Shown piece by piece: positions 1 to 64,000 of a stretch of DNA of 64,000 nt. This DNA comes from Alloyangia pacifica (GTDB lineage Bacteria; Pseudomonadota; Alphaproteobacteria; Rhodobacterales; Rhodobacteraceae), in NCBI RefSeq assembly GCF_003111685.1, contig NZ_CP022190.1, positions 310,001-374,000 on the forward strand, read 5' to 3'. Under the pieces are notes generated by a model. The model was not told the origin of the DNA. It ran no database searches and was given only the letters and a program-made list of their open reading frames with translations. The first letter of the stretch is position 1; each line of letters begins with the position of its first letter. Made by a program: the position numbers and the translations under genes.

Positions 1-519
1 CTGGTCGGGCGCTACCCGCAGGCGCAATTCGTCATGGCTGGCGAAGGCCGGCTGCAGCGCGAGGTTGATCTGGCGCTGGCCGCGGCGGGGCTTTCGGACC
101 GGGTGAGGATGCTGGGTTGGCAGTCCGACCCGGTCGCGGCGCTGCAGGCCTTCGACATCTATGTGCTCAGCTCGCATTGGGAGGGGCTGCCGATCACCCT
201 GCTCGAGGCCATGGCCTGCGGCTGCTGCTGCATCTCCACCGACGTGGACGGATGCTCTGATGCACTCGAGGACGGTGTCAGCGGACGCCTCGTCGGGGCC
301 GGCGACACGCGGGCGCTGGCCGATGCACTGGACAGCGTGCTGGGCGATCCCGACCTGCGCGCGCGCTACGCCGCGGCTGGACGGCTCCGCGCGGTGACGC
401 TTTTCGACAAGGAAACCATGGTCGCCAAATGGGTCGAGCTGCTCTCGACGCTGACCACCGGACGGGCGCCCGTGCCGCTCGGAAGCACGGCGGAAGCGGC
501 ATCGGAGGGGGGGAAATGA
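1..519 (+). CDS. GT4-family glycosyltransferase, C-terminal part (cut by window edge)
   Basis: The reading frame is open from base 1 and stops at 517-519, so the N-terminal acceptor-binding half lies outside the window. The visible 172 residues form the nucleotide-sugar-binding Rossmann half of a GT-B enzyme. They include the retaining GT4 signature E-x7-E (EGLPITLLE, residues 61-69 counted from base 1), followed by a glycine/cysteine-rich AMACGCCC stretch. The family transfers a sugar from an NDP-sugar to a growing glycan at the cytoplasmic face of the membrane. The stop overlaps the next start by ATGA, so it is co-translated with a second GT4 and then a sulfotransferase. This suggests surface-polysaccharide assembly. 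Donor and acceptor cannot be told from sequence. Confidence 0.9.
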   Translation: MVGRYPQAQFVMAGEGRLQREVDLALAAAGLSDRVRMLGWQSDPVAALQAFDIYVLSSHWEGLPITLLEAMACGCCCISTDVDGCSDALEDGVSGRLVGAGDTRALADALDSVLGDPDLRARYAAAGRLRAVTLFDKETMVAKWVELLSTLTTGRAPVPLGSTAEAASEGGK

Positions 520-1760
520 ACTCCGGCATCACATCCACCCTGACCCGGGCGACCGGCACAGCCGCGCCGGCGCCCAGCCAGCCGCTGCGTATCTGCATGA
601 TCATCTCCTCCTACCACCCGATCGTCGGAGGGGCGGAAAAGCAGGTGGCGCAACTCGCCGGACTGATGACCGGGCAGGGGCACGAGGTCTACATCCTCAC
701 GCGCCGCTATCCCGGGCTTGCCGCCACCGAGACCATCGACGGCGTCAAGGTCCGGCGCATCGCCCTGCGCAAGCCGGTCAAGGGCGTCGGCTTCATCCTC
801 GGTGCCGCGCGCATGGTGCGCGAGCTGAACCCCGACGTCATCCATTGCCACTCGCTCTTCTCCCCGGCGCTGGCCGGGGCGCTTGGCAAGCGCTGGACCA
901 ATGCGCCTTTGCTTGCCAAGCCCATGTGCGGCGGCGAGGCGACGTCCATCGCCAGCAAGCCGCTCGGGCGACAGCGGCTGGCCTACATGGCGCGGGCCGT
1001 CGACCGGTTCCCGATGGTGAGCCGCGAGATCGAGACCGAGCTGACCGAACTCGGGGTGCCAGCGGAGAAGTTGCGGTACATCCCCAACGGCGTGGACGGC
1101 GCGCGCTTCTGCCCCGCCCGTACCCCGGTCGAGAAGGACAAGCTGCGCCTGAGCCTCGGCCTGCCCGCGGGACCGCTCTTTCTCTTTGCCGGGCGGCTTG
1201 CGGCGCAGAAGCGCCTGCCGCTGCTGCTCGAGGCCTGGTCGGACGTCCGCGAAAGCATCCCGCAGGCGACGCTCGCTATCGCCGGGGCGAACCGCGCCTC
1301 GGGGTCGGGCTACCATGCAACTTTCGGCGAGTGCGACGAGATCCCTGCCGCGCTGCTCGAGCAGCCCGGGGTGCGTATGCTTGGCCATGTGGCTGACATG
1401 CCCAACCTGCTGCGGGCGGTGGATGTCTTCGTGCTGCCCTCGGCACGCGAGGGTCTGTCCAACGCCCTGCTCGAAGCCTGTGCTTCGGGTCTGGCCTGCA
1501 TCACCGCGCGCACCGGGGGCGCCATGGACTTCATGCGCGATGGCGAGAACGGACTGCTGTTCGAGGTCGACGACCGTCAGGCGCTGGCCACCGCGCTGGC
1601 GCAGCTGGCGACCGATGCCGAGCGCCGCGCCCGGCTCGGCGAGGCCGCGCTGCGCACAGTGGCCGAGAGCTACGACATCCGCCAGACCGCGACCTCGCTG
1701 CTGGCACAATATGCCGAGCTGGGCGCCGGCACCCGCGCCGCCACGGCGGGGAGGCGCTGA
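516..1760 (+). CDS. GT4-family glycosyltransferase
   Basis: This 414-residue GT-B enzyme has an N-terminal acceptor domain with the glycine-rich PIVGGAEKQV loop (about residues 36-45), typical of GT4 enzymes. Its C-terminal donor domain carries E-x7-E (EGLSNALLE). The start at 516 is chosen because it gives an ATGA overlap with the upstream gene and follows a purine-rich GGAGGGGGG ribosome site; an in-frame ATG at 429 would run deep into the upstream gene. It sits between another GT4 and a sulfotransferase, so a role in extending a capsule, exopolysaccharide or O-antigen chain is likely. The sugar specificity is unknown. Confidence 0.9.
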   Translation: MNSGITSTLTRATGTAAPAPSQPLRICMIISSYHPIVGGAEKQVAQLAGLMTGQGHEVYILTRRYPGLAATETIDGVKVRRIALRKPVKGVGFILGAARMVRELNPDVIHCHSLFSPALAGALGKRWTNAPLLAKPMCGGEATSIASKPLGRQRLAYMARAVDRFPMVSREIETELTELGVPAEKLRYIPNGVDGARFCPARTPVEKDKLRLSLGLPAGPLFLFAGRLAAQKRLPLLLEAWSDVRESIPQATLAIAGANRASGSGYHATFGECDEIPAALLEQPGVRMLGHVADMPNLLRAVDVFVLPSAREGLSNALLEACASGLACITARTGGAMDFMRDGENGLLFEVDDRQALATALAQLATDAERRARLGEAALRTVAESYDIRQTATSLLAQYAELGAGTRAATAGRR

Positions 1761-1761
1761 G

Positions 1762-2646
1762 ATGAGCGACACGGCCCCGATCTTCCTGCTCGGCCTGCAG
1801 CGCGGCGGCAGCGACCAACTGCACGACGCGCTGCGCGCCCATCGCGACACCGTCTGGCCCGAGGGCGCCATTCACGAAGTGCTCCGCCCGGCGCCGGTGC
1901 CGCGCGCCGAGACCCTGAAGGCTCTTGCGAGCTACTTTCCCACGCTGTTGCGCAGCGGTGACATCCTCAATCCGCGGTGCGCCCCCGGCCCGCTGCGCCC
2001 GCGCGACCGCGCCTGGATCGCCCGCGAGCTGGCCCGTGCCACCGACCGCAACCTGCCCGAGGTGCGCCGCTACAAGCGCGCGCTCGCTGCGCGAGGGATG
2101 GGGCCGGGCCTGCCCTCGGGGCGGGGGCGGATGCTGGTCGAGGTGCTGAACTACAACATCGGCCTCGCAACCGAGTTTGACCGGCTCTACCCCGGAGCCC
2201 GCTTCGTCGGTCTGGTGCGCGATCCCTACGACACCTGCGAGACCATGATGGCCCGTGGCGGCGATCCGGCCGAGATCATGGCCCTCTACCGGTATTTCGG
2301 CGAGACCCTGCTGCGCCTCGAGCAGCGCGGCCTGCCGCTGAAGCTGGTGCGGCACGAGGATATCGTCAGCGACCTCGCCCGGACCGTGGACGAGGTCTTT
2401 GATCATTGCGGTTTCGAAACCCCTGCGACACGGGGCCTATTGCCGAACGGGCGACGACGACGCGAGACAGGGCGGCGCCCCGCGGAGGAGGCCCTGGTCC
2501 GGGGAGGAATCTCGGCTCTCGTGCGGGAGGATGCCGGCAAAGCTGCATCGGCCCGCCTCGCGCCGGAGGTGGCGGGGATGATCCAGCAAAATTGCGCCGC
2601 GATCATCGAGCGTTTCGGCTACCTTGCCCCGACGGTTATGGGCTGA
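1762..2646 (+). CDS. Sulfotransferase-family protein of a polysaccharide locus
   Basis: A 294-residue protein beginning one base after the previous stop (TGA-G-ATG). Residues 8-20 (FLLGLQRGGSDQL) match the 5'-phosphosulfate-binding loop of PAPS-dependent sulfotransferases. The segment RFVGLVRDPYDTCETMM matches the 3'-phosphate-binding strand and helix (R-DP-D). Such enzymes move sulfate from PAPS to a hydroxyl or amine. The loop reads RGGSD where most relatives have SGTT, so the key Thr/Ser position differs. As the last gene of the glycosyltransferase unit it would sulfate a glycan or a glycan precursor. The acceptor is not predictable. Confidence 0.78.
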   Translation: MSDTAPIFLLGLQRGGSDQLHDALRAHRDTVWPEGAIHEVLRPAPVPRAETLKALASYFPTLLRSGDILNPRCAPGPLRPRDRAWIARELARATDRNLPEVRRYKRALAARGMGPGLPSGRGRMLVEVLNYNIGLATEFDRLYPGARFVGLVRDPYDTCETMMARGGDPAEIMALYRYFGETLLRLEQRGLPLKLVRHEDIVSDLARTVDEVFDHCGFETPATRGLLPNGRRRRETGRRPAEEALVRGGISALVREDAGKAASARLAPEVAGMIQQNCAAIIERFGYLAPTVMG

Positions 2647-2723
2647 AGGGCAGGGAGACGGGCATCGGTCCCTGCCTCATCGGCGCCTTGGCGTCGCCCT
2701 GGTCGCGCAGATCCGATATCTGC

Positions 2724-2752
2724 TTGACGCCACTCCGCCGGGAACTTAAGGA
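2724..2752 (+). promoter_or_regulatory. Sigma-70-type promoter of the tRNA-Cys gene
   Basis: A TTGACG -35 element (2724-2729) is followed by 17 bases and a TAAGGA -10-like element (2747-2752). This puts the transcription start near 2759, seven bases before the mature tRNA. Confidence 0.6.
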
Positions 2753-2765
2753 GTGCCACACCCCC

Positions 2766-2839
2766 GGCGAGTTGGCGGAGTGGTGACGCAGCGGATTGCA
2801 AATCCGTGCACAGGGGTTCGATTCCCCTACTCGCCTCCA
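2766..2839 (+). tRNA. tRNA-Cys (GCA anticodon)
   Basis: A 74-base cloverleaf including an encoded CCA end. The acceptor arm GGCGAGT (2766-2772) pairs with ACTCGCC (2829-2835). The discriminator base is U, as in cysteine tRNAs. The anticodon loop ATTGCAAAT carries GCA, and the T arm reads GGGG-TTCGATT-CCCC. Confidence 0.97.
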
Positions 2840-3143
2840 AACACCCCCCAAGATCAATTTCACCGCACTCTCGTTCGATCAGGCCGAGATGGTGCGTGAC
2901 GTCGAGCCGGGCGCCTCGCAGAGAGTGACGCCGCGCAGTACCGCGTGCAGCGGAACCGATATTCCCAATACATTTTCTGAACATTTTCTGCCACCTGCGG
3001 CGCAAAGCGCCCGGGTCTTCAGCATCCGCGTGCTTCATCCGACAAAAATCGCAAAAGTTAATTTTACCGTTTGGTAAAAAAATCTTTGCTGACCTCAGAC
3101 GGCCCGCGCGCCGCCGGACACCTGTTCAGACAAGAGGTCATGC
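2840..3143. other. Intergenic leader between tRNA-Cys and rutA
   Basis: About 300 bases without a convincing gene. The right half is AT-rich compared with its surroundings and holds the RutR-like palindrome at 3062-3079. Just before rutA there is an AGAGG ribosome site (3133-3137), six bases from the ATG. Confidence 0.6.
3062..3079. promoter_or_regulatory. RutR-like operator upstream of rutA
   Basis: A perfect 7-base inverted repeat, TTTTACC-GTTT-GGTAAAA. The E. coli RutR box is TTGACCA-NN-TGGTCAA. The central 16 bases here agree at 11 of its 14 defined positions and keep the same 6+4+6 geometry. It lies 64 bases before the rutA start. RutR is a uracil-responsive TetR-family repressor; no rutR gene is present in this window. 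Confidence 0.6.
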
Positions 3144-4229
3144 ATGGAAATCGGGGTCTTTCTTCCCATCGGAAACAACGGCTGGCTCATCTCCGAGACC
3201 GCGCCGCAGTACAAGCCGAGCTTCGAGCTCAACAAGCAGATCACCCTCAGCGCCGAGAAGCACGGGCTGGATTTTGTGCTCACCATGATCAAGCTGCGTG
3301 GGTTCGGCGGCAAGACTGAGTTCTGGGACCACAACCTCGAGAGCTTCACCCTGATGGCCGGGCTCGCCGCCTGCACCAGCAAGATCAAGCTCTATGCCAC
3401 GGCCGCCTCGCTGGTGATGCCGCCGGCGATCGTCGCGCGCATGGCTGCGACGATCGATTCCATCTCGAACGGCCGCTTCGGGGTGAACCTCGTCACTGGC
3501 TGGCAGAAGCCCGAATACAGCCAGATGGGCATGTGGCCGGGGGATGCGTTCTTCGGCACCCGCTACAAGTATCTCGGCGAGTACGCGCAGGTGCTGCGCG
3601 ACCTCTGGGAGACCGGCAAGAGCGATCTCAAGGGAGAGTTCTTCGAGATGGACGATTGCCGGCTAAGCCCGCAGCCGCAAGCTGACATGAAGGTGATCTG
3701 TGCCGGCTCCTCGGATGCAGGCATGGCCTTCTCGGCGCAATATGCCGATTACAATTTCTGCTTCGGCAAGGGGGTGAACACGCCCAAGGCCTTCGCACCC
3801 AACGCAGAGCGCCTCAAGGAAGCCACCGCGAAGACCGGGCGCGACGTGTCGACCTATGCGCTCTTCATGATCATCTCCGACGAGACCGACGAGAAGGCCC
3901 GCGCCAAGTGGGAGCACTACAAGCAGGGCGCCGACGAAGAGGCGCTGTCCTGGCTCGGCTTGCAGAGCGCGGCGGACACCACATCGGGCACCGACACCAA
4001 CGTGCGGCAGATGTCCGATCCGGTTTCGGCGGTGAACATCAACATGGGCACGCTGGTCGGCTCTTACGAGACCGTCGCCCGGATGCTCGACGAAGTGGCA
4101 GAAGTTCCCGGCACGGGCGGCGTTCTGCTGACCTTCGACGATTTCGTGCAGGGGGTCGAGGATTTCGGCGCCAGGATCCAGCCGCTCATGGCCTGCCGCA
4201 AAGCGGTGCAGGTCGCCGAACCCGCATGA
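3144..4229 (+). CDS. rutA: Pyrimidine monooxygenase RutA
   Basis: A 361-residue flavin-dependent monooxygenase of the bacterial-luciferase fold. It opens the uracil ring between N3 and C4 to give ureidoacrylate peracid. The N-terminus [15 protein letters not shown] and the following [10 protein letters not shown] and [21 protein letters not shown] blocks are RutA hallmarks, and length and order match the family. It heads an overlapping rutABCD unit behind a RutR-like palindrome. Ribosome site AGAGG lies six bases upstream. RutA needs reduced flavin, normally made by RutF, and rutF is not in this window. Confidence 0.96.
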
Positions 4230-4933
4230 GGACCGAGATGGAAGTTGCCGCACAACCCGAAGCCTTCGGCTTCGATCCCAAGACCACCGCGCTGATCGTG
4301 GTGGACATGCAGAACGCCTATGCCACCAAGGGTGGCTACGTCGACCTTGCGGGCTTCGACGTGTCGGGTGCGCGCTCCTGCATCGAGAAGATCTCGAAGG
4401 TGACGAAGGCCTGCCGTGACGCCGGTGTGCTGGTCACCTTCCTGCAGAACGGCTGGGATCCGGCCTACGTCGAAGCTGGCGGGCCAGACTCTGCCAACGT
4501 CAAGAAATCCAACGCCATCAAGACGATGAAGAGGCGCCCCGAGCTCTGGGGCCAGCTTCTGGCCAAGGGCGGTTGGGACTATGACATCATCGACGAGCTG
4601 CAGCCGCAGGAGGGAGATCTGCTCATCCCCAAGCCGCGCTACTCGGGGTTTTTCAACTCCTACCTCGACAGCGCCCTTCGCTCGCGCGGGATAAAGACGC
4701 TGGTTTTCACCGGGATCGCCACCAATGTCTGCGTGGAAAGCTCGCTGCGCGACGCCTTCCACCTCGAGTACCATTGCCTGATGCTCGAAGACGCGACCAA
4801 CCACCTCGGGCCGGACTTCATCCAGAAGGCCTCGGTCTACAACGTCGCCACCTTCTTCGGCTGGGTCTCAAAGACCGACGACTTCTGCGCCGCGCTCATC
4901 TCCAAGGAAGAAAAGGAACTCTCGAATGCCTAA
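4226..4933 (+). CDS. rutB: Ureidoacrylate amidohydrolase RutB
   Basis: A 235-residue isochorismatase-fold cysteine hydrolase that splits ureidoacrylate to aminoacrylate, CO2 and ammonia. The catalytic Asp is D27 in [11 protein letters not shown]. The nucleophilic Cys lies in [10 protein letters not shown], preceded by the family block [10 protein letters not shown]. The whole chain reads very like E. coli RutB. The start at 4226 makes an ATGA overlap with rutA; an ATG at 4238 (MEVAAQ) is an alternative and only shortens a variable N-terminus. Confidence 0.95.
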
Positions 4934-5312
4934 GACTCCCGTGATCCCCGAAGGCACCGGCAAGCCGCTCGCACCCTACCTGCCGGGCGTGCTGGCCGAC
5001 GGGGTGGTCTATGTGTCGGGCACGTTGCCCTTCGACAAGGAAAACAACGTCGTACACGTCGGTGATGCGGCAGCGCAGACCAAGCACGTGCTGGAGACGA
5101 TCAAGTCGGTGATAGAAACCGCCGGGGGCACGATGGACGACGTGGTGATGAACCACATCTTCGTCACCGACTGGGACAACTACGGCGCGGTGAACGAGGT
5201 CTATGCGACCTATTTTCCGGGCGACAAGCCAGCGCGCTACTGCATTCAATGCGGGTTGGTGAAGCCCGATGCGTTGGTCGAGATCGCCACGGTGGCGGTC
5301 ATCAAGGGATGA
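4926..5312 (+). CDS. rutC: 3-aminoacrylate deaminase RutC (RidA/YjgF family)
   Basis: A 128-residue RidA-superfamily protein. The family forms trimers that speed hydrolysis of reactive enamines; RutC acts on 3-aminoacrylate. The segments [15 protein letters not shown] and a C-terminal [13 protein letters not shown] are typical. The arginine in [16 protein letters not shown] sits where RidA proteins bind the carboxylate. It overlaps rutB by eight bases, with an AAGGAA ribosome site inside the end of rutB. Confidence 0.95.
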
Positions 5313-6079
5313 AGTTCACACACCACAAGTGCGGGCGCGAGGGCGCCCGTACGCTTGTCCTGTGCTCGGGCCTCGGCGGTGCGCAGGGCTATTGGGCGCC
5401 GCATCTCGAGGCGCTGAAACCGCGCTTCGATCTCATCCTCTATGACCAGCGCGGCACTGGCGCGAACAGCTGCGCGCTCGGTCCGACCTCGATCGAGGCC
5501 ATGGCCGATGACGTGCTCGAGATCTGCGACGCCGCCGGGGTGAAGCACTTCGATCTCATGGGCCACGCGCTCGGGGGTCTGGTCGGCTTCGATCTGGCGG
5601 CGCGCGAAGAGCGCCGGGTCGAGCGGGTGGTGGCGATCAATGCCTGGCCCGAGATCGACGCCCACACCGCGCGCTGCTTCGACATTCGGCTGGCGACCCT
5701 GGCGGGGCAGGGGCTCGCGGCCTTCGCGGCGCTGCAGATGAACTTCCTCTACCCGCCATTCTGGATCGCCGCCTTCCCCGAGAAGATCGCCGCCGAGGAG
5801 GCGCACGCGGTCGCCCACTTCCAGGGCGCCGAGAATATCAGTCATCGCATCAACGCGCTGCGCGACTTCCGCCTGCCGGCGATCCCCGATGGCTCGGACC
5901 TGCTGCTCATCGCCAGCAAGGACGACGCGCTGGTCGACGTGGCCCAGTCCGAGCGGCTGGCGGCACGCCTCCCGGGCGCCAGGCTGGTGATCTTCGACCA
6001 GGGCGGCCACGCGGTGAACCTGACCAAGCGCGAAGACTTCGAGGCCGAGGCGCTGCCCTTCCTGTCGGCCGACGTCTGA
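5309..6079 (+). CDS. rutD: Putative carbamate/aminoacrylate hydrolase RutD
   Basis: A 256-residue alpha/beta hydrolase in the last position of the rut unit, overlapping rutC by ATGA. The nucleophile elbow reads G-H-A-L-G (residues 85-89), with Ala87 where classical hydrolases have Ser. E. coli RutD has the same GHALG, so this is a family trait and not a mutation. Other conserved pieces are [16 protein letters not shown] and the late GGHAVN histidine. No rutE, rutF or rutG follows; a copper gene cluster begins instead. Confidence 0.92.
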
Positions 6080-6177
6080 TCCCAGGCGGCGCGCGGTCCG
6101 GGTCCATGACCTGCGCCCGGCAGGTGCGGCGTGACGTCCCTTTCCAAGCGCTCCGGATCCCGGCTACAAATCGGGGC

Positions 6178-6531
6178 ATGATCCGCGCCCACGCCCATCG
6201 CCTGACCCTCGCCGTCGCCGTCCTCGCGGTGGCGCTGGCAAGTGTCCTCTTCGCGGCGCGGATGGCGCCCGAGGGGCCGGAGGCCGCCAGCCTGCGAAGC
6301 TACCTCGCCATGGGCGGCACGCTGGCCGACCTCTGCGAGACGGAAGGCACCCACCACGGCCACCATTGCCCGGTCTGCAACCTTCTGCCCGAGGCGCCCA
6401 GAACCGTGCCCCCCGCGCTGGCGCTGCGCATAGATCGAAGCTTTGAGGTGGTCATCCTTCGCGGTCTCGGCCTGCCGCCGCAGCCGGCCAACCCCCGGAG
6501 ATCTCCACGCGCCCCGCCGGCGCTGGCCTGA
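6178..6531 (+). CDS. Small exported CPxC protein, DUF2946-like
   Basis: A 117-residue protein with an N-terminal hydrophobic segment (about residues 9-27), suited to a signal peptide or membrane anchor, and a metal- or redox-type motif HHGHHCPVCNLLPEA near residues 56-70. The H-rich CPxC arrangement resembles the DUF2946 family often found beside copper genes. It precedes PCuAC and Sco genes on the same strand. The ribosome site is weak and the Arg/Pro-rich C-terminus may be poorly conserved. A copper-handling role is inferred from context only. Confidence 0.6.
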   Translation: MIRAHAHRLTLAVAVLAVALASVLFAARMAPEGPEAASLRSYLAMGGTLADLCETEGTHHGHHCPVCNLLPEAPRTVPPALALRIDRSFEVVILRGLGLPPQPANPRRSPRAPPALA

Positions 6532-6646
6532 CCCGGACCCGCGGCGCAGGCGCCGCACTCTCGAACACACCCGCCGGGCCGGTACGCCCGGATCATGTCC
6601 CGCGCAGGCAGCGGTGCGACCGCGCGCGCGTCGGAGGAGACCCCCA

Positions 6647-7231
6647 ATGAAGACCACCCTGATCACCGCCCTCGGCTTTGTGCTGCTGTCGTCTGCTGGC
6701 GCCCATGCGGACCACGCGCATGCCGATCGCGCCCATGAGGATCACGCGCAGGCAGAGCACAAGATGGACCACGGCGCGCAGATGGCCGCGCACGATGGTG
6801 CCGTCTACGAAATCGGCGCCCTGCACATCGAAAGGCCGTTCTCGCGCGCCAGCCTGCCCAACCAGCCGGTGGGCGGCGGCTTTTTCACCGTGACCAACAC
6901 CGGCTCCGAGGATGACCGGCTGATCGCCGCGAGCACCTCGCCGGAGCGGGCCGACCACATGGAGATCCACGAGATGGCCATGGACGGGCAGGTGATGAAG
7001 ATGCGCGAGCTGTCCGACGGCCTGTCGATCCCCGCGGGCGAGACCGTCGAACTGAAGCCGGGCGGCTTCCACCTCATGATGATGGGGCTGAAGCAGCCGC
7101 TGGTCGAAGGTGAGAGCGTCACCGTCTCGCTCACCTTCGAGCAGGCCGGCACCATCGAGATCCCGCTGGCCATCGGCGCGCTCAACGCCAAGGGCGGCGC
7201 GGCGCAGGGTCACATGACCCACGGCAACTGA
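6647..7231 (+). CDS. Periplasmic copper chaperone PCu(A)C
   Basis: A 194-residue exported protein that should carry Cu(I) to cytochrome oxidase or Sco in the periplasm. Residues 1-21 are a signal peptide. A His/Asp-rich linker (about 20-50, with repeated DHAH, DRAHEDH and MDHG) precedes the cupredoxin-like domain. Conserved ligands are visible as H104-M105, M117/M119 and H142-x-M144 (the GGFHLMMMGL block). The ribosome site is GGAGGAG, eight bases upstream. The next gene is Sco, the usual partner for CuA-site assembly. Confidence 0.93.
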   Translation: MKTTLITALGFVLLSSAGAHADHAHADRAHEDHAQAEHKMDHGAQMAAHDGAVYEIGALHIERPFSRASLPNQPVGGGFFTVTNTGSEDDRLIAASTSPERADHMEIHEMAMDGQVMKMRELSDGLSIPAGETVELKPGGFHLMMMGLKQPLVEGESVTVSLTFEQAGTIEIPLAIGALNAKGGAAQGHMTHGN

Positions 7232-7242
7232 GAGGGCTGGAC

Positions 7243-7845
7243 GTGAACAAGCAAGGCATTACCGCCATCCGCATCGCGCTCTGGGGGCTGGTCTTCCTGG
7301 CCCTAGTCGCCCTGCTATGGGTCCGCGTCATCGCGCCGCGACTGGAACAAGATGTCACCGCCTCGCTGGGGCGCGGCGACTATCAGCTGACCGCCACCGA
7401 CGGCAGCACCTTCACCGAGGACAGCCTGAAGGGCGCCCCTTCGGCAGTGTTCTTCGGCTTCACCCATTGTCCCGAGGTTTGCCCGACCACGCTTGGCGAC
7501 ATTGCCACATGGCAGGAGGGGCTGGGCGAGGCAGGTCAAAAACTGCGGGTCTTCTTCGTCACCGTCGATCCCGAGCGCGACACGGCCGAGCAGCTCGAGC
7601 AATACGTCTCCTGGGTGCCCGGGGTGCTGGGGGTCTCGGGATCGCGCGAGCAGATGGACAAGGCGATCAAGGCCTTCCGCATCTACGCCCGCCAGGTGCC
7701 GCTGGACGATGGCGGCTACACGATGGACCATTCAGCCATGGTGCTGCTCTTTGACGAGGGCGGCGACTACGCGGGGCTGATCAACTACCAGGAAGATTAT
7801 GATCGGGCGCTCGGCAAGCTGCGCGCGCTGGTCGAGGCCTCCTGA
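7243..7845 (+). CDS. SCO1/SenC copper-insertion protein
   Basis: A 200-residue thioredoxin-fold protein anchored by one N-terminal membrane helix (about residues 11-29). Copper ligands are C76 and C80 (FTHCPEVCPTT) and H163 (YTMDHSAMV). The family delivers copper to the CuA centre of cytochrome c oxidase or acts as a periplasmic thiol reductase. The start codon is GTG, eleven bases after the PCuAC stop. Pairing with PCuAC supports oxidase maturation. Confidence 0.95.
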   Translation: MNKQGITAIRIALWGLVFLALVALLWVRVIAPRLEQDVTASLGRGDYQLTATDGSTFTEDSLKGAPSAVFFGFTHCPEVCPTTLGDIATWQEGLGEAGQKLRVFFVTVDPERDTAEQLEQYVSWVPGVLGVSGSREQMDKAIKAFRIYARQVPLDDGGYTMDHSAMVLLFDEGGDYAGLINYQEDYDRALGKLRALVEAS

Positions 7846-7965
7846 CCGTCAGGGCGGCAAAATCCGTCCGTTGGCAAGGGCTTGCCTATGCTCCGGCAGG
7901 CTCTTGCCGGCGCGCCCGAGCCGCGTCAGTCTGGCTGCAAAACCTATAAATGGCGGAGCGGGCAA

Positions 7966-9204
7966 ATGGGCAGCACACGGCGGACTTTCCTGATCACGGG
8001 CGGGGCGATGGCCCTGCTGGCAGGCTGCGGAGGCGGCGGCTATTCGGGCGGCGCAGCGGCCGCCGATGATCCCATGCTGCGGCCGCAGCCGAACCCCGGC
8101 TGGGACAACTGGGTTGCCTCGTTCCGCGGCCGCGCGCTGTCGCAGGGCATCTCTGCCCCGACCTATGATGCCGCATTCCGATCGGCGGGCTTCCTGCCCG
8201 GCGTGGTCGAACGCGACCGCAGCCAGACCGAGTTCACCCGCACGCTCGAGGACTACCTCGCGATCACTGCCAACGAGCAGAAGGTCAGCCAGGGGCGCTC
8301 GGAACTCCGCCGCAATATGGGCGTGCTGCGCGAGATCGAGGCACGCTACGGCGTGCCGCCGCATGTGGTCTGCGCGGTCTGGGGCATGGAAAGCAGCTAC
8401 GGCACCCGGCGCGGCAACATCCCGGTGATCTCCGCCTGCTCGACGCTGGCCTTCGACGGGCGCCGCGGCGCCTTCTTCGAGCAGCAGACATTGGCGGCGC
8501 TGCGTATCCTCGAGCGCGGCGACATTGATCCCGTGCATCTCACCGGCAGCTGGGCCGGTGCCATGGGCCATACGCAGTTCATTCCCACCACCTACCAGAG
8601 CTACGCAGTGGACTTCCGTGGCGACGGTCGGCGTGACATCTGGTCCGAGGATCCCACCGACGGGCTTGCTTCGACCGCCAACTATCTCGCGCGGAGCGGC
8701 TGGCGCCGCGGCGAGCCATGGGGGGTCGAGGTGCTGCTGCCCGCGGGCGGAGCCTCCATGGCCGGGGGCTCGCGCAGCGGCGCGGGCTGGGCCGCGGCAG
8801 GGCTGCGCCCGGCGGCGGGCGGATCGCTGCCCTCGGGTACGGGCAAGCTGCTGCTGCCGCAGGGCGCAGCGGGGCCGGCCTTCCTCGTCTATCGCAACTT
8901 CAATGTCATCCTGCGCTACAACAACGCGCAGAACTACGGGATCGGGGTCGGCCACCTGTCGGACCGGCTCTTGGGAGCGGGACCGCTGCGCGGCGGCTTC
9001 CCGCCGGACCGCTACGGGTTGACCATCGAGGATCGGCGCGAGTTGCAGGGCCGGCTCAATTCGGCGGGCTTTGACGCGGGCACGCCGGACGGGGTGCTGG
9101 GCAAGAAGACCACGGCGGCGATCGAAGGCTACCAGGCGCGGGCCGGACTGCCGGTCACCGGCGAGCCGTCGCAGGGGCTTCTGGCGCAGTTGCGGCGCGG
9201 CTGA
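7966..9204 (+). CDS. Lytic murein transglycosylase (MltB/SLT-2 type) with peptidoglycan-binding domain
   Basis: A 412-residue lipoprotein that should cleave peptidoglycan glycan strands to 1,6-anhydromuramic ends. Residues 2-8 (STRRTFL) form a twin-arginine motif, and LLAGC gives a lipobox with C21. The catalytic Glu is E142 in VWGMESSYGTRRG, followed by the GAMGHTQFIPTTY block typical of MltB-like enzymes. The last 70 residues form a PG_binding_1 domain. The start follows a GGAG-containing site. A Tat-exported lipoprotein is less common than a Sec one. Confidence 0.93.
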   Translation: MGSTRRTFLITGGAMALLAGCGGGGYSGGAAAADDPMLRPQPNPGWDNWVASFRGRALSQGISAPTYDAAFRSAGFLPGVVERDRSQTEFTRTLEDYLAITANEQKVSQGRSELRRNMGVLREIEARYGVPPHVVCAVWGMESSYGTRRGNIPVISACSTLAFDGRRGAFFEQQTLAALRILERGDIDPVHLTGSWAGAMGHTQFIPTTYQSYAVDFRGDGRRDIWSEDPTDGLASTANYLARSGWRRGEPWGVEVLLPAGGASMAGGSRSGAGWAAAGLRPAAGGSLPSGTGKLLLPQGAAGPAFLVYRNFNVILRYNNAQNYGIGVGHLSDRLLGAGPLRGGFPPDRYGLTIEDRRELQGRLNSAGFDAGTPDGVLGKKTTAAIEGYQARAGLPVTGEPSQGLLAQLRRG

Positions 9205-9232
9205 GCGCCGCGCCCCTTCCTTCGGGTGGCGG

Positions 9233-9727
9233 TCACACCGCAGCGCTACCACCGAGCGCGGCCCGCAGGTCGGTCAGCGTCTTCTTCTCGGCGTCGGAGA
9301 CCGCCTCGCCGCCGAAACCGAGGAAGCCGCCCTCCTTGGCCGCCTCGGCGGTGCGGGTGGCCGTGTCGATCAGGAACTCCGAGAAGGCCCCGGCCTCTTC
9401 CGGCGCGGTGGTTTTCACCGTGCCGAGGATCTCCGACAGGCGGGTGATCGCGGCCTCGGTGATCTCGGGGGGCTTCTTGCCCTTCACCAGAGCCTTCACC
9501 CCGTCCATCGCGGCAGAGCGACCTTCCGAGGTCTTGTAGGCCTCGGCCACCTCGGCGGCGAGCGAGCCTGCGGAGGCATCCTTGAGCGAGCCGGCCATCG
9601 CGGCGCTTTCCTGCACCGCGCCGATCAGACCGCCGGGGTCGGCGGCGGTGATTGCCAGCCCGGCGAGCATCGGCGCTTCCAGAACCATCGCCCAGTCGGT
9701 CTCTGTGAATTTTTCCTTGTATGCCAT
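9233..9727 (-). CDS. Conserved hypothetical protein, all-helical
   Basis: A 164-residue Ala/Glu/Lys-rich protein with no signal peptide or membrane helix. I do not recognise a named domain. It is predicted to be mostly helical, with a sharp GGFLGFGGE loop near the C-terminus. The start at 9727 has a GGAG site six bases upstream; an ATG at 9739 lies further out without such a site. It converges on the lytic transglycosylase and is separated from the sulfotransferase operon by 242 bases. The function is unknown. Confidence 0.65.
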   Translation of the reverse strand: MAYKEKFTETDWAMVLEAPMLAGLAITAADPGGLIGAVQESAAMAGSLKDASAGSLAAEVAEAYKTSEGRSAAMDGVKALVKGKKPPEITEAAITRLSEILGTVKTTAPEEAGAFSEFLIDTATRTAEAAKEGGFLGFGGEAVSDAEKKTLTDLRAALGGSAAV

Positions 9728-9862
9728 GAGGGTCTCCACTCAATCATTGGTGAGTCCGTTGCGGATGTCCGGGGACGGGCCGTCGGAAAAATGACCGGCG
9801 CAGGCGCCGGGGTGGGTGCAGGCTGAAAAATCGCTGCCTGCCATCGACTGAAATGGGCGGGT

Positions 9863-9884
9863 CCGGCCTCGAACCTTCGACCGG
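9863..9884. repeat. Imperfect inverted repeat between minus-strand genes
   Basis: A CCGG(CC)TCGAA...TTCGA..CCGG arrangement between the end of the sulfotransferase operon and the 9233-9727 gene. It may help end the operon transcript, but no T-run follows on the minus strand. The rest of 9728-9969 shows nothing recognisable. Confidence 0.3.
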
Positions 9885-9969
9885 TCCCGGTGCTAAGGGC
9901 CTGAACCGGAACGCTCGGAGCCTAGCTCAGCCGGGGCGGGTGATCCAGCGCGGACGCGGGCCGCGGCGC

Positions 9970-11481
9970 CTAGGCGCGCACGGTGATCACTTTTCCGCCG
10001 ACGGGCGACAGGGCGCCGGGCAGGACGCCGCGCTGCGCGAGGCGCTCGTAGACCGCGTCCGCCTCGGCAAAGAGCGCCGGATCGTAGAGGTCCTGCGGCG
10101 CCCGGTCGGGCATGGGGCGGAAATGGGCACTGAAATCGATCTTGCCGGGCGCCACGCCGAGCGCTTCGCAGAGTGCCTCGAGCGTCTTCTGCGGGTCGGC
10201 ACGCATGTCGTCCTGCAGCACGAAGAGGCAGCGGTCCTCGAAGCGTTGCACGTAGCGGAAGGCCTGCAGCCAGTAGTTGATCCAATAGTCCGGCGTCGTG
10301 GTCTCAAAGGCGGCGGGATCGAAGCCGGGAAAGAGCAGCGGCCTGTGGATCCGACCGAACTCGAAATGGCCGATGTCGCGCATGTATCGGCGAATGAACT
10401 CGTCGTCCGCTTGCAGCTTCAGAAAGTTCAGGTGCTGGCGCAGAAGCGAGGCGGCATGGGTCTCTGGCCGGCGCAACGGCACCACGATGCGGCAGCCGGG
10501 GAAAGCCTCGAGCAGATAGGGGATGCGGGCGATATTTGCATTGTTCTTCGAACAGTAGCGGGCCGGGCCCCCTGGGCTGCGGGCGTGGATCACCTTGTGC
10601 ATCTGGCGGGCGATGAAGGCCTCGGCGGCGGGGTCGCGGTCCTCGGCCTGCCAGAGCGCGATGCCTTCGGCGCGGTACTTGCCGGGCCAGAGCGTCTTCC
10701 ACAGCACCTCCTCGAAGGCCTCGGGGCTGTCGAGGTCGATCTCCAGGCCGTCGCCATGGGCGCGCTCGTGCCGCCCCACGTCGCGCCCGCGCCCGCCGGC
10801 GAGCCGGTTCCACAGCGCCGGCGCGGTGACGAAGGGCATGTCGCGATAGGTGTGCGTGGCGATGGCGGGCACCTCGTGCAGCGCGTTGAGCAACGCCGTG
10901 GTGCCGCCCCGCGCCAGCGAGGCGACAAAGATGGGCGGGCCGGCCGGCTCCTGCACCGCGCCGGGCATCAGCCGGTCCTCGAGCCTCGAGGCGCCCTTCA
11001 GCACCGCGGGGCTGGCAAAGGCCAGCATGTGGAAGAAGCGGTCGGCGGTGGAATAGCGGTTGATCTCGGGCAGCGCCTCGGGATCGTGGCGGCGCGGCCC
11101 ACGCAGGCGACGCAGGCTCTCGCCACCGGCGATCGCAGCCACCGAGACCACGAAGAGGTAGTCGAGCCGCAGCATCAGCGAGAGCACTGCCTCGCGTGGC
11201 ACCAGACCCATGAGGTCGGCGGCGAGCACCGGCAGCGCGGCCAGCGCCAGAGACAGGGCGAAGCGCCAGAAGAGGCCGAAGGCCGCGCCGATCAGCGCGA
11301 AACCGGCCCGGCGCACGGCAATCTCCTTGGCGTCGTCGTCGAGCTCATTGTCCATCATGGCGGTGATACCGGTCATCGCGGTGCCGAGTGTGGCGCGGCA
11401 CAGCGGCACGACCTTACTGCGCCAGAGCCCGAGACCGAAACCGGCCACGGCCAGCAGCGAGACGAGGAAGGTGGCGATCAT
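9970..11481 (-). CDS. Membrane-anchored PAPS-type sulfotransferase
   Basis: A 503-residue protein. The first 120 residues hold about three to four hydrophobic segments (about 2-20, 61-90 and 98-119). A cytosolic sulfotransferase domain follows. The 5'-phosphosulfate loop is IFVASLARGGTTALLNA (residues 184-200). The 3'-phosphate site is RIVVPLRRPETHAASLL (331-347). The start overlaps the upstream 74-residue peptide gene by ATGA, and an arylsulfotransferase lies before that. Membrane-embedded sulfotransferases usually modify lipid-linked or membrane acceptors; the acceptor here is unknown. Confidence 0.82.
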   Translation of the reverse strand: MIATFLVSLLAVAGFGLGLWRSKVVPLCRATLGTAMTGITAMMDNELDDDAKEIAVRRAGFALIGAAFGLFWRFALSLALAALPVLAADLMGLVPREAVLSLMLRLDYLFVVSVAAIAGGESLRRLRGPRRHDPEALPEINRYSTADRFFHMLAFASPAVLKGASRLEDRLMPGAVQEPAGPPIFVASLARGGTTALLNALHEVPAIATHTYRDMPFVTAPALWNRLAGGRGRDVGRHERAHGDGLEIDLDSPEAFEEVLWKTLWPGKYRAEGIALWQAEDRDPAAEAFIARQMHKVIHARSPGGPARYCSKNNANIARIPYLLEAFPGCRIVVPLRRPETHAASLLRQHLNFLKLQADDEFIRRYMRDIGHFEFGRIHRPLLFPGFDPAAFETTTPDYWINYWLQAFRYVQRFEDRCLFVLQDDMRADPQKTLEALCEALGVAPGKIDFSAHFRPMPDRAPQDLYDPALFAEADAVYERLAQRGVLPGALSPVGGKVITVRA

Positions 11482-11702
11482 TTGCGCGTGCCACTGCGCG
11501 CGGCGGCCCGGCTTTTCAGCATCCGCTTGAGCGGGTACCAGACCAGCCCGGCGATGAGCAGGAGCACGCCGAGCAGGATGGCGACGGTGACGGCGATGGC
11601 GCCAAGCCCGGCGCCGGGTCCGATATAGGCGGCGGCCGGGTCGGGCAGCCCCATGCCGAAACTCAGAAGCAGGAGCGCCGCAAGGCGTGCAAAAGGCGTC
11701 AT
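11478..11702 (-). CDS. Small two-helix membrane protein with a YIGPGAG motif
   Basis: A 74-residue protein with a signal-like first helix (about 4-22), the motif AYIGPGAGLGAIA after it, a long second helix (about 34-57) and a basic C-terminal tail (KRMLKSRAAARSGTRK). The start at 11702 has AAGGAG ten bases upstream; the longer frame back to 11867 would run into the preceding gene. Its stop overlaps the next sulfotransferase start, so the two are co-translated. No function is known to me. The location suggests an accessory subunit of the sulfation unit. Confidence 0.78.
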   Translation of the reverse strand: MTPFARLAALLLLSFGMGLPDPAAAYIGPGAGLGAIAVTVAILLGVLLLIAGLVWYPLKRMLKSRAAARSGTRK

Positions 11703-11763
11703 CTTTCGGGTTCTCCTTGTCGAAAAGGGGGAAAGGGTTTGCGATCCACGGGCGCGGCTAGGG

Positions 11764-13134
11764 CTAGGGCTGGGGGCATGTCTCCCAAGCCGTTTCAAAA
11801 TAGCCGGGGGGATGGACGTCGGCGTTGGTGATCTCGCCGACATGGGCGTCATCAAAGGCGTTGACATATTCCCAGACCACTTCGCCCTCGGCGCTGGTCT
11901 GGATCACCCGGCCGCCGTCAAACTCGGCGATCACCATGCCACCATCGGGCAGGATCTCGTGCTGGCCGCGGATCGCCGAGAGCATCTTCTGCCCGGGCGC
12001 CTCGCCGAAGAGCAGCTCGATCTCGCCGCTGGCGGGCTCGACGGCGATGATATTGGTGATCTTGGGCGTGTCGAGGTCGAGCACCTCGCCGGGATAATCG
12101 GTCCGGTAGACGTTGTTGTTGAAGATCGAGATGCGCCCGTCGGGGCGGAACTCGGGATCGTGCTGGCGCAGCCAGGGGCCGGTCTGGTGCCACTTCACAT
12201 CCCAGCTGACCGGATCGACAACCATGACGAGGTTGAGATCGCGCATCGAGACCAGCAAGTCCCCGGTCTCGAACTGGGGAAAGGCGGCAGCGTAGGCGGC
12301 GGGCAGCTCGCCGACCTTGTTGGAATGCACCAGCTCGTCGCGGTCGGGGGCGTGGCGGCTGAAGTCCGCCCCATTTGCGGTCAGCAGCGCCTCGAGATGG
12401 GAGTCGCGGAGTATCTTCGGGATCGACACCTCTTGCTCGATCTCACCCGCCTCGCTGATTTTCAGGATCGTGTCCTCCTTGATCTCCAGCCCGCTCGCCG
12501 ATGCGGAGAAGGGAGGCATGCGGTCTGGCGCGTCGGAATCGAGCCAGCGCTGGCGGCCAAGTAGCCAGTAGCCGCCGCCCGACGCGGGAACGATCGAATG
12601 ATGGGTGCGCTCGTTCAGCGTCCAGACCACTGCGCCGCAGGGTGAGAGCTTCACCGTGCCGCAGTACTCGTAGTTGAAGACGACCTCTCCCTTCGGCGTC
12701 ACCAGCGCGCCGTGCTGGTCGACGTTGAGCGTGCTGGCAAGCGCGCAGACCCGGGTTCCGGCGTCGGGAAAATGGGTGAAATAGTCGAGCGTCCACTTGC
12801 GCATCACGCGTCCATCGCGGTGCACCAGCCGGGCCTGGTTCTCGTCGTCGAAGAACCCGGCCATGAAGACCAGCGCGCCGTCGTCGCCGATCTTGTTGAT
12901 GGTCACGCCGTCGCCCATGCCGCGCGACGGCTGAAGATGGTGGCGCCGGGGGTGGCTGGTCAGATCGTTGTGCCCCAGCGTGGTGAGCATGTCATAGGTG
13001 AGTTCGAGTTGTGGGGCGGGGAAGAGATGCTTTCGCGTGGCAACAGAGCCGTACACGAACCCGGCGCCAATAAGGGCGAGCAGCAGGCACACGGAGAATA
13101 TGCGCCGCGCGAAGGTGTCGGAGAATTGCGACAT
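11764..13134 (-). CDS. Arylsulfotransferase-family (ASST) protein, membrane-anchored
   Basis: A 456-residue protein with one N-terminal membrane helix (about residues 11-30) and a large periplasmic beta-propeller-like domain. Blocks such as GDGVTINKIGDDG, VVWTLNERTHHSIVPA (H178-H179) and WLLGRQRW fit the arylsulfotransferase families, which move sulfate between phenolic compounds without PAPS and use a histidine. The assignment to a particular ASST subfamily is by eye. It is the first gene of a minus-strand unit with the YIGPGAG peptide and a PAPS-type sulfotransferase. No dedicated DsbA/DsbB-like partner adjoins it. Confidence 0.83.
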   Translation of the reverse strand: MSQFSDTFARRIFSVCLLLALIGAGFVYGSVATRKHLFPAPQLELTYDMLTTLGHNDLTSHPRRHHLQPSRGMGDGVTINKIGDDGALVFMAGFFDDENQARLVHRDGRVMRKWTLDYFTHFPDAGTRVCALASTLNVDQHGALVTPKGEVVFNYEYCGTVKLSPCGAVVWTLNERTHHSIVPASGGGYWLLGRQRWLDSDAPDRMPPFSASASGLEIKEDTILKISEAGEIEQEVSIPKILRDSHLEALLTANGADFSRHAPDRDELVHSNKVGELPAAYAAAFPQFETGDLLVSMRDLNLVMVVDPVSWDVKWHQTGPWLRQHDPEFRPDGRISIFNNNVYRTDYPGEVLDLDTPKITNIIAVEPASGEIELLFGEAPGQKMLSAIRGQHEILPDGGMVIAEFDGGRVIQTSAEGEVVWEYVNAFDDAHVGEITNADVHPPGYFETAWETCPQP

Positions 13135-13324
13135 GAAATGTGGCTTTCAAAAATCTGTCGAGCCCCGTCTGAATTAGGAAGGAGCCAGCTCGGCGAGACA
13201 TGCGTCCAAGCGCCGGTCAGTCTTGTACAGCCTCCTCGGAATCGCAAGCTTTTCGTTGAATTTGCGGAAAGGTGCGGCGAAAACCCGTCGTTGCGGCTGC
13301 GCCGCTGCCGCTGCGCGGCGGCGC

Positions 13325-14026
13325 TCAGACGACTTCGATCACGTCCTTATCGATGGCCAGGTGATAGCCCTTGCGGGCGATGTTGCGCACCAAAAGCTCG
13401 CTGACCATCTGGTTGCCCAGACCGTCGCGGAGGCGCTTGATCCGCGTCGCCCCGGCGGCCTCTTCGCAGTCGCTGGGATCGCGGCCCGAGATCATCCCCT
13501 CGATCTGCGCGCCGGTCAGTGTCTCGTCGTCCATCCGCGCCTCGGCCAGGACCGAGAGTGTCTCGATCATCGCCGCGGTCAGCTTGAAGCCCATGGTGTT
13601 GAGATACACCATGTTCTCCTCGCGGCTGATGATCAGCGAACTGACCTGGATGCCCGAGCGCTCGATCTGTGCCATGCGCCGGTTCATCCCCGCGAGCATC
13701 ACCAGGAAGACCAGCGCGGCCACCAGCATTGCGGCGGCGAAGACCAGCAGCACGAAGATCACCATGCGGTAGCTCGCCAGCGTGTCGGCAAAGGCGGTGC
13801 CCGAAAGCGCGAGGATCTCCAGCAGCTTCACCTCGGCCTGGGCGGTGAGGTCATGCTCGACGAAGATCCGTTCGACCCGCGCGTTGAAGGCGTTGCCATC
13901 GGGCAGGGTGAGCATGAGCAGCCCGCCGGCAAGGACCAGCAGGGCGACGATCGCGGCGATGCCAAGGGTGACGATGCGCCCGCCTGCGCGGCGGGCGTCA
14001 GTAGCGGAGATAGAACTCGCCGGCAT
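13325..14026 (-). CDS. Two-helix membrane protein with OmpR-like winged-helix C-terminus
   Basis: A 233-residue protein with membrane helices at about residues 18-41 and 88-113, and a 46-residue loop between them. The C-terminal part (about 140-225) looks like an OmpR/ToxR-type DNA-binding domain: a FKLTAAMIETLSVL helix, then ATRIKRLRDGLG, and finally RNIARKGYHL, which matches the R-x-GY-x-L wing end. With this order both termini would be cytoplasmic. The start at 14026 overlaps the upstream exported-protein gene by 29 bases and has a GAAGAAG site; an internal GTG could also serve. The regulatory role is inferred. Confidence 0.7.
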   Translation of the reverse strand: MPASSISATDARRAGGRIVTLGIAAIVALLVLAGGLLMLTLPDGNAFNARVERIFVEHDLTAQAEVKLLEILALSGTAFADTLASYRMVIFVLLVFAAAMLVAALVFLVMLAGMNRRMAQIERSGIQVSSLIISREENMVYLNTMGFKLTAAMIETLSVLAEARMDDETLTGAQIEGMISGRDPSDCEEAAGATRIKRLRDGLGNQMVSELLVRNIARKGYHLAIDKDVIEVV

Positions 14027-14288
14027 TCTTCTTCTTTTCTTCCGAGGGCGGCTGTTCGGACAGGGCGACGACGCTTAGCAGCGTCCAGCCGTTGCGGTCG
14101 AGCCGGATTTCCAGCTGCGCGGCCGCGGTGTTCTTCGACGGGCAGGCTTCCGTCGGCAGGAGGGCGATGCCGTACTGCAGGCGCAGCGGGTCGTCCTGTT
14201 TGGCCTTGTACTCCGCATAGCACTCGGCCTGCGCCGCAGTGGCACCGAGGGCGAGCGAGAACGAGAGGGCGAGAAACGGCATGTTCAT
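13998..14288 (-). CDS. Small exported protein
   Basis: A 96-residue protein with a signal peptide (residues 1-21, cleavage near AQA-E) and two cysteines (C23 and C49), which could form a periplasmic disulfide. The rest is charged, ending in EEKKKNAGEFYLRY. The ATG at 14288 is the first in frame after a divergent intergenic stretch; no clear ribosome site is seen. It overlaps the next minus-strand gene, suggesting joint expression. I do not recognise a family. Confidence 0.6.
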   Translation of the reverse strand: MNMPFLALSFSLALGATAAQAECYAEYKAKQDDPLRLQYGIALLPTEACPSKNTAAAQLEIRLDRNGWTLLSVVALSEQPPSEEKKKNAGEFYLRY

Positions 14289-14457
14289 AGGGGGAGACTG
14301 AGCGCGCGGCGGGCGCAATTCAATAGCCCCGGACGGATAGGTGCCGGATATCCGATAACATCGGAGGGATATTGCCTGTTTTTCCGGGGTGGGCCGAGGG
14401 TCGGGAGAGATCGCGGCAGCCGCCGTGATGCCCACAGGTTCCCCAAGGAGACAGCCC

Positions 14458-15078
14458 ATGTCCAGGAAGTTCATCGCCGGCGTGCTCGCCGCCTCGCTCG
14501 TCGTCACCGGGTTTTCCGCCGCCCCGCTCCGCGCCGCCGAGGCGCGGGACGTGGCCAAGGTCATCGGCGGGGCGGCCCTCGTCTACATGATCGGCAAGGC
14601 GGTCAGCGAGGCGCGCGAGGCGGACCGCGAGCGCGACAGGAAGGATAAGGAAAGGACCAAGGCCCTGCAGCTTCAGGCGGCGCAGCAGGAGCACTCCTGG
14701 CGCGCCCCCGATCCGCGGCCCCACCTGCCGCGCCCCTACCGTTTCGAGGACCGTCACGGGCAGTTTGCGCAGCCGTCACACGCGCGGCCGAAGGGGGTCC
14801 TGCCCGGAGCCTGCCTGCGCGAGGTGCGCGGCGAGCGGGGCGCGGTGATGCAACGCTCCTGCTTGCGCAGCGCCGCGATCCGCACCGACGCCCTGCCTGA
14901 CCGCTGCGAGAAGAAGATCCGCATCGGCAAGGACAAGGAGCACGTCTTCTCGGCGCAATGCCTCCAAAAGGCGGGCTGGCGCATCAGCGGCCGTGGCGCC
15001 GGCAATGGCCACGACCGGCATGGCGCTTGGCACCCCGGTCGGCAGCATGATCGGCACTACGACGGTCGGCGCAACTGA
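14458..15078 (+). CDS. Exported basic protein, family not recognised
   Basis: A 206-residue protein with a signal peptide (residues 1-27), a short Ala/Gly-rich hydrophobic stretch (about 37-46) and a long charged helix rich in Glu, Arg and Lys (about 50-75). The C-terminal half holds paired cysteines (about 121, 137, 151 and 168). It ends in a His/Arg/Gly-rich tail. The ribosome site AAGGAG lies seven bases before the ATG. It is divergent from the 96-residue exported protein. A periplasmic location is likely; no function is assigned. Confidence 0.7.
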   Translation: MSRKFIAGVLAASLVVTGFSAAPLRAAEARDVAKVIGGAALVYMIGKAVSEAREADRERDRKDKERTKALQLQAAQQEHSWRAPDPRPHLPRPYRFEDRHGQFAQPSHARPKGVLPGACLREVRGERGAVMQRSCLRSAAIRTDALPDRCEKKIRIGKDKEHVFSAQCLQKAGWRISGRGAGNGHDRHGAWHPGRQHDRHYDGRRN

Positions 15079-15103
15079 GCGCGCCGACAGGGGAAATCGC
15101 CCC

Positions 15104-16471
15104 TCAGTGTAGGTCTTCGGGCAGCAGAAGGTTGAGCAGGATCGACAGACCCGCCGCCGGCAGCAGACCGGAGGTCAGCAGCACCTGTGCCGTCTTGGGC
15201 AGGTGCTGCAGCGCCGTTGGCTCGAGCTGCAGCCCGAAACCGACCGAGAGCGAGATCGCGAAGATCACCATGTTGCGGCGGTTCCACACCACCTCGGAAA
15301 GCATGTTGACCCCCGCCGCGCAGACCATGCCGAACATCACGATGACCGCGCCGCCGAGCACGTTGATCGGCACGGTCGAGACCGCCGCGCCGACCTTTGG
15401 CACCAGCCCGCAGAGGATTAGGAAGAGCGCGCCGATGGTGACCACGTGGCGGCTCATGACCCCGGTCATCGAGATCAGACCGACATTCTGGCTGAACGAG
15501 GTGTTGGGCAACCCGCCAAAGACCCCCGCCACCGCGGTGCCGAGACCGTCGGCAAAGGTCGCGCCGCCGATTTCCCTGTCGGTGGCCTCGCGCCCGGCGC
15601 CGCCCTTGGTAATGCCCGAGACGTCGCCCACGGTCTCGATCGCCGAGATGACCGCCATGAAGCACATGCCGAGGATGATCGCGAAGTTGAACTCTATGCC
15701 CCAGCGGAAGGGCATGGGCAGCTCGAAGACCGGCGCGTTGGCGACGCTGCCGAAGCTGACCTGACCCATGGCCAGCGACACGAGGTACCCCGCGACCAGC
15801 CCGACCAGCACCGCCGAGAGCGCCAGAAGCCCACGGGTGAAGAACTTCACCGCCAGCGTCACCAAGATCACGACGAGCGCGGGCAGCCACATGGCGAGAC
15901 TGCCGAACTCCGGCGTGCCCAGCTTCGGCACGCCGCCCGCGGCATACTGGATGCCGACCTTGAGCAGCGCGAGGCCGATCATCAGCACGATCAGCCCGGT
16001 GACCAGTGGCGGCAGCGCATGGCGGATCCGGGTGACGACGAAGCCGAGGCAGAAGTGGAAGATCCCGCCGATCACGATGCCGGTCATCAGCCCGGCCATG
16101 CCCGCGATTCCCTGACCGGCCACCGCCGGGATCATCACCGGCAGAAAGGCGAAGGAGGTGCCCTGCACGATCGGCAGCCGCGCGCCGACCCTGCCGAAGC
16201 CGATCGACTGGAACAGCGTGGCGATGCCTGCAAAGAGCATCACCATCTGGATCATGTAGATCATGTTGGGAAAGTCGGGGCTGTTCGATCCGTAGCCGAA
16301 GCCCGCGGCCCCGGCGATGATGATCGCCGGGGTGACGTTCGAGGCGAACATCGCCATCACGTGCTGCAGCCCCAGCGGCACCGCCTTGCCGAGCGGCGGC
16401 ATGTAGTCGGGGTTCATCAGCTGGTCGGGTGTGCCGATTGGGTGGCCCTTGGGGGCGGTCGCGTCAGTCAT
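15104..16471 (-). CDS. NCS2-family nucleobase permease, probably urate/xanthine
   Basis: A 455-residue membrane protein of the nucleobase:cation symporter-2 family with about 14 hydrophobic segments. The QH motif is in PLGLQHVMAMFASNVTPAI near residue 35, and SFSQNVGLISMTGVMSRHV is the conserved TM10 region typical of xanthine/urate carriers. It lies 84 bases after ureidoglycolate lyase, as the last gene of the urate/allantoin unit. Urate or xanthine uptake is therefore the best guess over uracil. Confidence 0.9.
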   Translation of the reverse strand: MTDATAPKGHPIGTPDQLMNPDYMPPLGKAVPLGLQHVMAMFASNVTPAIIIAGAAGFGYGSNSPDFPNMIYMIQMVMLFAGIATLFQSIGFGRVGARLPIVQGTSFAFLPVMIPAVAGQGIAGMAGLMTGIVIGGIFHFCLGFVVTRIRHALPPLVTGLIVLMIGLALLKVGIQYAAGGVPKLGTPEFGSLAMWLPALVVILVTLAVKFFTRGLLALSAVLVGLVAGYLVSLAMGQVSFGSVANAPVFELPMPFRWGIEFNFAIILGMCFMAVISAIETVGDVSGITKGGAGREATDREIGGATFADGLGTAVAGVFGGLPNTSFSQNVGLISMTGVMSRHVVTIGALFLILCGLVPKVGAAVSTVPINVLGGAVIVMFGMVCAAGVNMLSEVVWNRRNMVIFAISLSVGFGLQLEPTALQHLPKTAQVLLTSGLLPAAGLSILLNLLLPEDLH

Positions 16472-16555
16472 GCCATAGTCTCCCTCGTCGGTGTTGCGTA
16501 GTGGGTATGAGATGACCCGCCGCCTCTGCCGGGCGTCTGTGCGGGGGAGGGGCCG

Positions 16556-17053
16556 TCAGCCCCGGGTGATCAGCAGCGGCGCCTCCAGCCAGTGTTCTTC
16601 AAGGTTGGGTGTCGCGCCGATGCGGTCGACCACGGCAAAGAGCCCCGGCGCCTGCAGCGGCGTCAGCACCCCGTGCCAGGTGCCCCGGTGAAAGTTGATC
16701 CCCTGTCCCGGCGCGGCGAGGAAGGCGTGCACTTCGCCGGGTCCCTCGTTCGCGCCGGACCCGGGGTCGGCGACGATCACCAGCCACTCGTTCTGGTGCA
16801 TCGGCAGAAAGGCCTGGCTGCCCTCGGGGTGCCGCTCGACCAGTTCCAGAGTATAGGGCAGGGCGCGCGGCTCGGCGTCGAAGAGGCTGATGCCCGCCCG
16901 GCCCTCGGGGCCGAAGTCCAGCGCGGCGCGGTCGTGGTGCCGTCCGCAGAGTCCCTGGTTGATGATCTTGTCGGGGATCCCCTTCACCTCGAGCACCTCG
17001 CCATAGGGCGCGAAGCCCTCGGCGGTCAGCGGGCGCGCGGCGATTTCCCTCAT
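16556..17053 (-). CDS. allA: Ureidoglycolate lyase
   Basis: A 165-residue cupin-fold enzyme that splits (S)-ureidoglycolate to glyoxylate and urea, the last step of allantoin use. It starts PLTAEGFAPYGEVLE and has the family blocks HPEGSQAFLPM and INFHRGTWHGVLTPL. The start overlaps the upstream cupin gene by ATGA, so it is translated together with ureidoglycine aminohydrolase. Length matches the family. Confidence 0.95.
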   Translation of the reverse strand: MREIAARPLTAEGFAPYGEVLEVKGIPDKIINQGLCGRHHDRAALDFGPEGRAGISLFDAEPRALPYTLELVERHPEGSQAFLPMHQNEWLVIVADPGSGANEGPGEVHAFLAAPGQGINFHRGTWHGVLTPLQAPGLFAVVDRIGATPNLEEHWLEAPLLITRG

Positions 17054-17901
17054 CGCGCCGCCCCCACCGGGGCCAGCGAAACGTGGCGGTTGACGTCCTT
17101 GTAGAGCAGGTAGCGGAAGCGCTCGCTCTCGTCGACGATGCAGGCCTGCGGGCAGAAGGCGCGCAGCCACATGAAATCGCCGGGGCCGACGTCGACCCAG
17201 TCCTGGTTGAGCAGGTAGCGCGCGCGCCCCTCCAGAACGTAGAGCCCGTGTTCCATCACGTGGGTCTCGGCGAAGGGGATGCGCCCTCCCTTGCCGAAGG
17301 TGACGATGTTGGCGTGGAAGTCGTGGCGGATGTCGGCGGGATCGAAGAAGCGCTGGGTGCCCCAGAGCTCCTCGCAGCCGGTCATCCAGTTTACCGGCAC
17401 CTCCTCGTCATGGGTGACGATCACCGGCGGCACCGAAACGCCCGGCGCCGCCTCCCAGCGCTTGCGGATCCAGTGGAATTTAAAGGGCGTCTCGCCCCCG
17501 TTCCACAGTGTCCAGCCGGAGCTCGGAGGCAGGTAGACGACGTGGCCCGCGCGCAGATCGTACTCCGTGCCGCCGACGGTCAGCCGCGCGGTGCCCTCCG
17601 TGACCAGCAGTGCCGCCTGCGCCTGCGCATCGGGTTCTGGTGCCTCGCTGCCGCCACCAGGAGCCAGCTCCACCGCGTATTGCGCGAAGCTCTCGGCAAA
17701 GCCCGAGAGCGGCTTGGCGATGATCCAGGCGCGAGTGTGCTGCCAGCCCGGCAGCAGTGAGCTGACGATGTCGCGCATCGTGCCGGCGGGCAGGAAGGCA
17801 TAGGCGGTGGTGAAGACCGCGGCGCCGTGAGGGTTGTCCTCGCGCGGGGGCATGCCGGCGGGCGGGAAGGCATAGCTGCGGGGGGGTTCCATGATGCTCA
17901 C
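17050..17901 (-). CDS. (S)-ureidoglycine aminohydrolase (bicupin)
   Basis: A 283-residue protein with two cupin domains (about 60-135 and 185-270). It should release ammonia from (S)-ureidoglycine to give ureidoglycolate, using Mn2+. The second cupin shows the metal motif ETHVMEHGLYVLEG and the late FCPQACIVDESERFRYLLYKD block known from UGHY/YlbA-type enzymes. ATGA overlaps on both sides tie it to the PuuE-UraD fusion upstream and AllA downstream. Start at 17901; an ATG three codons later (17892) is also possible. Confidence 0.92.
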   Translation of the reverse strand: MSIMEPPRSYAFPPAGMPPREDNPHGAAVFTTAYAFLPAGTMRDIVSSLLPGWQHTRAWIIAKPLSGFAESFAQYAVELAPGGGSEAPEPDAQAQAALLVTEGTARLTVGGTEYDLRAGHVVYLPPSSGWTLWNGGETPFKFHWIRKRWEAAPGVSVPPVIVTHDEEVPVNWMTGCEELWGTQRFFDPADIRHDFHANIVTFGKGGRIPFAETHVMEHGLYVLEGRARYLLNQDWVDVGPGDFMWLRAFCPQACIVDESERFRYLLYKDVNRHVSLAPVGAAR

Positions 17902-19328
17902 AGGAGGGCCTCCAGGCGCAGGCGGGCGATGCGTTCGACCTGTCGGCAGGCCTCGGCGAACTCGGTGTCGGTGTCATTGGCGATGCGGCGCTCGAAGGCG
18001 GCGAGGATGCCCGCCTTGTCGTGGTCGCGTACCGCGATGATGAAAGGGAAGCCGTGCTTCTCGACATAGGTGGTGTTGAGCTCGGTGAAGCGCGTGCGCT
18101 CGGCATCGGTCAGCGAGTCGAGCCCGGCGCTGGCCTGCTCGGCGGTGCTGTCCTCGGTCAGGCGCTTCGCCTCGGCCAGCTTGCCCGCAAGGTCGGGGTG
18201 CGCCTGCAGCACACCAAGCCGCTCCTCGCGGCTGGCGGTGCGCAGCACGCGGGCTAGCGCGTTGGCGAGCCCCGCGGGCCGGTCATGTGCCGCGCCGAGC
18301 TCCAGCTCGAAGGCGCGCTCGGCGACCCAGGGCGAATGCTCGACGATGCCGCCGAAGGTGCCGACAAAGGTCTCGCGGTCCATGGTCGAAGGGCGCGGGC
18401 CGGTCTTCGGCGGGTGGGTCTTGGCCCAGTGCTCGGCGATCTCCAACCGGATCGGCGTCCAGACCCCCTCGAAGCCGCCGATATAGTCGAGGAAGCGCTT
18501 CAGCCCGGCGATCTTGCCCGGGCGGCCGATCAGGCGGCAGTGCAGGCCGACCGACATCATCGCAGGCTTGCCCGCCTCGCCCTCGACAATCAGCGTGTCG
18601 AAGGCGTCCTTGAGGTAGGTGAAGAACATCTCGCCCTCGATCCAGCCCGGCGAGGTGGCGAAGCGCATGTCGTTGGCCTCGAGCGTGTAGGGGATGATCA
18701 GCTGGTCGCGGCCCTCGACCTCCAGCCAGTAGGGCAGGTCGTCGTCATAGGTGTCCGAGACGTAGTCCATCGCCCCGGTCTCGGCGACCAGCCGCACGGT
18801 ATTGGCGCTGCAGCGGCCCGTGTACCAGCCGCGCGGCGGCGCGCCGACAACCTCAGTGTGCAGGCGGATCGCCTCGGCGATGGAGGCGCGCTCCTCCTCC
18901 TCGGGCATGTCCTTGTGCTCGACCCACTTCAGCCCGTGCGAGGCGATCTCCCAGCCCGCGTCCTTCATCGCCTCGACCTGCTCGGGCGAGCGGGCGAGGG
19001 CGGTGGCGACGCCGTAGATGGTGACCGGGATATCGTATCCGGTGAACAGCCGGTGCAGCCGCCAGAAGCCGGCGCGGGCGCCGTACTCGTAGATCGACTC
19101 CATGTTCCAGTGGCGCTGGCCCGGCCATTGTGCCGCGCCCGCGATGTCCGACAGGAACGCCTCCGAGGCCGCGTCGCCGTGCAGGACGCAGTTCTCGCCG
19201 CCCTCTTCGTAGTTGAGCACGAACTGCACGGCGATCTTTGCACCGCCGGGCCATTGCGCGTCGGGGCGGTAGGGGCCGTGTCCGATCATGTTGCGGGGAT
19301 AGCGCTGCATCTGCCGGTCCTCTGGCAT
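17898..19328 (-). CDS. puuE: Bifunctional allantoinase PuuE / OHCU decarboxylase UraD
   Basis: A 476-residue fusion. Residues 1-310 form a polysaccharide-deacetylase-like, PuuE-type allantoinase ([26 protein letters not shown], and [11 protein letters not shown] with its histidines), which opens (S)-allantoin to allantoate without metal. Residues about 315-476 form UraD, the 2-oxo-4-hydroxy-4-carboxy-5-ureidoimidazoline decarboxylase ([39 protein letters not shown]). One protein thus covers the step before and the step after allantoin. It leads the minus-strand operon. Urate oxidase, HIU hydrolase and allantoate amidohydrolase are not in the window. Confidence 0.95.
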
Positions 19329-19547
19329 GGGGTGGTCTCCTGTCGATACTGGCGTGCCGGCCCGGGCGGAACCGCAAAGCCCCGCGGCGCGGCGCGCACC
19401 TTGCCTTCCCTGTTAGCACCGCTGAAAAAAGGAGCAAGATCATCTGCTCCCGAACGCTCCGCGGCGTGCGGCGGCGGCGGTCCCTCCGGCGGGCTTGCGC
19501 GCCCTGCATATGGACAGAGCGCCCCACAGCCCCTATGTGCACCCATC

Positions 19548-20021
19548 ATGGCCCAGCAGAAGTCCGACCCCAACTACAAGATCATCGCCGAGAACCGGCG
19601 CGCGCGCTTCGATTATGCGATCGAGGACGATATCGAATGCGGTATTGTGCTGACCGGCTCCGAGGTGAAGAGCCTGCGCGAGAACAGCTCCAACATCGCC
19701 GAGAGCTACGCGGCGGTGGAGGACGGCGAGCTGTGGCTGGTGAACTCCTATATCGCCCCCTACACCCGCGCCATGTTCCCGCACGAGGAGCGCCGCCGCC
19801 GCAAGCTGCTGGTCTCCAAGAAGCAGCTCTCGCGCCTGTGGAACGAGACCCAGCGCAAGGGCATGACAATCGTGCCGCTGGTGATGTACTTCAACCACAA
19901 GGGCGCGGTGAAGCTGAAGATCGGCATCGCCAAGGGCAAGCAGAACCACGACAAGCGCGAGACCGAGGCGAAGCGCGACTGGAACCGCCAGAAGCAGCGG
20001 CTGCTCAAGGAACGCGGCTGA
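19548..20021 (+). CDS. smpB: SsrA-binding protein SmpB
   Basis: A 157-residue tmRNA-binding protein for rescue of stalled ribosomes. It shows the OB-fold blocks [30 protein letters not shown] (residues 14-43, the family signature), AYVNSY-like [10 protein letters not shown], and the basic tail [21 protein letters not shown] that reaches the decoding site. The ATG at 19548 gives the usual N-terminus, but no clear Shine-Dalgarno lies before it. It is divergent from the allantoin operon; 19329-19547 holds both promoters. Confidence 0.97.
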
Positions 20022-20132
20022 TCCTGCGACCGAATCTCCGCGCGCGGGCCCGGCGCCGCGCCATCGCACCCTTGCGAGTCTGCAGCCGGCACCTTAGAGA
20101 CGAGGCGATGCTGACTGCCCCGGGGAGAGGTG

Positions 20133-20990
20133 ATGGCAAGTGACGACCCCAAGACGCTCGTGTCGACCGACTGGCTGGCGCGCCACCTGAAGGATCCGGA
20201 CCTGCGTCTGCTCGACGCGAGCTGGTACATGCCCGGCTCGGGACGCGATCCCAAGGCCGAGTACGAGGCCGCGCACATTCCGGGCGCGCGCTTCTTCGAC
20301 ATCGACGAGATCTCCGACCTGCGCTCGGAACTGCCGCACATGGTGCCCCCCGTGGACAAGTTCATGTCCCGCATGCGCGCGCTCGGAGTCGGCGACGGCC
20401 ATCAGATCGTTGTCTACGACGGCACCGGCCTCTTCTCTGCCGCCCGCGTCTGGTGGCTGTTCAAGCTGATGGGACATGACGACATCGCCGTGCTCGACGG
20501 CGGCCTGCCGAAATGGCAGTCCGAGGGGCGCGAGGTCGAGGATCTGCCCCCCGTCATCCGCGACCGCCACATGATGGTGCGCCGCCAGAACCACCTGGTG
20601 AAGGACGTCACGCAGGTCTCTGCCGCCGCCAAGCTGCGCGACCACGAGATCCTCGATGCCCGCGCGCCTGCCCGCTTCCGCGGCGAGGTGCCCGAGCCGC
20701 GCCCGGGCCTGCGCTCGGGGCATATACCCGGCTCCAAGAACGTGCCCTTCGGCACGCTGCTCAACCCCGACCAGACGATGAAATCGCCCGAGGCGCTGCG
20801 CGCCGCCTTCGAGAGCGCCGGCGTCGATCTAAGCAAGCCGGCGATCACCAGCTGCGGCTCGGGGGTCACCGCCGCCATCCTGAGCCTTGCCCTGACACGC
20901 CTCGGCAAGACAGACCACGCCCTTTATGACGGGTCCTGGACCGAGTGGGGGCAATTCCCCACGCTGCCCGTCGCCACCGGAGAGGACTGA
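20133..20990 (+). CDS. sseA: 3-mercaptopyruvate sulfurtransferase
   Basis: A 285-residue two-rhodanese-domain enzyme that moves sulfur from 3-mercaptopyruvate to a thiol or cyanide. The C-terminal active loop is TSCGSGVTA with C241; the CG[S/T]GVTA loop marks mercaptopyruvate rather than thiosulfate specificity. Domain 1 carries YDGTGLFSAARVWW without a Cys. ATG at 20133 is preferred over the adjacent GTG at 20130 because GGAG sits five bases before it. It overlaps the aminotransferase gene by one base (TGATG), a sensible pair because transamination of cysteine yields mercaptopyruvate. Confidence 0.94.
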   Translation: MASDDPKTLVSTDWLARHLKDPDLRLLDASWYMPGSGRDPKAEYEAAHIPGARFFDIDEISDLRSELPHMVPPVDKFMSRMRALGVGDGHQIVVYDGTGLFSAARVWWLFKLMGHDDIAVLDGGLPKWQSEGREVEDLPPVIRDRHMMVRRQNHLVKDVTQVSAAAKLRDHEILDARAPARFRGEVPEPRPGLRSGHIPGSKNVPFGTLLNPDQTMKSPEALRAAFESAGVDLSKPAITSCGSGVTAAILSLALTRLGKTDHALYDGSWTEWGQFPTLPVATGED

Positions 20991-22174
20991 TGTTCGAAAC
21001 TCTGAAAGAGCAACCCGCCGACAAGATCCTGATGCTGATGCAGGCCTTCAAGGAAGACCCGCGCACGCAAAAGGTCGACCTCGGGGTCGGCGTCTACAAG
21101 GACGCCAGCGGCAACACGCCGGTCATGCGCGCCATCAAGGCGGCGGAAAAGCAGCTCTGGGAGAGTGAGACCACCAAGGCCTACACCGGCCTCGCCGGCG
21201 ACCCGGCCTTTGCCGAGGCGCTGTCGACGCTGGTGCTGGGCGACGCTGTCCCGCGCGAGAACATTGCCGCCGCCGCGACTCCGGGCGGCACCGGCGCCGT
21301 GCGCCAGGCCTTTGACATGATCAAGATGGCCAACCCCAAGGCGCGCGTCTTCGTCTCGGACCCGACCTGGCCGAACCACTTGTCGATCCTCAAGCACATG
21401 GGCCTGCAGATCGTCCCTTACCGCTATTTCGACGCCGAGACACGCGGCGTGGACTTCATCGGCATGATCGCCGATCTGCAGCAGGTGCTGCCGGGCGACG
21501 TGGTGCTGCTGCACGGCTGCTGCCACAACCCCACCGGCGCCAACCTGAACATCTCGCAGTGGAAGGCCGTGACCCAGCTGCTGCTGGAAAAGCAGGGCAC
21601 GCCGATGATCGACATCGCCTACCAGGGCTTCGGCGACGGTCTCGAGGAAGACGCCGCCGGCGTGCGCCTCGTTGCCTCCTCGGTGCCCGAGTGCCTGATC
21701 GCGGCCTCCTGCTCGAAAAACTTCGGCATCTACCGCGAGCGTACCGGCCTGCTGATGGCCGTCAGCCAGGATGCCTCGGCGAAGAAGCTGAACCAGGGCA
21801 CGCTGAATTACCTCAACCGGCAGAACTACTCCTTCCCGCCCGACCACGGCGCGCGGCTGGTGACCATGGTTCTGACCGATCCCGAGCTGCGCGCCGACTG
21901 GGCCGCCGAGCTCGAGGAGGTGCGCCTGTCGATGCTGGGGCTGCGCGAGCAGCTTGCTTCCGAGCTGCAGCGCCTGTCGGGCTCTGATCGTTTTGGCTTC
22001 ATCGCCCAGCACCGCGGCATGTTCTCGCGTCTTGGCGCGACGCCTGAGCAGGTCGAGACCATGCGCCGCGACCACGGCATCTACATGGTCGGTGACTCGC
22101 GCCTGAACATCGCGGGCCTCAACAAGACCACCGTGCCGATCCTCGCCGAGGCGATCATCAAGGCCGGCTGCTGA
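20990..22174 (+). CDS. Aromatic/aspartate aminotransferase (class I, PLP)
   Basis: A 394-residue fold-type I aminotransferase of the AspC/TyrB group. The PLP lysine lies in AASCSKNFGIYRERTG. Other family blocks are VDLGVGVYKDASGNTPVM, HGCCHNPTGANL and FGFIAQHRGMFSRLG (substrate-carboxylate arginine). It is translationally coupled to the sulfurtransferase upstream. It could act on aromatic amino acids, aspartate or cysteine; the exact substrate is not decided by sequence. Confidence 0.93.
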   Translation: MFETLKEQPADKILMLMQAFKEDPRTQKVDLGVGVYKDASGNTPVMRAIKAAEKQLWESETTKAYTGLAGDPAFAEALSTLVLGDAVPRENIAAAATPGGTGAVRQAFDMIKMANPKARVFVSDPTWPNHLSILKHMGLQIVPYRYFDAETRGVDFIGMIADLQQVLPGDVVLLHGCCHNPTGANLNISQWKAVTQLLLEKQGTPMIDIAYQGFGDGLEEDAAGVRLVASSVPECLIAASCSKNFGIYRERTGLLMAVSQDASAKKLNQGTLNYLNRQNYSFPPDHGARLVTMVLTDPELRADWAAELEEVRLSMLGLREQLASELQRLSGSDRFGFIAQHRGMFSRLGATPEQVETMRRDHGIYMVGDSRLNIAGLNKTTVPILAEAIIKAGC

Positions 22175-22210
22175 GCCCCGGACGCCGATGCAAACGGCAT
22201 GAGCTTCGAG

Positions 22211-22240
22211 CGCGGGCCTTCGGGCCCGCGTTCCGCGTTT
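22211..22240. terminator. Bidirectional hairpin terminator with UUCG loop
   Basis: Stem CGCGGGCC (22211-22218), loop TTCG and stem GGCCCGCG (22223-22230), followed by TTCCGCGTTT. It sits between the convergent aminotransferase and ABM-domain genes. Confidence 0.75.
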
Positions 22241-22584
22241 CAGCCATGCGCCGCGAGGCTGTCCTGCGGCGCCTCGGCCCGGTCCTCCATGCCGTAGTCG
22301 CGCAGCACCTGGCAGACCCGCAGCCGATAGCCCGCGAAGATGCCCTCGCGCCCGGCCTTCTGTGCGCCGCGATGCGCGGCAAGGGTCCGCCAGCGCTGCA
22401 CCGCCGCCTCGTCTTCGAAGAAGCTGAGCGAGAGCAGCTTGTCGGGGTTGGTGAGGCTCTGGAAGCGCTCGACCGAGATGAACCCTTCGACTTCCTCGAC
22501 CATGGGACGCATGGCGGCGGCGATGTCGAGGTATTGCTCCTTGCGCCCTTTCTCGGGGATGACCTCGAAGATGATTGCGATCAT
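22240..22584 (-). CDS. Antibiotic-biosynthesis-monooxygenase (ABM) domain protein
   Basis: A 114-residue ferredoxin-like-fold protein. It begins MIAIIFEVIPEKGRKEQYLD and carries the ABM pattern VEGFISVERFQSLTNPDKLLSLSFFEDEAAVQRWR. Such small dimeric proteins include quinol oxygenases and heme-degrading enzymes, but many have no known reaction. The ribosome site GAGGAG lies seven bases before the ATG. It is divergent from deoC with a 352-base gap between them. Confidence 0.85.
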   Translation of the reverse strand: MIAIIFEVIPEKGRKEQYLDIAAAMRPMVEEVEGFISVERFQSLTNPDKLLSLSFFEDEAAVQRWRTLAAHRGAQKAGREGIFAGYRLRVCQVLRDYGMEDRAEAPQDSLAAHG

Positions 22585-22936
22585 GACTGTCTCCTCTTTG
22601 TCGGCCAGCTTTCCGGCCCAGAGGCGCGGTTTGCAAGCCGGTAGCGGGGCGTGCCTTCCGCGCGATGCCCGGTTTGGCAGGGGGGACTTGCGTATTTGGA
22701 AAGAGAAGAAGGTGCAGGGCGCGGCGCCGAGGCAGGGCGGCGGCGGCCTGCCGGGGGTCGCGCCCGGGGGTTGATCTCTGCGGCGCGCGCATGGCAAAGC
22801 GCGGGCTTTCGCGGCCGGGCGGTTCCCGGACAGCACGATCCGCTTGCCGCGCGGGGGTTTGACACGTATCCGCAAGGCTGGCCCGCTTGCCCAAGTGCGG
22901 GGGCCATGCGACCCTTCCCGCCGGAGGACCCCAGTG
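22585..22936. other. Divergent intergenic region ABM gene / deoC
   Basis: 352 bases with no convincing gene. It holds a TTGACA -35-like element near 22859 on the plus strand and a purine-rich block (about 22684-22712, GGACTTGCGTATTTGG then AAAGAGAAGAAGG). It also has several GC-rich imperfect repeats. GGAGGA precedes deoC. Confidence 0.45.
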
Positions 22937-23929
22937 ATGACCGAGACGATGAGCCGATCCGAAACCAGCCTTGTGCCGCAGCTCCACGAGCCGCGCAATC
23001 CGGGCATGCCGCTCGACATGGACCGGGTGATGCGCGCAACCGCCAACCGTTCGGCGATCGAGCGCCGCGCCGCGACCCTGCCCGGGCGGCGCTCGGTGAA
23101 GAAGGACTACCAGGCGGCCTGGCTCGCACGGGCAATTTCCTGCATCGATTTGACCACGCTTGCGGGCGACGACACGCCGGGACGCGTGGCGCGGCTCTGC
23201 GCCAAGGCACGACAGCCGGTGCGGGCGGATCTCCTCGACGCGCTGGGGCTCGAGGGGCTGACCGTGGGTGCGGTCTGCGTCTACCACGACATGATCGCCC
23301 CTGCCGTCGAGGCGCTCGAGGGCAGCGGCATTCCGGTGGCGGCGGTCTCGACGGGTTTCCCGGCGGGGCTCTCACCCTTCCCTCTGCGCGTCGCCGAGAT
23401 CACCGAGAGCGTCAAGGCCGGTGCCAGGGAGATCGACATCGTCATCTCGCGCCGCCACGTGCTGACCGGTGACTGGCAGGCGCTATACGACGAGATGCGC
23501 GCGTTCCGCGAGGCCTGCGGCGAGGCGCACGTGAAGGCGATCCTCGCCACCGGCGAGCTTGGCACGCTGCAGAACGTGGCGCGGGCGTCGATGGTTTGCA
23601 TGATGGCGGGCGCCGATTTCATCAAGACCTCGACCGGCAAGGAAAGCGTCAACGCCACGCTGCCGGTCAGCCTCGTGATGATGCGCGCCATCCGCGAGTA
23701 CCACGAGGAAACCGGCTGTCGCGTCGGTTACAAACCGGCGGGCGGCATCTCCAAGGCCAAGGACGCGGTGACCTACCTGGCGCTGGTCAAGGAAGAGCTC
23801 GGCGACCGCTGGTTGCGGCCGGACCTCTATCGCTTCGGCGCCTCCTCGCTGCTGGGCGACATCGAGCGGCAGCTCGAACATCACGTGACCGGGGCCTATT
23901 CGGCCTCCTGGCGCCACGCCACGAGCTGA
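22937..23929 (+). CDS. deoC: Deoxyribose-phosphate aldolase
   Basis: A 330-residue class I aldolase splitting 2-deoxyribose-5-phosphate to acetaldehyde and glyceraldehyde-3-phosphate. The Schiff-base lysine is K230 in ADFIKTSTGK, with HVKAILATGELGT before it and YKPAGGISKAKDA after it. It is longer than the E. coli enzyme by an N-terminal arm of about 50 residues, like the long DeoC forms. The ribosome site GGAGGA lies eight bases upstream. The next gene is a double-domain aldehyde dehydrogenase, which can oxidise the acetaldehyde. Confidence 0.95.
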   Translation: MTETMSRSETSLVPQLHEPRNPGMPLDMDRVMRATANRSAIERRAATLPGRRSVKKDYQAAWLARAISCIDLTTLAGDDTPGRVARLCAKARQPVRADLLDALGLEGLTVGAVCVYHDMIAPAVEALEGSGIPVAAVSTGFPAGLSPFPLRVAEITESVKAGAREIDIVISRRHVLTGDWQALYDEMRAFREACGEAHVKAILATGELGTLQNVARASMVCMMAGADFIKTSTGKESVNATLPVSLVMMRAIREYHEETGCRVGYKPAGGISKAKDAVTYLALVKEELGDRWLRPDLYRFGASSLLGDIERQLEHHVTGAYSASWRHATS

Positions 23930-23960
23930 TGGCGCATCTGCGGAACTGGAGACGACGGAC

Positions 23961-26300
23961 ATGAGCGTGAAAGAGATCTTCGAGAGCATGGATTATGGAC
24001 CCGCGCCCGAGAGCGCCGCGGATGCGCTGAGCTGGATCGTGGATCAGGGCTCGCGCTTCGGTTGCTACGTCGATGGCAGCTTCACCAAGCCGGGCAAAAC
24101 CTTCGAAAGCCGCAACCCCGCCACCGGCGAGGTGCTGGCTGAGGTGACGCAGGCGACGCAGGGCGATGTCGACGCGGCGGTCAAGGCCGCGCGCGCGGCG
24201 CAGCCGGGCTGGGCCAAGCTGGGCGGCAAGGGCCGGGCGCGCTTCCTCTACGCGCTGGCGCGGCTGGTGCAGAAGCATTCGCGGCTGCTGGCGGTGCTGG
24301 AAACGCTCGATAACGGCAAGCCGATCCGCGAGAGCCGCGACATCGACATCCCCCTCGTGGCGCGGCACTTCCACTATCACGCCGGCTGCGCGCAGCTGAT
24401 GGACGCCGAGTTGCCGGGGCAGGAGCCGCTGGGGGTCTGCGGCCAGATCGTGCCGTGGAACTTCCCGCTGCTGATGCTCGCCTGGAAGATTGCCCCGGCG
24501 CTGGCCATGGGCAACACCGTGGTGCTGAAGCCCGCCGAATGGACCTCGCTGAGCGCGCTGTGCTTTGCAGACCTCTGCCAGCAGGCGGGTCTCCCCAAGG
24601 GCGTGGTCAACATCGTCACCGGCGACGGCGCCGTGGGCGAGATGATCGTGGGCGCAGAGGTCGACAAGATCGCCTTCACCGGCTCGACCGAGGTGGGCCG
24701 CAAGATCCGCGCCGCCACCGCCGGCAGCGGCAAATCCCTGACGCTGGAGCTGGGCGGCAAGTCGGCCTATGTGGTGTTCGAGGATGCCGATCTCGACAGC
24801 GCGGTCGAGGGGCTGGTGGATGCGATCTGGTTCAACCAGGGGCAGGTCTGCTGCGCCGGCTCGCGCCTTCTGGTGCAGGAGGGCATCGCCGAGCGCTTCC
24901 ACGACAAGCTCAAGGCGCGGATGGACAAGCTGCGCCTGGGCGATCCGCTCGACAAGTGCATCGATATCGGGGCCATCGTCGATCCCGAGCAGAAGGCGCG
25001 GATCGAGGCGCTGATGCAGAAGGCCGAGGGCGAAGGCGAGGTCTACACCGGCTGCGCCGCGCCCGAAGGCTGCTTTATCGCCCCGACGTTGGTCACCGGC
25101 CTCTCCCCCGCCTCGCTGCTGATGCAGGAAGAGATTTTCGGCCCGGTGCTTGTCTCGACCACCTTCCGCACGCCGTCGGAGGCGGTGCAGATCGCCAACA
25201 ACACGCGCTACGGGCTGGCCGCCTCGGTCTGGTCCGAGAACATCAACACCGCGCTTGATATTGCGCCGAAGCTCGAAGCCGGGGTGGTCTGGGTCAACGG
25301 CAGCAACATGTTTGATGCGGCGGCGCCCTTTGGCGGGCTGCGCGAGAGCGGTTTTGGCCGGGAAGGCGGCTGGGAGGGCCTCGCGGCCTATACCCGCCCC
25401 GCCGGCAAGGCCGCGTCGCTCAAGAAGGTCGAGGCCTTCGCTGGCGAGAAGGCCGAGCCGCAGGACGTCGATCGTACCGCCAAGCTCTACATCGGCGGCA
25501 AGCAGGCGCGGCCCGACAGCGGCTACGCGCAGAACATCTACGACCGCAAGGGCCGACTGCTGGGGCAGGCGCCGATCTCGTCGCGCAAGGACATCCGCAA
25601 CGCCGTCGAAGCGGCGCGGGGCGCGTCGGGCTGGTCCTCGGCCACGGCCCACAACCGCGCGCAGGTGATCTACTTCATCGCCGAGAACCTGCAGGCGCGG
25701 GCGGGGGAGTTCGCGGCGCGGATCGATTCCATGACCGGCGGCAACGGGGGCGCGGCAGAGGTCGAGGCCTCGGTCGACCGGCTCTTCACCTACGCGGCCT
25801 GGGCGGACAAGTACGAGGGCGCGGTGAAACCCGTGCCGCTGCGCGGCACCGCGCTGTCGCTGCGCCGACCCACCGGCGTGATCGGTGCCTTCTGCCCCGA
25901 CGAGGCGCCGCTGCTGGGTCTCGTCTCGGTCATGGCGCCGGCCATCGCCATGGGCAACCGCGTGGTGCTGGTCGCCTCCGAGCCCTTCCCGCTGGCGGCG
26001 ACGGACTTTTACCAGGTGCTCGACACCTCGGATCTGCCGGGCGGGGTGGTCAACATCCTCACCGGCCCGCACGAGGAGCTTGCGCCGACGCTTGCCAGCC
26101 ACATGGACGTCGAGGCGGTGTGGACCTTTTCGTCGTCGGACCTGTCGAAGACCCTCGAGGCGGGCGCCGCGGGCAACCTCAAACGCAGTTGGGTGAACGA
26201 CGGCAAGGCCCGCGATTGGGCCTCGGCAGCGGGGGAGGGCGAGAGCTTCCTCGAAGCGGCGACCGAGGTTCAGACCGTGTGGATCCCCTGGGGCGCCTGA
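23961..26300 (+). CDS. Double-domain aldehyde dehydrogenase, ALDH16 family
   Basis: A 779-residue protein with two ALDH-fold regions. Residues 1-480 are a complete catalytic ALDH: C297/C298 in GQVCCAGSR, E264 in LELGGKS and N168 in PWNFPLLM. Residues 490-779 form a second, degenerate ALDH-like region: it keeps RKGRLLGQAPISSRKDIRNAV and PTGVIGAFCPDEAPLLGL but lacks the Cys loop. This layout and length fit the bacterial ALDH16 group. The gene follows deoC by 31 bases, suggesting NAD-dependent removal of acetaldehyde from deoxyribose breakdown. Confidence 0.92.
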   Translation: MSVKEIFESMDYGPAPESAADALSWIVDQGSRFGCYVDGSFTKPGKTFESRNPATGEVLAEVTQATQGDVDAAVKAARAAQPGWAKLGGKGRARFLYALARLVQKHSRLLAVLETLDNGKPIRESRDIDIPLVARHFHYHAGCAQLMDAELPGQEPLGVCGQIVPWNFPLLMLAWKIAPALAMGNTVVLKPAEWTSLSALCFADLCQQAGLPKGVVNIVTGDGAVGEMIVGAEVDKIAFTGSTEVGRKIRAATAGSGKSLTLELGGKSAYVVFEDADLDSAVEGLVDAIWFNQGQVCCAGSRLLVQEGIAERFHDKLKARMDKLRLGDPLDKCIDIGAIVDPEQKARIEALMQKAEGEGEVYTGCAAPEGCFIAPTLVTGLSPASLLMQEEIFGPVLVSTTFRTPSEAVQIANNTRYGLAASVWSENINTALDIAPKLEAGVVWVNGSNMFDAAAPFGGLRESGFGREGGWEGLAAYTRPAGKAASLKKVEAFAGEKAEPQDVDRTAKLYIGGKQARPDSGYAQNIYDRKGRLLGQAPISSRKDIRNAVEAARGASGWSSATAHNRAQVIYFIAENLQARAGEFAARIDSMTGGNGGAAEVEASVDRLFTYAAWADKYEGAVKPVPLRGTALSLRRPTGVIGAFCPDEAPLLGLVSVMAPAIAMGNRVVLVASEPFPLAATDFYQVLDTSDLPGGVVNILTGPHEELAPTLASHMDVEAVWTFSSSDLSKTLEAGAAGNLKRSWVNDGKARDWASAAGEGESFLEAATEVQTVWIPWGA

Positions 26301-26331
26301 GCGCCGCCCCGTCCCGGAGCCCGAGTCGCGT

Positions 26332-26361
26332 GTGGGGCGCCTTGTCGCGCCCCACCGTTTT
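26332..26361 (+). terminator. Intrinsic terminator after the deoC-ALDH unit
   Basis: Stem GTGGGGCGC (26332-26340), loop CTTGTC and stem GCGCCCCAC (26347-26355), followed by CGTTTT. Confidence 0.75.
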
Positions 26362-26494
26362 AGGCGTTGAATCAGCCTGCTGTCCCGGATAAGGGGCGAT
26401 CTTTCGCCGCAACGTTGAGAAAAGCCCTCTCCGATGCTATCTTATAAGGGCCCGGCGCCGGGGTCACATTCGGCGCGTGCCATGAAGGAGGACA

Positions 26495-26551
26495 ATGTCC
26501 TGTCACTTACTGCCGATGCGGCCGGTGCCGCTGTTGCGGGGATGCCCATGA
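26495..26551 (+). CDS. Possible 18-codon leader ORF of rsfS
   Basis: The best Shine-Dalgarno of the region, AAGGAGG (26485-26491), lies three to four bases before ATG at 26495, in a different frame from rsfS. This ORF encodes MSCHLLPMRPVPLLRGCP and stops at 26549-26551. Its TGA overlaps the rsfS ATG at 26548 as ATGA. The arrangement suggests translational coupling of a leader peptide to rsfS. It could instead be chance if rsfS starts at 26482. Confidence 0.4.
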   Translation: MSCHLLPMRPVPLLRGCP

Positions 26552-26919
26552 GCGGGCTGCCCCACACCGAGGTCACGAGCGAGCTCATTCTTGCCGCCGT
26601 CCTCAAGTCTCTCGACGACAACAAGGCGGAAGAGACCGTGCAGATTGACCTGCGCGGCAAGACCTCCGTCTGCGACCATATGGTGATCTGCTCGGGACGT
26701 TCGTCGCGACAGGTGGCCGCAATCGCGCAGAAGCTCGCCGAGGATCTGAAACATGAGCTGGGCGTCCTGTGCAAGACCGAGGGCGAAGAGACCGGCGACT
26801 GGGTGCTGATCGACGCGGGCGACGTGATCGTCCACGTGTTCCGCCCCGAGGTTCGCGAGTTCTACCAGCTCGAGAAGATGTGGATGCCGCTGGGCAAGGT
26901 GGCCCAGAGCGCGACCTGA
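26548..26919 (+). CDS. rsfS: Ribosome silencing factor RsfS
   Basis: A 123-residue nucleotidyltransferase-like-fold protein (Iojap/DUF143). It binds L14 of the large subunit and blocks subunit joining in starvation. The family core is seen as VLKSLDDNKAEETVQIDLRG, DHMVICSGRSSRQVAAIAQ, GDWVLIDAGDVIVHVF and REFYQLEKMW. The start at 26548 is preferred (GCGGGG six bases before it and ATGA coupling to a leader ORF). ATGs at 26542 and 26482 are in frame alternatives. It is followed 12 bases later by rlmH, a common pairing. Confidence 0.93.
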   Translation: MSGLPHTEVTSELILAAVLKSLDDNKAEETVQIDLRGKTSVCDHMVICSGRSSRQVAAIAQKLAEDLKHELGVLCKTEGEETGDWVLIDAGDVIVHVFRPEVREFYQLEKMWMPLGKVAQSAT

Positions 26920-26931
26920 CCGGGAGCGCTT

Positions 26932-27402
26932 ATGCGTGTGCAACTCTGCGTCGTGGGCCGGCTTCGGTCTGGCCCCGAGCGCGATCTGATTGACGATTAC
27001 CTCAAGCGTTTCGACCGCACCGGGCGGGCGCTTGGCCTGGGGCCGGTGACGGTCACCGAGGTCGAGGACCGTAAGGGCGGCGGCATGGCCGCCGAGGCGG
27101 CACTGCTGCGCAAGGCGATTCCCTCGGGAGCCCGGCTCTGCATCCTCGATGAGCGCGGCAAGCTGATGAGTTCGCCGGACTTCGCGCAACGGCTCGGCGA
27201 AATTCGCGACGGCGGCACGGGCGATCTGGCCTTCGTCATCGGCGGGGCGGATGGACTCGATCCCTCGCTGCGGGCCGAGGCCGACATGGCGCTGAGCTTC
27301 GGCCAGATGGTCTGGCCGCACATGCTGGTCAGGGTCATGCTGTCCGAACAGCTCTACCGCGCAGCGTCCATTTTGGCAGGCAGCCCTTACCACCGCGTAT
27401 GA
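26932..27402 (+). CDS. rlmH: 23S rRNA (pseudouridine-1915-N3)-methyltransferase RlmH
   Basis: A 156-residue SPOUT-family methyltransferase. It shows LCILDERGKLMSSPDFA, the knot/SAM loop FVIGGADGLD and the C-terminal LVRVMLSEQLYRAASILAGSPYHR, the last being nearly invariant in RlmH. It lies directly after rsfS, a conserved gene pair in many bacteria. Confidence 0.97.
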   Translation: MRVQLCVVGRLRSGPERDLIDDYLKRFDRTGRALGLGPVTVTEVEDRKGGGMAAEAALLRKAIPSGARLCILDERGKLMSSPDFAQRLGEIRDGGTGDLAFVIGGADGLDPSLRAEADMALSFGQMVWPHMLVRVMLSEQLYRAASILAGSPYHRV

Positions 27403-27614
27403 CTTTGTACCGACGTCGATGTCGGCAGGTTCCCGCCTATAGGGCGACTCGCTCACGGCGAGAATCCGCGCGAACGCAAACCCCGCGTTGCAAACACCGA
27501 AATCCCTGATTTAGCTGCACTTATCGCACCGTCGCGCAGCTGTGAAGACGAGCGAGGTTGACTGCCCTTTCTACTGTCCCTGCCGGCTCCCCCGCCGGTC
27601 CCGGGTAGATCAAC

Positions 27615-27644
27615 GGCCCCGGAGTTTCCCCGAACTCTGGGGCC
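27615..27644. terminator. Hairpin between rlmH and uppP
   Basis: Inverted repeat GGCCCCGGAGTT...AACTCTGGGGCC with one mismatch pair, between the convergent rlmH and uppP genes. No long T-run follows on either strand, so a Rho-assisted or weak bidirectional terminator is likely. The rest of 27403-27683 holds no gene that I can see. Confidence 0.5.
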
Positions 27645-27683
27645 TCCCCATGTCTGGGGGCGTATTGGGGCTCTGCTCCGGGA

Positions 27684-28487
27684 TCAGCTGTAGGCGATGA
27701 CCAGCAGCACCGCGCCGAGGATCACCCTGTAGATCACGTAAGGCGTGAAGCTCACCGAGCGCAGCAATCGCATCATGAGCGTCAGGGCCAGCAGCGCCGA
27801 GACAAAGGCGAAGCCAGCCGCGATGGCGCCGTCCTTGGCGGCCTGCGCATCGGCCGTGCCAATTACCTCGGCGCCAAGCAGCACACCCGAGGCAAAGATC
27901 GTCGGGATCGACATGAGCATCGAGATCTTCGCCGCGTCATGGCGCTTGTAGCCGAGCTGGCGCGCGCCGGTGATGGTGATGCCCGACCGCGAGGTGCCCG
28001 GAATCAGCGCCACCGCCTGCCAAAGGCCGAGCTTGACTGCGTCCTTCAGGTTCCAGTCCGCTTCGGTCTTCACCTCAGGGCCCTTCTGGTCGGCCCACCA
28101 GAGCACGATCCCGAAGATCAGCATCGTCCAGCCAATCACCGCGATCGAGCGCAGCATGTCCGACAGGCCGGTGATGTTGAGGATCAGCCCGACGAGGATC
28201 ACCGGCACCGTGGCAACGGCGAGCAGGAAGGCGAGCTTGGAGCCGGGCGTATCGATCTTGCCGGTCAGCATGCGCGGGATGCCCGCGAGCCCCTCGCGCA
28301 CGTCCGACCAGAAATAGAGCACCACCGCAAAGAGCGTACCGACGTGCACCGCGACGTCGATCACCTGCCCCTGGTCTTCCATGCCGGTCAGCCCGGGGAG
28401 GAGAATCAGGTGACCGGAGGAGGAAATCGGGAGAAACTCGGTGATGCCCTGGATGAGCGCGAGAATAATCAGTTGAGACAGGGGCAT
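27684..28487 (-). CDS. uppP: Undecaprenyl-diphosphatase UppP (BacA)
   Basis: A 267-residue integral membrane phosphatase that recycles undecaprenyl diphosphate for cell-wall and glycan synthesis. Both active-site blocks are present: ALIQGITEFLPISSSGHL near the N-terminus and IPGTSRSGITITGARQLGYKR in the middle. About eight hydrophobic segments are visible. Single gene, divergent from gltD. Confidence 0.97.
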   Translation of the reverse strand: MPLSQLIILALIQGITEFLPISSSGHLILLPGLTGMEDQGQVIDVAVHVGTLFAVVLYFWSDVREGLAGIPRMLTGKIDTPGSKLAFLLAVATVPVILVGLILNITGLSDMLRSIAVIGWTMLIFGIVLWWADQKGPEVKTEADWNLKDAVKLGLWQAVALIPGTSRSGITITGARQLGYKRHDAAKISMLMSIPTIFASGVLLGAEVIGTADAQAAKDGAIAAGFAFVSALLALTLMMRLLRSVSFTPYVIYRVILGAVLLVIAYS

Positions 28488-28558
28488 GGACGCAGGTCTC
28501 CGCTTGGATAGCCACTTTTGCTATAGATTCTTGGATTTCAGGGGGAAAGGGGCAATTT

Positions 28559-28582
28559 GGTCCGTTTTCGGACCTATTTTTT
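28559..28582 (+). terminator. Strong intrinsic terminator upstream of gltD
   Basis: Stem GGTCCG (28559-28564), loop TTTT and stem CGGACC (28569-28574), followed by TATTTTTT. It reads on the plus strand, where no gene precedes it, because uppP runs the other way. It therefore ends either a short RNA begun after 28487 or a gltD leader transcript. Confidence 0.75.
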
Positions 28583-28713
28583 GACGTAAATGGTGGGGGT
28601 CAGGCTTGAGGGAGCAAAATTTTATCATTATAGGTCAGCATGTATGACTTTTATTCCGTTTCGACTTTAAGTAAGGAAGCCCGACCGATTGATTTGCTTG
28701 GAGACAAGGCATC

Positions 28714-30153
28714 ATGGCAAAGCAACCCATGCTGAAATTCGTGAAGATCGAGCGCGACATGCCCGAGAAGCGGGAGGCGAGTGTCCGCAGCCACGACTTC
28801 GACGAAATTTACGCTGAGTTCGCAAAGGCCAAGGCCGAAGAGCAGGCAAGCCGCTGCAGCCAATGCGGTGTGCCCTACTGCCAGTCCCATTGCCCGCTGC
28901 ACAACAACATCCCTGACTGGCTGAACCTCACCGCGACCGGCCGTCTGGAAGAAGCCTACGAGATCAGCCAGGCCACCAACACCTTCCCGGAAATCTGCGG
29001 CCGCATCTGCCCGCAGGACCGTCTGTGCGAAGGCAACTGCGTGATCGAACAATCCGGTCACGGAACCGTGACCATTGGCTCTGTCGAAAAATACATCACC
29101 GACACCGCCTGGGAGCAGGGCTGGGTGAAGCCCGCCGCACCCGCGGTCGAGCGCGCCGAGAGCGTCGGTATCATCGGTGCGGGCCCGGGCGGGCTTGCGG
29201 CCGCCGACATGCTGCGCCGCGCAGGTGTGCAGGTCATCGTCTATGACCGCTACGATCGCGGCGGCGGCCTTCTGACCTATGGCATTCCGGGCTTCAAGCT
29301 CGAGAAGGACGTGGTCATGCGCCGCATCAAGCAGCTCGAGGACGGCGGCGTGCGTTTCGTCTTCAACTGCAATGTTGGGCAGGACATGAGCTTCGACGAG
29401 ATCCGCGACCAGCATGACGCGGTGATCATCGCCACCGGCGTCTACAAGTCGCGCGACCTGCGTGGTCCGGGCGCTGGCGCCAAGGGCATCGTCAAGGCGA
29501 TCGACTATCTCACCGCCTCGAACCGCACCGCCAACTTCGGCGACACCGTGCCCGAGTTCGAAAGCGGCGAGCTGAACGCCAAGGGCAAGAAGGTCGTGGT
29601 CATCGGCGGTGGTGACACCGCCATGGACTGCCTGCGCACCGCGATCCGTCAGGGCGCCGAGAGCGTGAAATGCCTCTACCGCCGCGACCGTGCCAACATG
29701 CCGGGAAGCCAGCGCGAGACCGCCAACGCCGAGGAAGAAGGCGTGCAGTTCGAGTGGCTGACCGCACCGAAGGGTTTCAAGGGCGACGAGGCCGTCGAGG
29801 CGGTGATGGTCCAGAAAATGCGCCTCGGCCTGCCCGACGCCACCGGCCGCCAGTCGCCCGAGGTGATCGAAGGCGCCGACTACGAAGAGCCCGCCGACCT
29901 GGTGATCAAGGCGCTCGGCTTCGAGGCCGAGGACCTGCAGACCCTCTGGGGCGCGCCAGAGCTGGAAGTCACCCGCTGGGGCACCGTGAAGGCCGAGTTC
30001 ACCTCGGGCCGGACCGGGCTGCCGGGCGTCTATGCCGTGGGCGATATCGTGCGCGGTGCCAGCCTCGTGGTCTGGGCGATCCGTGACGGCCGCGACTGTG
30101 CCGAGCACGTGCTCAAGGACTTCGAAAAGCTCGCCGCGATCGCCGCCGAGTAA
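28714..30153 (+). CDS. gltD: Glutamate synthase (NADPH) small subunit
   Basis: A 479-residue FAD- and Fe-S-containing subunit that passes electrons from NADPH to GltB for making glutamate from glutamine and 2-oxoglutarate. The N-terminal cysteine clusters are CSQCGVPYCQSHCP and CGRICPQDRLCEGNC. The FAD site is IIGAGPGGLAAADML and the NADPH site VVIGGGDTAMDC. An AT-rich promoter region and GGAGA precede it. gltB lies further on, separated by a GFA-family gene. Confidence 0.97.
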   Translation: MAKQPMLKFVKIERDMPEKREASVRSHDFDEIYAEFAKAKAEEQASRCSQCGVPYCQSHCPLHNNIPDWLNLTATGRLEEAYEISQATNTFPEICGRICPQDRLCEGNCVIEQSGHGTVTIGSVEKYITDTAWEQGWVKPAAPAVERAESVGIIGAGPGGLAAADMLRRAGVQVIVYDRYDRGGGLLTYGIPGFKLEKDVVMRRIKQLEDGGVRFVFNCNVGQDMSFDEIRDQHDAVIIATGVYKSRDLRGPGAGAKGIVKAIDYLTASNRTANFGDTVPEFESGELNAKGKKVVVIGGGDTAMDCLRTAIRQGAESVKCLYRRDRANMPGSQRETANAEEEGVQFEWLTAPKGFKGDEAVEAVMVQKMRLGLPDATGRQSPEVIEGADYEEPADLVIKALGFEAEDLQTLWGAPELEVTRWGTVKAEFTSGRTGLPGVYAVGDIVRGASLVVWAIRDGRDCAEHVLKDFEKLAAIAAE

Positions 30154-30259
30154 GGCCCACCTCCCCAGCACATCCCATGCACATGGGGCGTGCATCCCTT
30201 GAACCTCACGCCCGAACAGAGGTCAGCGCCGCTGACCCTTGCCGAAAAAGGAGCGGTGC

Positions 30260-30697
30260 ATGACGCAGAAGACCGGACAATGCCTTTGCGGCGCGGTGCG
30301 CTTCACCGTGACCGAGTGCGGCAATTTCGGCGTCTGCCACTGTGAGCAGTGCCGCCGCTGGGCCGGATCGGCGCTCTTTGCAGTGAACGTGCCCGAGACG
30401 GCGATTGAGATCGAAGGCGCCGAGGCGATCCGCAGCTTCCGCAGCTCGAGCTGGGCCTCGCGGCATTTCTGCGGCACCTGCGGCTCGGTGCTCTGGTACC
30501 GCTATGACAAGGGTGAGGACGGGGCAGGGGAGTACGAGGTCTGCCTCGGGCTGCTCGACGATGGCAACGGCTTCGAGATGAAGAGCGAGATCTTCGCCGA
30601 CGAAAAGCCCGACAGCTGGGGCCTCACCGGGGCCCATCCGAAATACACCCGCGCCGAGACGCTGAAGAAATTCGGGGCGGACGTCAGCGGCGCCTGA
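30260..30697 (+). CDS. GFA-family zinc-binding protein
   Basis: A 145-residue protein of the glutathione-dependent formaldehyde-activating (GFA) fold. The zinc cysteines are visible as CLCGAVRF, CHCEQCRRW and HFCGTCGS. Most relatives, including this one, have no proven reaction; formaldehyde activation is known only for the founding enzyme. AAAGGAG lies six bases before the ATG. It is wedged between gltD and gltB on the same strand. Confidence 0.9.
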   Translation: MTQKTGQCLCGAVRFTVTECGNFGVCHCEQCRRWAGSALFAVNVPETAIEIEGAEAIRSFRSSSWASRHFCGTCGSVLWYRYDKGEDGAGEYEVCLGLLDDGNGFEMKSEIFADEKPDSWGLTGAHPKYTRAETLKKFGADVSGA

Positions 30698-30804
30698 GCC
30701 GCAAGACAGATTTCCGGCGCGATGAGGCGCCATCTCATTCGGCGCGACCTGCGCCAGCCACGTATCCCGGCCGTGCAAGCGGCCTTCCATGGAGGTGCTA
30801 AGCC

Positions 30805-35346
<4,542 letters not shown>

Positions 35347-35372
35347 GCCCGCCCGCTCGTGGAAAGCCGAAG

Positions 35373-35400
35373 CGCCCGGACCCCAGGTCCGGGCGTTTTC
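35373..35400 (+). terminator. Intrinsic terminator after gltB
   Basis: Stem CGCCCGGAC (35373-35381), loop CCCAG and stem GTCCGGGCG (35387-35395), then TTTTCCGTT. Confidence 0.85.
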
Positions 35401-35458
35401 CGTTCCGTCCCGACGCAGAGTGCTTTTCCGCGCGCGCGCGGACGTGTAGATCTGCGCC

Positions 35459-36208
35459 ATGGCGCGAGCAGCAAAGACGACCAAAAGCAAATCGAAGACA
35501 CCCGCAAAGGGATCTGGCAAGACCGCACGGCGCCCGAGGCCGCTGCGCTTTGTGCTGACGCGCGCCGTGCAGGCCGCGGTGGCGCTGGCGCTGCTGCTCG
35601 GCCTCGCGGTGTTCTCCTACCGCTTCGTGAACCCTCCCGGCAGCTTCTACATGTGGAGCGAGGGGCGGCGGCTCGGCAGCCCGGTGGACTACGACTGGGT
35701 CGATGCCGAGGATGTGGCCCCCGTCGCGCTGCGGGCGCTGGTGGCCGCCGAGGATGCCAATTTCTGCACCCACTGGGGCTTTGACATGCGGGCGATCCGC
35801 GCGGCCATCGCCGAGGGCGGCAACCGCGGCGCCTCGACGATCAGCCAGCAGGTGGTGAAGAATGCCTTCCTCTGGCAGGGCCGCAGCTGGCCGCGCAAGG
35901 CGCTCGAGGCAGCGCTCACCCCGCTGATGGAGGCGCTCTGGCCGAAGCGGCGCATCCTCGAGGTCTACATGAACATCGCCGAGTTCGACGAGGGCGTCTT
36001 CGGCCTCAAGGCCGCCTCGCAGCACTACTTCGGCGTCGCGCCGTCGCAGCTGAGCCCCACCCAGGCGGCCCGGCTCGCGGCGATCCTGCCCGACCCCAAG
36101 GACCGCTCGGCCTCGAAACCCTCGAACTTCGTCGAGCGCCGCGCCGCGCAAATCCGCGACGGGGCGGCGACGATCGCCCGCGACGGCCGCGCCCGCTGCT
36201 TCGAGTAG
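35459..36208 (+). CDS. mtgA: Monofunctional peptidoglycan glycosyltransferase MtgA
   Basis: A 249-residue GT51 enzyme that polymerises lipid II into glycan strands. It has a basic cytoplasmic tail (residues 1-35), one membrane helix (about 36-56) and the GT51 motifs AAEDANFCTHWGFD (catalytic E98), GASTISQQVVKN, KRRILEVYMNIAEF and the YFG block. It has no transpeptidase domain, and the length fits MtgA. Confidence 0.96.
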   Translation: MARAAKTTKSKSKTPAKGSGKTARRPRPLRFVLTRAVQAAVALALLLGLAVFSYRFVNPPGSFYMWSEGRRLGSPVDYDWVDAEDVAPVALRALVAAEDANFCTHWGFDMRAIRAAIAEGGNRGASTISQQVVKNAFLWQGRSWPRKALEAALTPLMEALWPKRRILEVYMNIAEFDEGVFGLKAASQHYFGVAPSQLSPTQAARLAAILPDPKDRSASKPSNFVERRAAQIRDGAATIARDGRARCFE

Positions 36209-36323
36209 GCGGGGCAAGCGCCCCGGCCATCACCCGCCCGTGTTCCCATCCCCAGTTGAATCGCCGCCGGTTTCACGGCAAACAGGCGAAAGATTTCCCT
36301 CAGACCCGGAGCCGCTTTCTCGA

Positions 36324-36989
36324 ATGGCAAAGCTTTACCACGTGCCGCTCTCGCCCTTTTGCCGCAAGGTTCGCCTGAGCCTCGCCGAAAAGAAGATCGA
36401 ATGCGAGCTGGTCGAGGAACGCTACTGGGAGCAGGAGGCCGACTTCCTGCGCCGAAACCCGGCAGGCAAGGTCCCGGTGCTGCGCATCGACAACAAGACC
36501 CTGTCCGAAAGCGCCGCGATCTGCGAATGGCTCGAAGAGAAATACCCCGAGCCCTCGCTGCTGCCGCGCTCGCCTGACGCCCGCTACGAAGTGCGCCGGC
36601 TCGTTGCCTGGTTTGACGACAAGTTCCACCACGAGGTGACCTCGAAGCTGCTCTACGAGCGGGTGAACAAAAAGATCATGAAGGCCGGATTCCCCGACTC
36701 GAGCAACGTCAAGGCCGGGGCCAAGGCAATCAAGTACCACCTCGATTACATGGCCTGGCTGCTCGATCACCGGCGCTGGTTGGCGGGCGACGTGATGACC
36801 CTCGCGGATTTCGCCGCGGCGGCGCATCTGTCCTCGCTGGACTATATCTCGGACGTGGACTGGAACCGGTCGGCGGTGGTCAAGGACTGGTACGCCAAGA
36901 TCAAGTCGCGCCCGGCCTTCCGCTCGATTCTCGCCGACCAGATTCCCGGATTCCCGCAGCCTGCGCATTACGCCGACCTCGATTTCTGA
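36324..36989 (+). CDS. Glutathione S-transferase family protein
   Basis: A 221-residue protein with an N-terminal thioredoxin-like GST domain (LYHVPLSPFCRKVRLSLAEK, with a Ser/Cys at the active turn; then GKVPVLRIDN and SESAAICEWLEE) and a helical C-terminal domain (LAGDVMTLADFAAAAHLS). The SPFCRK turn resembles FzlA-like GSTs of alphaproteobacteria, which act in cell division and not in detoxification. I cannot settle this by eye. The start follows a purine-rich stretch; the longer frame from 36240 is less likely. Confidence 0.88.
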   Translation: MAKLYHVPLSPFCRKVRLSLAEKKIECELVEERYWEQEADFLRRNPAGKVPVLRIDNKTLSESAAICEWLEEKYPEPSLLPRSPDARYEVRRLVAWFDDKFHHEVTSKLLYERVNKKIMKAGFPDSSNVKAGAKAIKYHLDYMAWLLDHRRWLAGDVMTLADFAAAAHLSSLDYISDVDWNRSAVVKDWYAKIKSRPAFRSILADQIPGFPQPAHYADLDF

Positions 36990-37017
36990 GGCGCGCGCGG
37001 GCACGCCCCCGCGCGCC
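36990..37017. terminator. GC-rich hairpin between convergent genes
   Basis: GGCGCGCG...CGCGCGCC, eight paired bases with a further GGG/CCC inside. It sits between the GST (plus) and isochorismatase (minus) stops. Confidence 0.5.
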
Positions 37018-37024
37018 AGCCGCC

Positions 37025-37687
37025 TCAGCCAGAGGGGCTCTCCAGGCTGGCCAGCACGGCGTCCGTGACCATCGGCACGCCGCTGCAGGCCGCGACCCAA
37101 TCCAGCGCCATATCGTGTTTCTCGCGGCTGAAGTCGGCCAGCGCGTCCGCCACGAAAAAGGGCTCGATGTCGCGCTGAAAGGCCTCGGCGGCCGTGGCGA
37201 GGCAGCCAATATGGGCGTAGATCCCGGTGATGATCAGCTGATCGCGCCCGCGCGCCCGCATGAGCGGCGCGAGGTTCGAGCGCTGGAAGGCGCTGTAGCG
37301 ATGCTTGACCAGCGCGATATCGCCCTCTGCCGGGGCGAGCATGGGGATGATCTCTTCGTGTTCGGGCGTCGCCGACATGCCCGGCCCCCAGAGCTCGGCC
37401 TGCAACCCGCGGTCGGGGCGGAACTGGTTGCCCTTCTGCGCAGTGTAAAAGACCGGCACGCCCGCGGTGCGGGCGGCGCTCAGCAGCCGCGCGATATTGG
37501 CGGCGGCGGCGGCGATGGGGCTGCCCTCGCGGCGGAAGGCATCCGCGCCAAAGGCGGCGCAGAAGTAGCGCTGCATGTCATGCACCAGCAGCGCGGCGCG
37601 CCCGGGCTCGAGCACAAAGGGGGCGCGCGACTTGGGCAGGTCGGCGGCAGCGGGCAGCGGGTAGTCGGGGATCTTCGGAAGGGCCAT
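37025..37687 (-). CDS. Isochorismatase (EntB/DhbB N-terminal type)
   Basis: A 220-residue cysteine-hydrolase-fold enzyme that should hydrolyse the enol-ether bond of isochorismate, releasing pyruvate and 2,3-dihydro-2,3-dihydroxybenzoate. The catalytic Asp is D37 in LLVHDMQRYF. VKHRYSAF carries the Lys and GIYAHIGC the Cys-equivalent region, as in EntB. It lacks the C-terminal aryl-carrier domain that EntB has. It lies 56 bases after an isochorismate synthase, so the pair fits the first two steps towards a catechol. No entA or entE is nearby. Confidence 0.9.
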   Translation of the reverse strand: MALPKIPDYPLPAAADLPKSRAPFVLEPGRAALLVHDMQRYFCAAFGADAFRREGSPIAAAAANIARLLSAARTAGVPVFYTAQKGNQFRPDRGLQAELWGPGMSATPEHEEIIPMLAPAEGDIALVKHRYSAFQRSNLAPLMRARGRDQLIITGIYAHIGCLATAAEAFQRDIEPFFVADALADFSREKHDMALDWVAACSGVPMVTDAVLASLESPSG

Positions 37688-37743
37688 GGGAGCTTTCCTT
37701 GCGGGCTTTCTGTCGGGTCGTGCGGACTTGCGCCTTGCGGGCC

Positions 37744-38865
37744 TCACAGGCCCTCGGCGATGCCGAGCGCGCGGCGCATGGCAATGAACTTGGCGCGGGT
37801 CTCGGCGACCTCTTCAAGCGGATCCGAGGCGGCGACGATCCCGGCCCCGGCAAAGAGCCGCGCCTCGCACCCTTCGAGCATCGCACAGCGCAGGGTGACG
37901 TGCCATTCGCCGTTGTTGCTGCAGTCCACCCAGCCGAGCGTGCCGGCGTAGAAGTCGCGCGCGAAGGGTTCGGCCCCGGCAATCGCCTGCAGCGCCTCGG
38001 TCAGCGGAGCCCCCGCGACGGCAGGCGTCGGGTGCAGCGCCGCCAGCAGCTCGAGGCAGGGGGTCTCGGGATCGCGCAGCACCCCGTCGATGCGGGTGCC
38101 AAGGTGCCACATGCTGGCGGTGCGATCGAGCTGCGGCGCCTGCGGCACGCTGAGCTCGGCGCAATAGGGGGCAAGGATGTCGTGGATGTAGTCGACCACA
38201 ACGCGGTGTTCGATATTGTCCTTTTCCGAGCCAAGCAGCGCCGCCTTGGCCCGCGCATCGTCGCGCGCATCGGCGCGGCGCCGCGCCGATCCGGCAAGCG
38301 GATGCGAGCGGATCGCCGCGCCGGTCTTGCGCAGCAGCAGCTCGGGTGTCGCGCCGACCAGCCAGCGCGCATCGCTGCGGGTGCCGGGGAGCGGCAGGCA
38401 ATAGGCGGTCACATGCGGATCGGCACCGAGCCGCGCTGCCACGGCAAAGGGATCGAGCGCCCGGTCGGTGCGCAGATCGAGCGCTCGGGCCAGCACCGCC
38501 TTGCGGAGCGGATGTTCGGGGTCGCCCACCTGCGCCGCCACCGCGGCCACCGCCTCGGCGTAGCGTTCCTGCGATGGCAGGCGATCGAGGGCCAGCGGGC
38601 AGGCGTCTGCCTCGATCCGGGCGGGCGGCAGGGCGTCGGTGCAAGTTTCGGAGCGGAGCGCGTAGAGCCAGCCGGGCCGGTCGCGTTCGAAGGGGAAGGC
38701 ACCGCAGAGGCGCCGGGTGAGCGCCCCGCCGCGCGCGGCAAGGGCGCAGAGCCTTTCGGAGATGGCCTCCTCGACAAAGCCGCTCTGCGCTCCGAGGCGC
38801 AGGGGCAGGCCAAGGCAGGCGCCGTCCGGCGCACCGATGGGGTACGAAATCGCAAGGTCGCTCAA
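37744..38865 (-). CDS. Isochorismate synthase (EntC/DhbC type)
   Basis: A 373-residue chorismate-binding enzyme that isomerises chorismate to isochorismate with Mg2+. Family blocks include LVGATPELLLRKTG, PLAGSARR, KDNIEHRVVVDYI, HLGTRIDGVL, HPTPAVAG and FYAGTLGWVD. Followed by an isochorismatase, it points to 2,3-dihydroxybenzoate or a related catechol and not to menaquinone or salicylate. The other siderophore genes are not in this window. No obvious Fur box was found before it. Confidence 0.92.
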   Translation of the reverse strand: MSDLAISYPIGAPDGACLGLPLRLGAQSGFVEEAISERLCALAARGGALTRRLCGAFPFERDRPGWLYALRSETCTDALPPARIEADACPLALDRLPSQERYAEAVAAVAAQVGDPEHPLRKAVLARALDLRTDRALDPFAVAARLGADPHVTAYCLPLPGTRSDARWLVGATPELLLRKTGAAIRSHPLAGSARRRADARDDARAKAALLGSEKDNIEHRVVVDYIHDILAPYCAELSVPQAPQLDRTASMWHLGTRIDGVLRDPETPCLELLAALHPTPAVAGAPLTEALQAIAGAEPFARDFYAGTLGWVDCSNNGEWHVTLRCAMLEGCEARLFAGAGIVAASDPLEEVAETRAKFIAMRRALGIAEGL

Positions 38866-39027
38866 GGAACAAATCCTGTTCTCGGAGCTGCCTGCCGGTT
38901 CGGTGGGTGCTGTGGGTGGAAAGGGCCGCGGGGCGGCGCGTTCCCCCGACCTACCGCGAGGGGCCGAGGGGTGTCAATTCACAAGTCTTGGCGGGGATTG
39001 CAGCGGCGGCCCTTGCCGCCCGTCCGC

Positions 39028-39348
39028 TCAGTTCAGCAGGCGCTCGAGCCGCCCGCGCTTGTTGGCGTCATTGCCCTGGCTGTGGAGGATGGCGCGGATC
39101 TTGCCGACCTCCTCGGGGCGGATCCGGCTCGGATCGACGCTTGGGGCGAGCGTCGTGACCTGCTGCACCTCGCCCTGCGTCAGCTCGACAGGGCGGCCAA
39201 CGCTCATGGCATAGCGTTCGGTCTCGGGTTGGGTCGCAGATGTCGCGGCCCGGTCGTCGCCTCCGGGCGTACGGCTGCGGTTGACCATGGCCAGCCCGGC
39301 AACGACAAGCAGCGCGCCGATCACGAAGACAACTGCATAGCTTTTCAT
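39028..39348 (-). CDS. Small membrane-anchored hypothetical protein
   Basis: A 106-residue protein with one N-terminal helix (about residues 4-22), a charged linker and a C-terminal helical region. The latter includes VELTQGEVQQVTTLAPSVDP and ends in RGRLERLLN. The start at 39348 has GGAG eight bases before it; an earlier ATG at 39396 lacks this. The C-terminus probably faces the periplasm. The family is not recognised. Confidence 0.6.
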   Translation of the reverse strand: MKSYAVVFVIGALLVVAGLAMVNRSRTPGGDDRAATSATQPETERYAMSVGRPVELTQGEVQQVTTLAPSVDPSRIRPEEVGKIRAILHSQGNDANKRGRLERLLN

Positions 39349-39415
39349 GGCGGGCTCCGACCCCTGGGTGTTCCTTGTTCCAACATAGGGCGTCACGCCG
39401 CGCGCACAAGGTGGC

Positions 39416-40330
39416 TCACCCCCGCGCGGCCCGGACCTTCCCTTCGGCCTTCACGTGGTCGACGAAGGCGCGCAGGGCCGGGGGCATCAGCCGCCGCTCG
39501 GTGAAATAGAGTGATGGGCCGGGGAAGGGCGGGGTCCAGTCCTCAAGGACCGCCACAAGCCGGCCGCTGCGGAGATCCTCGGCGAGGTAGTCGTCGAAGG
39601 CATAAACAATCCCGTGCCCGGCGCGGGCGGCCACCAGCGCGGCGGCAGAGCTGTTCACCGCGAGCCGCCCCTGTGGGGTGATGTCACGCGCCTGCCCATC
39701 CTTCTCGAAGGACCAGGGCAGGATGTTGCCGGTGCCGAAGACATGGGTGATGCAGGCGTGGCGGGCCAGCGCCTCGGGGTGTTCCGGGGGGCCGTGCCGG
39801 GCGAGGTACTCGGGCGCGGCGGCGACCAGCATGCGCTGGTCGGCCCCCACCCGCACCGCCACCATGTCCTGCGCCAACGCCTCGTCGTAGCGCAGCCCGG
39901 CGTCGAAACCGCGGGCCACCACGTCGACGAGATCCCCCTCGCTCACCGCCTCGATACGCACCCCGGGGTGGCGGGCGAGAAAGGAGGCGACCAGAGGCAT
40001 CAGCCGCAGCTCGATCGCCGGGGCCGGGCCGTTGATGCGGATGCGCCCGGTGAGCGCGGCCTGCGCCCCGTTGCCGACGGCGGCGGCGGCTTCGCCCAGA
40101 ACCGCCACGGCATCACCGGCGCGGGCGAGCAGGCGTTCGCCCTCCTCGGTGAGCGAGGTGCTGCGGGTGTTGCGGTTGAGCAGCCGCACCCCGAGCCGCG
40201 CCTCGAGCTCTCGGATCCGCTCGCTCAGCGTCGAGGGAGAGATCGCCAGCTCGGCTGCCGCGCGGCGGAAGTTGAGATGCCGCGCCAGGGTGACGAACTG
40301 CGCCAGGGAGTTGAGGTCGATCTGCTGCAT
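39416..40330 (-). CDS. LysR-family transcriptional regulator
   Basis: A 304-residue regulator. The N-terminal winged helix-turn-helix is clear: LAQFVTLARHLNFRRAAAELAISPSTLS with RIRELEARLGVRLLNRNTR. A periplasmic-binding-like effector domain follows, of the CrgA/YafC-like group. It is divergent from an SDR gene with a 14-base palindrome directly before its own start codon. The likely role is control of the SDR and of itself. Confidence 0.95.
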   Translation of the reverse strand: MQQIDLNSLAQFVTLARHLNFRRAAAELAISPSTLSERIRELEARLGVRLLNRNTRSTSLTEEGERLLARAGDAVAVLGEAAAAVGNGAQAALTGRIRINGPAPAIELRLMPLVASFLARHPGVRIEAVSEGDLVDVVARGFDAGLRYDEALAQDMVAVRVGADQRMLVAAAPEYLARHGPPEHPEALARHACITHVFGTGNILPWSFEKDGQARDITPQGRLAVNSSAAALVAARAGHGIVYAFDDYLAEDLRSGRLVAVLEDWTPPFPGPSLYFTERRLMPPALRAFVDHVKAEGKVRAARG

Positions 40331-40332
40331 TG

Positions 40333-40346
40333 TTCGGATATCCGAA
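40333..40346. promoter_or_regulatory. Palindromic operator in the LysR-SDR intergenic region
   Basis: A perfect 14-base palindrome, TTCGGATATCCGAA, just two bases before the LysR start codon. It probably binds the LysR-type regulator for autoregulation. A weaker TGCGA...TCGCA pair lies further right, towards the SDR. Confidence 0.55.
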
Positions 40347-40448
40347 TGGTCTATGCGACTCTGTACGATTTATCGCACGAGGATCGCAATCTATCTCTGG
40401 CGCAGGAAGGGGCGGATGTGCCGCCCCACAGGGACAGGAGATGACCCC

Positions 40449-41204
40449 ATGACCCGCAAGATTGCTCTCATCACCGGCGCAAGCCGCGGCCTGGGCCGTT
40501 CTGCCGCGCTGCACCTTGCGCGCGAGGGCGTCGAGGTGATCGGCACCTACAACAGCTCTGCAGAAGCCGCCGCAGAGACCCGGCGCGACATCGAAGCGCT
40601 CGGCGTGCGGGCAGCAATGCTGCCCTTCGATGCCGACGGCGGCGACATCGCGGGTTTCGCCGCCACTTTGGCAGAGGAGCTGACGCGCCATTTCGGCCGC
40701 GACACCGTGGATTACCTGGTCAACAACGCCGGTCTCGGCGTGCACGCCAGCATCCTCGGCACCGAGCCCGAGCAGCTCGACCTGCTCTACCGGGTGCACC
40801 TGCGCACGCCCTTCCTGCTCACCCGGGCGCTGTCCCCGCGGATTGCCGAAGGCGGCGCGGTGCTTTTCGTGTCGTCCGGGCTGGCGCGGTTCACCCTGCC
40901 GGGCTACGCGGCCTATGCGGCGATGAAGGGCGCGGTGGAGGTGCTGACCCGCTACGCCGCGCAGGAATTTGGACCGCGCGGCATTCGCGTCAACTGTCTT
41001 GCCCCGGGCGCCATCGCCACGGATTTCGGCGGAGGTGCGGTGCGCGACAACGCCGAGCTGAACGCGCGGGTGGCGGAGATGACGGCGCTTGGCCGGGTCG
41101 GCGCGCCGGAGGACATCGGCGCCGGGGTCGCGGCGCTGCTGGACGGTGGGCTTGGCTGGATGAGCGGGCAGCGGGTGGAACTGTCGGGAGGCCAGGGGCT
41201 CTAG
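40449..41204 (+). CDS. Short-chain dehydrogenase/reductase
   Basis: A 251-residue classical SDR. The NAD(P) loop is GASRGLG (residues 10-16), NNAGLG is present, and the catalytic Tyr and Lys lie in YAAYAAMKG. It ends with a C-terminal GGLGWMSGQRVELSGGQG. AGGAG sits eight bases before ATG 40449. A second ATG at 40441 opens only a three-codon frame (ATG ACC CCA TGA) overlapping the real start. The substrate is unknown; the divergent LysR suggests induction by a small molecule. Confidence 0.92.
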   Translation: MTRKIALITGASRGLGRSAALHLAREGVEVIGTYNSSAEAAAETRRDIEALGVRAAMLPFDADGGDIAGFAATLAEELTRHFGRDTVDYLVNNAGLGVHASILGTEPEQLDLLYRVHLRTPFLLTRALSPRIAEGGAVLFVSSGLARFTLPGYAAYAAMKGAVEVLTRYAAQEFGPRGIRVNCLAPGAIATDFGGGAVRDNAELNARVAEMTALGRVGAPEDIGAGVAALLDGGLGWMSGQRVELSGGQGL

Positions 41205-41220
41205 GGGCTCTGATCGCGGC

Positions 41221-41244
41221 CCCCTGTCCCCGCGGGGACAGGGG
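41221..41244 (+). terminator. Hairpin after the SDR gene
   Basis: Stem CCCCTGTCCC paired with GGGACAGGGG around a CGCG loop, 16 bases after the SDR stop. No T-run follows. Confidence 0.5.
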
Positions 41245-41497
41245 GTGCACCGGTGCTGCAAAGGGATCGCTGAAAAGGGATCAATGACCCTTGGGCCGCA
41301 CGGAGATACGCGGTTGATCCCAAGGGTGTGCAGGGGGAGGAAAATAACCACTCAGCTTGGTAACTGCCCTGTCTTTGGACTATCCGCCGCAGAGTTAATT
41401 TTCTGTAAACTTTTATGAAGATTTGCGCTGTCGTGGGGTCAGGTTTGGCCGGTCATATGGGCCTTTCGCGGGGATCCCGCAGGACGCGGGTTAACGA

Positions 41498-41529
41498 AAG
41501 CGGGGCGGCCATCATTGGCCGCCCCGCTT
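41498..41529 (-). terminator. Terminator of the thiosulfate-permease unit
   Basis: A perfect 13-base stem: AAGCGGGGCGGCC (41498-41510), loop ATCATT and GGCCGCCCCGCTT (41517-41529). It lies 20 bases beyond the 54-residue peptide gene on the minus strand. There the stem runs into TTCGTTAA. Confidence 0.75.
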
Positions 41530-41549
41530 CGGATGCTGATTGTTCGGGG

Positions 41550-41714
41550 TCAGTCCGGCAAGGCGCCGCAGAAGCCACCCGAGGCCACGGCGCCCGAGCC
41601 GAAGGCTAGCAGGGCGGGGGCCTGGTAGGGGTTCGGCGGCGTGCTGGCCAGGTCGAAGGCCAGCAGCGCCGCAACGAAGGTGAGCGCGAGCGCGGCGGTG
41701 AGGCTGCGGGTCAT
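41550..41714 (-). CDS. 54-residue exported or membrane peptide downstream of yeeE
   Basis: Its start overlaps the permease stop by ATGA and the strong terminator follows its stop, so it is very likely a real gene. It has a hydrophobic N-terminal helix (TAALALTFVAALLAF) followed by a Pro/Gly/Ala-rich tail ending GFCGALPD with one cysteine. The family is not recognised. The place suggests a link to thiosulfate or persulfide handling at the membrane or in the periplasm. Confidence 0.65.
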   Translation of the reverse strand: MTRSLTAALALTFVAALLAFDLASTPPNPYQAPALLAFGSGAVASGGFCGALPD

Positions 41715-42850
41715 GTCCGCGCCTCCAGCCCCAGCGCCGGGCGCAGCCGGATGCCGAGGAAGGCCCCGGCGAAGGCGGCGACGAACCAGACCCAGCCGTG
41801 CAGGCTGCCGGTGGAGATGCCCGAGAAGAACGCCCCGACGTTGCAGCCGAAGGCCAGCCGCGACGAATAGCCAAGCAGGAAACCCGCAACGATGGTCGCG
41901 ACCCAGGCGCGCGCCGGATAGGAGGGCAGCTTGGCTGCCAGCGCGCCGCGGCGCCAGGCGGCGACGCCGAAAGCCCCGAGGATTAGGCCGATGTCCGTCA
42001 GCGAGGTGTAGTCCGTCAGCACGCTCGATTGCACGCGCTCCATCGAGCCGGGTGCCGCCCAGAACGCGGAGCCGGAGAGATCTCCGCCGAGTGCGGAGAA
42101 CCCCTTGGCGGCCCAGAGCCCAAGCCCGTAGACCACCCCCCACGGCTGCCCCGCGATCAGCAGGTTGCCGATGGCGAGCGCCGCCAGCACGACGGCGGCA
42201 AGCGCATGGCGGCGGCTCAGCTTGACCGAGCCCGGCGCGGCGCGCCAGAGGAAGATCGCCGCGGCGAGGGCCAGCAGCACCAGCGTGACGCCAAGCCCCG
42301 GAACGCCTGAGAGCCTCAGGATGGGCAGGGCGCCGAGGTCGGTCCACCAAATCAGGTTCCAGGCCCCGGCGAAGCTGCCGAGCGCGAAGAAGGGCAGGGC
42401 CAGCAGGCTGACCGGGTTGCCGCTGCCGGCGTTGACCAAGGTGCCCGAGCCGCAGCCCAGCACGATTTGCATGCAGGCGCCGAAGACGAAGGCGCCGCCG
42501 ACCATGGCAAAGCCGATGGGCGCCTGCGCGCCGACCAGTTCCCCCGCATGGCTCGACAGAAGTGGGATGGCGACCACAGCGACAAGCGCGATGGACAGCA
42601 GCTGCGCCAGCACGCCCGAGGGTTCGCGGCGCTGGATCATCGCCCGCCACGGCCCGGCGAAGCCGAAGCGCAGGCCCTCGAGCGCGATGCCGAAGCCGAG
42701 GCCGATGGCCAGCAGGAGCCCGTAGCGTGCGCCGGCAAACAGTGCGATGAGGGCCACGATGACGAGCGCGCCGAGGATCAACCCGGCGCGCTGCGGCATG
42801 GCCCCCGCGGGCGCGGCCGGTGCCGCGCCTTGGGTGGCGGATTGGTTCAT
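41711..42850 (-). CDS. YeeE/YedE (TsuA-type) thiosulfate permease
   Basis: A 379-residue membrane protein with about 9-10 hydrophobic segments. The family cysteines used for thiosulfate relay are visible: C126 and C133 in FGACMQIVLGCGSGTLVNAG, and a late SRLAFGCNVGAFFSGI. The fused YeeE-YedE length fits TsuA. It is overlapped by one base with a periplasmic rhodanese gene upstream and by four bases with a 54-residue peptide gene downstream. The unit should import thiosulfate or a related sulfur anion. Confidence 0.93.
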   Translation of the reverse strand: MNQSATQGAAPAAPAGAMPQRAGLILGALVIVALIALFAGARYGLLLAIGLGFGIALEGLRFGFAGPWRAMIQRREPSGVLAQLLSIALVAVVAIPLLSSHAGELVGAQAPIGFAMVGGAFVFGACMQIVLGCGSGTLVNAGSGNPVSLLALPFFALGSFAGAWNLIWWTDLGALPILRLSGVPGLGVTLVLLALAAAIFLWRAAPGSVKLSRRHALAAVVLAALAIGNLLIAGQPWGVVYGLGLWAAKGFSALGGDLSGSAFWAAPGSMERVQSSVLTDYTSLTDIGLILGAFGVAAWRRGALAAKLPSYPARAWVATIVAGFLLGYSSRLAFGCNVGAFFSGISTGSLHGWVWFVAAFAGAFLGIRLRPALGLEART

Positions 42851-43788
42851 CAGTTGCCCCCGGTGACCTGGTTCAGCAGGTTCCTGAACAGGCCCGGGGC
42901 GTTCTGCATCTCGCCGCCGGTCTGCGAGTATTCGACCATCGAGCCGGGGTAGAGCTTGACGTTCTCGATGCCCGCCATCTCGCTCAGCGCGAACCAGTTG
43001 GTCGCGGCCCAGTGGCCGGTGTTGCAGAACGAGACGATCTCTTTGCCCTCGGTGATGCCGAGCGAGGTCTTCAGCGCCTGCACGTCGGAGATCTGGCCGA
43101 TGGCGGTGGCGCCGCTCTGGAAGAACTGGGTGTAGGCGTAGTTCTCGGCGCCGGGCAGGGTGCCGGGCTTGGCGGCTGCGCCATGGGCCTTCTTGCCTTC
43201 GAAGAAGGCGGCGGGGCGGGCGTCGAGCAGCAGCGCCTCGTGACCGCCATCGACCACGTCGGCGACCTCGGGGGTCTCGGCGGTCCAGGCGTTGTTCCAG
43301 GTGATGTCGAGCTCGGTGGGCTCGGGGGTCACCGCGTCCTTGCTGAGCGGCAGGCCGGTGTTGACCCAGGCCTGCGCGCCGCCGTTGAGGATCGACAGCT
43401 CGGTGAAGCCCGAACTCTTCAGGGTCCAGTAGACGCGGGCGGCGGCACCGAAATCGGTGTCGGTGTCGCCCTGCGAGACGATGACCACCTGCGCGTCGGG
43501 CGCGAGGCCGAGCTTTTCATAGGTGGTCTCGAGCTGGTCCACCGGCACCGTCGCGCCGGGGTTGTCCTCGGGGCCGCGGAACAGCCCGTAGGGGGCCGAG
43601 ACGGCACCGGCGATGTGGCCGTCGGCATAGGCGTCGCCGCGGATGTCGAGGATCTGGGGCGCATCCGCCTCGGCGAGGGCGCGCTCAAGTTCGGAGGGGG
43701 TGACGAGCGGGGCGAGGTCGGCGGCAAGTGCGCCGGTTGCGGCAAGCCCGGAGATCGCGGCGGAAAGGGCGATCGCTTTGAAGGTCAT
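42850..43788 (-). CDS. Periplasmic thiosulfate sulfurtransferase (two rhodanese domains)
   Basis: A 312-residue exported protein with signal peptide 1-23 and two rhodanese domains. The active cysteine is C255 in SFCNTGHWAATNW; the first domain has no Cys in the loop (VSQGDTDT). CNTGHWA loops occur in YnjE/SseA-like periplasmic enzymes beside YeeE permeases. The start at 43788 gives the signal peptide; the longer frame to 43986 is not credible. It is first in the unit with the permease. Confidence 0.93.
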   Translation of the reverse strand: MTFKAIALSAAISGLAATGALAADLAPLVTPSELERALAEADAPQILDIRGDAYADGHIAGAVSAPYGLFRGPEDNPGATVPVDQLETTYEKLGLAPDAQVVIVSQGDTDTDFGAAARVYWTLKSSGFTELSILNGGAQAWVNTGLPLSKDAVTPEPTELDITWNNAWTAETPEVADVVDGGHEALLLDARPAAFFEGKKAHGAAAKPGTLPGAENYAYTQFFQSGATAIGQISDVQALKTSLGITEGKEIVSFCNTGHWAATNWFALSEMAGIENVKLYPGSMVEYSQTGGEMQNAPGLFRNLLNQVTGGN

Positions 43789-44042
43789 GAGAGGGCCTCT
43801 TGGTAAGGGTGTTCGTTTTCCGGCCTTATTTCGGTCTGACGGGGCCGGGCGGCAAGGCCCGCGCGGGGGTGCGGGCAGGGCACGCGCGGAACAGCGCTCC
43901 GGCGTGCAGGTCGCGCGTGGACGGCTGATTTGGCGTGGCGGCGCGGACGGGAGAGTTTCCCGGCTGCTGGCCCTGCCTGACGACAACGTTCTTATTTGAT
44001 CCGGCGGTTCGTGGAAGAGGGCGGACCCCTGTTCCTCCGGCC

Positions 44043-45260
44043 TTACTCGAGCCCGCTGCGGCGCGCGTCCCAGAGCGTGAGCGCGAAGAGCCCGAAGCCC
44101 GCGGCGCTCAGCGCCGCGCCGACATAGCCAGAGGCGGGGAAATCGTGACCCGCGGCGATCACCCGCGCGGCAAGGAACGGCCCCACTGCGTTGGCGACGT
44201 TGAAGGCGGCGTGGTGCAGCGAGGCGGCAAGCTGCTGGGCCTCTCCGGCGACGTTCATCAGCCGGGTCTGCATCACCGTCGAGACGCCGCCGAGGATGCT
44301 CATGCAGAGCACCGCGAGGCCCATGGTCCAGAGCCCGCCCGACACCGCCGCCGGGAAGAGGGCCAGCACAATGGCGCCGCCGCCGAAGGAGGCGAAGGCG
44401 GTGACGTTCAGGTTGCGGTCGGCCAGCGCGCCCATCGCGAGGTTGAAGATGGTCATGCCGAAGCCCGCGACCATCAGCATCAGCGCCACCATGTCGTCAG
44501 AGGCGCCGAGCGTCGTCTGCACGGTCGAGGCGATGTAGGTATAGACCGCGAAGAAGCCGCCAAAGCCGACGGCGCCGGTGGCCAGCGTCAGCCAGACCTG
44601 CCGGTTCTTCAGCGCGCCGAGTTCGCGCAGCGGGTTGGCGTCCGGATCGGCGGGGGTGCGGGGCGCCTTGAGATAGACCGCCAGCGCCGTTGCCAGAGAC
44701 AGCGCGCCGACGATGACGAAGCCCGAGCGCCAGCCGAAGAACTGGCTGAGCCAGCTCGCGGCGGGCACACCGATGGTGGTGGCGATGGTCAACCCGAGAA
44801 ATACCCGCGAGACCGCCGTGGCGCGCTTGTTGCGCGGAACGATCGAGGCGGCCACCAGCGCCGCGACGCCGAAATAGGCGCCATGCGGCAGGCCCGAGGC
44901 GAAGCGCGACAGGGTGAAGAGTCCGAAGGTCGGGGCCAGCGCCGAGAGCGTGTTGAAGGCGGCGAAGGCCAGCATCAGCCAGATCAGCAGCATGCGCTTG
45001 CGCATCTTCGCCCCGGCCACGGCAAGGATCGGCGCGCCGACCACCACGCCGAGCGCATAGGCGCTGATCGCGTCCGCGGCACGGGCCTCGCTGACCCCGA
45101 GGTCACGGGCGAAGTTCGGCAGCAGCGCCATGGCGGCGAATTCGGTGGTGCCGATGGCAAAGCCGCCCATCGCCAGCGCGAAGAGCACCATGCGCGACGA
45201 AATCTGTCTTTCGACACCGGCCATCGAGGCAGGCGCGGTTTCGGCCGCTCTGTGGGTCAT
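44043..45260 (-). CDS. MFS transporter, DHA1/AraJ-like
   Basis: A 405-residue, 12-helix major facilitator. It starts [23 protein letters not shown], the pattern of AraJ/PbuE-like drug or sugar exporters, with [19 protein letters not shown] as motif B/C and RNKRATAVS as motif A-like loop. Export of a small hydrophilic compound is likely; the substrate is unknown. It is divergent from aroA. Confidence 0.92.
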
Positions 45261-45476
45261 GCCAATCCATCGTGTCTGTCGGGAATCGGGAGGGATTCCG
45301 GCTGTGTGTTTCTCTCCCTGCGGGCACACCTAGGACGCTGCGGCAGGCGAGGCAAGACGTGGATGGGGGATTGGGCACAACAGCGCCTGCCGCTGCGTCC
45401 TTTGGCGGCGCGCGGGCGATGGACGCAGGCGCATCGCGCTGCTATCAGGCGCGCGAGCGATAACAGGAGAGGCGCC

Positions 45477-46823
45477 ATGTCGAGCCACGGGGACCCCATT
45501 CCGATGATTGCCCGCAAGTCTGCGGGCCTTAAGGGCGAGGCGCATGTGCCGGGCGACAAGTCGATTTCGCACCGCTCGCTGATCCTCGGCGCGATGGCGG
45601 TGGGCGAGACGAAGGTGACCGGTCTTCTCGAGGGGCAGGACGTGCTCGACACCGCCAAGGCGATGCGCGCCTTCGGCGCAGAGGTCGAGAAGCGCGGCGA
45701 CACCTGGCACGTGCATGGCGTCGGCGTCGGCGGCTTCGCCGAGCCCGGCAATGTCATCGACTGCGGCAACTCCGGCACCGGCGTGCGGCTGATCATGGGC
45801 GCCATGGCGACCACCCCGATCACCGCCACCTTCACCGGCGATGCCTCTCTGAATTCCCGGCCCATGGCGCGGGTGACCGATCCGCTGGCGCTTTTCGGGG
45901 CGCGCGCCTACGGGCGCAAGGGCGGGCGGCTTCCGATGACCATCGTCGGCGCCGAGGCCGCGATCCCGGTGCGCTACGCCACGCCGGTGCCCTCGGCGCA
46001 GGTGAAATCGGCGGTGCTGCTGGCCGGGCTCAACGCCCCGGGCGAGACCGTGGTGATCGAGCGCGAGGCGACCCGCGACCACTCCGAGCGGATGCTGACC
46101 GGCTTCGGCGCGACCGTGACCACCGAAGAGATGCCGGAGGGCCGCGTCATCACCCTTGTCGGCCAGCCCGAGCTGAAGCCGCAGACCATCATCGTGCCGC
46201 GCGATCCCTCGTCGGCGGCCTTCCCGGTCTGCGCCGCGCTGATCACCGAGGGCTCGGATGTGCTGGTGCCGAACATCGGCCTCAACCCGACCCGCGCGGG
46301 GCTGTTCTTCACCCTGCAGGACATGGGCGCGGATCTGACCTTCGAGAACATGCGCGAGGAGGGCGGCGAACCTGTCGCCGACCTGCGGGCGAAGTTCTCG
46401 CCGGACCTCAAGGGCATCGAGGTGCCCGCCGAGCGCGCCGCGAGCATGATCGACGAATACCCGGTGCTTTCGGTGGTCGCGGCCTTTGCCAGCGGCAAGA
46501 CCCACATGCCCGGCGTCAAGGAATTGCGCGTCAAGGAAAGCGACCGGATCGACGCCATGGCGACCGGCCTGCGGGCGAGCGGCGTCGAGGTGGACGAGGG
46601 CGACGACTGGTGGACGGTGCACGGCCGCGGCTTCGGAGACGTGAAGGGCGGGGCCACGGTGCAGAGCCATCTCGATCACCGCATCGCCATGTCCTTCCTC
46701 GTCCTGGGGCTTGCGACGGAACAGCCGGTGCGGGTGGATGACGGCGGGCCGATCGCCACCTCCTTCCCGATTTTCGAGGCGCTGATGACCGGGCTGGGCG
46801 CCGATCTCATCCGCGAGGCCTGA
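45477..46823 (+). CDS. aroA: 3-phosphoshikimate 1-carboxyvinyltransferase (EPSP synthase, class II lineage)
   Basis: A 448-residue shikimate-pathway enzyme joining shikimate-3-phosphate and PEP. It reads very like the Agrobacterium CP4 class: PGDKSISHR with K28, [39 protein letters not shown] and [13 protein letters not shown]. The loop at residues 98-102 is NSGTG, with Gly100 where CP4 has Ala100. AGGAGA lies before the ATG. A membrane-protein gene and cmk follow on the same strand. Confidence 0.97.
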
Positions 46824-46827
46824 GCGC

Positions 46828-47331
46828 TTGCGCCGCATCCTGCCCTACGTCGCGGCGCTGGCCGCCGCGCTGTTCATCTGCATGGGCTACTACGCGGTGA
46901 GCGTTCTCTGGCCCGGCGCAGGCGGGCAGGCGCCCTTCGATGTGCGAATGCTGGGCTATACCGCCGCCGAGGCGCAGCGCTACCTGCTGGCGCTGAGCGG
47001 GGAGGCGCGTTCGGTCTACCTGCTCGAGATGCACTGGCTGGGTCAGGCCTTTCGCCTGGTCTTCGGGCTGACGCTGCTGATGGGGGCCTGGGTGCTGTCG
47101 CGCGGGCGGGCCTGGTGGCGGCGCGGCATCTTCCTGCTGCTGGCGCTTGCCTGGATCGGCGCGGATGCGACCGAGAACCTGCTGATCAACGAGATGCTGC
47201 TGCGCGGACCGGTGGCGCTCGATCATGCGCTGGTCGACTGGTCGAGCCTGTTCACCCGGCTCAAGTTCCTGCTGCTTGCGGTCTGCGCGGTGGGGCTTTT
47301 CGGCCTGTGGCGGCAGTGCCGCGGCAGGTAA
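46828..47331 (+). CDS. Membrane protein, family not recognised (TTG start)
   Basis: A 167-residue protein with about four hydrophobic segments (about residues 7-28, 72-90, 97-113 and 145-160) and a central acidic loop. The TTG at 46828 starts four bases after the aroA stop with a GAGG about ten bases upstream; the first in-frame ATG (codon 19) would cut the first helix. It lies between aroA and cmk. No named domain is seen; relatives in other species may be annotated only as hypothetical. Confidence 0.72.
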   Translation: MRRILPYVAALAAALFICMGYYAVSVLWPGAGGQAPFDVRMLGYTAAEAQRYLLALSGEARSVYLLEMHWLGQAFRLVFGLTLLMGAWVLSRGRAWWRRGIFLLLALAWIGADATENLLINEMLLRGPVALDHALVDWSSLFTRLKFLLLAVCAVGLFGLWRQCRGR

Positions 47332-47389
47332 CTTGCGGCCCTTCCCGGCGGCGGTCATAAAGGCCGCGATCTGAAAGAAAGGGACGGCC

Positions 47390-48013
47390 ATGGCCTTTAC
47401 CATCGCCATCGACGGGCCGGCGGCTGCCGGCAAGGGCACGATCAGCCGCGCGGTTGCCGCGCATTTCGGCTTTGCCCATCTCGACACCGGGCTGCTCTAT
47501 CGCGCCGTGGGGCGCAAGATGCTCGACGGGGTCGATCCGATCCGCGCGGCGCAGGAACTGCTGCCGACCGACCTGCAGGTGCAGGGGCTGCGTACCGCGG
47601 CGGTGGGGCAGGCGGCCTCGCGCGTCGCTGCCATCCCCGAGGTGCGCGCCGCGCTTCTGGACTTCCAGCGCGCCTTTGCCCGCCGCGACGGCGGCGCGGT
47701 GCTCGACGGGCGCGACATCGGCACGGTGATCTGCCCCGAGGCCGAGGCCAAGCTCTTTGTCACCGCCAGCGCCGAGGTCCGCGCCCGGCGCCGCTTCGAG
47801 GAGCTGGTGGCCGGCGGCGCCGAGACCGATTTCGAGACCGTGCTGGCCGAAACCCGCGAGCGTGACCACCGCGACGCCACCCGCGCCGATGCGCCGCTGA
47901 AACCGGCGCAGGATGCGCAGATGATCGACACCTCGGAGCTGGACGTCGAGGCCGCCGTGGCCGCCGCCATATCGGCCGTCGAGGCCCGCAGCTTAGAACG
48001 CCTGAAAGGATGA
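47390..48013 (+). CDS. cmk: Cytidylate kinase
   Basis: A 207-residue NMP kinase that phosphorylates CMP and dCMP. It has the P-loop [11 protein letters not shown] (residues 8-18), the CMP-binding [12 protein letters not shown] and the [15 protein letters not shown] and RARRRFEEL lid blocks. It follows aroA closely, the usual order aroA-cmk-rpsA. Here an aldo/keto reductase follows in place of rpsA. Confidence 0.97.
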
Positions 48014-48015
48014 CA

Positions 48016-49014
48016 ATGAAGACAGTTCGCATGGGGCCCGGCGGCCCCGAGGTTCCCGCCTTCGGCATCGGCGCCATGTCCTTTGCCGAGTTTTACGGGC
48101 CGACCACCGAGGCGAATTCCCATGCGGTGCTCGATGCCGCCGCCGACTCGGGGGTGGTGCATATCGACACGTCGAACGTCTACGGCATGGGGCGCTCGGA
48201 AAAGGCGATCGGTGCCTGGCTGAAGGCCAACCCCGGCGCCCGCGAGACGCTGCATATCGCCACCAAGGCCGGGATCACCAAGGACGCGGCAGGCAACCGC
48301 TGCTACGACAATTCGCCCGAGCACCTCGAGGGTGAGCTCGACGGCTCGTTGGCTCGGCTCGGCGTCGAGCAGGTGGATCTGTTCTACGTCCACCGCCGCG
48401 AGGCCGACCGCCCCATCGAAGAGGTCACCGAGACACTCGCCGGGCTTGTGAAGAAGGGCAAGATCAAGAGCTTCGGGTTTTCCGAGATCGCGCCGTCCTC
48501 GCTGCGCCGGGCGGCAGCGGTGCATCCGGTGGCCGCAGTCCAGTCGGAATATTCGCTGGCGACGCGTTTCGTCGAGCTGGGGCTGGTGCAGGCCTGCAAG
48601 GAACTGGGCACGGCGCTGGTCGCCTTCTCGCCGGTGGGCCGCTCGCTGCTGACCGACCAGCCGATCGGGGCCGAGGTGATCGCCGCCAACCCCTTCCTCG
48701 CGACCAACCCCCGGTTCATGGCGCCGAACCTGTCGGCAAACCTCGGGATCACCGAGCGCTTCCGAGCGCTCGCCGCCGAGATGGGCCTGCCCGCGGCGGG
48801 GCTCGCGATCGCCTGGCTGCTCAGCCGCGGCGATCACGTGATCCCGATTCCGGGCACGCGCTCGGTGGCGCATTTCGAGGAGCTGCTGAGCGGGCTGCAC
48901 GCCACGCTGACCGAGAGCGACCTGGCGCGGATCGACGAGGTGCTGCCGGTCGGCTGGGCGCATGGCGACCGCTACTCGCCGGCGCAGCGGGTCGGACCGG
49001 AATACTTCTGCTGA
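48016..49014 (+). CDS. Aldo/keto reductase
   Basis: A 332-residue NADP-dependent TIM-barrel reductase. The catalytic set is visible: D in HIDTSNVYGMG with its Tyr, K in HIATKAG and H in FYVHRRE. The late VIPIPGTRSVAHFEE binds NADP. The start at 48016 has AAAGGA five bases upstream. An ATG at 48010 overlapping the cmk stop (ATGA) is an alternative that adds two residues. The substrate is unknown. Confidence 0.92.
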   Translation: MKTVRMGPGGPEVPAFGIGAMSFAEFYGPTTEANSHAVLDAAADSGVVHIDTSNVYGMGRSEKAIGAWLKANPGARETLHIATKAGITKDAAGNRCYDNSPEHLEGELDGSLARLGVEQVDLFYVHRREADRPIEEVTETLAGLVKKGKIKSFGFSEIAPSSLRRAAAVHPVAAVQSEYSLATRFVELGLVQACKELGTALVAFSPVGRSLLTDQPIGAEVIAANPFLATNPRFMAPNLSANLGITERFRALAAEMGLPAAGLAIAWLLSRGDHVIPIPGTRSVAHFEELLSGLHATLTESDLARIDEVLPVGWAHGDRYSPAQRVGPEYFC

Positions 49015-49065
49015 CAGAGGCCGGGGCCCTGCGCCCCGGCGCACACGAACAGGAAAGGGGCGGGC

Positions 49066-49719
49066 ATGTCGCATGTCACCCTCGTGCGGCACGGGCAGGC
49101 CAACACCCATGCCAAGGACGAGATCAGCTATGACCAACTGAGCGATCTGGGCCGGCAGCAGGCGCGCTGGCTCGGCGACCACCTGCGCGGCACCGGCGAT
49201 GTCTTTGCCCGCGCCTACTCGGGCACGCTGCAGCGCCATCGCGAGACCGCGGCCGAGATGGGCCTCGCGCTGGAAGTGGTGCGGGACGCGCGGCTCAACG
49301 AGCTTGAGTATTTCACCATGGCGCAGCTCATGGACCAGCAGCACGGGATCGCCCTGCCGCCGGACCGCGAGGGCTTCATCCGCCACCTGCCGACGCTCTT
49401 CACCTACTGGCGCGAGGGGCGGCTCGAGGGCGTGCCCGAGAGCTTCGAGCACTTCGAGGGGCGGGTGCGCGACGTGCTGGCCGAGATCGCCGCGGGCGAA
49501 GGGCGGGCCGTGGTGGTGACCTCGGGCGGGCTCATCGGCATGGCGATGCGGGTGACCATGGGGCTCGAGATGCAGGCGCTGGCGCATGCCTGCCTGGCCA
49601 TCGAGAACACTTCGCTGCACCGCTTCCAGCCGATCTCGACCGGGCTCTGCCTGACGCTTTTCAACGCGGTGCCGCATCTGGAAGGCTCGGAGCGGTCACT
49701 GGCGCGCACACATCTCTGA
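49066..49719 (+). CDS. Histidine phosphatase-family protein
   Basis: A 217-residue protein of the phosphoglycerate-mutase-like superfamily. The phospho-histidine motif is TLVRHGQAN near the N-terminus, with a later VVVTSGGLIGMAMR where members carry the second His (here Ser-Gly-Gly). The replacement of that His by a glycine region may lower or change activity. The ribosome site is GGAAAGGGG. A phosphatase role is likely; no substrate is evident. Confidence 0.85.
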   Translation: MSHVTLVRHGQANTHAKDEISYDQLSDLGRQQARWLGDHLRGTGDVFARAYSGTLQRHRETAAEMGLALEVVRDARLNELEYFTMAQLMDQQHGIALPPDREGFIRHLPTLFTYWREGRLEGVPESFEHFEGRVRDVLAEIAAGEGRAVVVTSGGLIGMAMRVTMGLEMQALAHACLAIENTSLHRFQPISTGLCLTLFNAVPHLEGSERSLARTHL

Positions 49720-49784
49720 GCACCGGCTTTCCCATAGGTCTGCTTTTCGATAGCAAGGCGGGGAGTTTGGCTTTGGAGAGACGG

Positions 49785-50846
49785 ATGACACATCTCTGGG
49801 TGCGCGCGGAGCAGCGGCAGAACGAGGACCGGGTGGGCGTGACCCCCGAGGGGGTGAAGGCACTGATCGCCGCGGGGCTGCGAGTCACCGTCGAGGAAAG
49901 CCGTTCCCGGGTCATCGGCATCGAGGGCTACCGCGCCGCGGGCGCCGAGATCGCCCCCGAGAACAGCTGGCCCGAGGCGCCCGAGGAGGCGATCATCTTC
50001 GGCCTCAAGGAACTGCCCGAGGACGGCACGCCGCTGCGCCACCGCCACATCATGTTCGGCCATGCCTTCAAGGGCCAGCCGGCGGGGCAGGTTCTGCTGA
50101 AGCGCTTCGTGGCGGGCGGCGGGGCGCTCTACGATCTGGAATACCTCGTGGGCGAGGACCGGCGGCGCGTTGCGGCCTTCGGCTACTGGGCGGGCTATGC
50201 GGGCGCGGCGGTGACGCTTCTGGCCTATGCGGCGCAGAAGCGGGGCGGCCTCTGCGGGCCGGTCTCGGTCTGGCCCGGGGCGGCGGCGATGGAGGCCGCG
50301 GTCGCCGATGCGCTCGACGCGGCGGGCGGCGGGCGGCCCAAGGCGCTGGTCATCGGCGCGCTTGGGCGCGTGGGAACCGGGGCGTCGGATCTCTGCCGCA
50401 AGCTCGGCGTCGCTGTGACCGGATGGGATATGGCCGAGACCGCCCATGGCGGGCCGTTCCCCGAGGTGCTGGAGCACGAGATCTTCTTCAACTGCATCCT
50501 CGCCCATCCCGGCACGCCGGTCTTCGTGCCCGCCTCGGCGAGCACCGACGCGCGCAAGCTTCGGGCCATCGGCGACATTGCCTGCGACCCCGACAGTGAC
50601 TTCTCGCCCGTGAAGGTCTATGACCACGTGACCGACTGGCAGGCCCCCGCGCTGCGGGTTCACGAGGAGCCGCCGCTCGACGTCATGGCGATCGACAACC
50701 TTCCCTCGCTTCTCCCCCGGGAGAGCTCGGAGGATTTCGCCGCGCAACTGCTGCCGCACCTGCTGACCCTGCCCGCGATGGACGCGGGCGTCTGGGGCCG
50801 GGCGGCGGCGACCTACGACAGATACCTCAAGGAGGAACTTGCATGA
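49785..50846 (+). CDS. Saccharopine dehydrogenase, lysine-forming type (LYS1-like)
   Basis: A 353-residue enzyme of the alanine dehydrogenase/LYS1 fold. It carries WVRAEQRQNEDRVGVTPEGVKALI at the N-terminus, HIMFGHAFKGQ in the middle and ALVIGALGRVGTGASDL as the NAD-binding loop. It joins lysine and 2-oxoglutarate, or splits saccharopine. GGAGAG precedes the ATG. The four-base ATGA overlap with the LYS9-like gene makes a two-gene unit for lysine breakdown through saccharopine. Confidence 0.92.
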   Translation: MTHLWVRAEQRQNEDRVGVTPEGVKALIAAGLRVTVEESRSRVIGIEGYRAAGAEIAPENSWPEAPEEAIIFGLKELPEDGTPLRHRHIMFGHAFKGQPAGQVLLKRFVAGGGALYDLEYLVGEDRRRVAAFGYWAGYAGAAVTLLAYAAQKRGGLCGPVSVWPGAAAMEAAVADALDAAGGGRPKALVIGALGRVGTGASDLCRKLGVAVTGWDMAETAHGGPFPEVLEHEIFFNCILAHPGTPVFVPASASTDARKLRAIGDIACDPDSDFSPVKVYDHVTDWQAPALRVHEEPPLDVMAIDNLPSLLPRESSEDFAAQLLPHLLTLPAMDAGVWGRAAATYDRYLKEELA

Positions 50847-51970
50847 TTCATTGGTGCGGAACGGGACTTTCATCCATCCCGGGGCTGCGACGCCTGATCG
50901 AAGCCGGCCACGACGTGATGGTATGGAACCGGACCGAAACCAAGGCCCGCGAGGCGGTGGGCGACATCACCAACCGCATTCTTTCGTTTGCCCCCGAGGT
51001 GCTGGAGCCAGCAGTGCAGGAAGGCGACGTGATCGTTTCCATGCTGCCCGGCGACTGGCATGTGAAGCTGGCCGAGATCGCGATCAGGAAGAAAGCGCAT
51101 TTCGTGTCGTCCTCCTACATCTCGCCCGAGATGCGCGGGCTCGACGCCAAGGCGAAGGAAGCCGGGGTGGCGCTGGTCAACGAGGTCGGGCTCGACCCGG
51201 GGATCGATCACCTGATGGCGCATGATCTCGTCGCGGCCTACCGCGCCTCGGACGCCTTCGATCCCGAGAACGAGATCAGCTTCCTGAGCTACTGCGGCGG
51301 CGTGCCGAAGGAGGCCAACGCCTTCCGCTACAAGTTCTCCTGGGCGCCGGTGGGTGTGCTGAAGGCGCTGCGCTCGCCCTCGCGTTCGATCCGCCACTTC
51401 GAGGAGCTGAACGTCCAGCGCCCCTGGGATGCGCTGAGCCGCTATGACGCGCCGCTCGATCCGCCCGAGAGCTTCGAGGTCTACCCCAACCGCGACTCGC
51501 TGCCCTTCCTCGAGCAATACGAGTTCGGGCAGGACTGGAAAGTGAAGGACTTCGTGCGCGGCACGCTGCGGCTCAACGGCTGGTCCGAGGCGTGGAAGGA
51601 TGTCTTCGCCGAGGTCGAGACGGCGGACGACGCACGGCTGGCGCAGATGGCCTCCGAGCTGCTGGCCGAGAACAAATACGCAGAGGGCGAGCCCGACCGC
51701 GTGGTGCTCTGCGTGACGCTGAAGGCCGAGAAGGCGGGCGAGACGGTCTGGCACAAGACCTGGGTGATGGATGCCTGGGGCGACGCGCGCGGCTCTGCGA
51801 TGGCGCGGCTGGTGTCGATGCCGGTGTCCTGGGCGATCGAGGCGGTGCTGAACCGAGAGATCACGCCGGGGGTCTCGGCGGCGCCGTCGGATCCCAAGTT
51901 GGTCACGCGCTGGCTGGGCGGGGTCGAGAGCCTTGCGCAGCGGATGATGCGCGTGGACGAGACCGGCTGA
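50843..51970 (+). CDS. Saccharopine dehydrogenase, glutamate-forming type (LYS9-like)
   Basis: A 375-residue enzyme that should convert saccharopine to glutamate and 2-aminoadipate semialdehyde. The N-terminal Rossmann part reads IHWCGTGLSSIPGLRRLIEAGHDVMVWNR, with the VNEVGLDPGIDHLMAHD block typical of the family. It pairs by ATGA with the LYS1-like gene. Such pairs occur in marine alphaproteobacteria, where they degrade lysine. There is no signal peptide. Confidence 0.93.
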   Translation: MIHWCGTGLSSIPGLRRLIEAGHDVMVWNRTETKAREAVGDITNRILSFAPEVLEPAVQEGDVIVSMLPGDWHVKLAEIAIRKKAHFVSSSYISPEMRGLDAKAKEAGVALVNEVGLDPGIDHLMAHDLVAAYRASDAFDPENEISFLSYCGGVPKEANAFRYKFSWAPVGVLKALRSPSRSIRHFEELNVQRPWDALSRYDAPLDPPESFEVYPNRDSLPFLEQYEFGQDWKVKDFVRGTLRLNGWSEAWKDVFAEVETADDARLAQMASELLAENKYAEGEPDRVVLCVTLKAEKAGETVWHKTWVMDAWGDARGSAMARLVSMPVSWAIEAVLNREITPGVSAAPSDPKLVTRWLGGVESLAQRMMRVDETG

Positions 51971-52013
51971 AGGCTCTGAGCCGCTGGCGGGGCACGGGCC
52001 TCGCCAGCGCGCT

Positions 52014-52511
52014 TCAGGCCGCGCTCGAGCCGATCAGCGCCTTGCGCGCGGCAACCATGTTCACCTTGCGATAGTCCTGTAGCCCGGTGACCTCTCGGCC
52101 CACCCAATCGGGCAGGGGCAGCGGCGTGTCGAGCGCCGGGAATTCGACCTCGGCGATGGTGATGCCAGAAAGGAGCCCCTCGTAGACGTCCACCGTCCAG
52201 ACCAGCGCGCCCGCGGGCACGTGGTGGCGGGTCTTCTCGACGACATCGGTGCAATGGGCGGAGAGCATCTCCTCGGCGTCCTGCGCCGGGATCGGGTATT
52301 CGAACTCGTCTCGGGCCATCCCGTCACGCCGGCCCTTGATGCAGAGCGTTGCGCAGTCATCGTAGAAGCGTACCCGGGCCTTGCGCCCGCCCTCGGCGGC
52401 GATGAGCCCGTCGCGCAGCCGCTCGCTGCGGGAGATGCCGGATTTCCAGTCATCGCTGGCAACAAGGAACTTGCGCTCGATTTCTTTGGCCAAGGGACAC
52501 TCGGTTGTCAT
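52014..52511 (-). CDS. CYTH-domain triphosphatase-like protein
   Basis: A 165-residue protein with the CYTH signature E-x-E-x-K (KEIERKF, E10/E12/K14) and basic strands KARVRFYDD and TLCIKGRR, the pattern of bacterial inorganic triphosphatases that hydrolyse tripolyphosphate. The C-terminal part has AEVEFPALDTPLPLPDW. The start at 52511 lacks a ribosome site; a TTG at 52493 is an alternative. It converges on the saccharopine genes. Confidence 0.88.
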   Translation of the reverse strand: MTTECPLAKEIERKFLVASDDWKSGISRSERLRDGLIAAEGGRKARVRFYDDCATLCIKGRRDGMARDEFEYPIPAQDAEEMLSAHCTDVVEKTRHHVPAGALVWTVDVYEGLLSGITIAEVEFPALDTPLPLPDWVGREVTGLQDYRKVNMVAARKALIGSSAA

Positions 52512-52626
52512 CAAAAAATAGGCGAAATACGCGCGCGATCTATAGCGTGGCAGCGGGTCGAAGGCCACAGCGGAAAACGCGATGCGGCCGTGATCTTCGC
52601 CGCCGACGCGGTGCCCGCGTCACGAA

Positions 52627-52659
52627 AAAGGCGCGCCCCGCGGGACGCGCCTTTGTGCC
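52627..52659 (-). terminator. Intrinsic terminator of the dsbA-like gene
   Basis: Nine-base stem AAAGGCGCG/CGCGCCTTT (52627-52635 and 52646-52654) around a ten-base loop. On the minus strand it is followed by TTCG and lies 18 bases past the stop of the DsbA-family gene. Confidence 0.8.
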
Positions 52660-52672
52660 TCAGAGGAGGCGC

Positions 52673-53335
52673 TTATTGCGCTGCTTCGTAATGCTCGTCG
52701 AGCACCTTGGCGAAGTCGTCGTAGGACATGTTCGAATAGGACTTGCCGTCGATGAGGAAGGAGGGCGTCGAGGTGATGTTGTCGCGGGTCGCGTTCTCCT
52801 GGTACCAGCCGACAAGAGCCTTGAGCTTGGCGCTGTCATTCATGCAGGCGTCGAGCTGGTCCTTGCCGATGCCGGCCATCAGGCCGATCTTGCGCAGGCT
52901 GTCGGCGATGCCCTGGTCCGAGCCCGCCTTCACCCAGTCGCCCTGGGTTTTGTAGATCATGTCGGAGATGCCGAAGAACTTCTCGGGCGAGCAGCGCGCG
53001 ACCATCGCCGCCCACATGCCGTACTTGTCGAAATAGACGTCGCGGTAAACCAGCTTCACCTTGCCGGTCTTGATGTAGTTCTCTTCGATCTGCGGGAGCA
53101 CCTCGTTGGAGAAGCGCGCGCAATGCGGGCAGGTGAAGGAGGCGTATTCGATGATCTCGACGGGGGCGTTCACGTCGCCTTTGACCATCTCGACGATCTC
53201 GGGTGCGGTTTCCGCGGTGGTTTCGGCGGCGCTGGCCTCGCTGCTCGCCTCCTGCGCGCTGACCGCGCCGGGCAGGGCGACGCCCCCGAGGGCGACTGCG
53301 GCCGCGAGCGCGGCGACGGGAAGAATGCGGGTCAT
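52673..53335 (-). CDS. DsbA-family thiol:disulfide oxidoreductase
   Basis: A 220-residue exported thioredoxin-fold protein with a signal peptide (residues 1-27), an acidic Ala/Glu linker (28-48), the active site CPHC (C69, C72) in EYASFTCPHCARF and a cis-Pro block STPSFLIDG. It should form disulfides in the periplasm or act like Com1/BdbD-type DsbA. AGAGGA lies before the start. Downstream of DciA on the same strand. Confidence 0.94.
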   Translation of the reverse strand: MTRILPVAALAAAVALGGVALPGAVSAQEASSEASAAETTAETAPEIVEMVKGDVNAPVEIIEYASFTCPHCARFSNEVLPQIEENYIKTGKVKLVYRDVYFDKYGMWAAMVARCSPEKFFGISDMIYKTQGDWVKAGSDQGIADSLRKIGLMAGIGKDQLDACMNDSAKLKALVGWYQENATRDNITSTPSFLIDGKSYSNMSYDDFAKVLDEHYEAAQ

Positions 53336-53358
53336 GTAAGGTCCTCTTGTGGTTGCCT

Positions 53359-53403
53359 TGCCTGCGGCACGGGGCCGCGTTTCTGCCTGCGGCACGGGGC
53401 CGC
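53359..53403. repeat. Two-copy 25-base tandem repeat with GCGGC/GCCGC hairpins
   Basis: Two identical 20-base units beginning tgcctgcggc (53359-53378 and 53384-53403), with a period of 25 bases. Each holds a GCGGC...GCCGC mini-hairpin, and a T5 run follows the second on the plus strand. They lie between the minus-strand DciA and DsbA genes. Confidence 0.7.
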
Positions 53404-53420
53404 CTTTTTGTCCTGTGGCG

Positions 53421-53930
53421 CTATTGCCGCGATTTCGAGATGACGTTGCCGGCGAGGCGCTCGAGCGCGGCGCGCAGCCCGTCATCATGGATGTCTCCGG
53501 CCACCTTATGCGCCTCGGCCTTGATCTCGGGCGAGGGCTCAGGCTTTTCGGCCTTCGGCGCGTGGCCAAAAGCAACGCGGCCCTCGGCGAAGCCGCTCGA
53601 TGCCGTCTGGGTGATGCGGATGCGCGCGATGGCATTGTAGCCGTAGACCGCGTTGACCTTCTCGCGCAGCTGTTCTTTCTGCATCTCGAGCAGCGGCGCC
53701 ATGGCGCCGGTGGTGAGCAGCGTCAGCGTCGCACCCAGCCCCTGCTGGCGCGCGTAGCTGACCTCGACCGGGCGGGCCATGGCGGCGACATCTGCGCCGA
53801 CGATCTCGTCCCAGTGGGTGAGCAGGCGCGACTGCGCGAAGCCGCGGCTCTCGCTGGCCTTGCGGATCTGCGCGTTGAGCAGACCCGAGGTCTTTGCGAA
53901 CCCGTATGTTGAGGTGTTGCGCCGTGCCAT
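53421..53930 (-). CDS. DUF721/DciA-family protein
   Basis: A 169-residue protein. The N-terminal 100 residues match DUF721: FAQSRLLTHWDEIVGADVAAMARPVEVSY, then a hydrophobic TLTLLTTGAMAPLLEMQKEQLREKVNAVYGYNAIARIRIT. DciA proteins load the replicative helicase in bacteria lacking DnaC. The C-terminal tail is low-complexity with a short helix. It is divergent from mutY. Confidence 0.85.
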   Translation of the reverse strand: MARRNTSTYGFAKTSGLLNAQIRKASESRGFAQSRLLTHWDEIVGADVAAMARPVEVSYARQQGLGATLTLLTTGAMAPLLEMQKEQLREKVNAVYGYNAIARIRITQTASSGFAEGRVAFGHAPKAEKPEPSPEIKAEAHKVAGDIHDDGLRAALERLAGNVISKSRQ

Positions 53931-54004
53931 CTTGAATCCCTCTCTGCGGACCTATTCTAGTGACCCCGCATCCGCATGCCAGCAGGGAATCGCTTTTGTC
54001 GTCG

Positions 54005-55072
54005 ATGATCAAGGGAATGTCAGCCAAGCGTGACACGGCGCAGGCCGCAGATCTGCTCACCTGGTACGACCGCCACGCGCGCGAGCTGCCGTGGCGCGTC
54101 AGCCCGGCGGCGCGGGCGGCAGGGGTGAGGCCCGACCCGTACCGGGTGTGGATGTCCGAGATCATGCTGCAGCAGACCACGGTGGCCGCGGTGAAAAGCT
54201 ATTTCGAGGCCTTCACCTCGCGCTGGCCGACGGTCTCGGACCTTGCCGCCGCCGAGGATGCCGACGTGATGGCCGCCTGGGCGGGGCTGGGCTATTACGC
54301 CCGCGCCCGGAACCTGCTGAAATGCGCGCGGGCCGTTGCTGATGAGCACGGCGGGGTGTTTCCGCAAACGCTCGAGGGTCTGCGCGCCTTGCCCGGGGTC
54401 GGGCCCTACACCGCTGCGGCGGTGGCGGCGATCGCCTTCGATCTGCCCGAGACCGTTGTCGACGGCAACGTCGAGCGCGTCATGGCGCGGCTGCACGACG
54501 AGCACCTGCCACTGCCGCAGTCGAAGCCTGTGCTGACCGGCTATGCCGCTGCGCTGACGCCTCAGGAGCGGCCCGGCGACTATGCTCAGGCGGTCATGGA
54601 CCTTGGCGCCACCATCTGCACCCCGCGCAACCCGGCCTGCGGGCTTTGCCCCTGGCGCAGCGCCTGCGCCGCCTGGGATCGGGGCACGCAGTCCGAGCTG
54701 CCGAAGAAGGCGCCGAAGAAACGCAAGCCGACGCGCCACGGCATCGCCTATCTGGTCAAGCGGGTGGACGGCGCCTGGCTGCTGGAGCGCCGGCCCGACA
54801 GTGGGCTGCTGGGCGGGATGCTGGGCTGGCCGGGCTCGGAATGGTCCGAGGAAGCTCCCGCCGACGCGCCTCCGATCAGGGCCGAGTGGAAGACGCTCAA
54901 CACCGAGGCCCGCCACACCTTCACCCATTTTCACCTGCGCCTGACCGTGAAGACCGCGCTGGTGCCGATGGAGCGGCGCCCCGAGCGCGGCGAGTTCGTC
55001 GAGGCCGAGGCTTTCGACGCCGGGGACCTGCCGACGGTCATGCGCAAGGCCTTTGCCCTGACGTCGTCCTGA
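54005..55072 (+). CDS. mutY: A/G-specific adenine glycosylase MutY
   Basis: A 355-residue DNA-repair enzyme removing adenine opposite 8-oxoG. It has MSEIMLQQTTVAAV with catalytic E52, the helix-hairpin-helix LPGVGPYTAAAVAAIAF, the VVDGNVERV aspartate and the 4Fe-4S cysteines CTPRNPACGLCPWRSAC. A C-terminal NUDT1-like domain (RHTFTHFHLRLTV) recognises 8-oxoG. The start is ambiguous: ATG at 54005 or 54017; neither has a well-spaced ribosome site. Confidence 0.95.
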   Translation: MIKGMSAKRDTAQAADLLTWYDRHARELPWRVSPAARAAGVRPDPYRVWMSEIMLQQTTVAAVKSYFEAFTSRWPTVSDLAAAEDADVMAAWAGLGYYARARNLLKCARAVADEHGGVFPQTLEGLRALPGVGPYTAAAVAAIAFDLPETVVDGNVERVMARLHDEHLPLPQSKPVLTGYAAALTPQERPGDYAQAVMDLGATICTPRNPACGLCPWRSACAAWDRGTQSELPKKAPKKRKPTRHGIAYLVKRVDGAWLLERRPDSGLLGGMLGWPGSEWSEEAPADAPPIRAEWKTLNTEARHTFTHFHLRLTVKTALVPMERRPERGEFVEAEAFDAGDLPTVMRKAFALTSS

Positions 55073-55195
55073 GCGGCGCCGACGCGCCGCATTGACCGGC
55101 ACGGCGCCACGCGACAAGCTGGGCGCCAGAGGCCCCGGCCTGCGTCAGCGGTGACAACGGGGCCCCGCGTGGGGGTAACGAGGGAAACCGGGGCG

Positions 55196-56338
55196 ATGAT
55201 CTCTTCGACGAAGCTGGCGCGCTGGACCGCCGCCGCACCGTTTTGGCTGGTCTACCTGCTGCCTGTGCTGATCTGGATCGGCGCGCTGAATGGCGGGCTC
55301 TGGGTGATCTTGCCGCCGTTGGCCACTTGGTATCTTTTCTCGGCACTGGATGCGGCGCTTGGGCTCAATACGGAAAACGCAGATCCGCAAACCGAGGAGA
55401 GCGCGCTTTTCTGGTACCGCGCGGGGGTGATGCTCTGGGCGCCGGTACAGTTCGTCATGCTCTTTGCGCTGATCTGGTACGTGTCTGGCAACCAGGCCCT
55501 GACCACCTGGGAGAAGTTCGGCGTCTTTTTCGGCACCGGGGTGATGACCGGCACGGTGGGGATCGTCTACTCCCACGAGCTTGTGCACCAGCGCAACAGG
55601 CTCGAACGGCGGCTGGGGGACTGGCTGCTGGCCATGGTGCTCTACTCGCATTTCCGCTCCGAGCACCTCTTGGTGCATCACCTTTGGGTCGGCACGCCGC
55701 GGGATCCCGTTACCGCGCGCTACAACGAGGGCTTTCACCGCTATTACCCGCGCGTATTGCGCGAATGCCCGGTCTCCGCCTTTCGCGCCGAGAAGGGGCT
55801 TCTGGCCCGCCGAGGGCTGCCGTGGTGGCACCGGCGTAACCCGTTCTGGCTCTATCTCGTGCTGCAACTGGCGATGCTGGGGCTTGCTATGGCGCTCGGC
55901 GGCTGGGGAGGTCTTGCCCTGTTCCTCGTGCAGGCGGGGGTGGCGATCTGGCAACTCGAGCTGACCAATTACGTCGAACACTACGGGCTGACCCGGAAAT
56001 ATCTCGGCGAGGGGCGCTACGAACACGTCAAGCCGCACCATTCCTGGAACTCGGCGCATACGGCGACCAATTGGCTGCTGATCAACCTGCAGCGCCATTC
56101 TGACCACCACTACAAGCCCGACCGCCGTTTCCCGCTGCTGCAGAGCTACGCCGAGAGCGCGGCGCCGCAGCTGCCCTACGGCTATCCGGTGATGACCATG
56201 GCGGCGATGGTGCCGCCGGTTTGGCGGCGGGTGATGAATCCGAAAGTGCGGGCCTGGCGGCGCAGCTGGTACCCGGAGATCGAGGATTGGTCGGCGTACA
56301 ACAAGGCGCGCATGCCCCTGCCGAAGGGCTCGGCCTGA
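55196..56338 (+). CDS. AlkB-like integral-membrane alkane/fatty-acid monooxygenase
   Basis: A 380-residue membrane di-iron enzyme. The histidine boxes are HELVH (127-131), EHLLVHH (156-162) and LQRHSDHH (298-305), plus the alkane-hydroxylase mark NYVEHYG (258-264). About six hydrophobic segments surround them. AlkB hydroxylates terminal methyl groups of alkanes using rubredoxin. Box 2 reads EHLLVHH, where AlkB has EHxxGHH, so the true substrate could differ. No rubredoxin gene adjoins. Confidence 0.9.
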   Translation: MISSTKLARWTAAAPFWLVYLLPVLIWIGALNGGLWVILPPLATWYLFSALDAALGLNTENADPQTEESALFWYRAGVMLWAPVQFVMLFALIWYVSGNQALTTWEKFGVFFGTGVMTGTVGIVYSHELVHQRNRLERRLGDWLLAMVLYSHFRSEHLLVHHLWVGTPRDPVTARYNEGFHRYYPRVLRECPVSAFRAEKGLLARRGLPWWHRRNPFWLYLVLQLAMLGLAMALGGWGGLALFLVQAGVAIWQLELTNYVEHYGLTRKYLGEGRYEHVKPHHSWNSAHTATNWLLINLQRHSDHHYKPDRRFPLLQSYAESAAPQLPYGYPVMTMAAMVPPVWRRVMNPKVRAWRRSWYPEIEDWSAYNKARMPLPKGSA

Positions 56339-56482
56339 GGCGGGCGGTGCGCCGGCCGGGGTTCGACATCCCCGCATTCCCGCGGGATATCTCGGCCTGG
56401 AAGAAGGGGCGGCGGGGGCGCGGGGATTGCAATCAGCCTGTGCGCTCAGCAACATGGGCGGAGAATCTCAATGAGGTGCGCC

Positions 56483-56875
56483 ATGTCGCTCGAGAAAGCC
56501 GCCCGCGCGGTGCGTGAAAACGCCTATGTCCCCTATTCGAAGTTCAAGGTGGGGGCGGCACTGCTGGCGCCCTCGGGGACGATCTATGCCGGCTGCAACG
56601 TCGAAAACGTGGCCTATCCCGAGGGCACATGCGCCGAGGCCGGCGCCATCGCCGCCATGGTCGCCGCGGGAGAGACCGAGTTCCTCGAGGCCTATGTCGT
56701 CGCCGATTGCGAGCACCCGCTGCCGCCCTGCGGCGGCTGCCGGCAGAAGCTCGCGGAGTTCGGCAAGTCTCATGCCAAGGTGACGCTCGCGACCACCGAC
56801 GGGGCGACGCTGGAGACCACCGTCGGCGAGCTGCTGCCCGGCGCCTTCGGTGCGGGGCACATGGACCGCGTCTGA
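56483..56875 (+). CDS. cdd: Cytidine deaminase
   Basis: A 130-residue homotetrameric zinc enzyme turning cytidine and deoxycytidine to uridine forms. Zinc and catalytic residues are C50-A-E52 (GTCAEAGAIAAM) and C83/C86 (PPCGGCRQK). The NVENVAYPEG substrate block is present. The start at 56483 has GAGG six bases before it; the ATG at 56471 is not preferred. It heads a five-gene nucleoside-salvage unit with stop/start overlaps. Confidence 0.96.
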   Translation: MSLEKAARAVRENAYVPYSKFKVGAALLAPSGTIYAGCNVENVAYPEGTCAEAGAIAAMVAAGETEFLEAYVVADCEHPLPPCGGCRQKLAEFGKSHAKVTLATTDGATLETTVGELLPGAFGAGHMDRV

Positions 56876-58164
56876 TGGACGCGCGCACGGTCATCGCGGC
56901 GCTGCGCCGGGGCGAGCCGCCTTCCGACGAAGGGCTGCGCTGGTTCGCCCAAGGGCTTGCCGATGGCACGGTGAGCGCGGCGCAGGCCGGCGCCTTTGCC
57001 ATGGGCGTCTGCCTGCGCGGTCTTTCCGAGGAGGCGCGGGCGGTGCTGACGCTGGCCATGCGCGACAGCGGTCACGTCCTGCATTGGGATTTCCCCGGGC
57101 CGGTGCTCGACAAGCATTCGACCGGCGGTGTGGGGGACTGCGTGAGCCTCGTGCTGGCGCCGATGCTGGCGGCCTGCGGGGCTTACGTCCCGATGATCTC
57201 GGGGCGCGGGCTCGGCCATACCGGCGGCACGCTCGACAAGCTCGAGGCGATCCCGGGCTACGTGACCGACCCCTCGGAGGACCGGCTGCGCGCGGTGCTG
57301 CGCGAGGCGGGCTGCGCCATCGTCTCGGCCTCGGAGGGGATCGCCCCGGCGGACAAGCGGCTCTATGCCATCCGCGACGTGACCGCGACGGTGGAGTCGC
57401 TCGATCTCATCACCGCGTCGATCCTGTCTAAGAAACTGGCGGCGGGGCTGGAGGGGCTGGTGCTGGATGTGAAGGTGGGCTCCGGCGCCTTCATGAAGAC
57501 CATGGCGGAGGCACGGGCGCTGGCGCGCTCGCTGGTCGGCACCGCGAATGCGGCGGGCTGCCGGACGACGGCGCTGATCACCGGCATGGACCAGCCGCTC
57601 GCCGATGCGCTTGGCAATGCGCTGGAGGTGCGCGCCTCCATGGAGGTGCTGACCGAGGGCGCCGGAGGGCCGCTGCTGGAGCTCTCCGTGGCGCTCGGCG
57701 CCGAGCTGCTGGCGGGGGCCGGGATCGACGGCGGCGAAGCGCGGCTGCGCGAGAGCGTGACAAGCGGCGCGGCGGCGGAGCGGTTCGGGCGCATGGTGCA
57801 TGGGCTTGGCGGGCCCGTGGATTTTGTCGAAGGCTGGCAGGAGATGCTGCCGCAGGCGCCGGTGGTGGTCGACGTGCCTGCGCCCGGGGCGGGGCACGTC
57901 GCCGCCATGGACGGCGAGGCGCTGGGGCTCGCCGTCGTGCATCTTGGGGGCGGGCGCGAGGTCGAGGGCGATCCGGTCGATCCCTCGGTGGGGCTGTCCC
58001 GGGTGGTGCGGCTCGGACAGTCACTCGAACAGGGCGAGCCGTTGGCGCGGGTCCACGCGGCCAGCGCGGAGGCGGCGCAGGCGGCGGCGCGGGCGGTCAC
58101 GGCGGCGGTCCGGATCGGCGAGGCGCCGGACGTCGGCCCCTTGGTGCGGGAAAGGATCGCCTGA
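56875..58164 (+). CDS. deoA: Thymidine phosphorylase
   Basis: A 429-residue pyrimidine-nucleoside phosphorylase that splits thymidine or deoxyuridine with phosphate to base and deoxyribose-1-phosphate. Signature DKHSTGGVGD, then SGRGLGHTGGTLDKLEAIPG and ILSKKLAAGLEGLVLDVKVG. It starts inside the cdd stop (TGATG) and ends inside the deoB start. Confidence 0.96.
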   Translation: MDARTVIAALRRGEPPSDEGLRWFAQGLADGTVSAAQAGAFAMGVCLRGLSEEARAVLTLAMRDSGHVLHWDFPGPVLDKHSTGGVGDCVSLVLAPMLAACGAYVPMISGRGLGHTGGTLDKLEAIPGYVTDPSEDRLRAVLREAGCAIVSASEGIAPADKRLYAIRDVTATVESLDLITASILSKKLAAGLEGLVLDVKVGSGAFMKTMAEARALARSLVGTANAAGCRTTALITGMDQPLADALGNALEVRASMEVLTEGAGGPLLELSVALGAELLAGAGIDGGEARLRESVTSGAAAERFGRMVHGLGGPVDFVEGWQEMLPQAPVVVDVPAPGAGHVAAMDGEALGLAVVHLGGGREVEGDPVDPSVGLSRVVRLGQSLEQGEPLARVHAASAEAAQAAARAVTAAVRIGEAPDVGPLVRERIA

Positions 58165-59369
58165 TGCGGGCATTTCTGCTGGTGATGGATTCGGTGGGCA
58201 TCGGCGGCGCGCCGGATGCGGCCTCCTATTTCAACGCGGGCGTGCCCGACACCGGGGCGAACACGCTGGCGCATATCGCGCAGGCCTGCGCCGAAGGGCG
58301 CGCCGAGGAGGGGCGCAGTGGGCCGCTGCGGCTGCCGGTGCTGGATGCTCTGGGGATGGGGGTCGCCACGCGGCTGGCCAGCGGCGAGGCGGTGCCGGGG
58401 CTCGGCGCGGAGCCCTCGGGGCTCTGGGGCGCAGCCTCCGAGAGGTCGAAGGGGAAGGACACGCCCTCCGGGCATTGGGAGCTGGCGGGCCTGCCCGTCC
58501 CTTGGGATTGGCACTACTTCGCCGTCGCGCAGCCGGTCTTTCCGGCGCAGCTGCTGGCCGAGGTCTGCGAGATCGCCGGGGTCGAGGGCACGCTCGGCAA
58601 CTGCCACGGCTCGGGCACGGTGATGCTGGACCAGTTCGGCCCGGAGCACCAGCGCAGCGGCTGGCCGATCTGCTACACCTCTGCCGACAGCGTCTTCCAG
58701 ATCGCCGCGCATGAAGAGAGCTTCGGGCTGGAGCGCCTGCTCGATCTTTGTGAGAAGATCGCGCCAACCCTGCACGAGATGAAGGTGGGAAGGGTCATCG
58801 CGCGACCTTTCGTCGGCGCACCGGGCCGCTACAGGCGCACCACCAACCGGCACGATTACGCGATCATGCCGCCGGAACCGATCCTCACCAACTGGGCGCA
58901 GGACGCCGGGCGGCGCGTCTACGCCATCGGCAAGATCGGCGACATCTTCTCGATGCAGGGCATCGACGAGGTCCGCAAGGGCGATGATGCCACGCTCATG
59001 AGGCACCTGTCCGATCTCGTGGACAGCGCCGAGGACGGCGCGCTTACCTTTGCCAACTTCGTCGAGTTCGACAGCCTCTATGGCCACCGCCGCGACGTTT
59101 CGGGCTACGCCCGGGCGCTGGAATGGTTTGACGTGGAGCTCGGGAAGCTGCTGCCGCGCCTGCGCGAGGGCGACCTGCTGCTGATCACCGCCGATCATGG
59201 CAACGATCCCACGTGGACGGGCACCGACCACACCCGCGAGAGGGTCCCGGTGCTTGTGTACGGGCGCGGGGCAGGGCAGATCGGGCAGATCGCATTCGCC
59301 GATGTGGCGGCAAGTATCGCGGCGCACCTCAAGGTGCCCGCACAAGGACCGGGAAGGAGCTTCCTTTGA
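58164..59369 (+). CDS. deoB: Phosphopentomutase
   Basis: A 401-residue alkaline-phosphatase-superfamily enzyme interconverting (deoxy)ribose-1- and -5-phosphate. Metal ligands lie in LLVMDSVGIGG and in ITADHGNDPTWTGTDHTRE, and the phospho-Thr loop is VPDTGANT. It feeds deoxyribose-5-phosphate to the DeoC aldolase encoded elsewhere in the window. Start codons overlap deoA by TGATG; the stop overlaps the add TTG start. Confidence 0.96.
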   Translation: MRAFLLVMDSVGIGGAPDAASYFNAGVPDTGANTLAHIAQACAEGRAEEGRSGPLRLPVLDALGMGVATRLASGEAVPGLGAEPSGLWGAASERSKGKDTPSGHWELAGLPVPWDWHYFAVAQPVFPAQLLAEVCEIAGVEGTLGNCHGSGTVMLDQFGPEHQRSGWPICYTSADSVFQIAAHEESFGLERLLDLCEKIAPTLHEMKVGRVIARPFVGAPGRYRRTTNRHDYAIMPPEPILTNWAQDAGRRVYAIGKIGDIFSMQGIDEVRKGDDATLMRHLSDLVDSAEDGALTFANFVEFDSLYGHRRDVSGYARALEWFDVELGKLLPRLREGDLLLITADHGNDPTWTGTDHTRERVPVLVYGRGAGQIGQIAFADVAASIAAHLKVPAQGPGRSFL

Positions 59370-60388
59370 GAGACCCAAGAGACCACGACGAGGAAAGCCT
59401 GCACCGGATCAAGGGCTTGCCCAAGGTCGAGCTGCACCTGCACATCGAGGGCGCAGCCCCGCCGTCCTTCATCCGCGGGCTGGCGCAGGAGAAGAAGGTG
59501 CGCCTCGACGGCGTGTTCGCCGAGGATGGCTCCTACATCTACCGTGACTTCGTGCATTTCCTCGAGGTCTACGAGGCGGCCACCTCGGTGCTGAAATCGC
59601 CCGAGGATTACGCCCGGCTGACCCGCGCCGTGCTCGAGGAATGCGCGAAGAATGGCGTGATCTACGCCGAGACCTTCATCTCGCCCGACTTCTGCGGCGG
59701 CGGCGATCTGGGTGCGTGGCGCGAGTATCTGCACGCCATGCAGGACGCGGCGGACAGCGCCGAGCGCGAGATGGGCATCACCCTGCGCGGCGTGGTCACC
59801 TGCGTGCGCCACTTCGGCCCAGAGAAGGCCAAGGCCGCGGCGCGCTGCGCCGCCGAGACCGCGGGCGACTGGATCTGCGGCTTCGGCATGGGCGGCGACG
59901 AGAACCGCGGCGAGCAGCGCGATTTTGCCTACAGCTTCGACATGGCCCGCGAGGCCGGGTTGCGGCTGACAACACATGCCGGCGAATGGCGCGGCGCGGC
60001 CGAGGTGCGACGCGCGATCGAGGATCTCGGGGTCGAGCGCATCGGTCACGGCGTGCGCGCCATCGAGGATCCGGCGCTGGTCGATCTCATCGCCGAGCGC
60101 GGCATCACGCTCGAGGTTTGCCCCGGCTCGAACGTGCGGCTCGGTGTCTACCCCTCGCTGGCCGCGCACCCGATCCAGAAGCTGCGCGATCGCGGCGTCA
60201 GGGTCACCGTGTCGACGGATGACCCGCCGTTTTTCCATTCCACCATGGTGCAGGAGTACGAAAACCTTGCACGCACCTTCGGATGGGAAGAAGAGGACTT
60301 CATCGAGATTTCCAAGACCTCCGCAGATGCGGCCTTCTGCTCGGCCGACACGCGCGAGGCGCTGCTGAAAAGACTGGAGAGCGCATGA
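59366..60388 (+). CDS. add: Adenosine deaminase (TTG start)
   Basis: A 340-residue zinc amidohydrolase converting adenosine to inosine. The metal and catalytic residues are in [10 protein letters not shown] (H24, H26), [17 protein letters not shown] and VTVSTDDP. The start is read as TTG at 59366: it gives a TTGA overlap with deoB and has AAGGAG seven bases upstream, while no in-frame ATG exists before the HLH motif. Four-base overlap with upp follows. Confidence 0.94.
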
Positions 60389-61014
60389 AACACCTGACCG
60401 TCGTCGAACACCCGTTGGTGCAGCACAAACTCACCCTGATGCGCGAGAAGGACACCTCCACCGCGTCGTTCCGCAAGTTGCTGCGCGAGATTTCCCTGCT
60501 GCTGGCCTATGAGGTCACCCGCGAGTTGCCCGTCACCACCAAGCAGATCGAGACCCCGCTCTGCGCGATGGAGGCCCCGACCATCGAGGGCAAGAAGCTG
60601 GCACTGGTGTCGATCCTGCGCGCCGGCAACGGTCTGCTCGACGGCATCCTCGAGCTGATCCCCGCCGCCCGCGTCGGCTTCGTCGGGCTTTACCGCGACG
60701 AGGAGACGCTGGAGCCGGTGCAATATTACTTCAAGGTCCCGAAGAACCTCGAGGACCGCACGGTGATCGCCGTCGACCCGATGCTCGCCACCGGCAATTC
60801 CTCGGTTGCCGCGATCGACCTGCTGAAACAGGCCGGCGCGCAGAACATCATCTTTCTGTGCCTGCTCGCCTCGCCCGAGGGCGTCAAGCGCATGGAAGAG
60901 GCGCATCCGGACGTTCCGATCATCACGGCCTCGCTCGACGAAAAGCTCAACGAGAAAGGCTATATCGTTCCGGGACTAGGGGATGCGGGGGACCGCATGT
61001 TCGGCACAAAATAA
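60385..61014 (+). CDS. upp: Uracil phosphoribosyltransferase
   Basis: A 209-residue salvage enzyme making UMP from uracil and PRPP. The PRPP loop is [36 protein letters not shown] and the C-terminal [16 protein letters not shown] are family marks. Last of the cdd-deoA-deoB-add-upp unit, joined by ATGA. It competes with RutA for uracil. Confidence 0.97.
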
Positions 61015-61083
61015 GCCCCCTCAACGCTTTACAGCTGCGCGGCGCTCATGCAATGCTGGCCGCGCAGCTTCCCGGGGGGCGAC

Positions 61084-62358
61084 ATGCGTATCAAGGTTTC
61101 GGCAAGTTCCGCCATTCTCACATTCGGCACGGCGATCGGCTCCGCTCTCATCGGCGCCCCCGTGCTGGCTCAGCGGATCGACACGATCAGCACTCCGGCA
61201 GAAGTGCCCCCTGCCAGCTATACCGAAGCGCAATACGTCGACAGCCGCGGCTGCGTGTTCATCCGCGCCGGTTTCGATGACGCGGTGATCTGGGTGCCGC
61301 GGGTCAGCCGCGCTGGCGAGCCGGTCTGCGGCTATGCGCCCAGCCTGTCCGGCCAGAGCCGCACCGCCGCCGCCGAGGCGCCCGCGGCCAAGCCCGCCCC
61401 GGTGATCGCGCCCGCGCCGGCGTCCAAACCCAAGCCCAAGCCGGTTCAGGCCGTAGCCGCGCCGGCCCCGAGCCGTGCCACCGGGCAGCCGATGGCCACG
61501 GTCGCCTCGAAACCCGCAGCCGTGGTCAAAGCTCCGGCCTCCAAGCCGCCCGCCGCCCCGGCGCCGCGGGTGGTTTCCAGAGTTCCGGCCGCGCCGGCGG
61601 GGTCGGTCGCGGCGGTCCCTGCAGGGGCGCTTGTCGGCGGCGCCTGCACCCCCGGCTTCAGCGGCGAGATCATCAGCGACGGCCGCACCCTGCGCTGCGG
61701 TCCTCAGGCGGCGCCCTATGCGACCGAGGTGCGCCGCGGCGAGGCGCCCGCGCCCGGCAAGAAGGTCTACTACAACAACGGCAATGGCACCGGCAGCTGG
61801 CAGGACGGCAAGCTCCTGGTGCCCGGCAGCACCCGCATCCTGCCGCGCCACGTCTACGAGGACGGCCGCGCCGAACGCGTGATCGTCCCCGCCGGATATC
61901 GTCCGGCCTGGGAGGACGACCGGCTGAACCCGCACCGCGCCTTGCAGACGGTCAAGGGGTATTACGACACCCAGCGCGTCTGGACCCACGAGGTGCCCCA
62001 TGCCTCGACCGCCGGCACCGTGGTGACCGCCGTGGCCCCGCGCGTGCGTCTCGAGGGCGACCCGGCGCTGCGCCCCGCGCCCTCGACCACCGGCGCGGTG
62101 GTCGCCGCGGCCTCCGACAGCGTTTCCGACGAGGGTCCGGCGCTGCGCTACGTGCAGATCGGCGCCTTCGCCACGGCGGAAAGCGCCGGACAGGCGCGCA
62201 GCCGACTGCAGGCGGCGGGTCTGCCGGTGCAGGAACTGCTGCGCAAGTCCGACGGCCTGCGCCGCCTGAGGGTCGGCCCCTATTCCGACGCGCGCGCCGC
62301 CAGCCTCGCGCTGGCCAAGGTCCAGGCCACGGGCTACCGCAGCGCGACCCTGCGCTGA
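61084..62358 (+). CDS. Exported SPOR-domain protein
   Basis: A 424-residue protein with a signal peptide (residues 1-30), a small N-terminal cysteine-containing domain (RGCVFIRAGFDDAVIWVPRV...PVCGY), a Pro/Ala/Lys-rich linker (about 100-190), a middle part and a C-terminal SPOR domain (RYVQIGAFATAESAGQARSRLQAAGLP). SPOR binds denuded peptidoglycan at division septa. The start at 61084 follows GGGGGGCG. Function probably cell-wall or division linked; the middle part is not recognised. Confidence 0.87.
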   Translation: MRIKVSASSAILTFGTAIGSALIGAPVLAQRIDTISTPAEVPPASYTEAQYVDSRGCVFIRAGFDDAVIWVPRVSRAGEPVCGYAPSLSGQSRTAAAEAPAAKPAPVIAPAPASKPKPKPVQAVAAPAPSRATGQPMATVASKPAAVVKAPASKPPAAPAPRVVSRVPAAPAGSVAAVPAGALVGGACTPGFSGEIISDGRTLRCGPQAAPYATEVRRGEAPAPGKKVYYNNGNGTGSWQDGKLLVPGSTRILPRHVYEDGRAERVIVPAGYRPAWEDDRLNPHRALQTVKGYYDTQRVWTHEVPHASTAGTVVTAVAPRVRLEGDPALRPAPSTTGAVVAAASDSVSDEGPALRYVQIGAFATAESAGQARSRLQAAGLPVQELLRKSDGLRRLRVGPYSDARAASLALAKVQATGYRSATLR

Positions 62359-62472
62359 GCACAGCTTTCTGCTGGACGAAAATTGCCGGTGGAGGCGCGC
62401 GCAGCGCGTCGGGGGCAGCACCCGGGCCTTGCGTCACCGGGCCGAGCGCACTCCGCGAGCGGCGCCGCGCCG

Positions 62473-63498
62473 TCAGCCGCCGCAGATTCCCTGCAACCGC
62501 ACCCAGTCCGCATCGCTCAGCACCGGCACGCTGCCCTCGGCGGCGCGCGGATCGCCCTCGACCAGAGGCAGCACCGACTCGCCGGTGATGTCGCGGGCAT
62601 AGGCATAGGGCGAGCTGCGCAGCTCGATCTTCGCGAAGCCTTCCAGCAGCGCGTCGAGCGGCACCGGCACCTGCGGGCGGGTAAGAAGCACCTCGGCGTA
62701 GCTTTCCAGCGTGCCGCGCGGCAGCGAGCCGGTGGTCAGCAGCTTGAGGCTCGACCAGAGCCCGGCATGGCGCAGCAGATCGCCCAGCGGGTCCGACTGC
62801 TTGGCGCGCAACGACTCGGCAAGGATGTAGCCCGCCGCGACGTCCGGGTCCTCGTAGTCCTCGAGCAGATCGCTGCTCAGCAGGATGATCCCGCCGGGCA
62901 GATGCGCCGTGTCGCGGAGCCCGTCGTTGAGCACCACCAGATCGCCGCGCCGCGCCTCGCCCAGCACCCGCGCGGCGAGGTGGCGCAGCGGGCGCGCAGA
63001 CTCGGTTGTGCCGCAGGGACGACCGGAGACTCGGGTGATCTGGCCAAGCAGGGCCTGGCCGATCTCGACGCGCTTGGCGCGGGGCACGACGCGCTCGGCA
63101 TGGTCGAGCAGCGCGCCCGGCAGCCAGAGCAGGATTCCGGCGGCGACCAGCGCGGCAACGCCGATGATCATGCGCAGGCGGAGCTTCCCGGGCTTGGGAC
63201 GCCGCCGTTCGATGTCGCGCAGCACCCGGTCGATGGCGTCGATCATCGTGCTCTCGTCCTCGGCCAGCTCCAGCGTTTCACCGGGATCACCGTCGGGATG
63301 ATAGAGCGCCGGGCTGCGGCCCTTGTTGGCGCGCACCACGGCGGCCATCGACCAATGCGACAGCGCCCGGCCCGAGACGTCCGACACGGTCAGCGTGGCA
63401 TCCCCCATCGACAGGATCACCTCGCGCCGCTGCGCGTCCGGCTCGGGCCGCCAGAGCGCGGTGGCTTCGAGGCGCTGGTACTCCTTGAGGGCTGTCAT
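62473..63498 (-). CDS. Membrane protein with degenerate M48-peptidase-like domain
   Basis: A 341-residue protein. A cytoplasmic N-terminal domain (residues 1-100) has beta-rich VILSMGDATLTVSDVSG. One membrane helix follows (about 110-130). The periplasmic domain (about 140-235) reads DLVVLNDGLRDTAHLPGGIILLSSDLLE and DPDVAAGYILAESLR, which recalls the M48 metallopeptidase layout but lacks the zinc HExxH. The rest (240-341) is helical. It is a likely inactive relative. The start at 63498 is chosen because the longer frame reads through intergenic sequence. Confidence 0.75.
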   Translation of the reverse strand: MTALKEYQRLEATALWRPEPDAQRREVILSMGDATLTVSDVSGRALSHWSMAAVVRANKGRSPALYHPDGDPGETLELAEDESTMIDAIDRVLRDIERRRPKPGKLRLRMIIGVAALVAAGILLWLPGALLDHAERVVPRAKRVEIGQALLGQITRVSGRPCGTTESARPLRHLAARVLGEARRGDLVVLNDGLRDTAHLPGGIILLSSDLLEDYEDPDVAAGYILAESLRAKQSDPLGDLLRHAGLWSSLKLLTTGSLPRGTLESYAEVLLTRPQVPVPLDALLEGFAKIELRSSPYAYARDITGESVLPLVEGDPRAAEGSVPVLSDADWVRLQGICGG

Positions 63499-63830
63499 GC
63501 TCGGGGTGCGTTCTCGGCGATATTCGGGGCGTTTCTGGGGCGCTTGTCCGGGCCGGGGGGCCCGCTGCTCTGCCTTGTCTTCGCCTCTGATTATCAAGCT
63601 CCCCCAGCGGGAGCAATCTCTGCCGCGCGGCGCGGCCCGCGCGCGGCGCCGCTGTGCGGTCACGGTTGCGAAAAAGACGCGGGTTCCCGGGGGTTGCCGA
63701 TGTTCAGCCCGGCGCGGCGTGGCGCGGCTAGGGTTGGCGGCATGATCATCTCGGGCTTCGGCTGAGGGCTGCGGCGATCGTGGCGACGGTCCGAAAAAAT
63801 ATGTTCGTTTAAGGGCGATTAACTATTTCG

Positions 63831-63845
63831 TTAACCATTTGTTAA
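63831..63845 (+). promoter_or_regulatory. CtrA-binding box
   Basis: TTAA-CCATTTG-TTAA, a perfect TTAA-N7-TTAA as recognised by the alphaproteobacterial cell-cycle regulator CtrA. A further TTAA lies eight bases to the left (about 63819-63822), giving a tandem look. Confidence 0.65.
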
Positions 63846-63867
63846 GAAGTTCGCGATTTGACTGGCT

Positions 63868-63901
63868 GCACGGTCGCGACCTCGTACACTTGCGACCGTG
63901 C
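63868..63901 (+). other. Perfect 10-base hairpin in the leader after the CtrA box
   Basis: GCACGGTCGC (63868-63877) pairs perfectly with GCGACCGTGC (63892-63901) around a 14-base loop. No T-run follows, so it is not a plain terminator. It may cover or stabilise the ribosome region of the gene that follows. Confidence 0.6.
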
Positions 63902-63907
63902 CAGGGG

Positions 63908-64000
63908 GTGAACCGCTCCTATGATCGTTTCCGTTTTCTTTATGCTGGCAAGCATTTGATCTTGGTTCGGGTACACCCTCTGGCATTTTTTGATCCCGCC
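63908..64000 (+). CDS. Possible gene start, cut by window edge
   Basis: A GTG at 63908 with a preceding AGGGG opens a frame that stays open for 31 codons to the window end (VNRSYDRFRFLYAGKHLILV...). An overlapping 12-codon frame (63921-63959, MIVSVFFMLASI) is the alternative. Neither is recognised; only more downstream sequence can decide. Confidence 0.3.
   Translation, partial: MNRSYDRFRFLYAGKHLILVRVHPLAFFDPA

Follow-up and report, generated by a model that had tools for sequence, protein, structure and literature searches.

The window, a 64,000-nucleotide stretch of the Alloyangia pacifica genome, contains a minus-strand set of three genes that encode an arylsulfotransferase (ASST), a small peptide (PEP) and a PAPS-type sulfotransferase (ST). 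Across genomes, these genes co-occur more often than expected by chance. By analogy with a system known from Streptomyces, the unit is best read as a caprazamycin-like sulfation, but one that is membrane-bound. Specifically, we consider it probable that the three genes form a two-step, two-sided relay in which sulfate would pass from PAPS to an aryl-sulfate carrier in the membrane, and from this carrier to the periplasmic ASST.

A gene set that recurs across genomes

The set spans positions 9970 to 13134, as given in a preliminary description of the locus. That description had named an anchored ASST-like protein, the peptide and the sulfotransferase, and both the Pfam matches and the predicted helices agree with it. 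The ASST gene (11764..13134, minus strand) encodes a membrane-anchored, presumably periplasmic, PAPS-independent arylsulfotransferase of 456 amino acids. PEP (11478..11702, minus strand) has 74 amino acids, and ST (9970..11481, minus strand) is a membrane-anchored PAPS-type sulfotransferase of 503 amino acids. As first described, PEP and ST are joined by an ATGA (11478..11481, minus strand) in which the stop of one overlaps the start of the other. The order ASST–PEP–ST is repeated in five of the seven loci found by searching with the ASST (three Alloyangia, a Pseudomonadales MAG and a Ruegeria). A tRNA scan and scans for promoters and terminators gave no signal clearly above chance.

Among 295 genomes of the host's family, the ST and ASST profiles match the identical 18. 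PEP lies upstream of ST in all 18, either directly or with a gene for a membrane region (MEM) between them, and an ASST falls inside the fetched ST region in 15. In three genomes (G010, G280 and G267), PEP-ST is located away from the ASSTs; thus, physical linkage alone does not account for the co-occurrence. A scan of the phylum found ST in 18 of 398 genomes, and 13 of the 17 further ST genomes have both ASST and PEP near ST. No ASST was found in the other four of these 17 (G330, where ST is at a contig edge, G404, G639 and G676). Any match to PF14269 occurred in 12 of 380 ST-less phylum genomes, versus an ASST in 13 of 17 ST regions (Fisher p 1.4e-14). Both scans bear out the conserved co-occurrence that the preliminary description had proposed to look for. 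In a protein database, 44 of 75 listed ST entries from contigs of at least 5 kb have a listed PEP or ASST entry from a contig of exactly equal size; a control with jittered sizes gave means of 0.10 (PEP) and 0.15 (ASST), and at most 2. The set is present in a small share of the genomes, both in the family and, as judged by ST, in the phylum.

Each ST genome yielded a single ST, and ASSTs range from one to several, with as many as five clade members spread over different loci. Two loci (L004 and L007) hold an ASST without ST; in a forward test, each of these genomes turned out to have one ST elsewhere, flanked by PEP and a further ASST. In the ASST tree, the clade ASSTs are found only in ST genomes among the sequences examined here; ASST-like proteins outside the clade occur in ST-less genomes too.

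Other PF14269 proteins were not counted as members of the system. Six extra family genomes carry such proteins (G091, G153, G201, G215, G250 and G271), and regions were fetched from all except G201. An ASST-like gene was called in four of these five, with none called in L123 of G153. A LacI-type regulator, recognized by eye, adjoins the ASST-like gene in G250, G215 and G091, and likewise in the ST genome G125; the gene in G271 is without this setting. In the window's own genome, such an ASST-like gene is adjoined by LacI, ABC transporter and NMT1 genes (Pfam). Five of the 12 phylum genomes that match PF14269 but lack ST were inspected (L128–L131 and L122), and the low-scoring L130 was excluded from the tree.

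Two sulfotransferases and a small peptide

The ASST matches PF14269 (E 1.9e-29; 103.4 bits, cut-off 27) and PF05935 (E 1.1e-5; 25.1 bits, cut-off 24.2). It has the propeller fold of AssT and a single N-terminal helix, at 2-35 in the predicted model, and a strong hydrophobic stretch lies within the first 110 residues of 45 of 51 ASSTs. Compared with E. coli AssT (3elq, 3ets), the window's ASST is a shorter protein with an anchor at its N terminus; its closest solved relative is Cpz4. The catalytic set of AssT is given as His436 with the partners His252, His356, Asn358, Arg374 and Thr501 (PMC13426309). A catalytic histidine, whose absence would have counted against the preliminary description, is present: H325, predicted to be the sulfated residue, lies in the motif RQHDPEF (codon at 12160..12162, minus strand), aligns with His436 at profile position 310 and is conserved in 51 of 51 ASSTs. 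The match of 3elq to the ASST profile starts at 308=434, and 4p04, a chain with the H436N change, comes out 6.5 bits lower. H179, H270, N272 and R298 are likewise kept in all 51 sequences, and position 386 is S or T in 49; these five positions were paired with the other AssT residues by order and spacing. H392, which occurs in only 21 of 51, was ruled out as a catalytic residue. The ASST retains the arylsulfotransferase catalytic set.

ST matches PF13469 (E 6e-15) and has a sulfotransferase fold with a phosphate-binding loop and a 3'-phosphate segment. Its PAPS-type domain, at about residues 172-485 (10027..10968, minus strand), includes the SLARGGTT loop and the PLRRPETHAAS segment. PDB matches cover model residues 173-485, in a numbering that is one lower than that of the protein, as the first codon was omitted. 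Across 23 diverse ST members, the R, the G and one T of the loop and the R, P and S of the segment are invariant. The best structure matches are STF9/STF1 and tyrosylprotein sulfotransferases, and these do not name a substrate for ST. Identity to the mycobacterial STF9/STF1 (2z6v, 2zq5) is 13 and 17 percent, and the window's ST differs from them in its N-terminal membrane helices. Cpz8 is among the lower structure matches, spanning 177-454. The membrane region MEM, about residues 1-135 of ST (11077..11481, minus strand), contains helices at 2-20, 48-89 and 105-126 of the predicted model and matches no Pfam family above cut-off. In four loci (L067, L068, L069 and L072), MEM is a split gene of about 125 amino acids between PEP and ST.

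ST would be expected to draw on PAPS. APS kinase was considered as an enriched companion of ST and rejected, as the pattern is rather the reverse: it was found in 14 of 18 ST genomes, including that of the window, versus 30 of 30 ST-less genomes. TIGR00455 gave no match above cut-off in four ST genomes; for two of these, G027 and G125, each 98% complete, PAPS is therefore only a putative ST donor.

PEP consists of a signal-peptide-like first stretch, the motif Y-I-G-P-G-A-G (11607..11627, minus strand), a hydrophobic stretch ending in WYPLKR and a basic tail. The preliminary description had called it a two-helix peptide. The motif stands, as do two hydrophobic stretches flanking AYIGPGAG, but by eye the supposed two helices may be a signal peptide, ending A-A-A ahead of the Tyr, and one helix. 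PEP matches no Pfam or NCBIfam family above cut-off, and a search on YIGPGAG-like motifs found no paper among the literature covered. YxGPGxG occurs in 32 of 33 aligned PEPs and YMGAGAG in the remaining one, a conservation that is partly due to selection, as the motif doubled as the search handle and the alignment script required the Tyr. The PEP of L109, outside the alignment, carries YSGPGVG.

Carrier, donor and alternative readings

In caprazamycin biosynthesis, as described for Streptomyces, the PAPS enzyme Cpz8 forms an aryl-sulfate carrier, a triketide pyrone sulfate, which is used by the ASST Cpz4 (PMC4257720, PMC6731281). Given this pathway, and with the window's ASST matching Cpz4 best in structure, the claim of the preliminary description that no such system had been described is not supported. 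Its relay idea fares better, in that a PAPS-type enzyme as donor maker gains support from the pattern of one ST with many ASSTs. As in the caprazamycin system, a PAPS-type enzyme and an ASST are encoded together. In contrast to that system, most genomes with both ST and ASST lack a type III polyketide synthase (PKS) match, ST is joined to membrane proteins and PEP by fusion or coupling, some genomes have several ASSTs per ST, and some ASSTs sit in surface-glycan loci. Among the titles and abstract openings listed, which cover subscription journals thinly, no such unit is described in Gram-negative bacteria.

Cytosolic PAPS is out of reach for a periplasmic enzyme. In the proposed relay, the cytoplasmic domain of ST, tethered to the inner membrane through MEM and perhaps through PEP as well, would transfer sulfate from PAPS to a phenolic membrane carrier. 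The carrier sulfate would then move to the outer leaflet, perhaps aided by MEM or PEP, and the anchored ASST would take the sulfate onto H325 and hand it to a periplasmic acceptor, in some cases probably a surface glycan. A single PEP-ST module would supply every clade ASST of the cell, with the carrier sulfate as a shared periplasmic currency. We infer that the ST product is the ASST donor because one ST is found with many ASSTs. Like the preliminary description, we also infer that the carrier is membrane-bound and that the peptide acts as a partner.

Beyond ST, ASST and membrane proteins, no gene cluster (ORFs of at least 100 amino acids) occurs in more than 8 of 37 regions, so no linked carrier gene was found; PEP-ST itself is not part of a recurrent gene cluster. 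A type III PKS was seen nowhere among the recurrent neighbours in these regions. The window's genome has one, on a different contig from the window, but a match was obtained in only 5 of 31 genomes with both ST and ASST, and a type III PKS product was rejected as a general solution. Since no carrier gene travels with the set and 26 of 31 genomes give no PKS match, our guess is that a housekeeping phenol of the membrane, for instance a quinol, probably serves as the carrier. Sulfation of a membrane quinone has a precedent in sulfomenaquinone and Stf3; we know of no ASST partner for Stf3. Stf3 is a sulfotransferase of the sulfomenaquinone gene cluster of Mycobacterium tuberculosis (PMC7081687).

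Acceptors may vary. Neighbours were scanned in 5 of the 14 regions in which an ASST lies apart from ST, chosen because they looked glycan-related, and GtrA, C-methyltransferase, nucleotidyltransferase, GT87, UbiA, ManC, exosortase and MBOAT genes lie near some extra ASSTs. In most of the other nine regions, no glycan genes were seen by eye; only some extra ASSTs sit in glycan loci.

The glycan setting is also what could be expected if the two enzymes work in parallel, with ST acting on a cytosolic or membrane-bound precursor, the ASST acting separately on another position or molecule with scavenged aryl sulfates, and the co-occurrence reflecting sulfated surface products. Consistent with this, neither sequence nor fold names the ST substrate, and E. 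coli AssT has been suggested to obtain its natural substrates from urine, an outside source (PMC13426309). We nevertheless consider parallel sulfation unlikely: a single ST alongside as many as five clade ASSTs at separate loci, and a PEP-ST set apart from the ASSTs in three genomes, are easier to square with a shared supply than with a single product, and PEP-ST lies outside any recurrent gene cluster. Less likely still, Tyr26 of PEP, the Tyr of YIGPGAG, could be sulfated, making PEP a protein-borne aryl sulfate donor or a relay residue for the ASST. Counter to this, the Tyr faces the periplasm by eye and ST is cytosolic, its conservation is partly the result of selection by the script and the searches, and a peptide carrier that is consumed would be unusual. 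The occurrence of the set in 18 of 295 and 18 of 398 genomes suggests that it may spread by transfer, and it might be a merely co-inherited unit (for defence, detoxification or sulfur handling) without a common pathway step. Unlinked co-occurrence, the fusion or fission of MEM and ST, the ATGA coupling and the ASST tree make this very improbable. Finally, a soluble carrier as in the Cpz pathway, with a type III polyketide (a pyrone or phenol) that receives sulfate from ST and is then exported to act as donor, would have a mechanism already described (PMC4257720, PMC6731281) and a PKS in the window's own genome, but is the least credible alternative, given the PKS match in few genomes and the membrane helices of ST, behind which the Cpz8 match is confined.

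A possible sulfate currency of the periplasm

What most ASSTs sulfate in nature is described as unknown, and their role as little understood (PMC13426309). The relay from PAPS to a membrane carrier and on to the ASST offers a possible source of donor for periplasmic ASSTs, and would explain why anchored ASSTs are paired with a PAPS-type enzyme. In a fuller version, which we advance tentatively, PEP-MEM-ST may load PAPS sulfate onto an inner-membrane phenol (or the PEP Tyr) and show it on the outside, where many anchored ASSTs would spend it on varied acceptors, including surface glycans. Such a currency would resemble the polyprenyl-phosphate sugars that feed periplasmic glycosyltransferases. 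If the relay exists, loss of ST or PEP is predicted to end several sulfations together, and the unnamed membrane proteins PEP and MEM would have a likely job.

Joint distribution of the two sulfotransferases

The unit consists of three minus-strand genes: a membrane-anchored, presumably periplasmic arylsulfotransferase (ASST, 456 aa; 11764-13134; Pfam PF14269), a 74-aa peptide carrying YIGPGAG (PEP; 11478-11702; no Pfam family over cut-off) and a membrane-anchored PAPS-type sulfotransferase (ST, 503 aa; 9970-11481; PF13469). None is named by NCBIfam. ASST and PEP are separated by 61 bases, and PEP and ST overlap by ATGA. The ST is the single match in its genome; a search with the ASST returned its nearest relatives from Alloyangia. 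Upstream of ASST, a same-strand gene (13325-14026, minus) contains two hydrophobic segments and weakly matches a winged-helix family (PF00486, E 0.074); judging from its sequence, it could encode a membrane-bound regulator.

Across 295 genomes of the host's family, profiles for ST (A1, six rows) and ASST (A2, eight rows), applied at E up to 1e-20, matched the same 18 genomes, and all 18 carry PEP in the same orientation upstream of ST, directly or with an intervening membrane gene. The co-occurrence of the three genes, which the preliminary description proposed to check, is borne out in relatives. The chance of identical sets under random draw (4e-29) overstates the proof of function, because all six ST rows and most ASST rows came from linked loci and because operon transfer alone can yield shared presence. 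The stronger argument comes from three genomes (G010, G280 and G267) in which the ST region lacks ASST and each ASST sits on a different contig or at a distance above 60 kb. The gene order ASST-PEP-ST is kept in five of seven loci retrieved with ASST (three Alloyangia, a Pseudomonadales MAG and Ruegeria). In Heliomarina and Marimonas, ASST occurs without a local ST, which led us to predict a hidden ST elsewhere; each genome indeed has one, in an ASST-PEP-ST unit that is additional to the ASST found first.

PF14269 alone matches 24 of the 295 genomes. We take the six beyond the ST genomes for another subfamily, because their matches are weaker and LacI-type regulators adjoin the ASST-like gene in three of them, as in a second copy in the ST genome G125.

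A wider ST profile (A5, 23 rows; E up to 1e-25; three candidates scored per genome) matched 18 of 398 phylum genomes, the window's own among them. PF14269 is matched in 13 of the 17 others, versus 12 of 380 ST-less genomes (Fisher p 1.4e-14); in all 13, ASST lies inside the fetched ST region, accompanied by a PEP-like peptide (with variants such as YMGAGAG in L104 and YSGPGVG in L109). In G330, ST is at a contig edge, and a transposase-like stretch (L105:1-600) directly precedes a shortened membrane region and ST, likely an insertion or assembly edge. Neither ASST nor PEP was found in the fetched ST regions of G404 and G639.

In the protein database, at least 1645 ST, 357 PEP and at least 440 ASST relatives exceed the threshold. 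Among the best 120 listed for each gene, 75 ST relatives lie on contigs at least 5 kb long; of these, 28 agree with a PEP relative in the exact length of the longest contig, 29 with an ASST relative, 44 with either and 13 with both (mean agreement in a jittered-length control: 0.10 for PEP, 0.15 for ASST). Of the length-matched contigs, one is labelled Myxococcota (all three genes), one Zhongshania (ST and PEP) and one Pseudooceanicola (ST and ASST).

Variation in the membrane components

Fusion and fission of neighbouring genes is a classical sign of joint function. The N-terminal membrane region is fused to ST in 12 of 18 family loci (the window's, L057-L066 and L070). In four others (L067, L068, L069, L072) a stand-alone gene of about 125 aa, located between PEP and ST, encodes it, and these proteins have an SDHWKE-like patch in common; in L071 a short ST directly follows PEP, and an L067-like ORF lies within the region. 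A different membrane protein, MEM2, occurs in L073, L110-L115 and L118, and sits between PEP and ST in L073, L110, L111 and L113; yet other proteins (234 and 249 aa) take this position in L116 and L117. The MEM2 proteins at L110:9783-10502 and L113:10348-11061 have no Pfam family over cut-off. Their layout (helix, charged stretch, helix, possibly periplasmic part, helix) is, by eye, reminiscent of Oxa1-type insertases.

G676 (L118) carries ST and a MEM2 relative; ASST was not found in this genome. There, a PEP-like peptide (AYIGPGAGVS...) is encoded on the other strand and overlaps a gene of the type I phosphodiesterase family (PF01663) adjoining the divergent ST (L118:9501-11700). Periplasmic enzymes other than ASST may therefore also be served by peptides of this family.

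Possible sulfate donor, carrier and acceptor

In the proposed relay, ST would sulfate a membrane carrier from PAPS, and the periplasmic ASST would pass the sulfate to an acceptor. Counting against PAPS-fed carrier sulfation, APS kinase is matched in 14 of 18 ST genomes versus 30 of 30 ST-less ones. The four without a match over cut-off (G027 and G125, nearly complete and with the full unit; G019, 91% complete; G146, 83%) all have a PAPS/APS reductase-type gene.

Neighbour clustering of 37 regions (ORFs of 100 aa or more) revealed no recurrent carrier gene: only ST, ASST and membrane proteins recur meaningfully, one further cluster spans eight regions with a low-complexity representative, and the rest span four or fewer. 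A type III PKS is matched in five of 31 genomes with ST and ASST. A dedicated carrier pathway is therefore unlikely, and our guess is a housekeeping membrane phenol. Sulfomenaquinone is a precedent for sulfation of a membrane phenol or quinone. Its gene cluster includes the sulfotransferase Stf3, according to PMC7081687. Elsewhere in the window's genome (L121:6547-7599 and 10852-12021), some 3 kb separate a type III PKS gene from a short ASST-like gene that neighbours LacI, ABC transporter and NMT1 genes; the two are probably separate units.

In each of the 18 family ST genomes a single ST was matched, with up to five candidates scored, and PF14269 was matched between one and six times; five ASSTs that group with the window's occur in each of G010 and G280. 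A FastTree phylogeny combined 51 ASSTs from ST genomes (A6) with 12 others and took its root from the short sequences. Read without regard to support values, it places the 51 and two further ST-genome copies (L132, L133) in one clade. Outside fall ASSTs from ST-less G640, G417 and G562, an extra copy (L134) from the ST genome G591, and six short ASSTs, two of them (L121, L124) from ST genomes.

Fourteen ASST regions lie away from the ST unit. The five scanned for Pfam neighbours encode a nucleotidyltransferase, epimerases, a C-methyltransferase, GtrA and a 692-aa protein without Pfam match (L078); a nucleotidyltransferase and a similar 685-aa protein (L076); GT87 and UbiA (L079); ManC and GT2 (L082); or exosortase, GT4 and MBOAT (L004, Heliomarina). 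By eye, glycan genes are absent from most of the remaining nine (L074, L075, L077, L083 and L084 among them). Glycans are weakly suggested as acceptors of the extra ASSTs, as the five were picked for their glycan look and so provide no enrichment test. The relay does not rest on acceptor identity.

Relation to known two-step sulfation

The preliminary description knew of no system of this form, a claim that is not supported: PMC4257720 and PMC6731281 describe the two-step logic for caprazamycin. As far as literature listings show, the novelty lies in a widespread, membrane-bound form with unnamed membrane proteins, in which a single donor module would supply one ASST or several.
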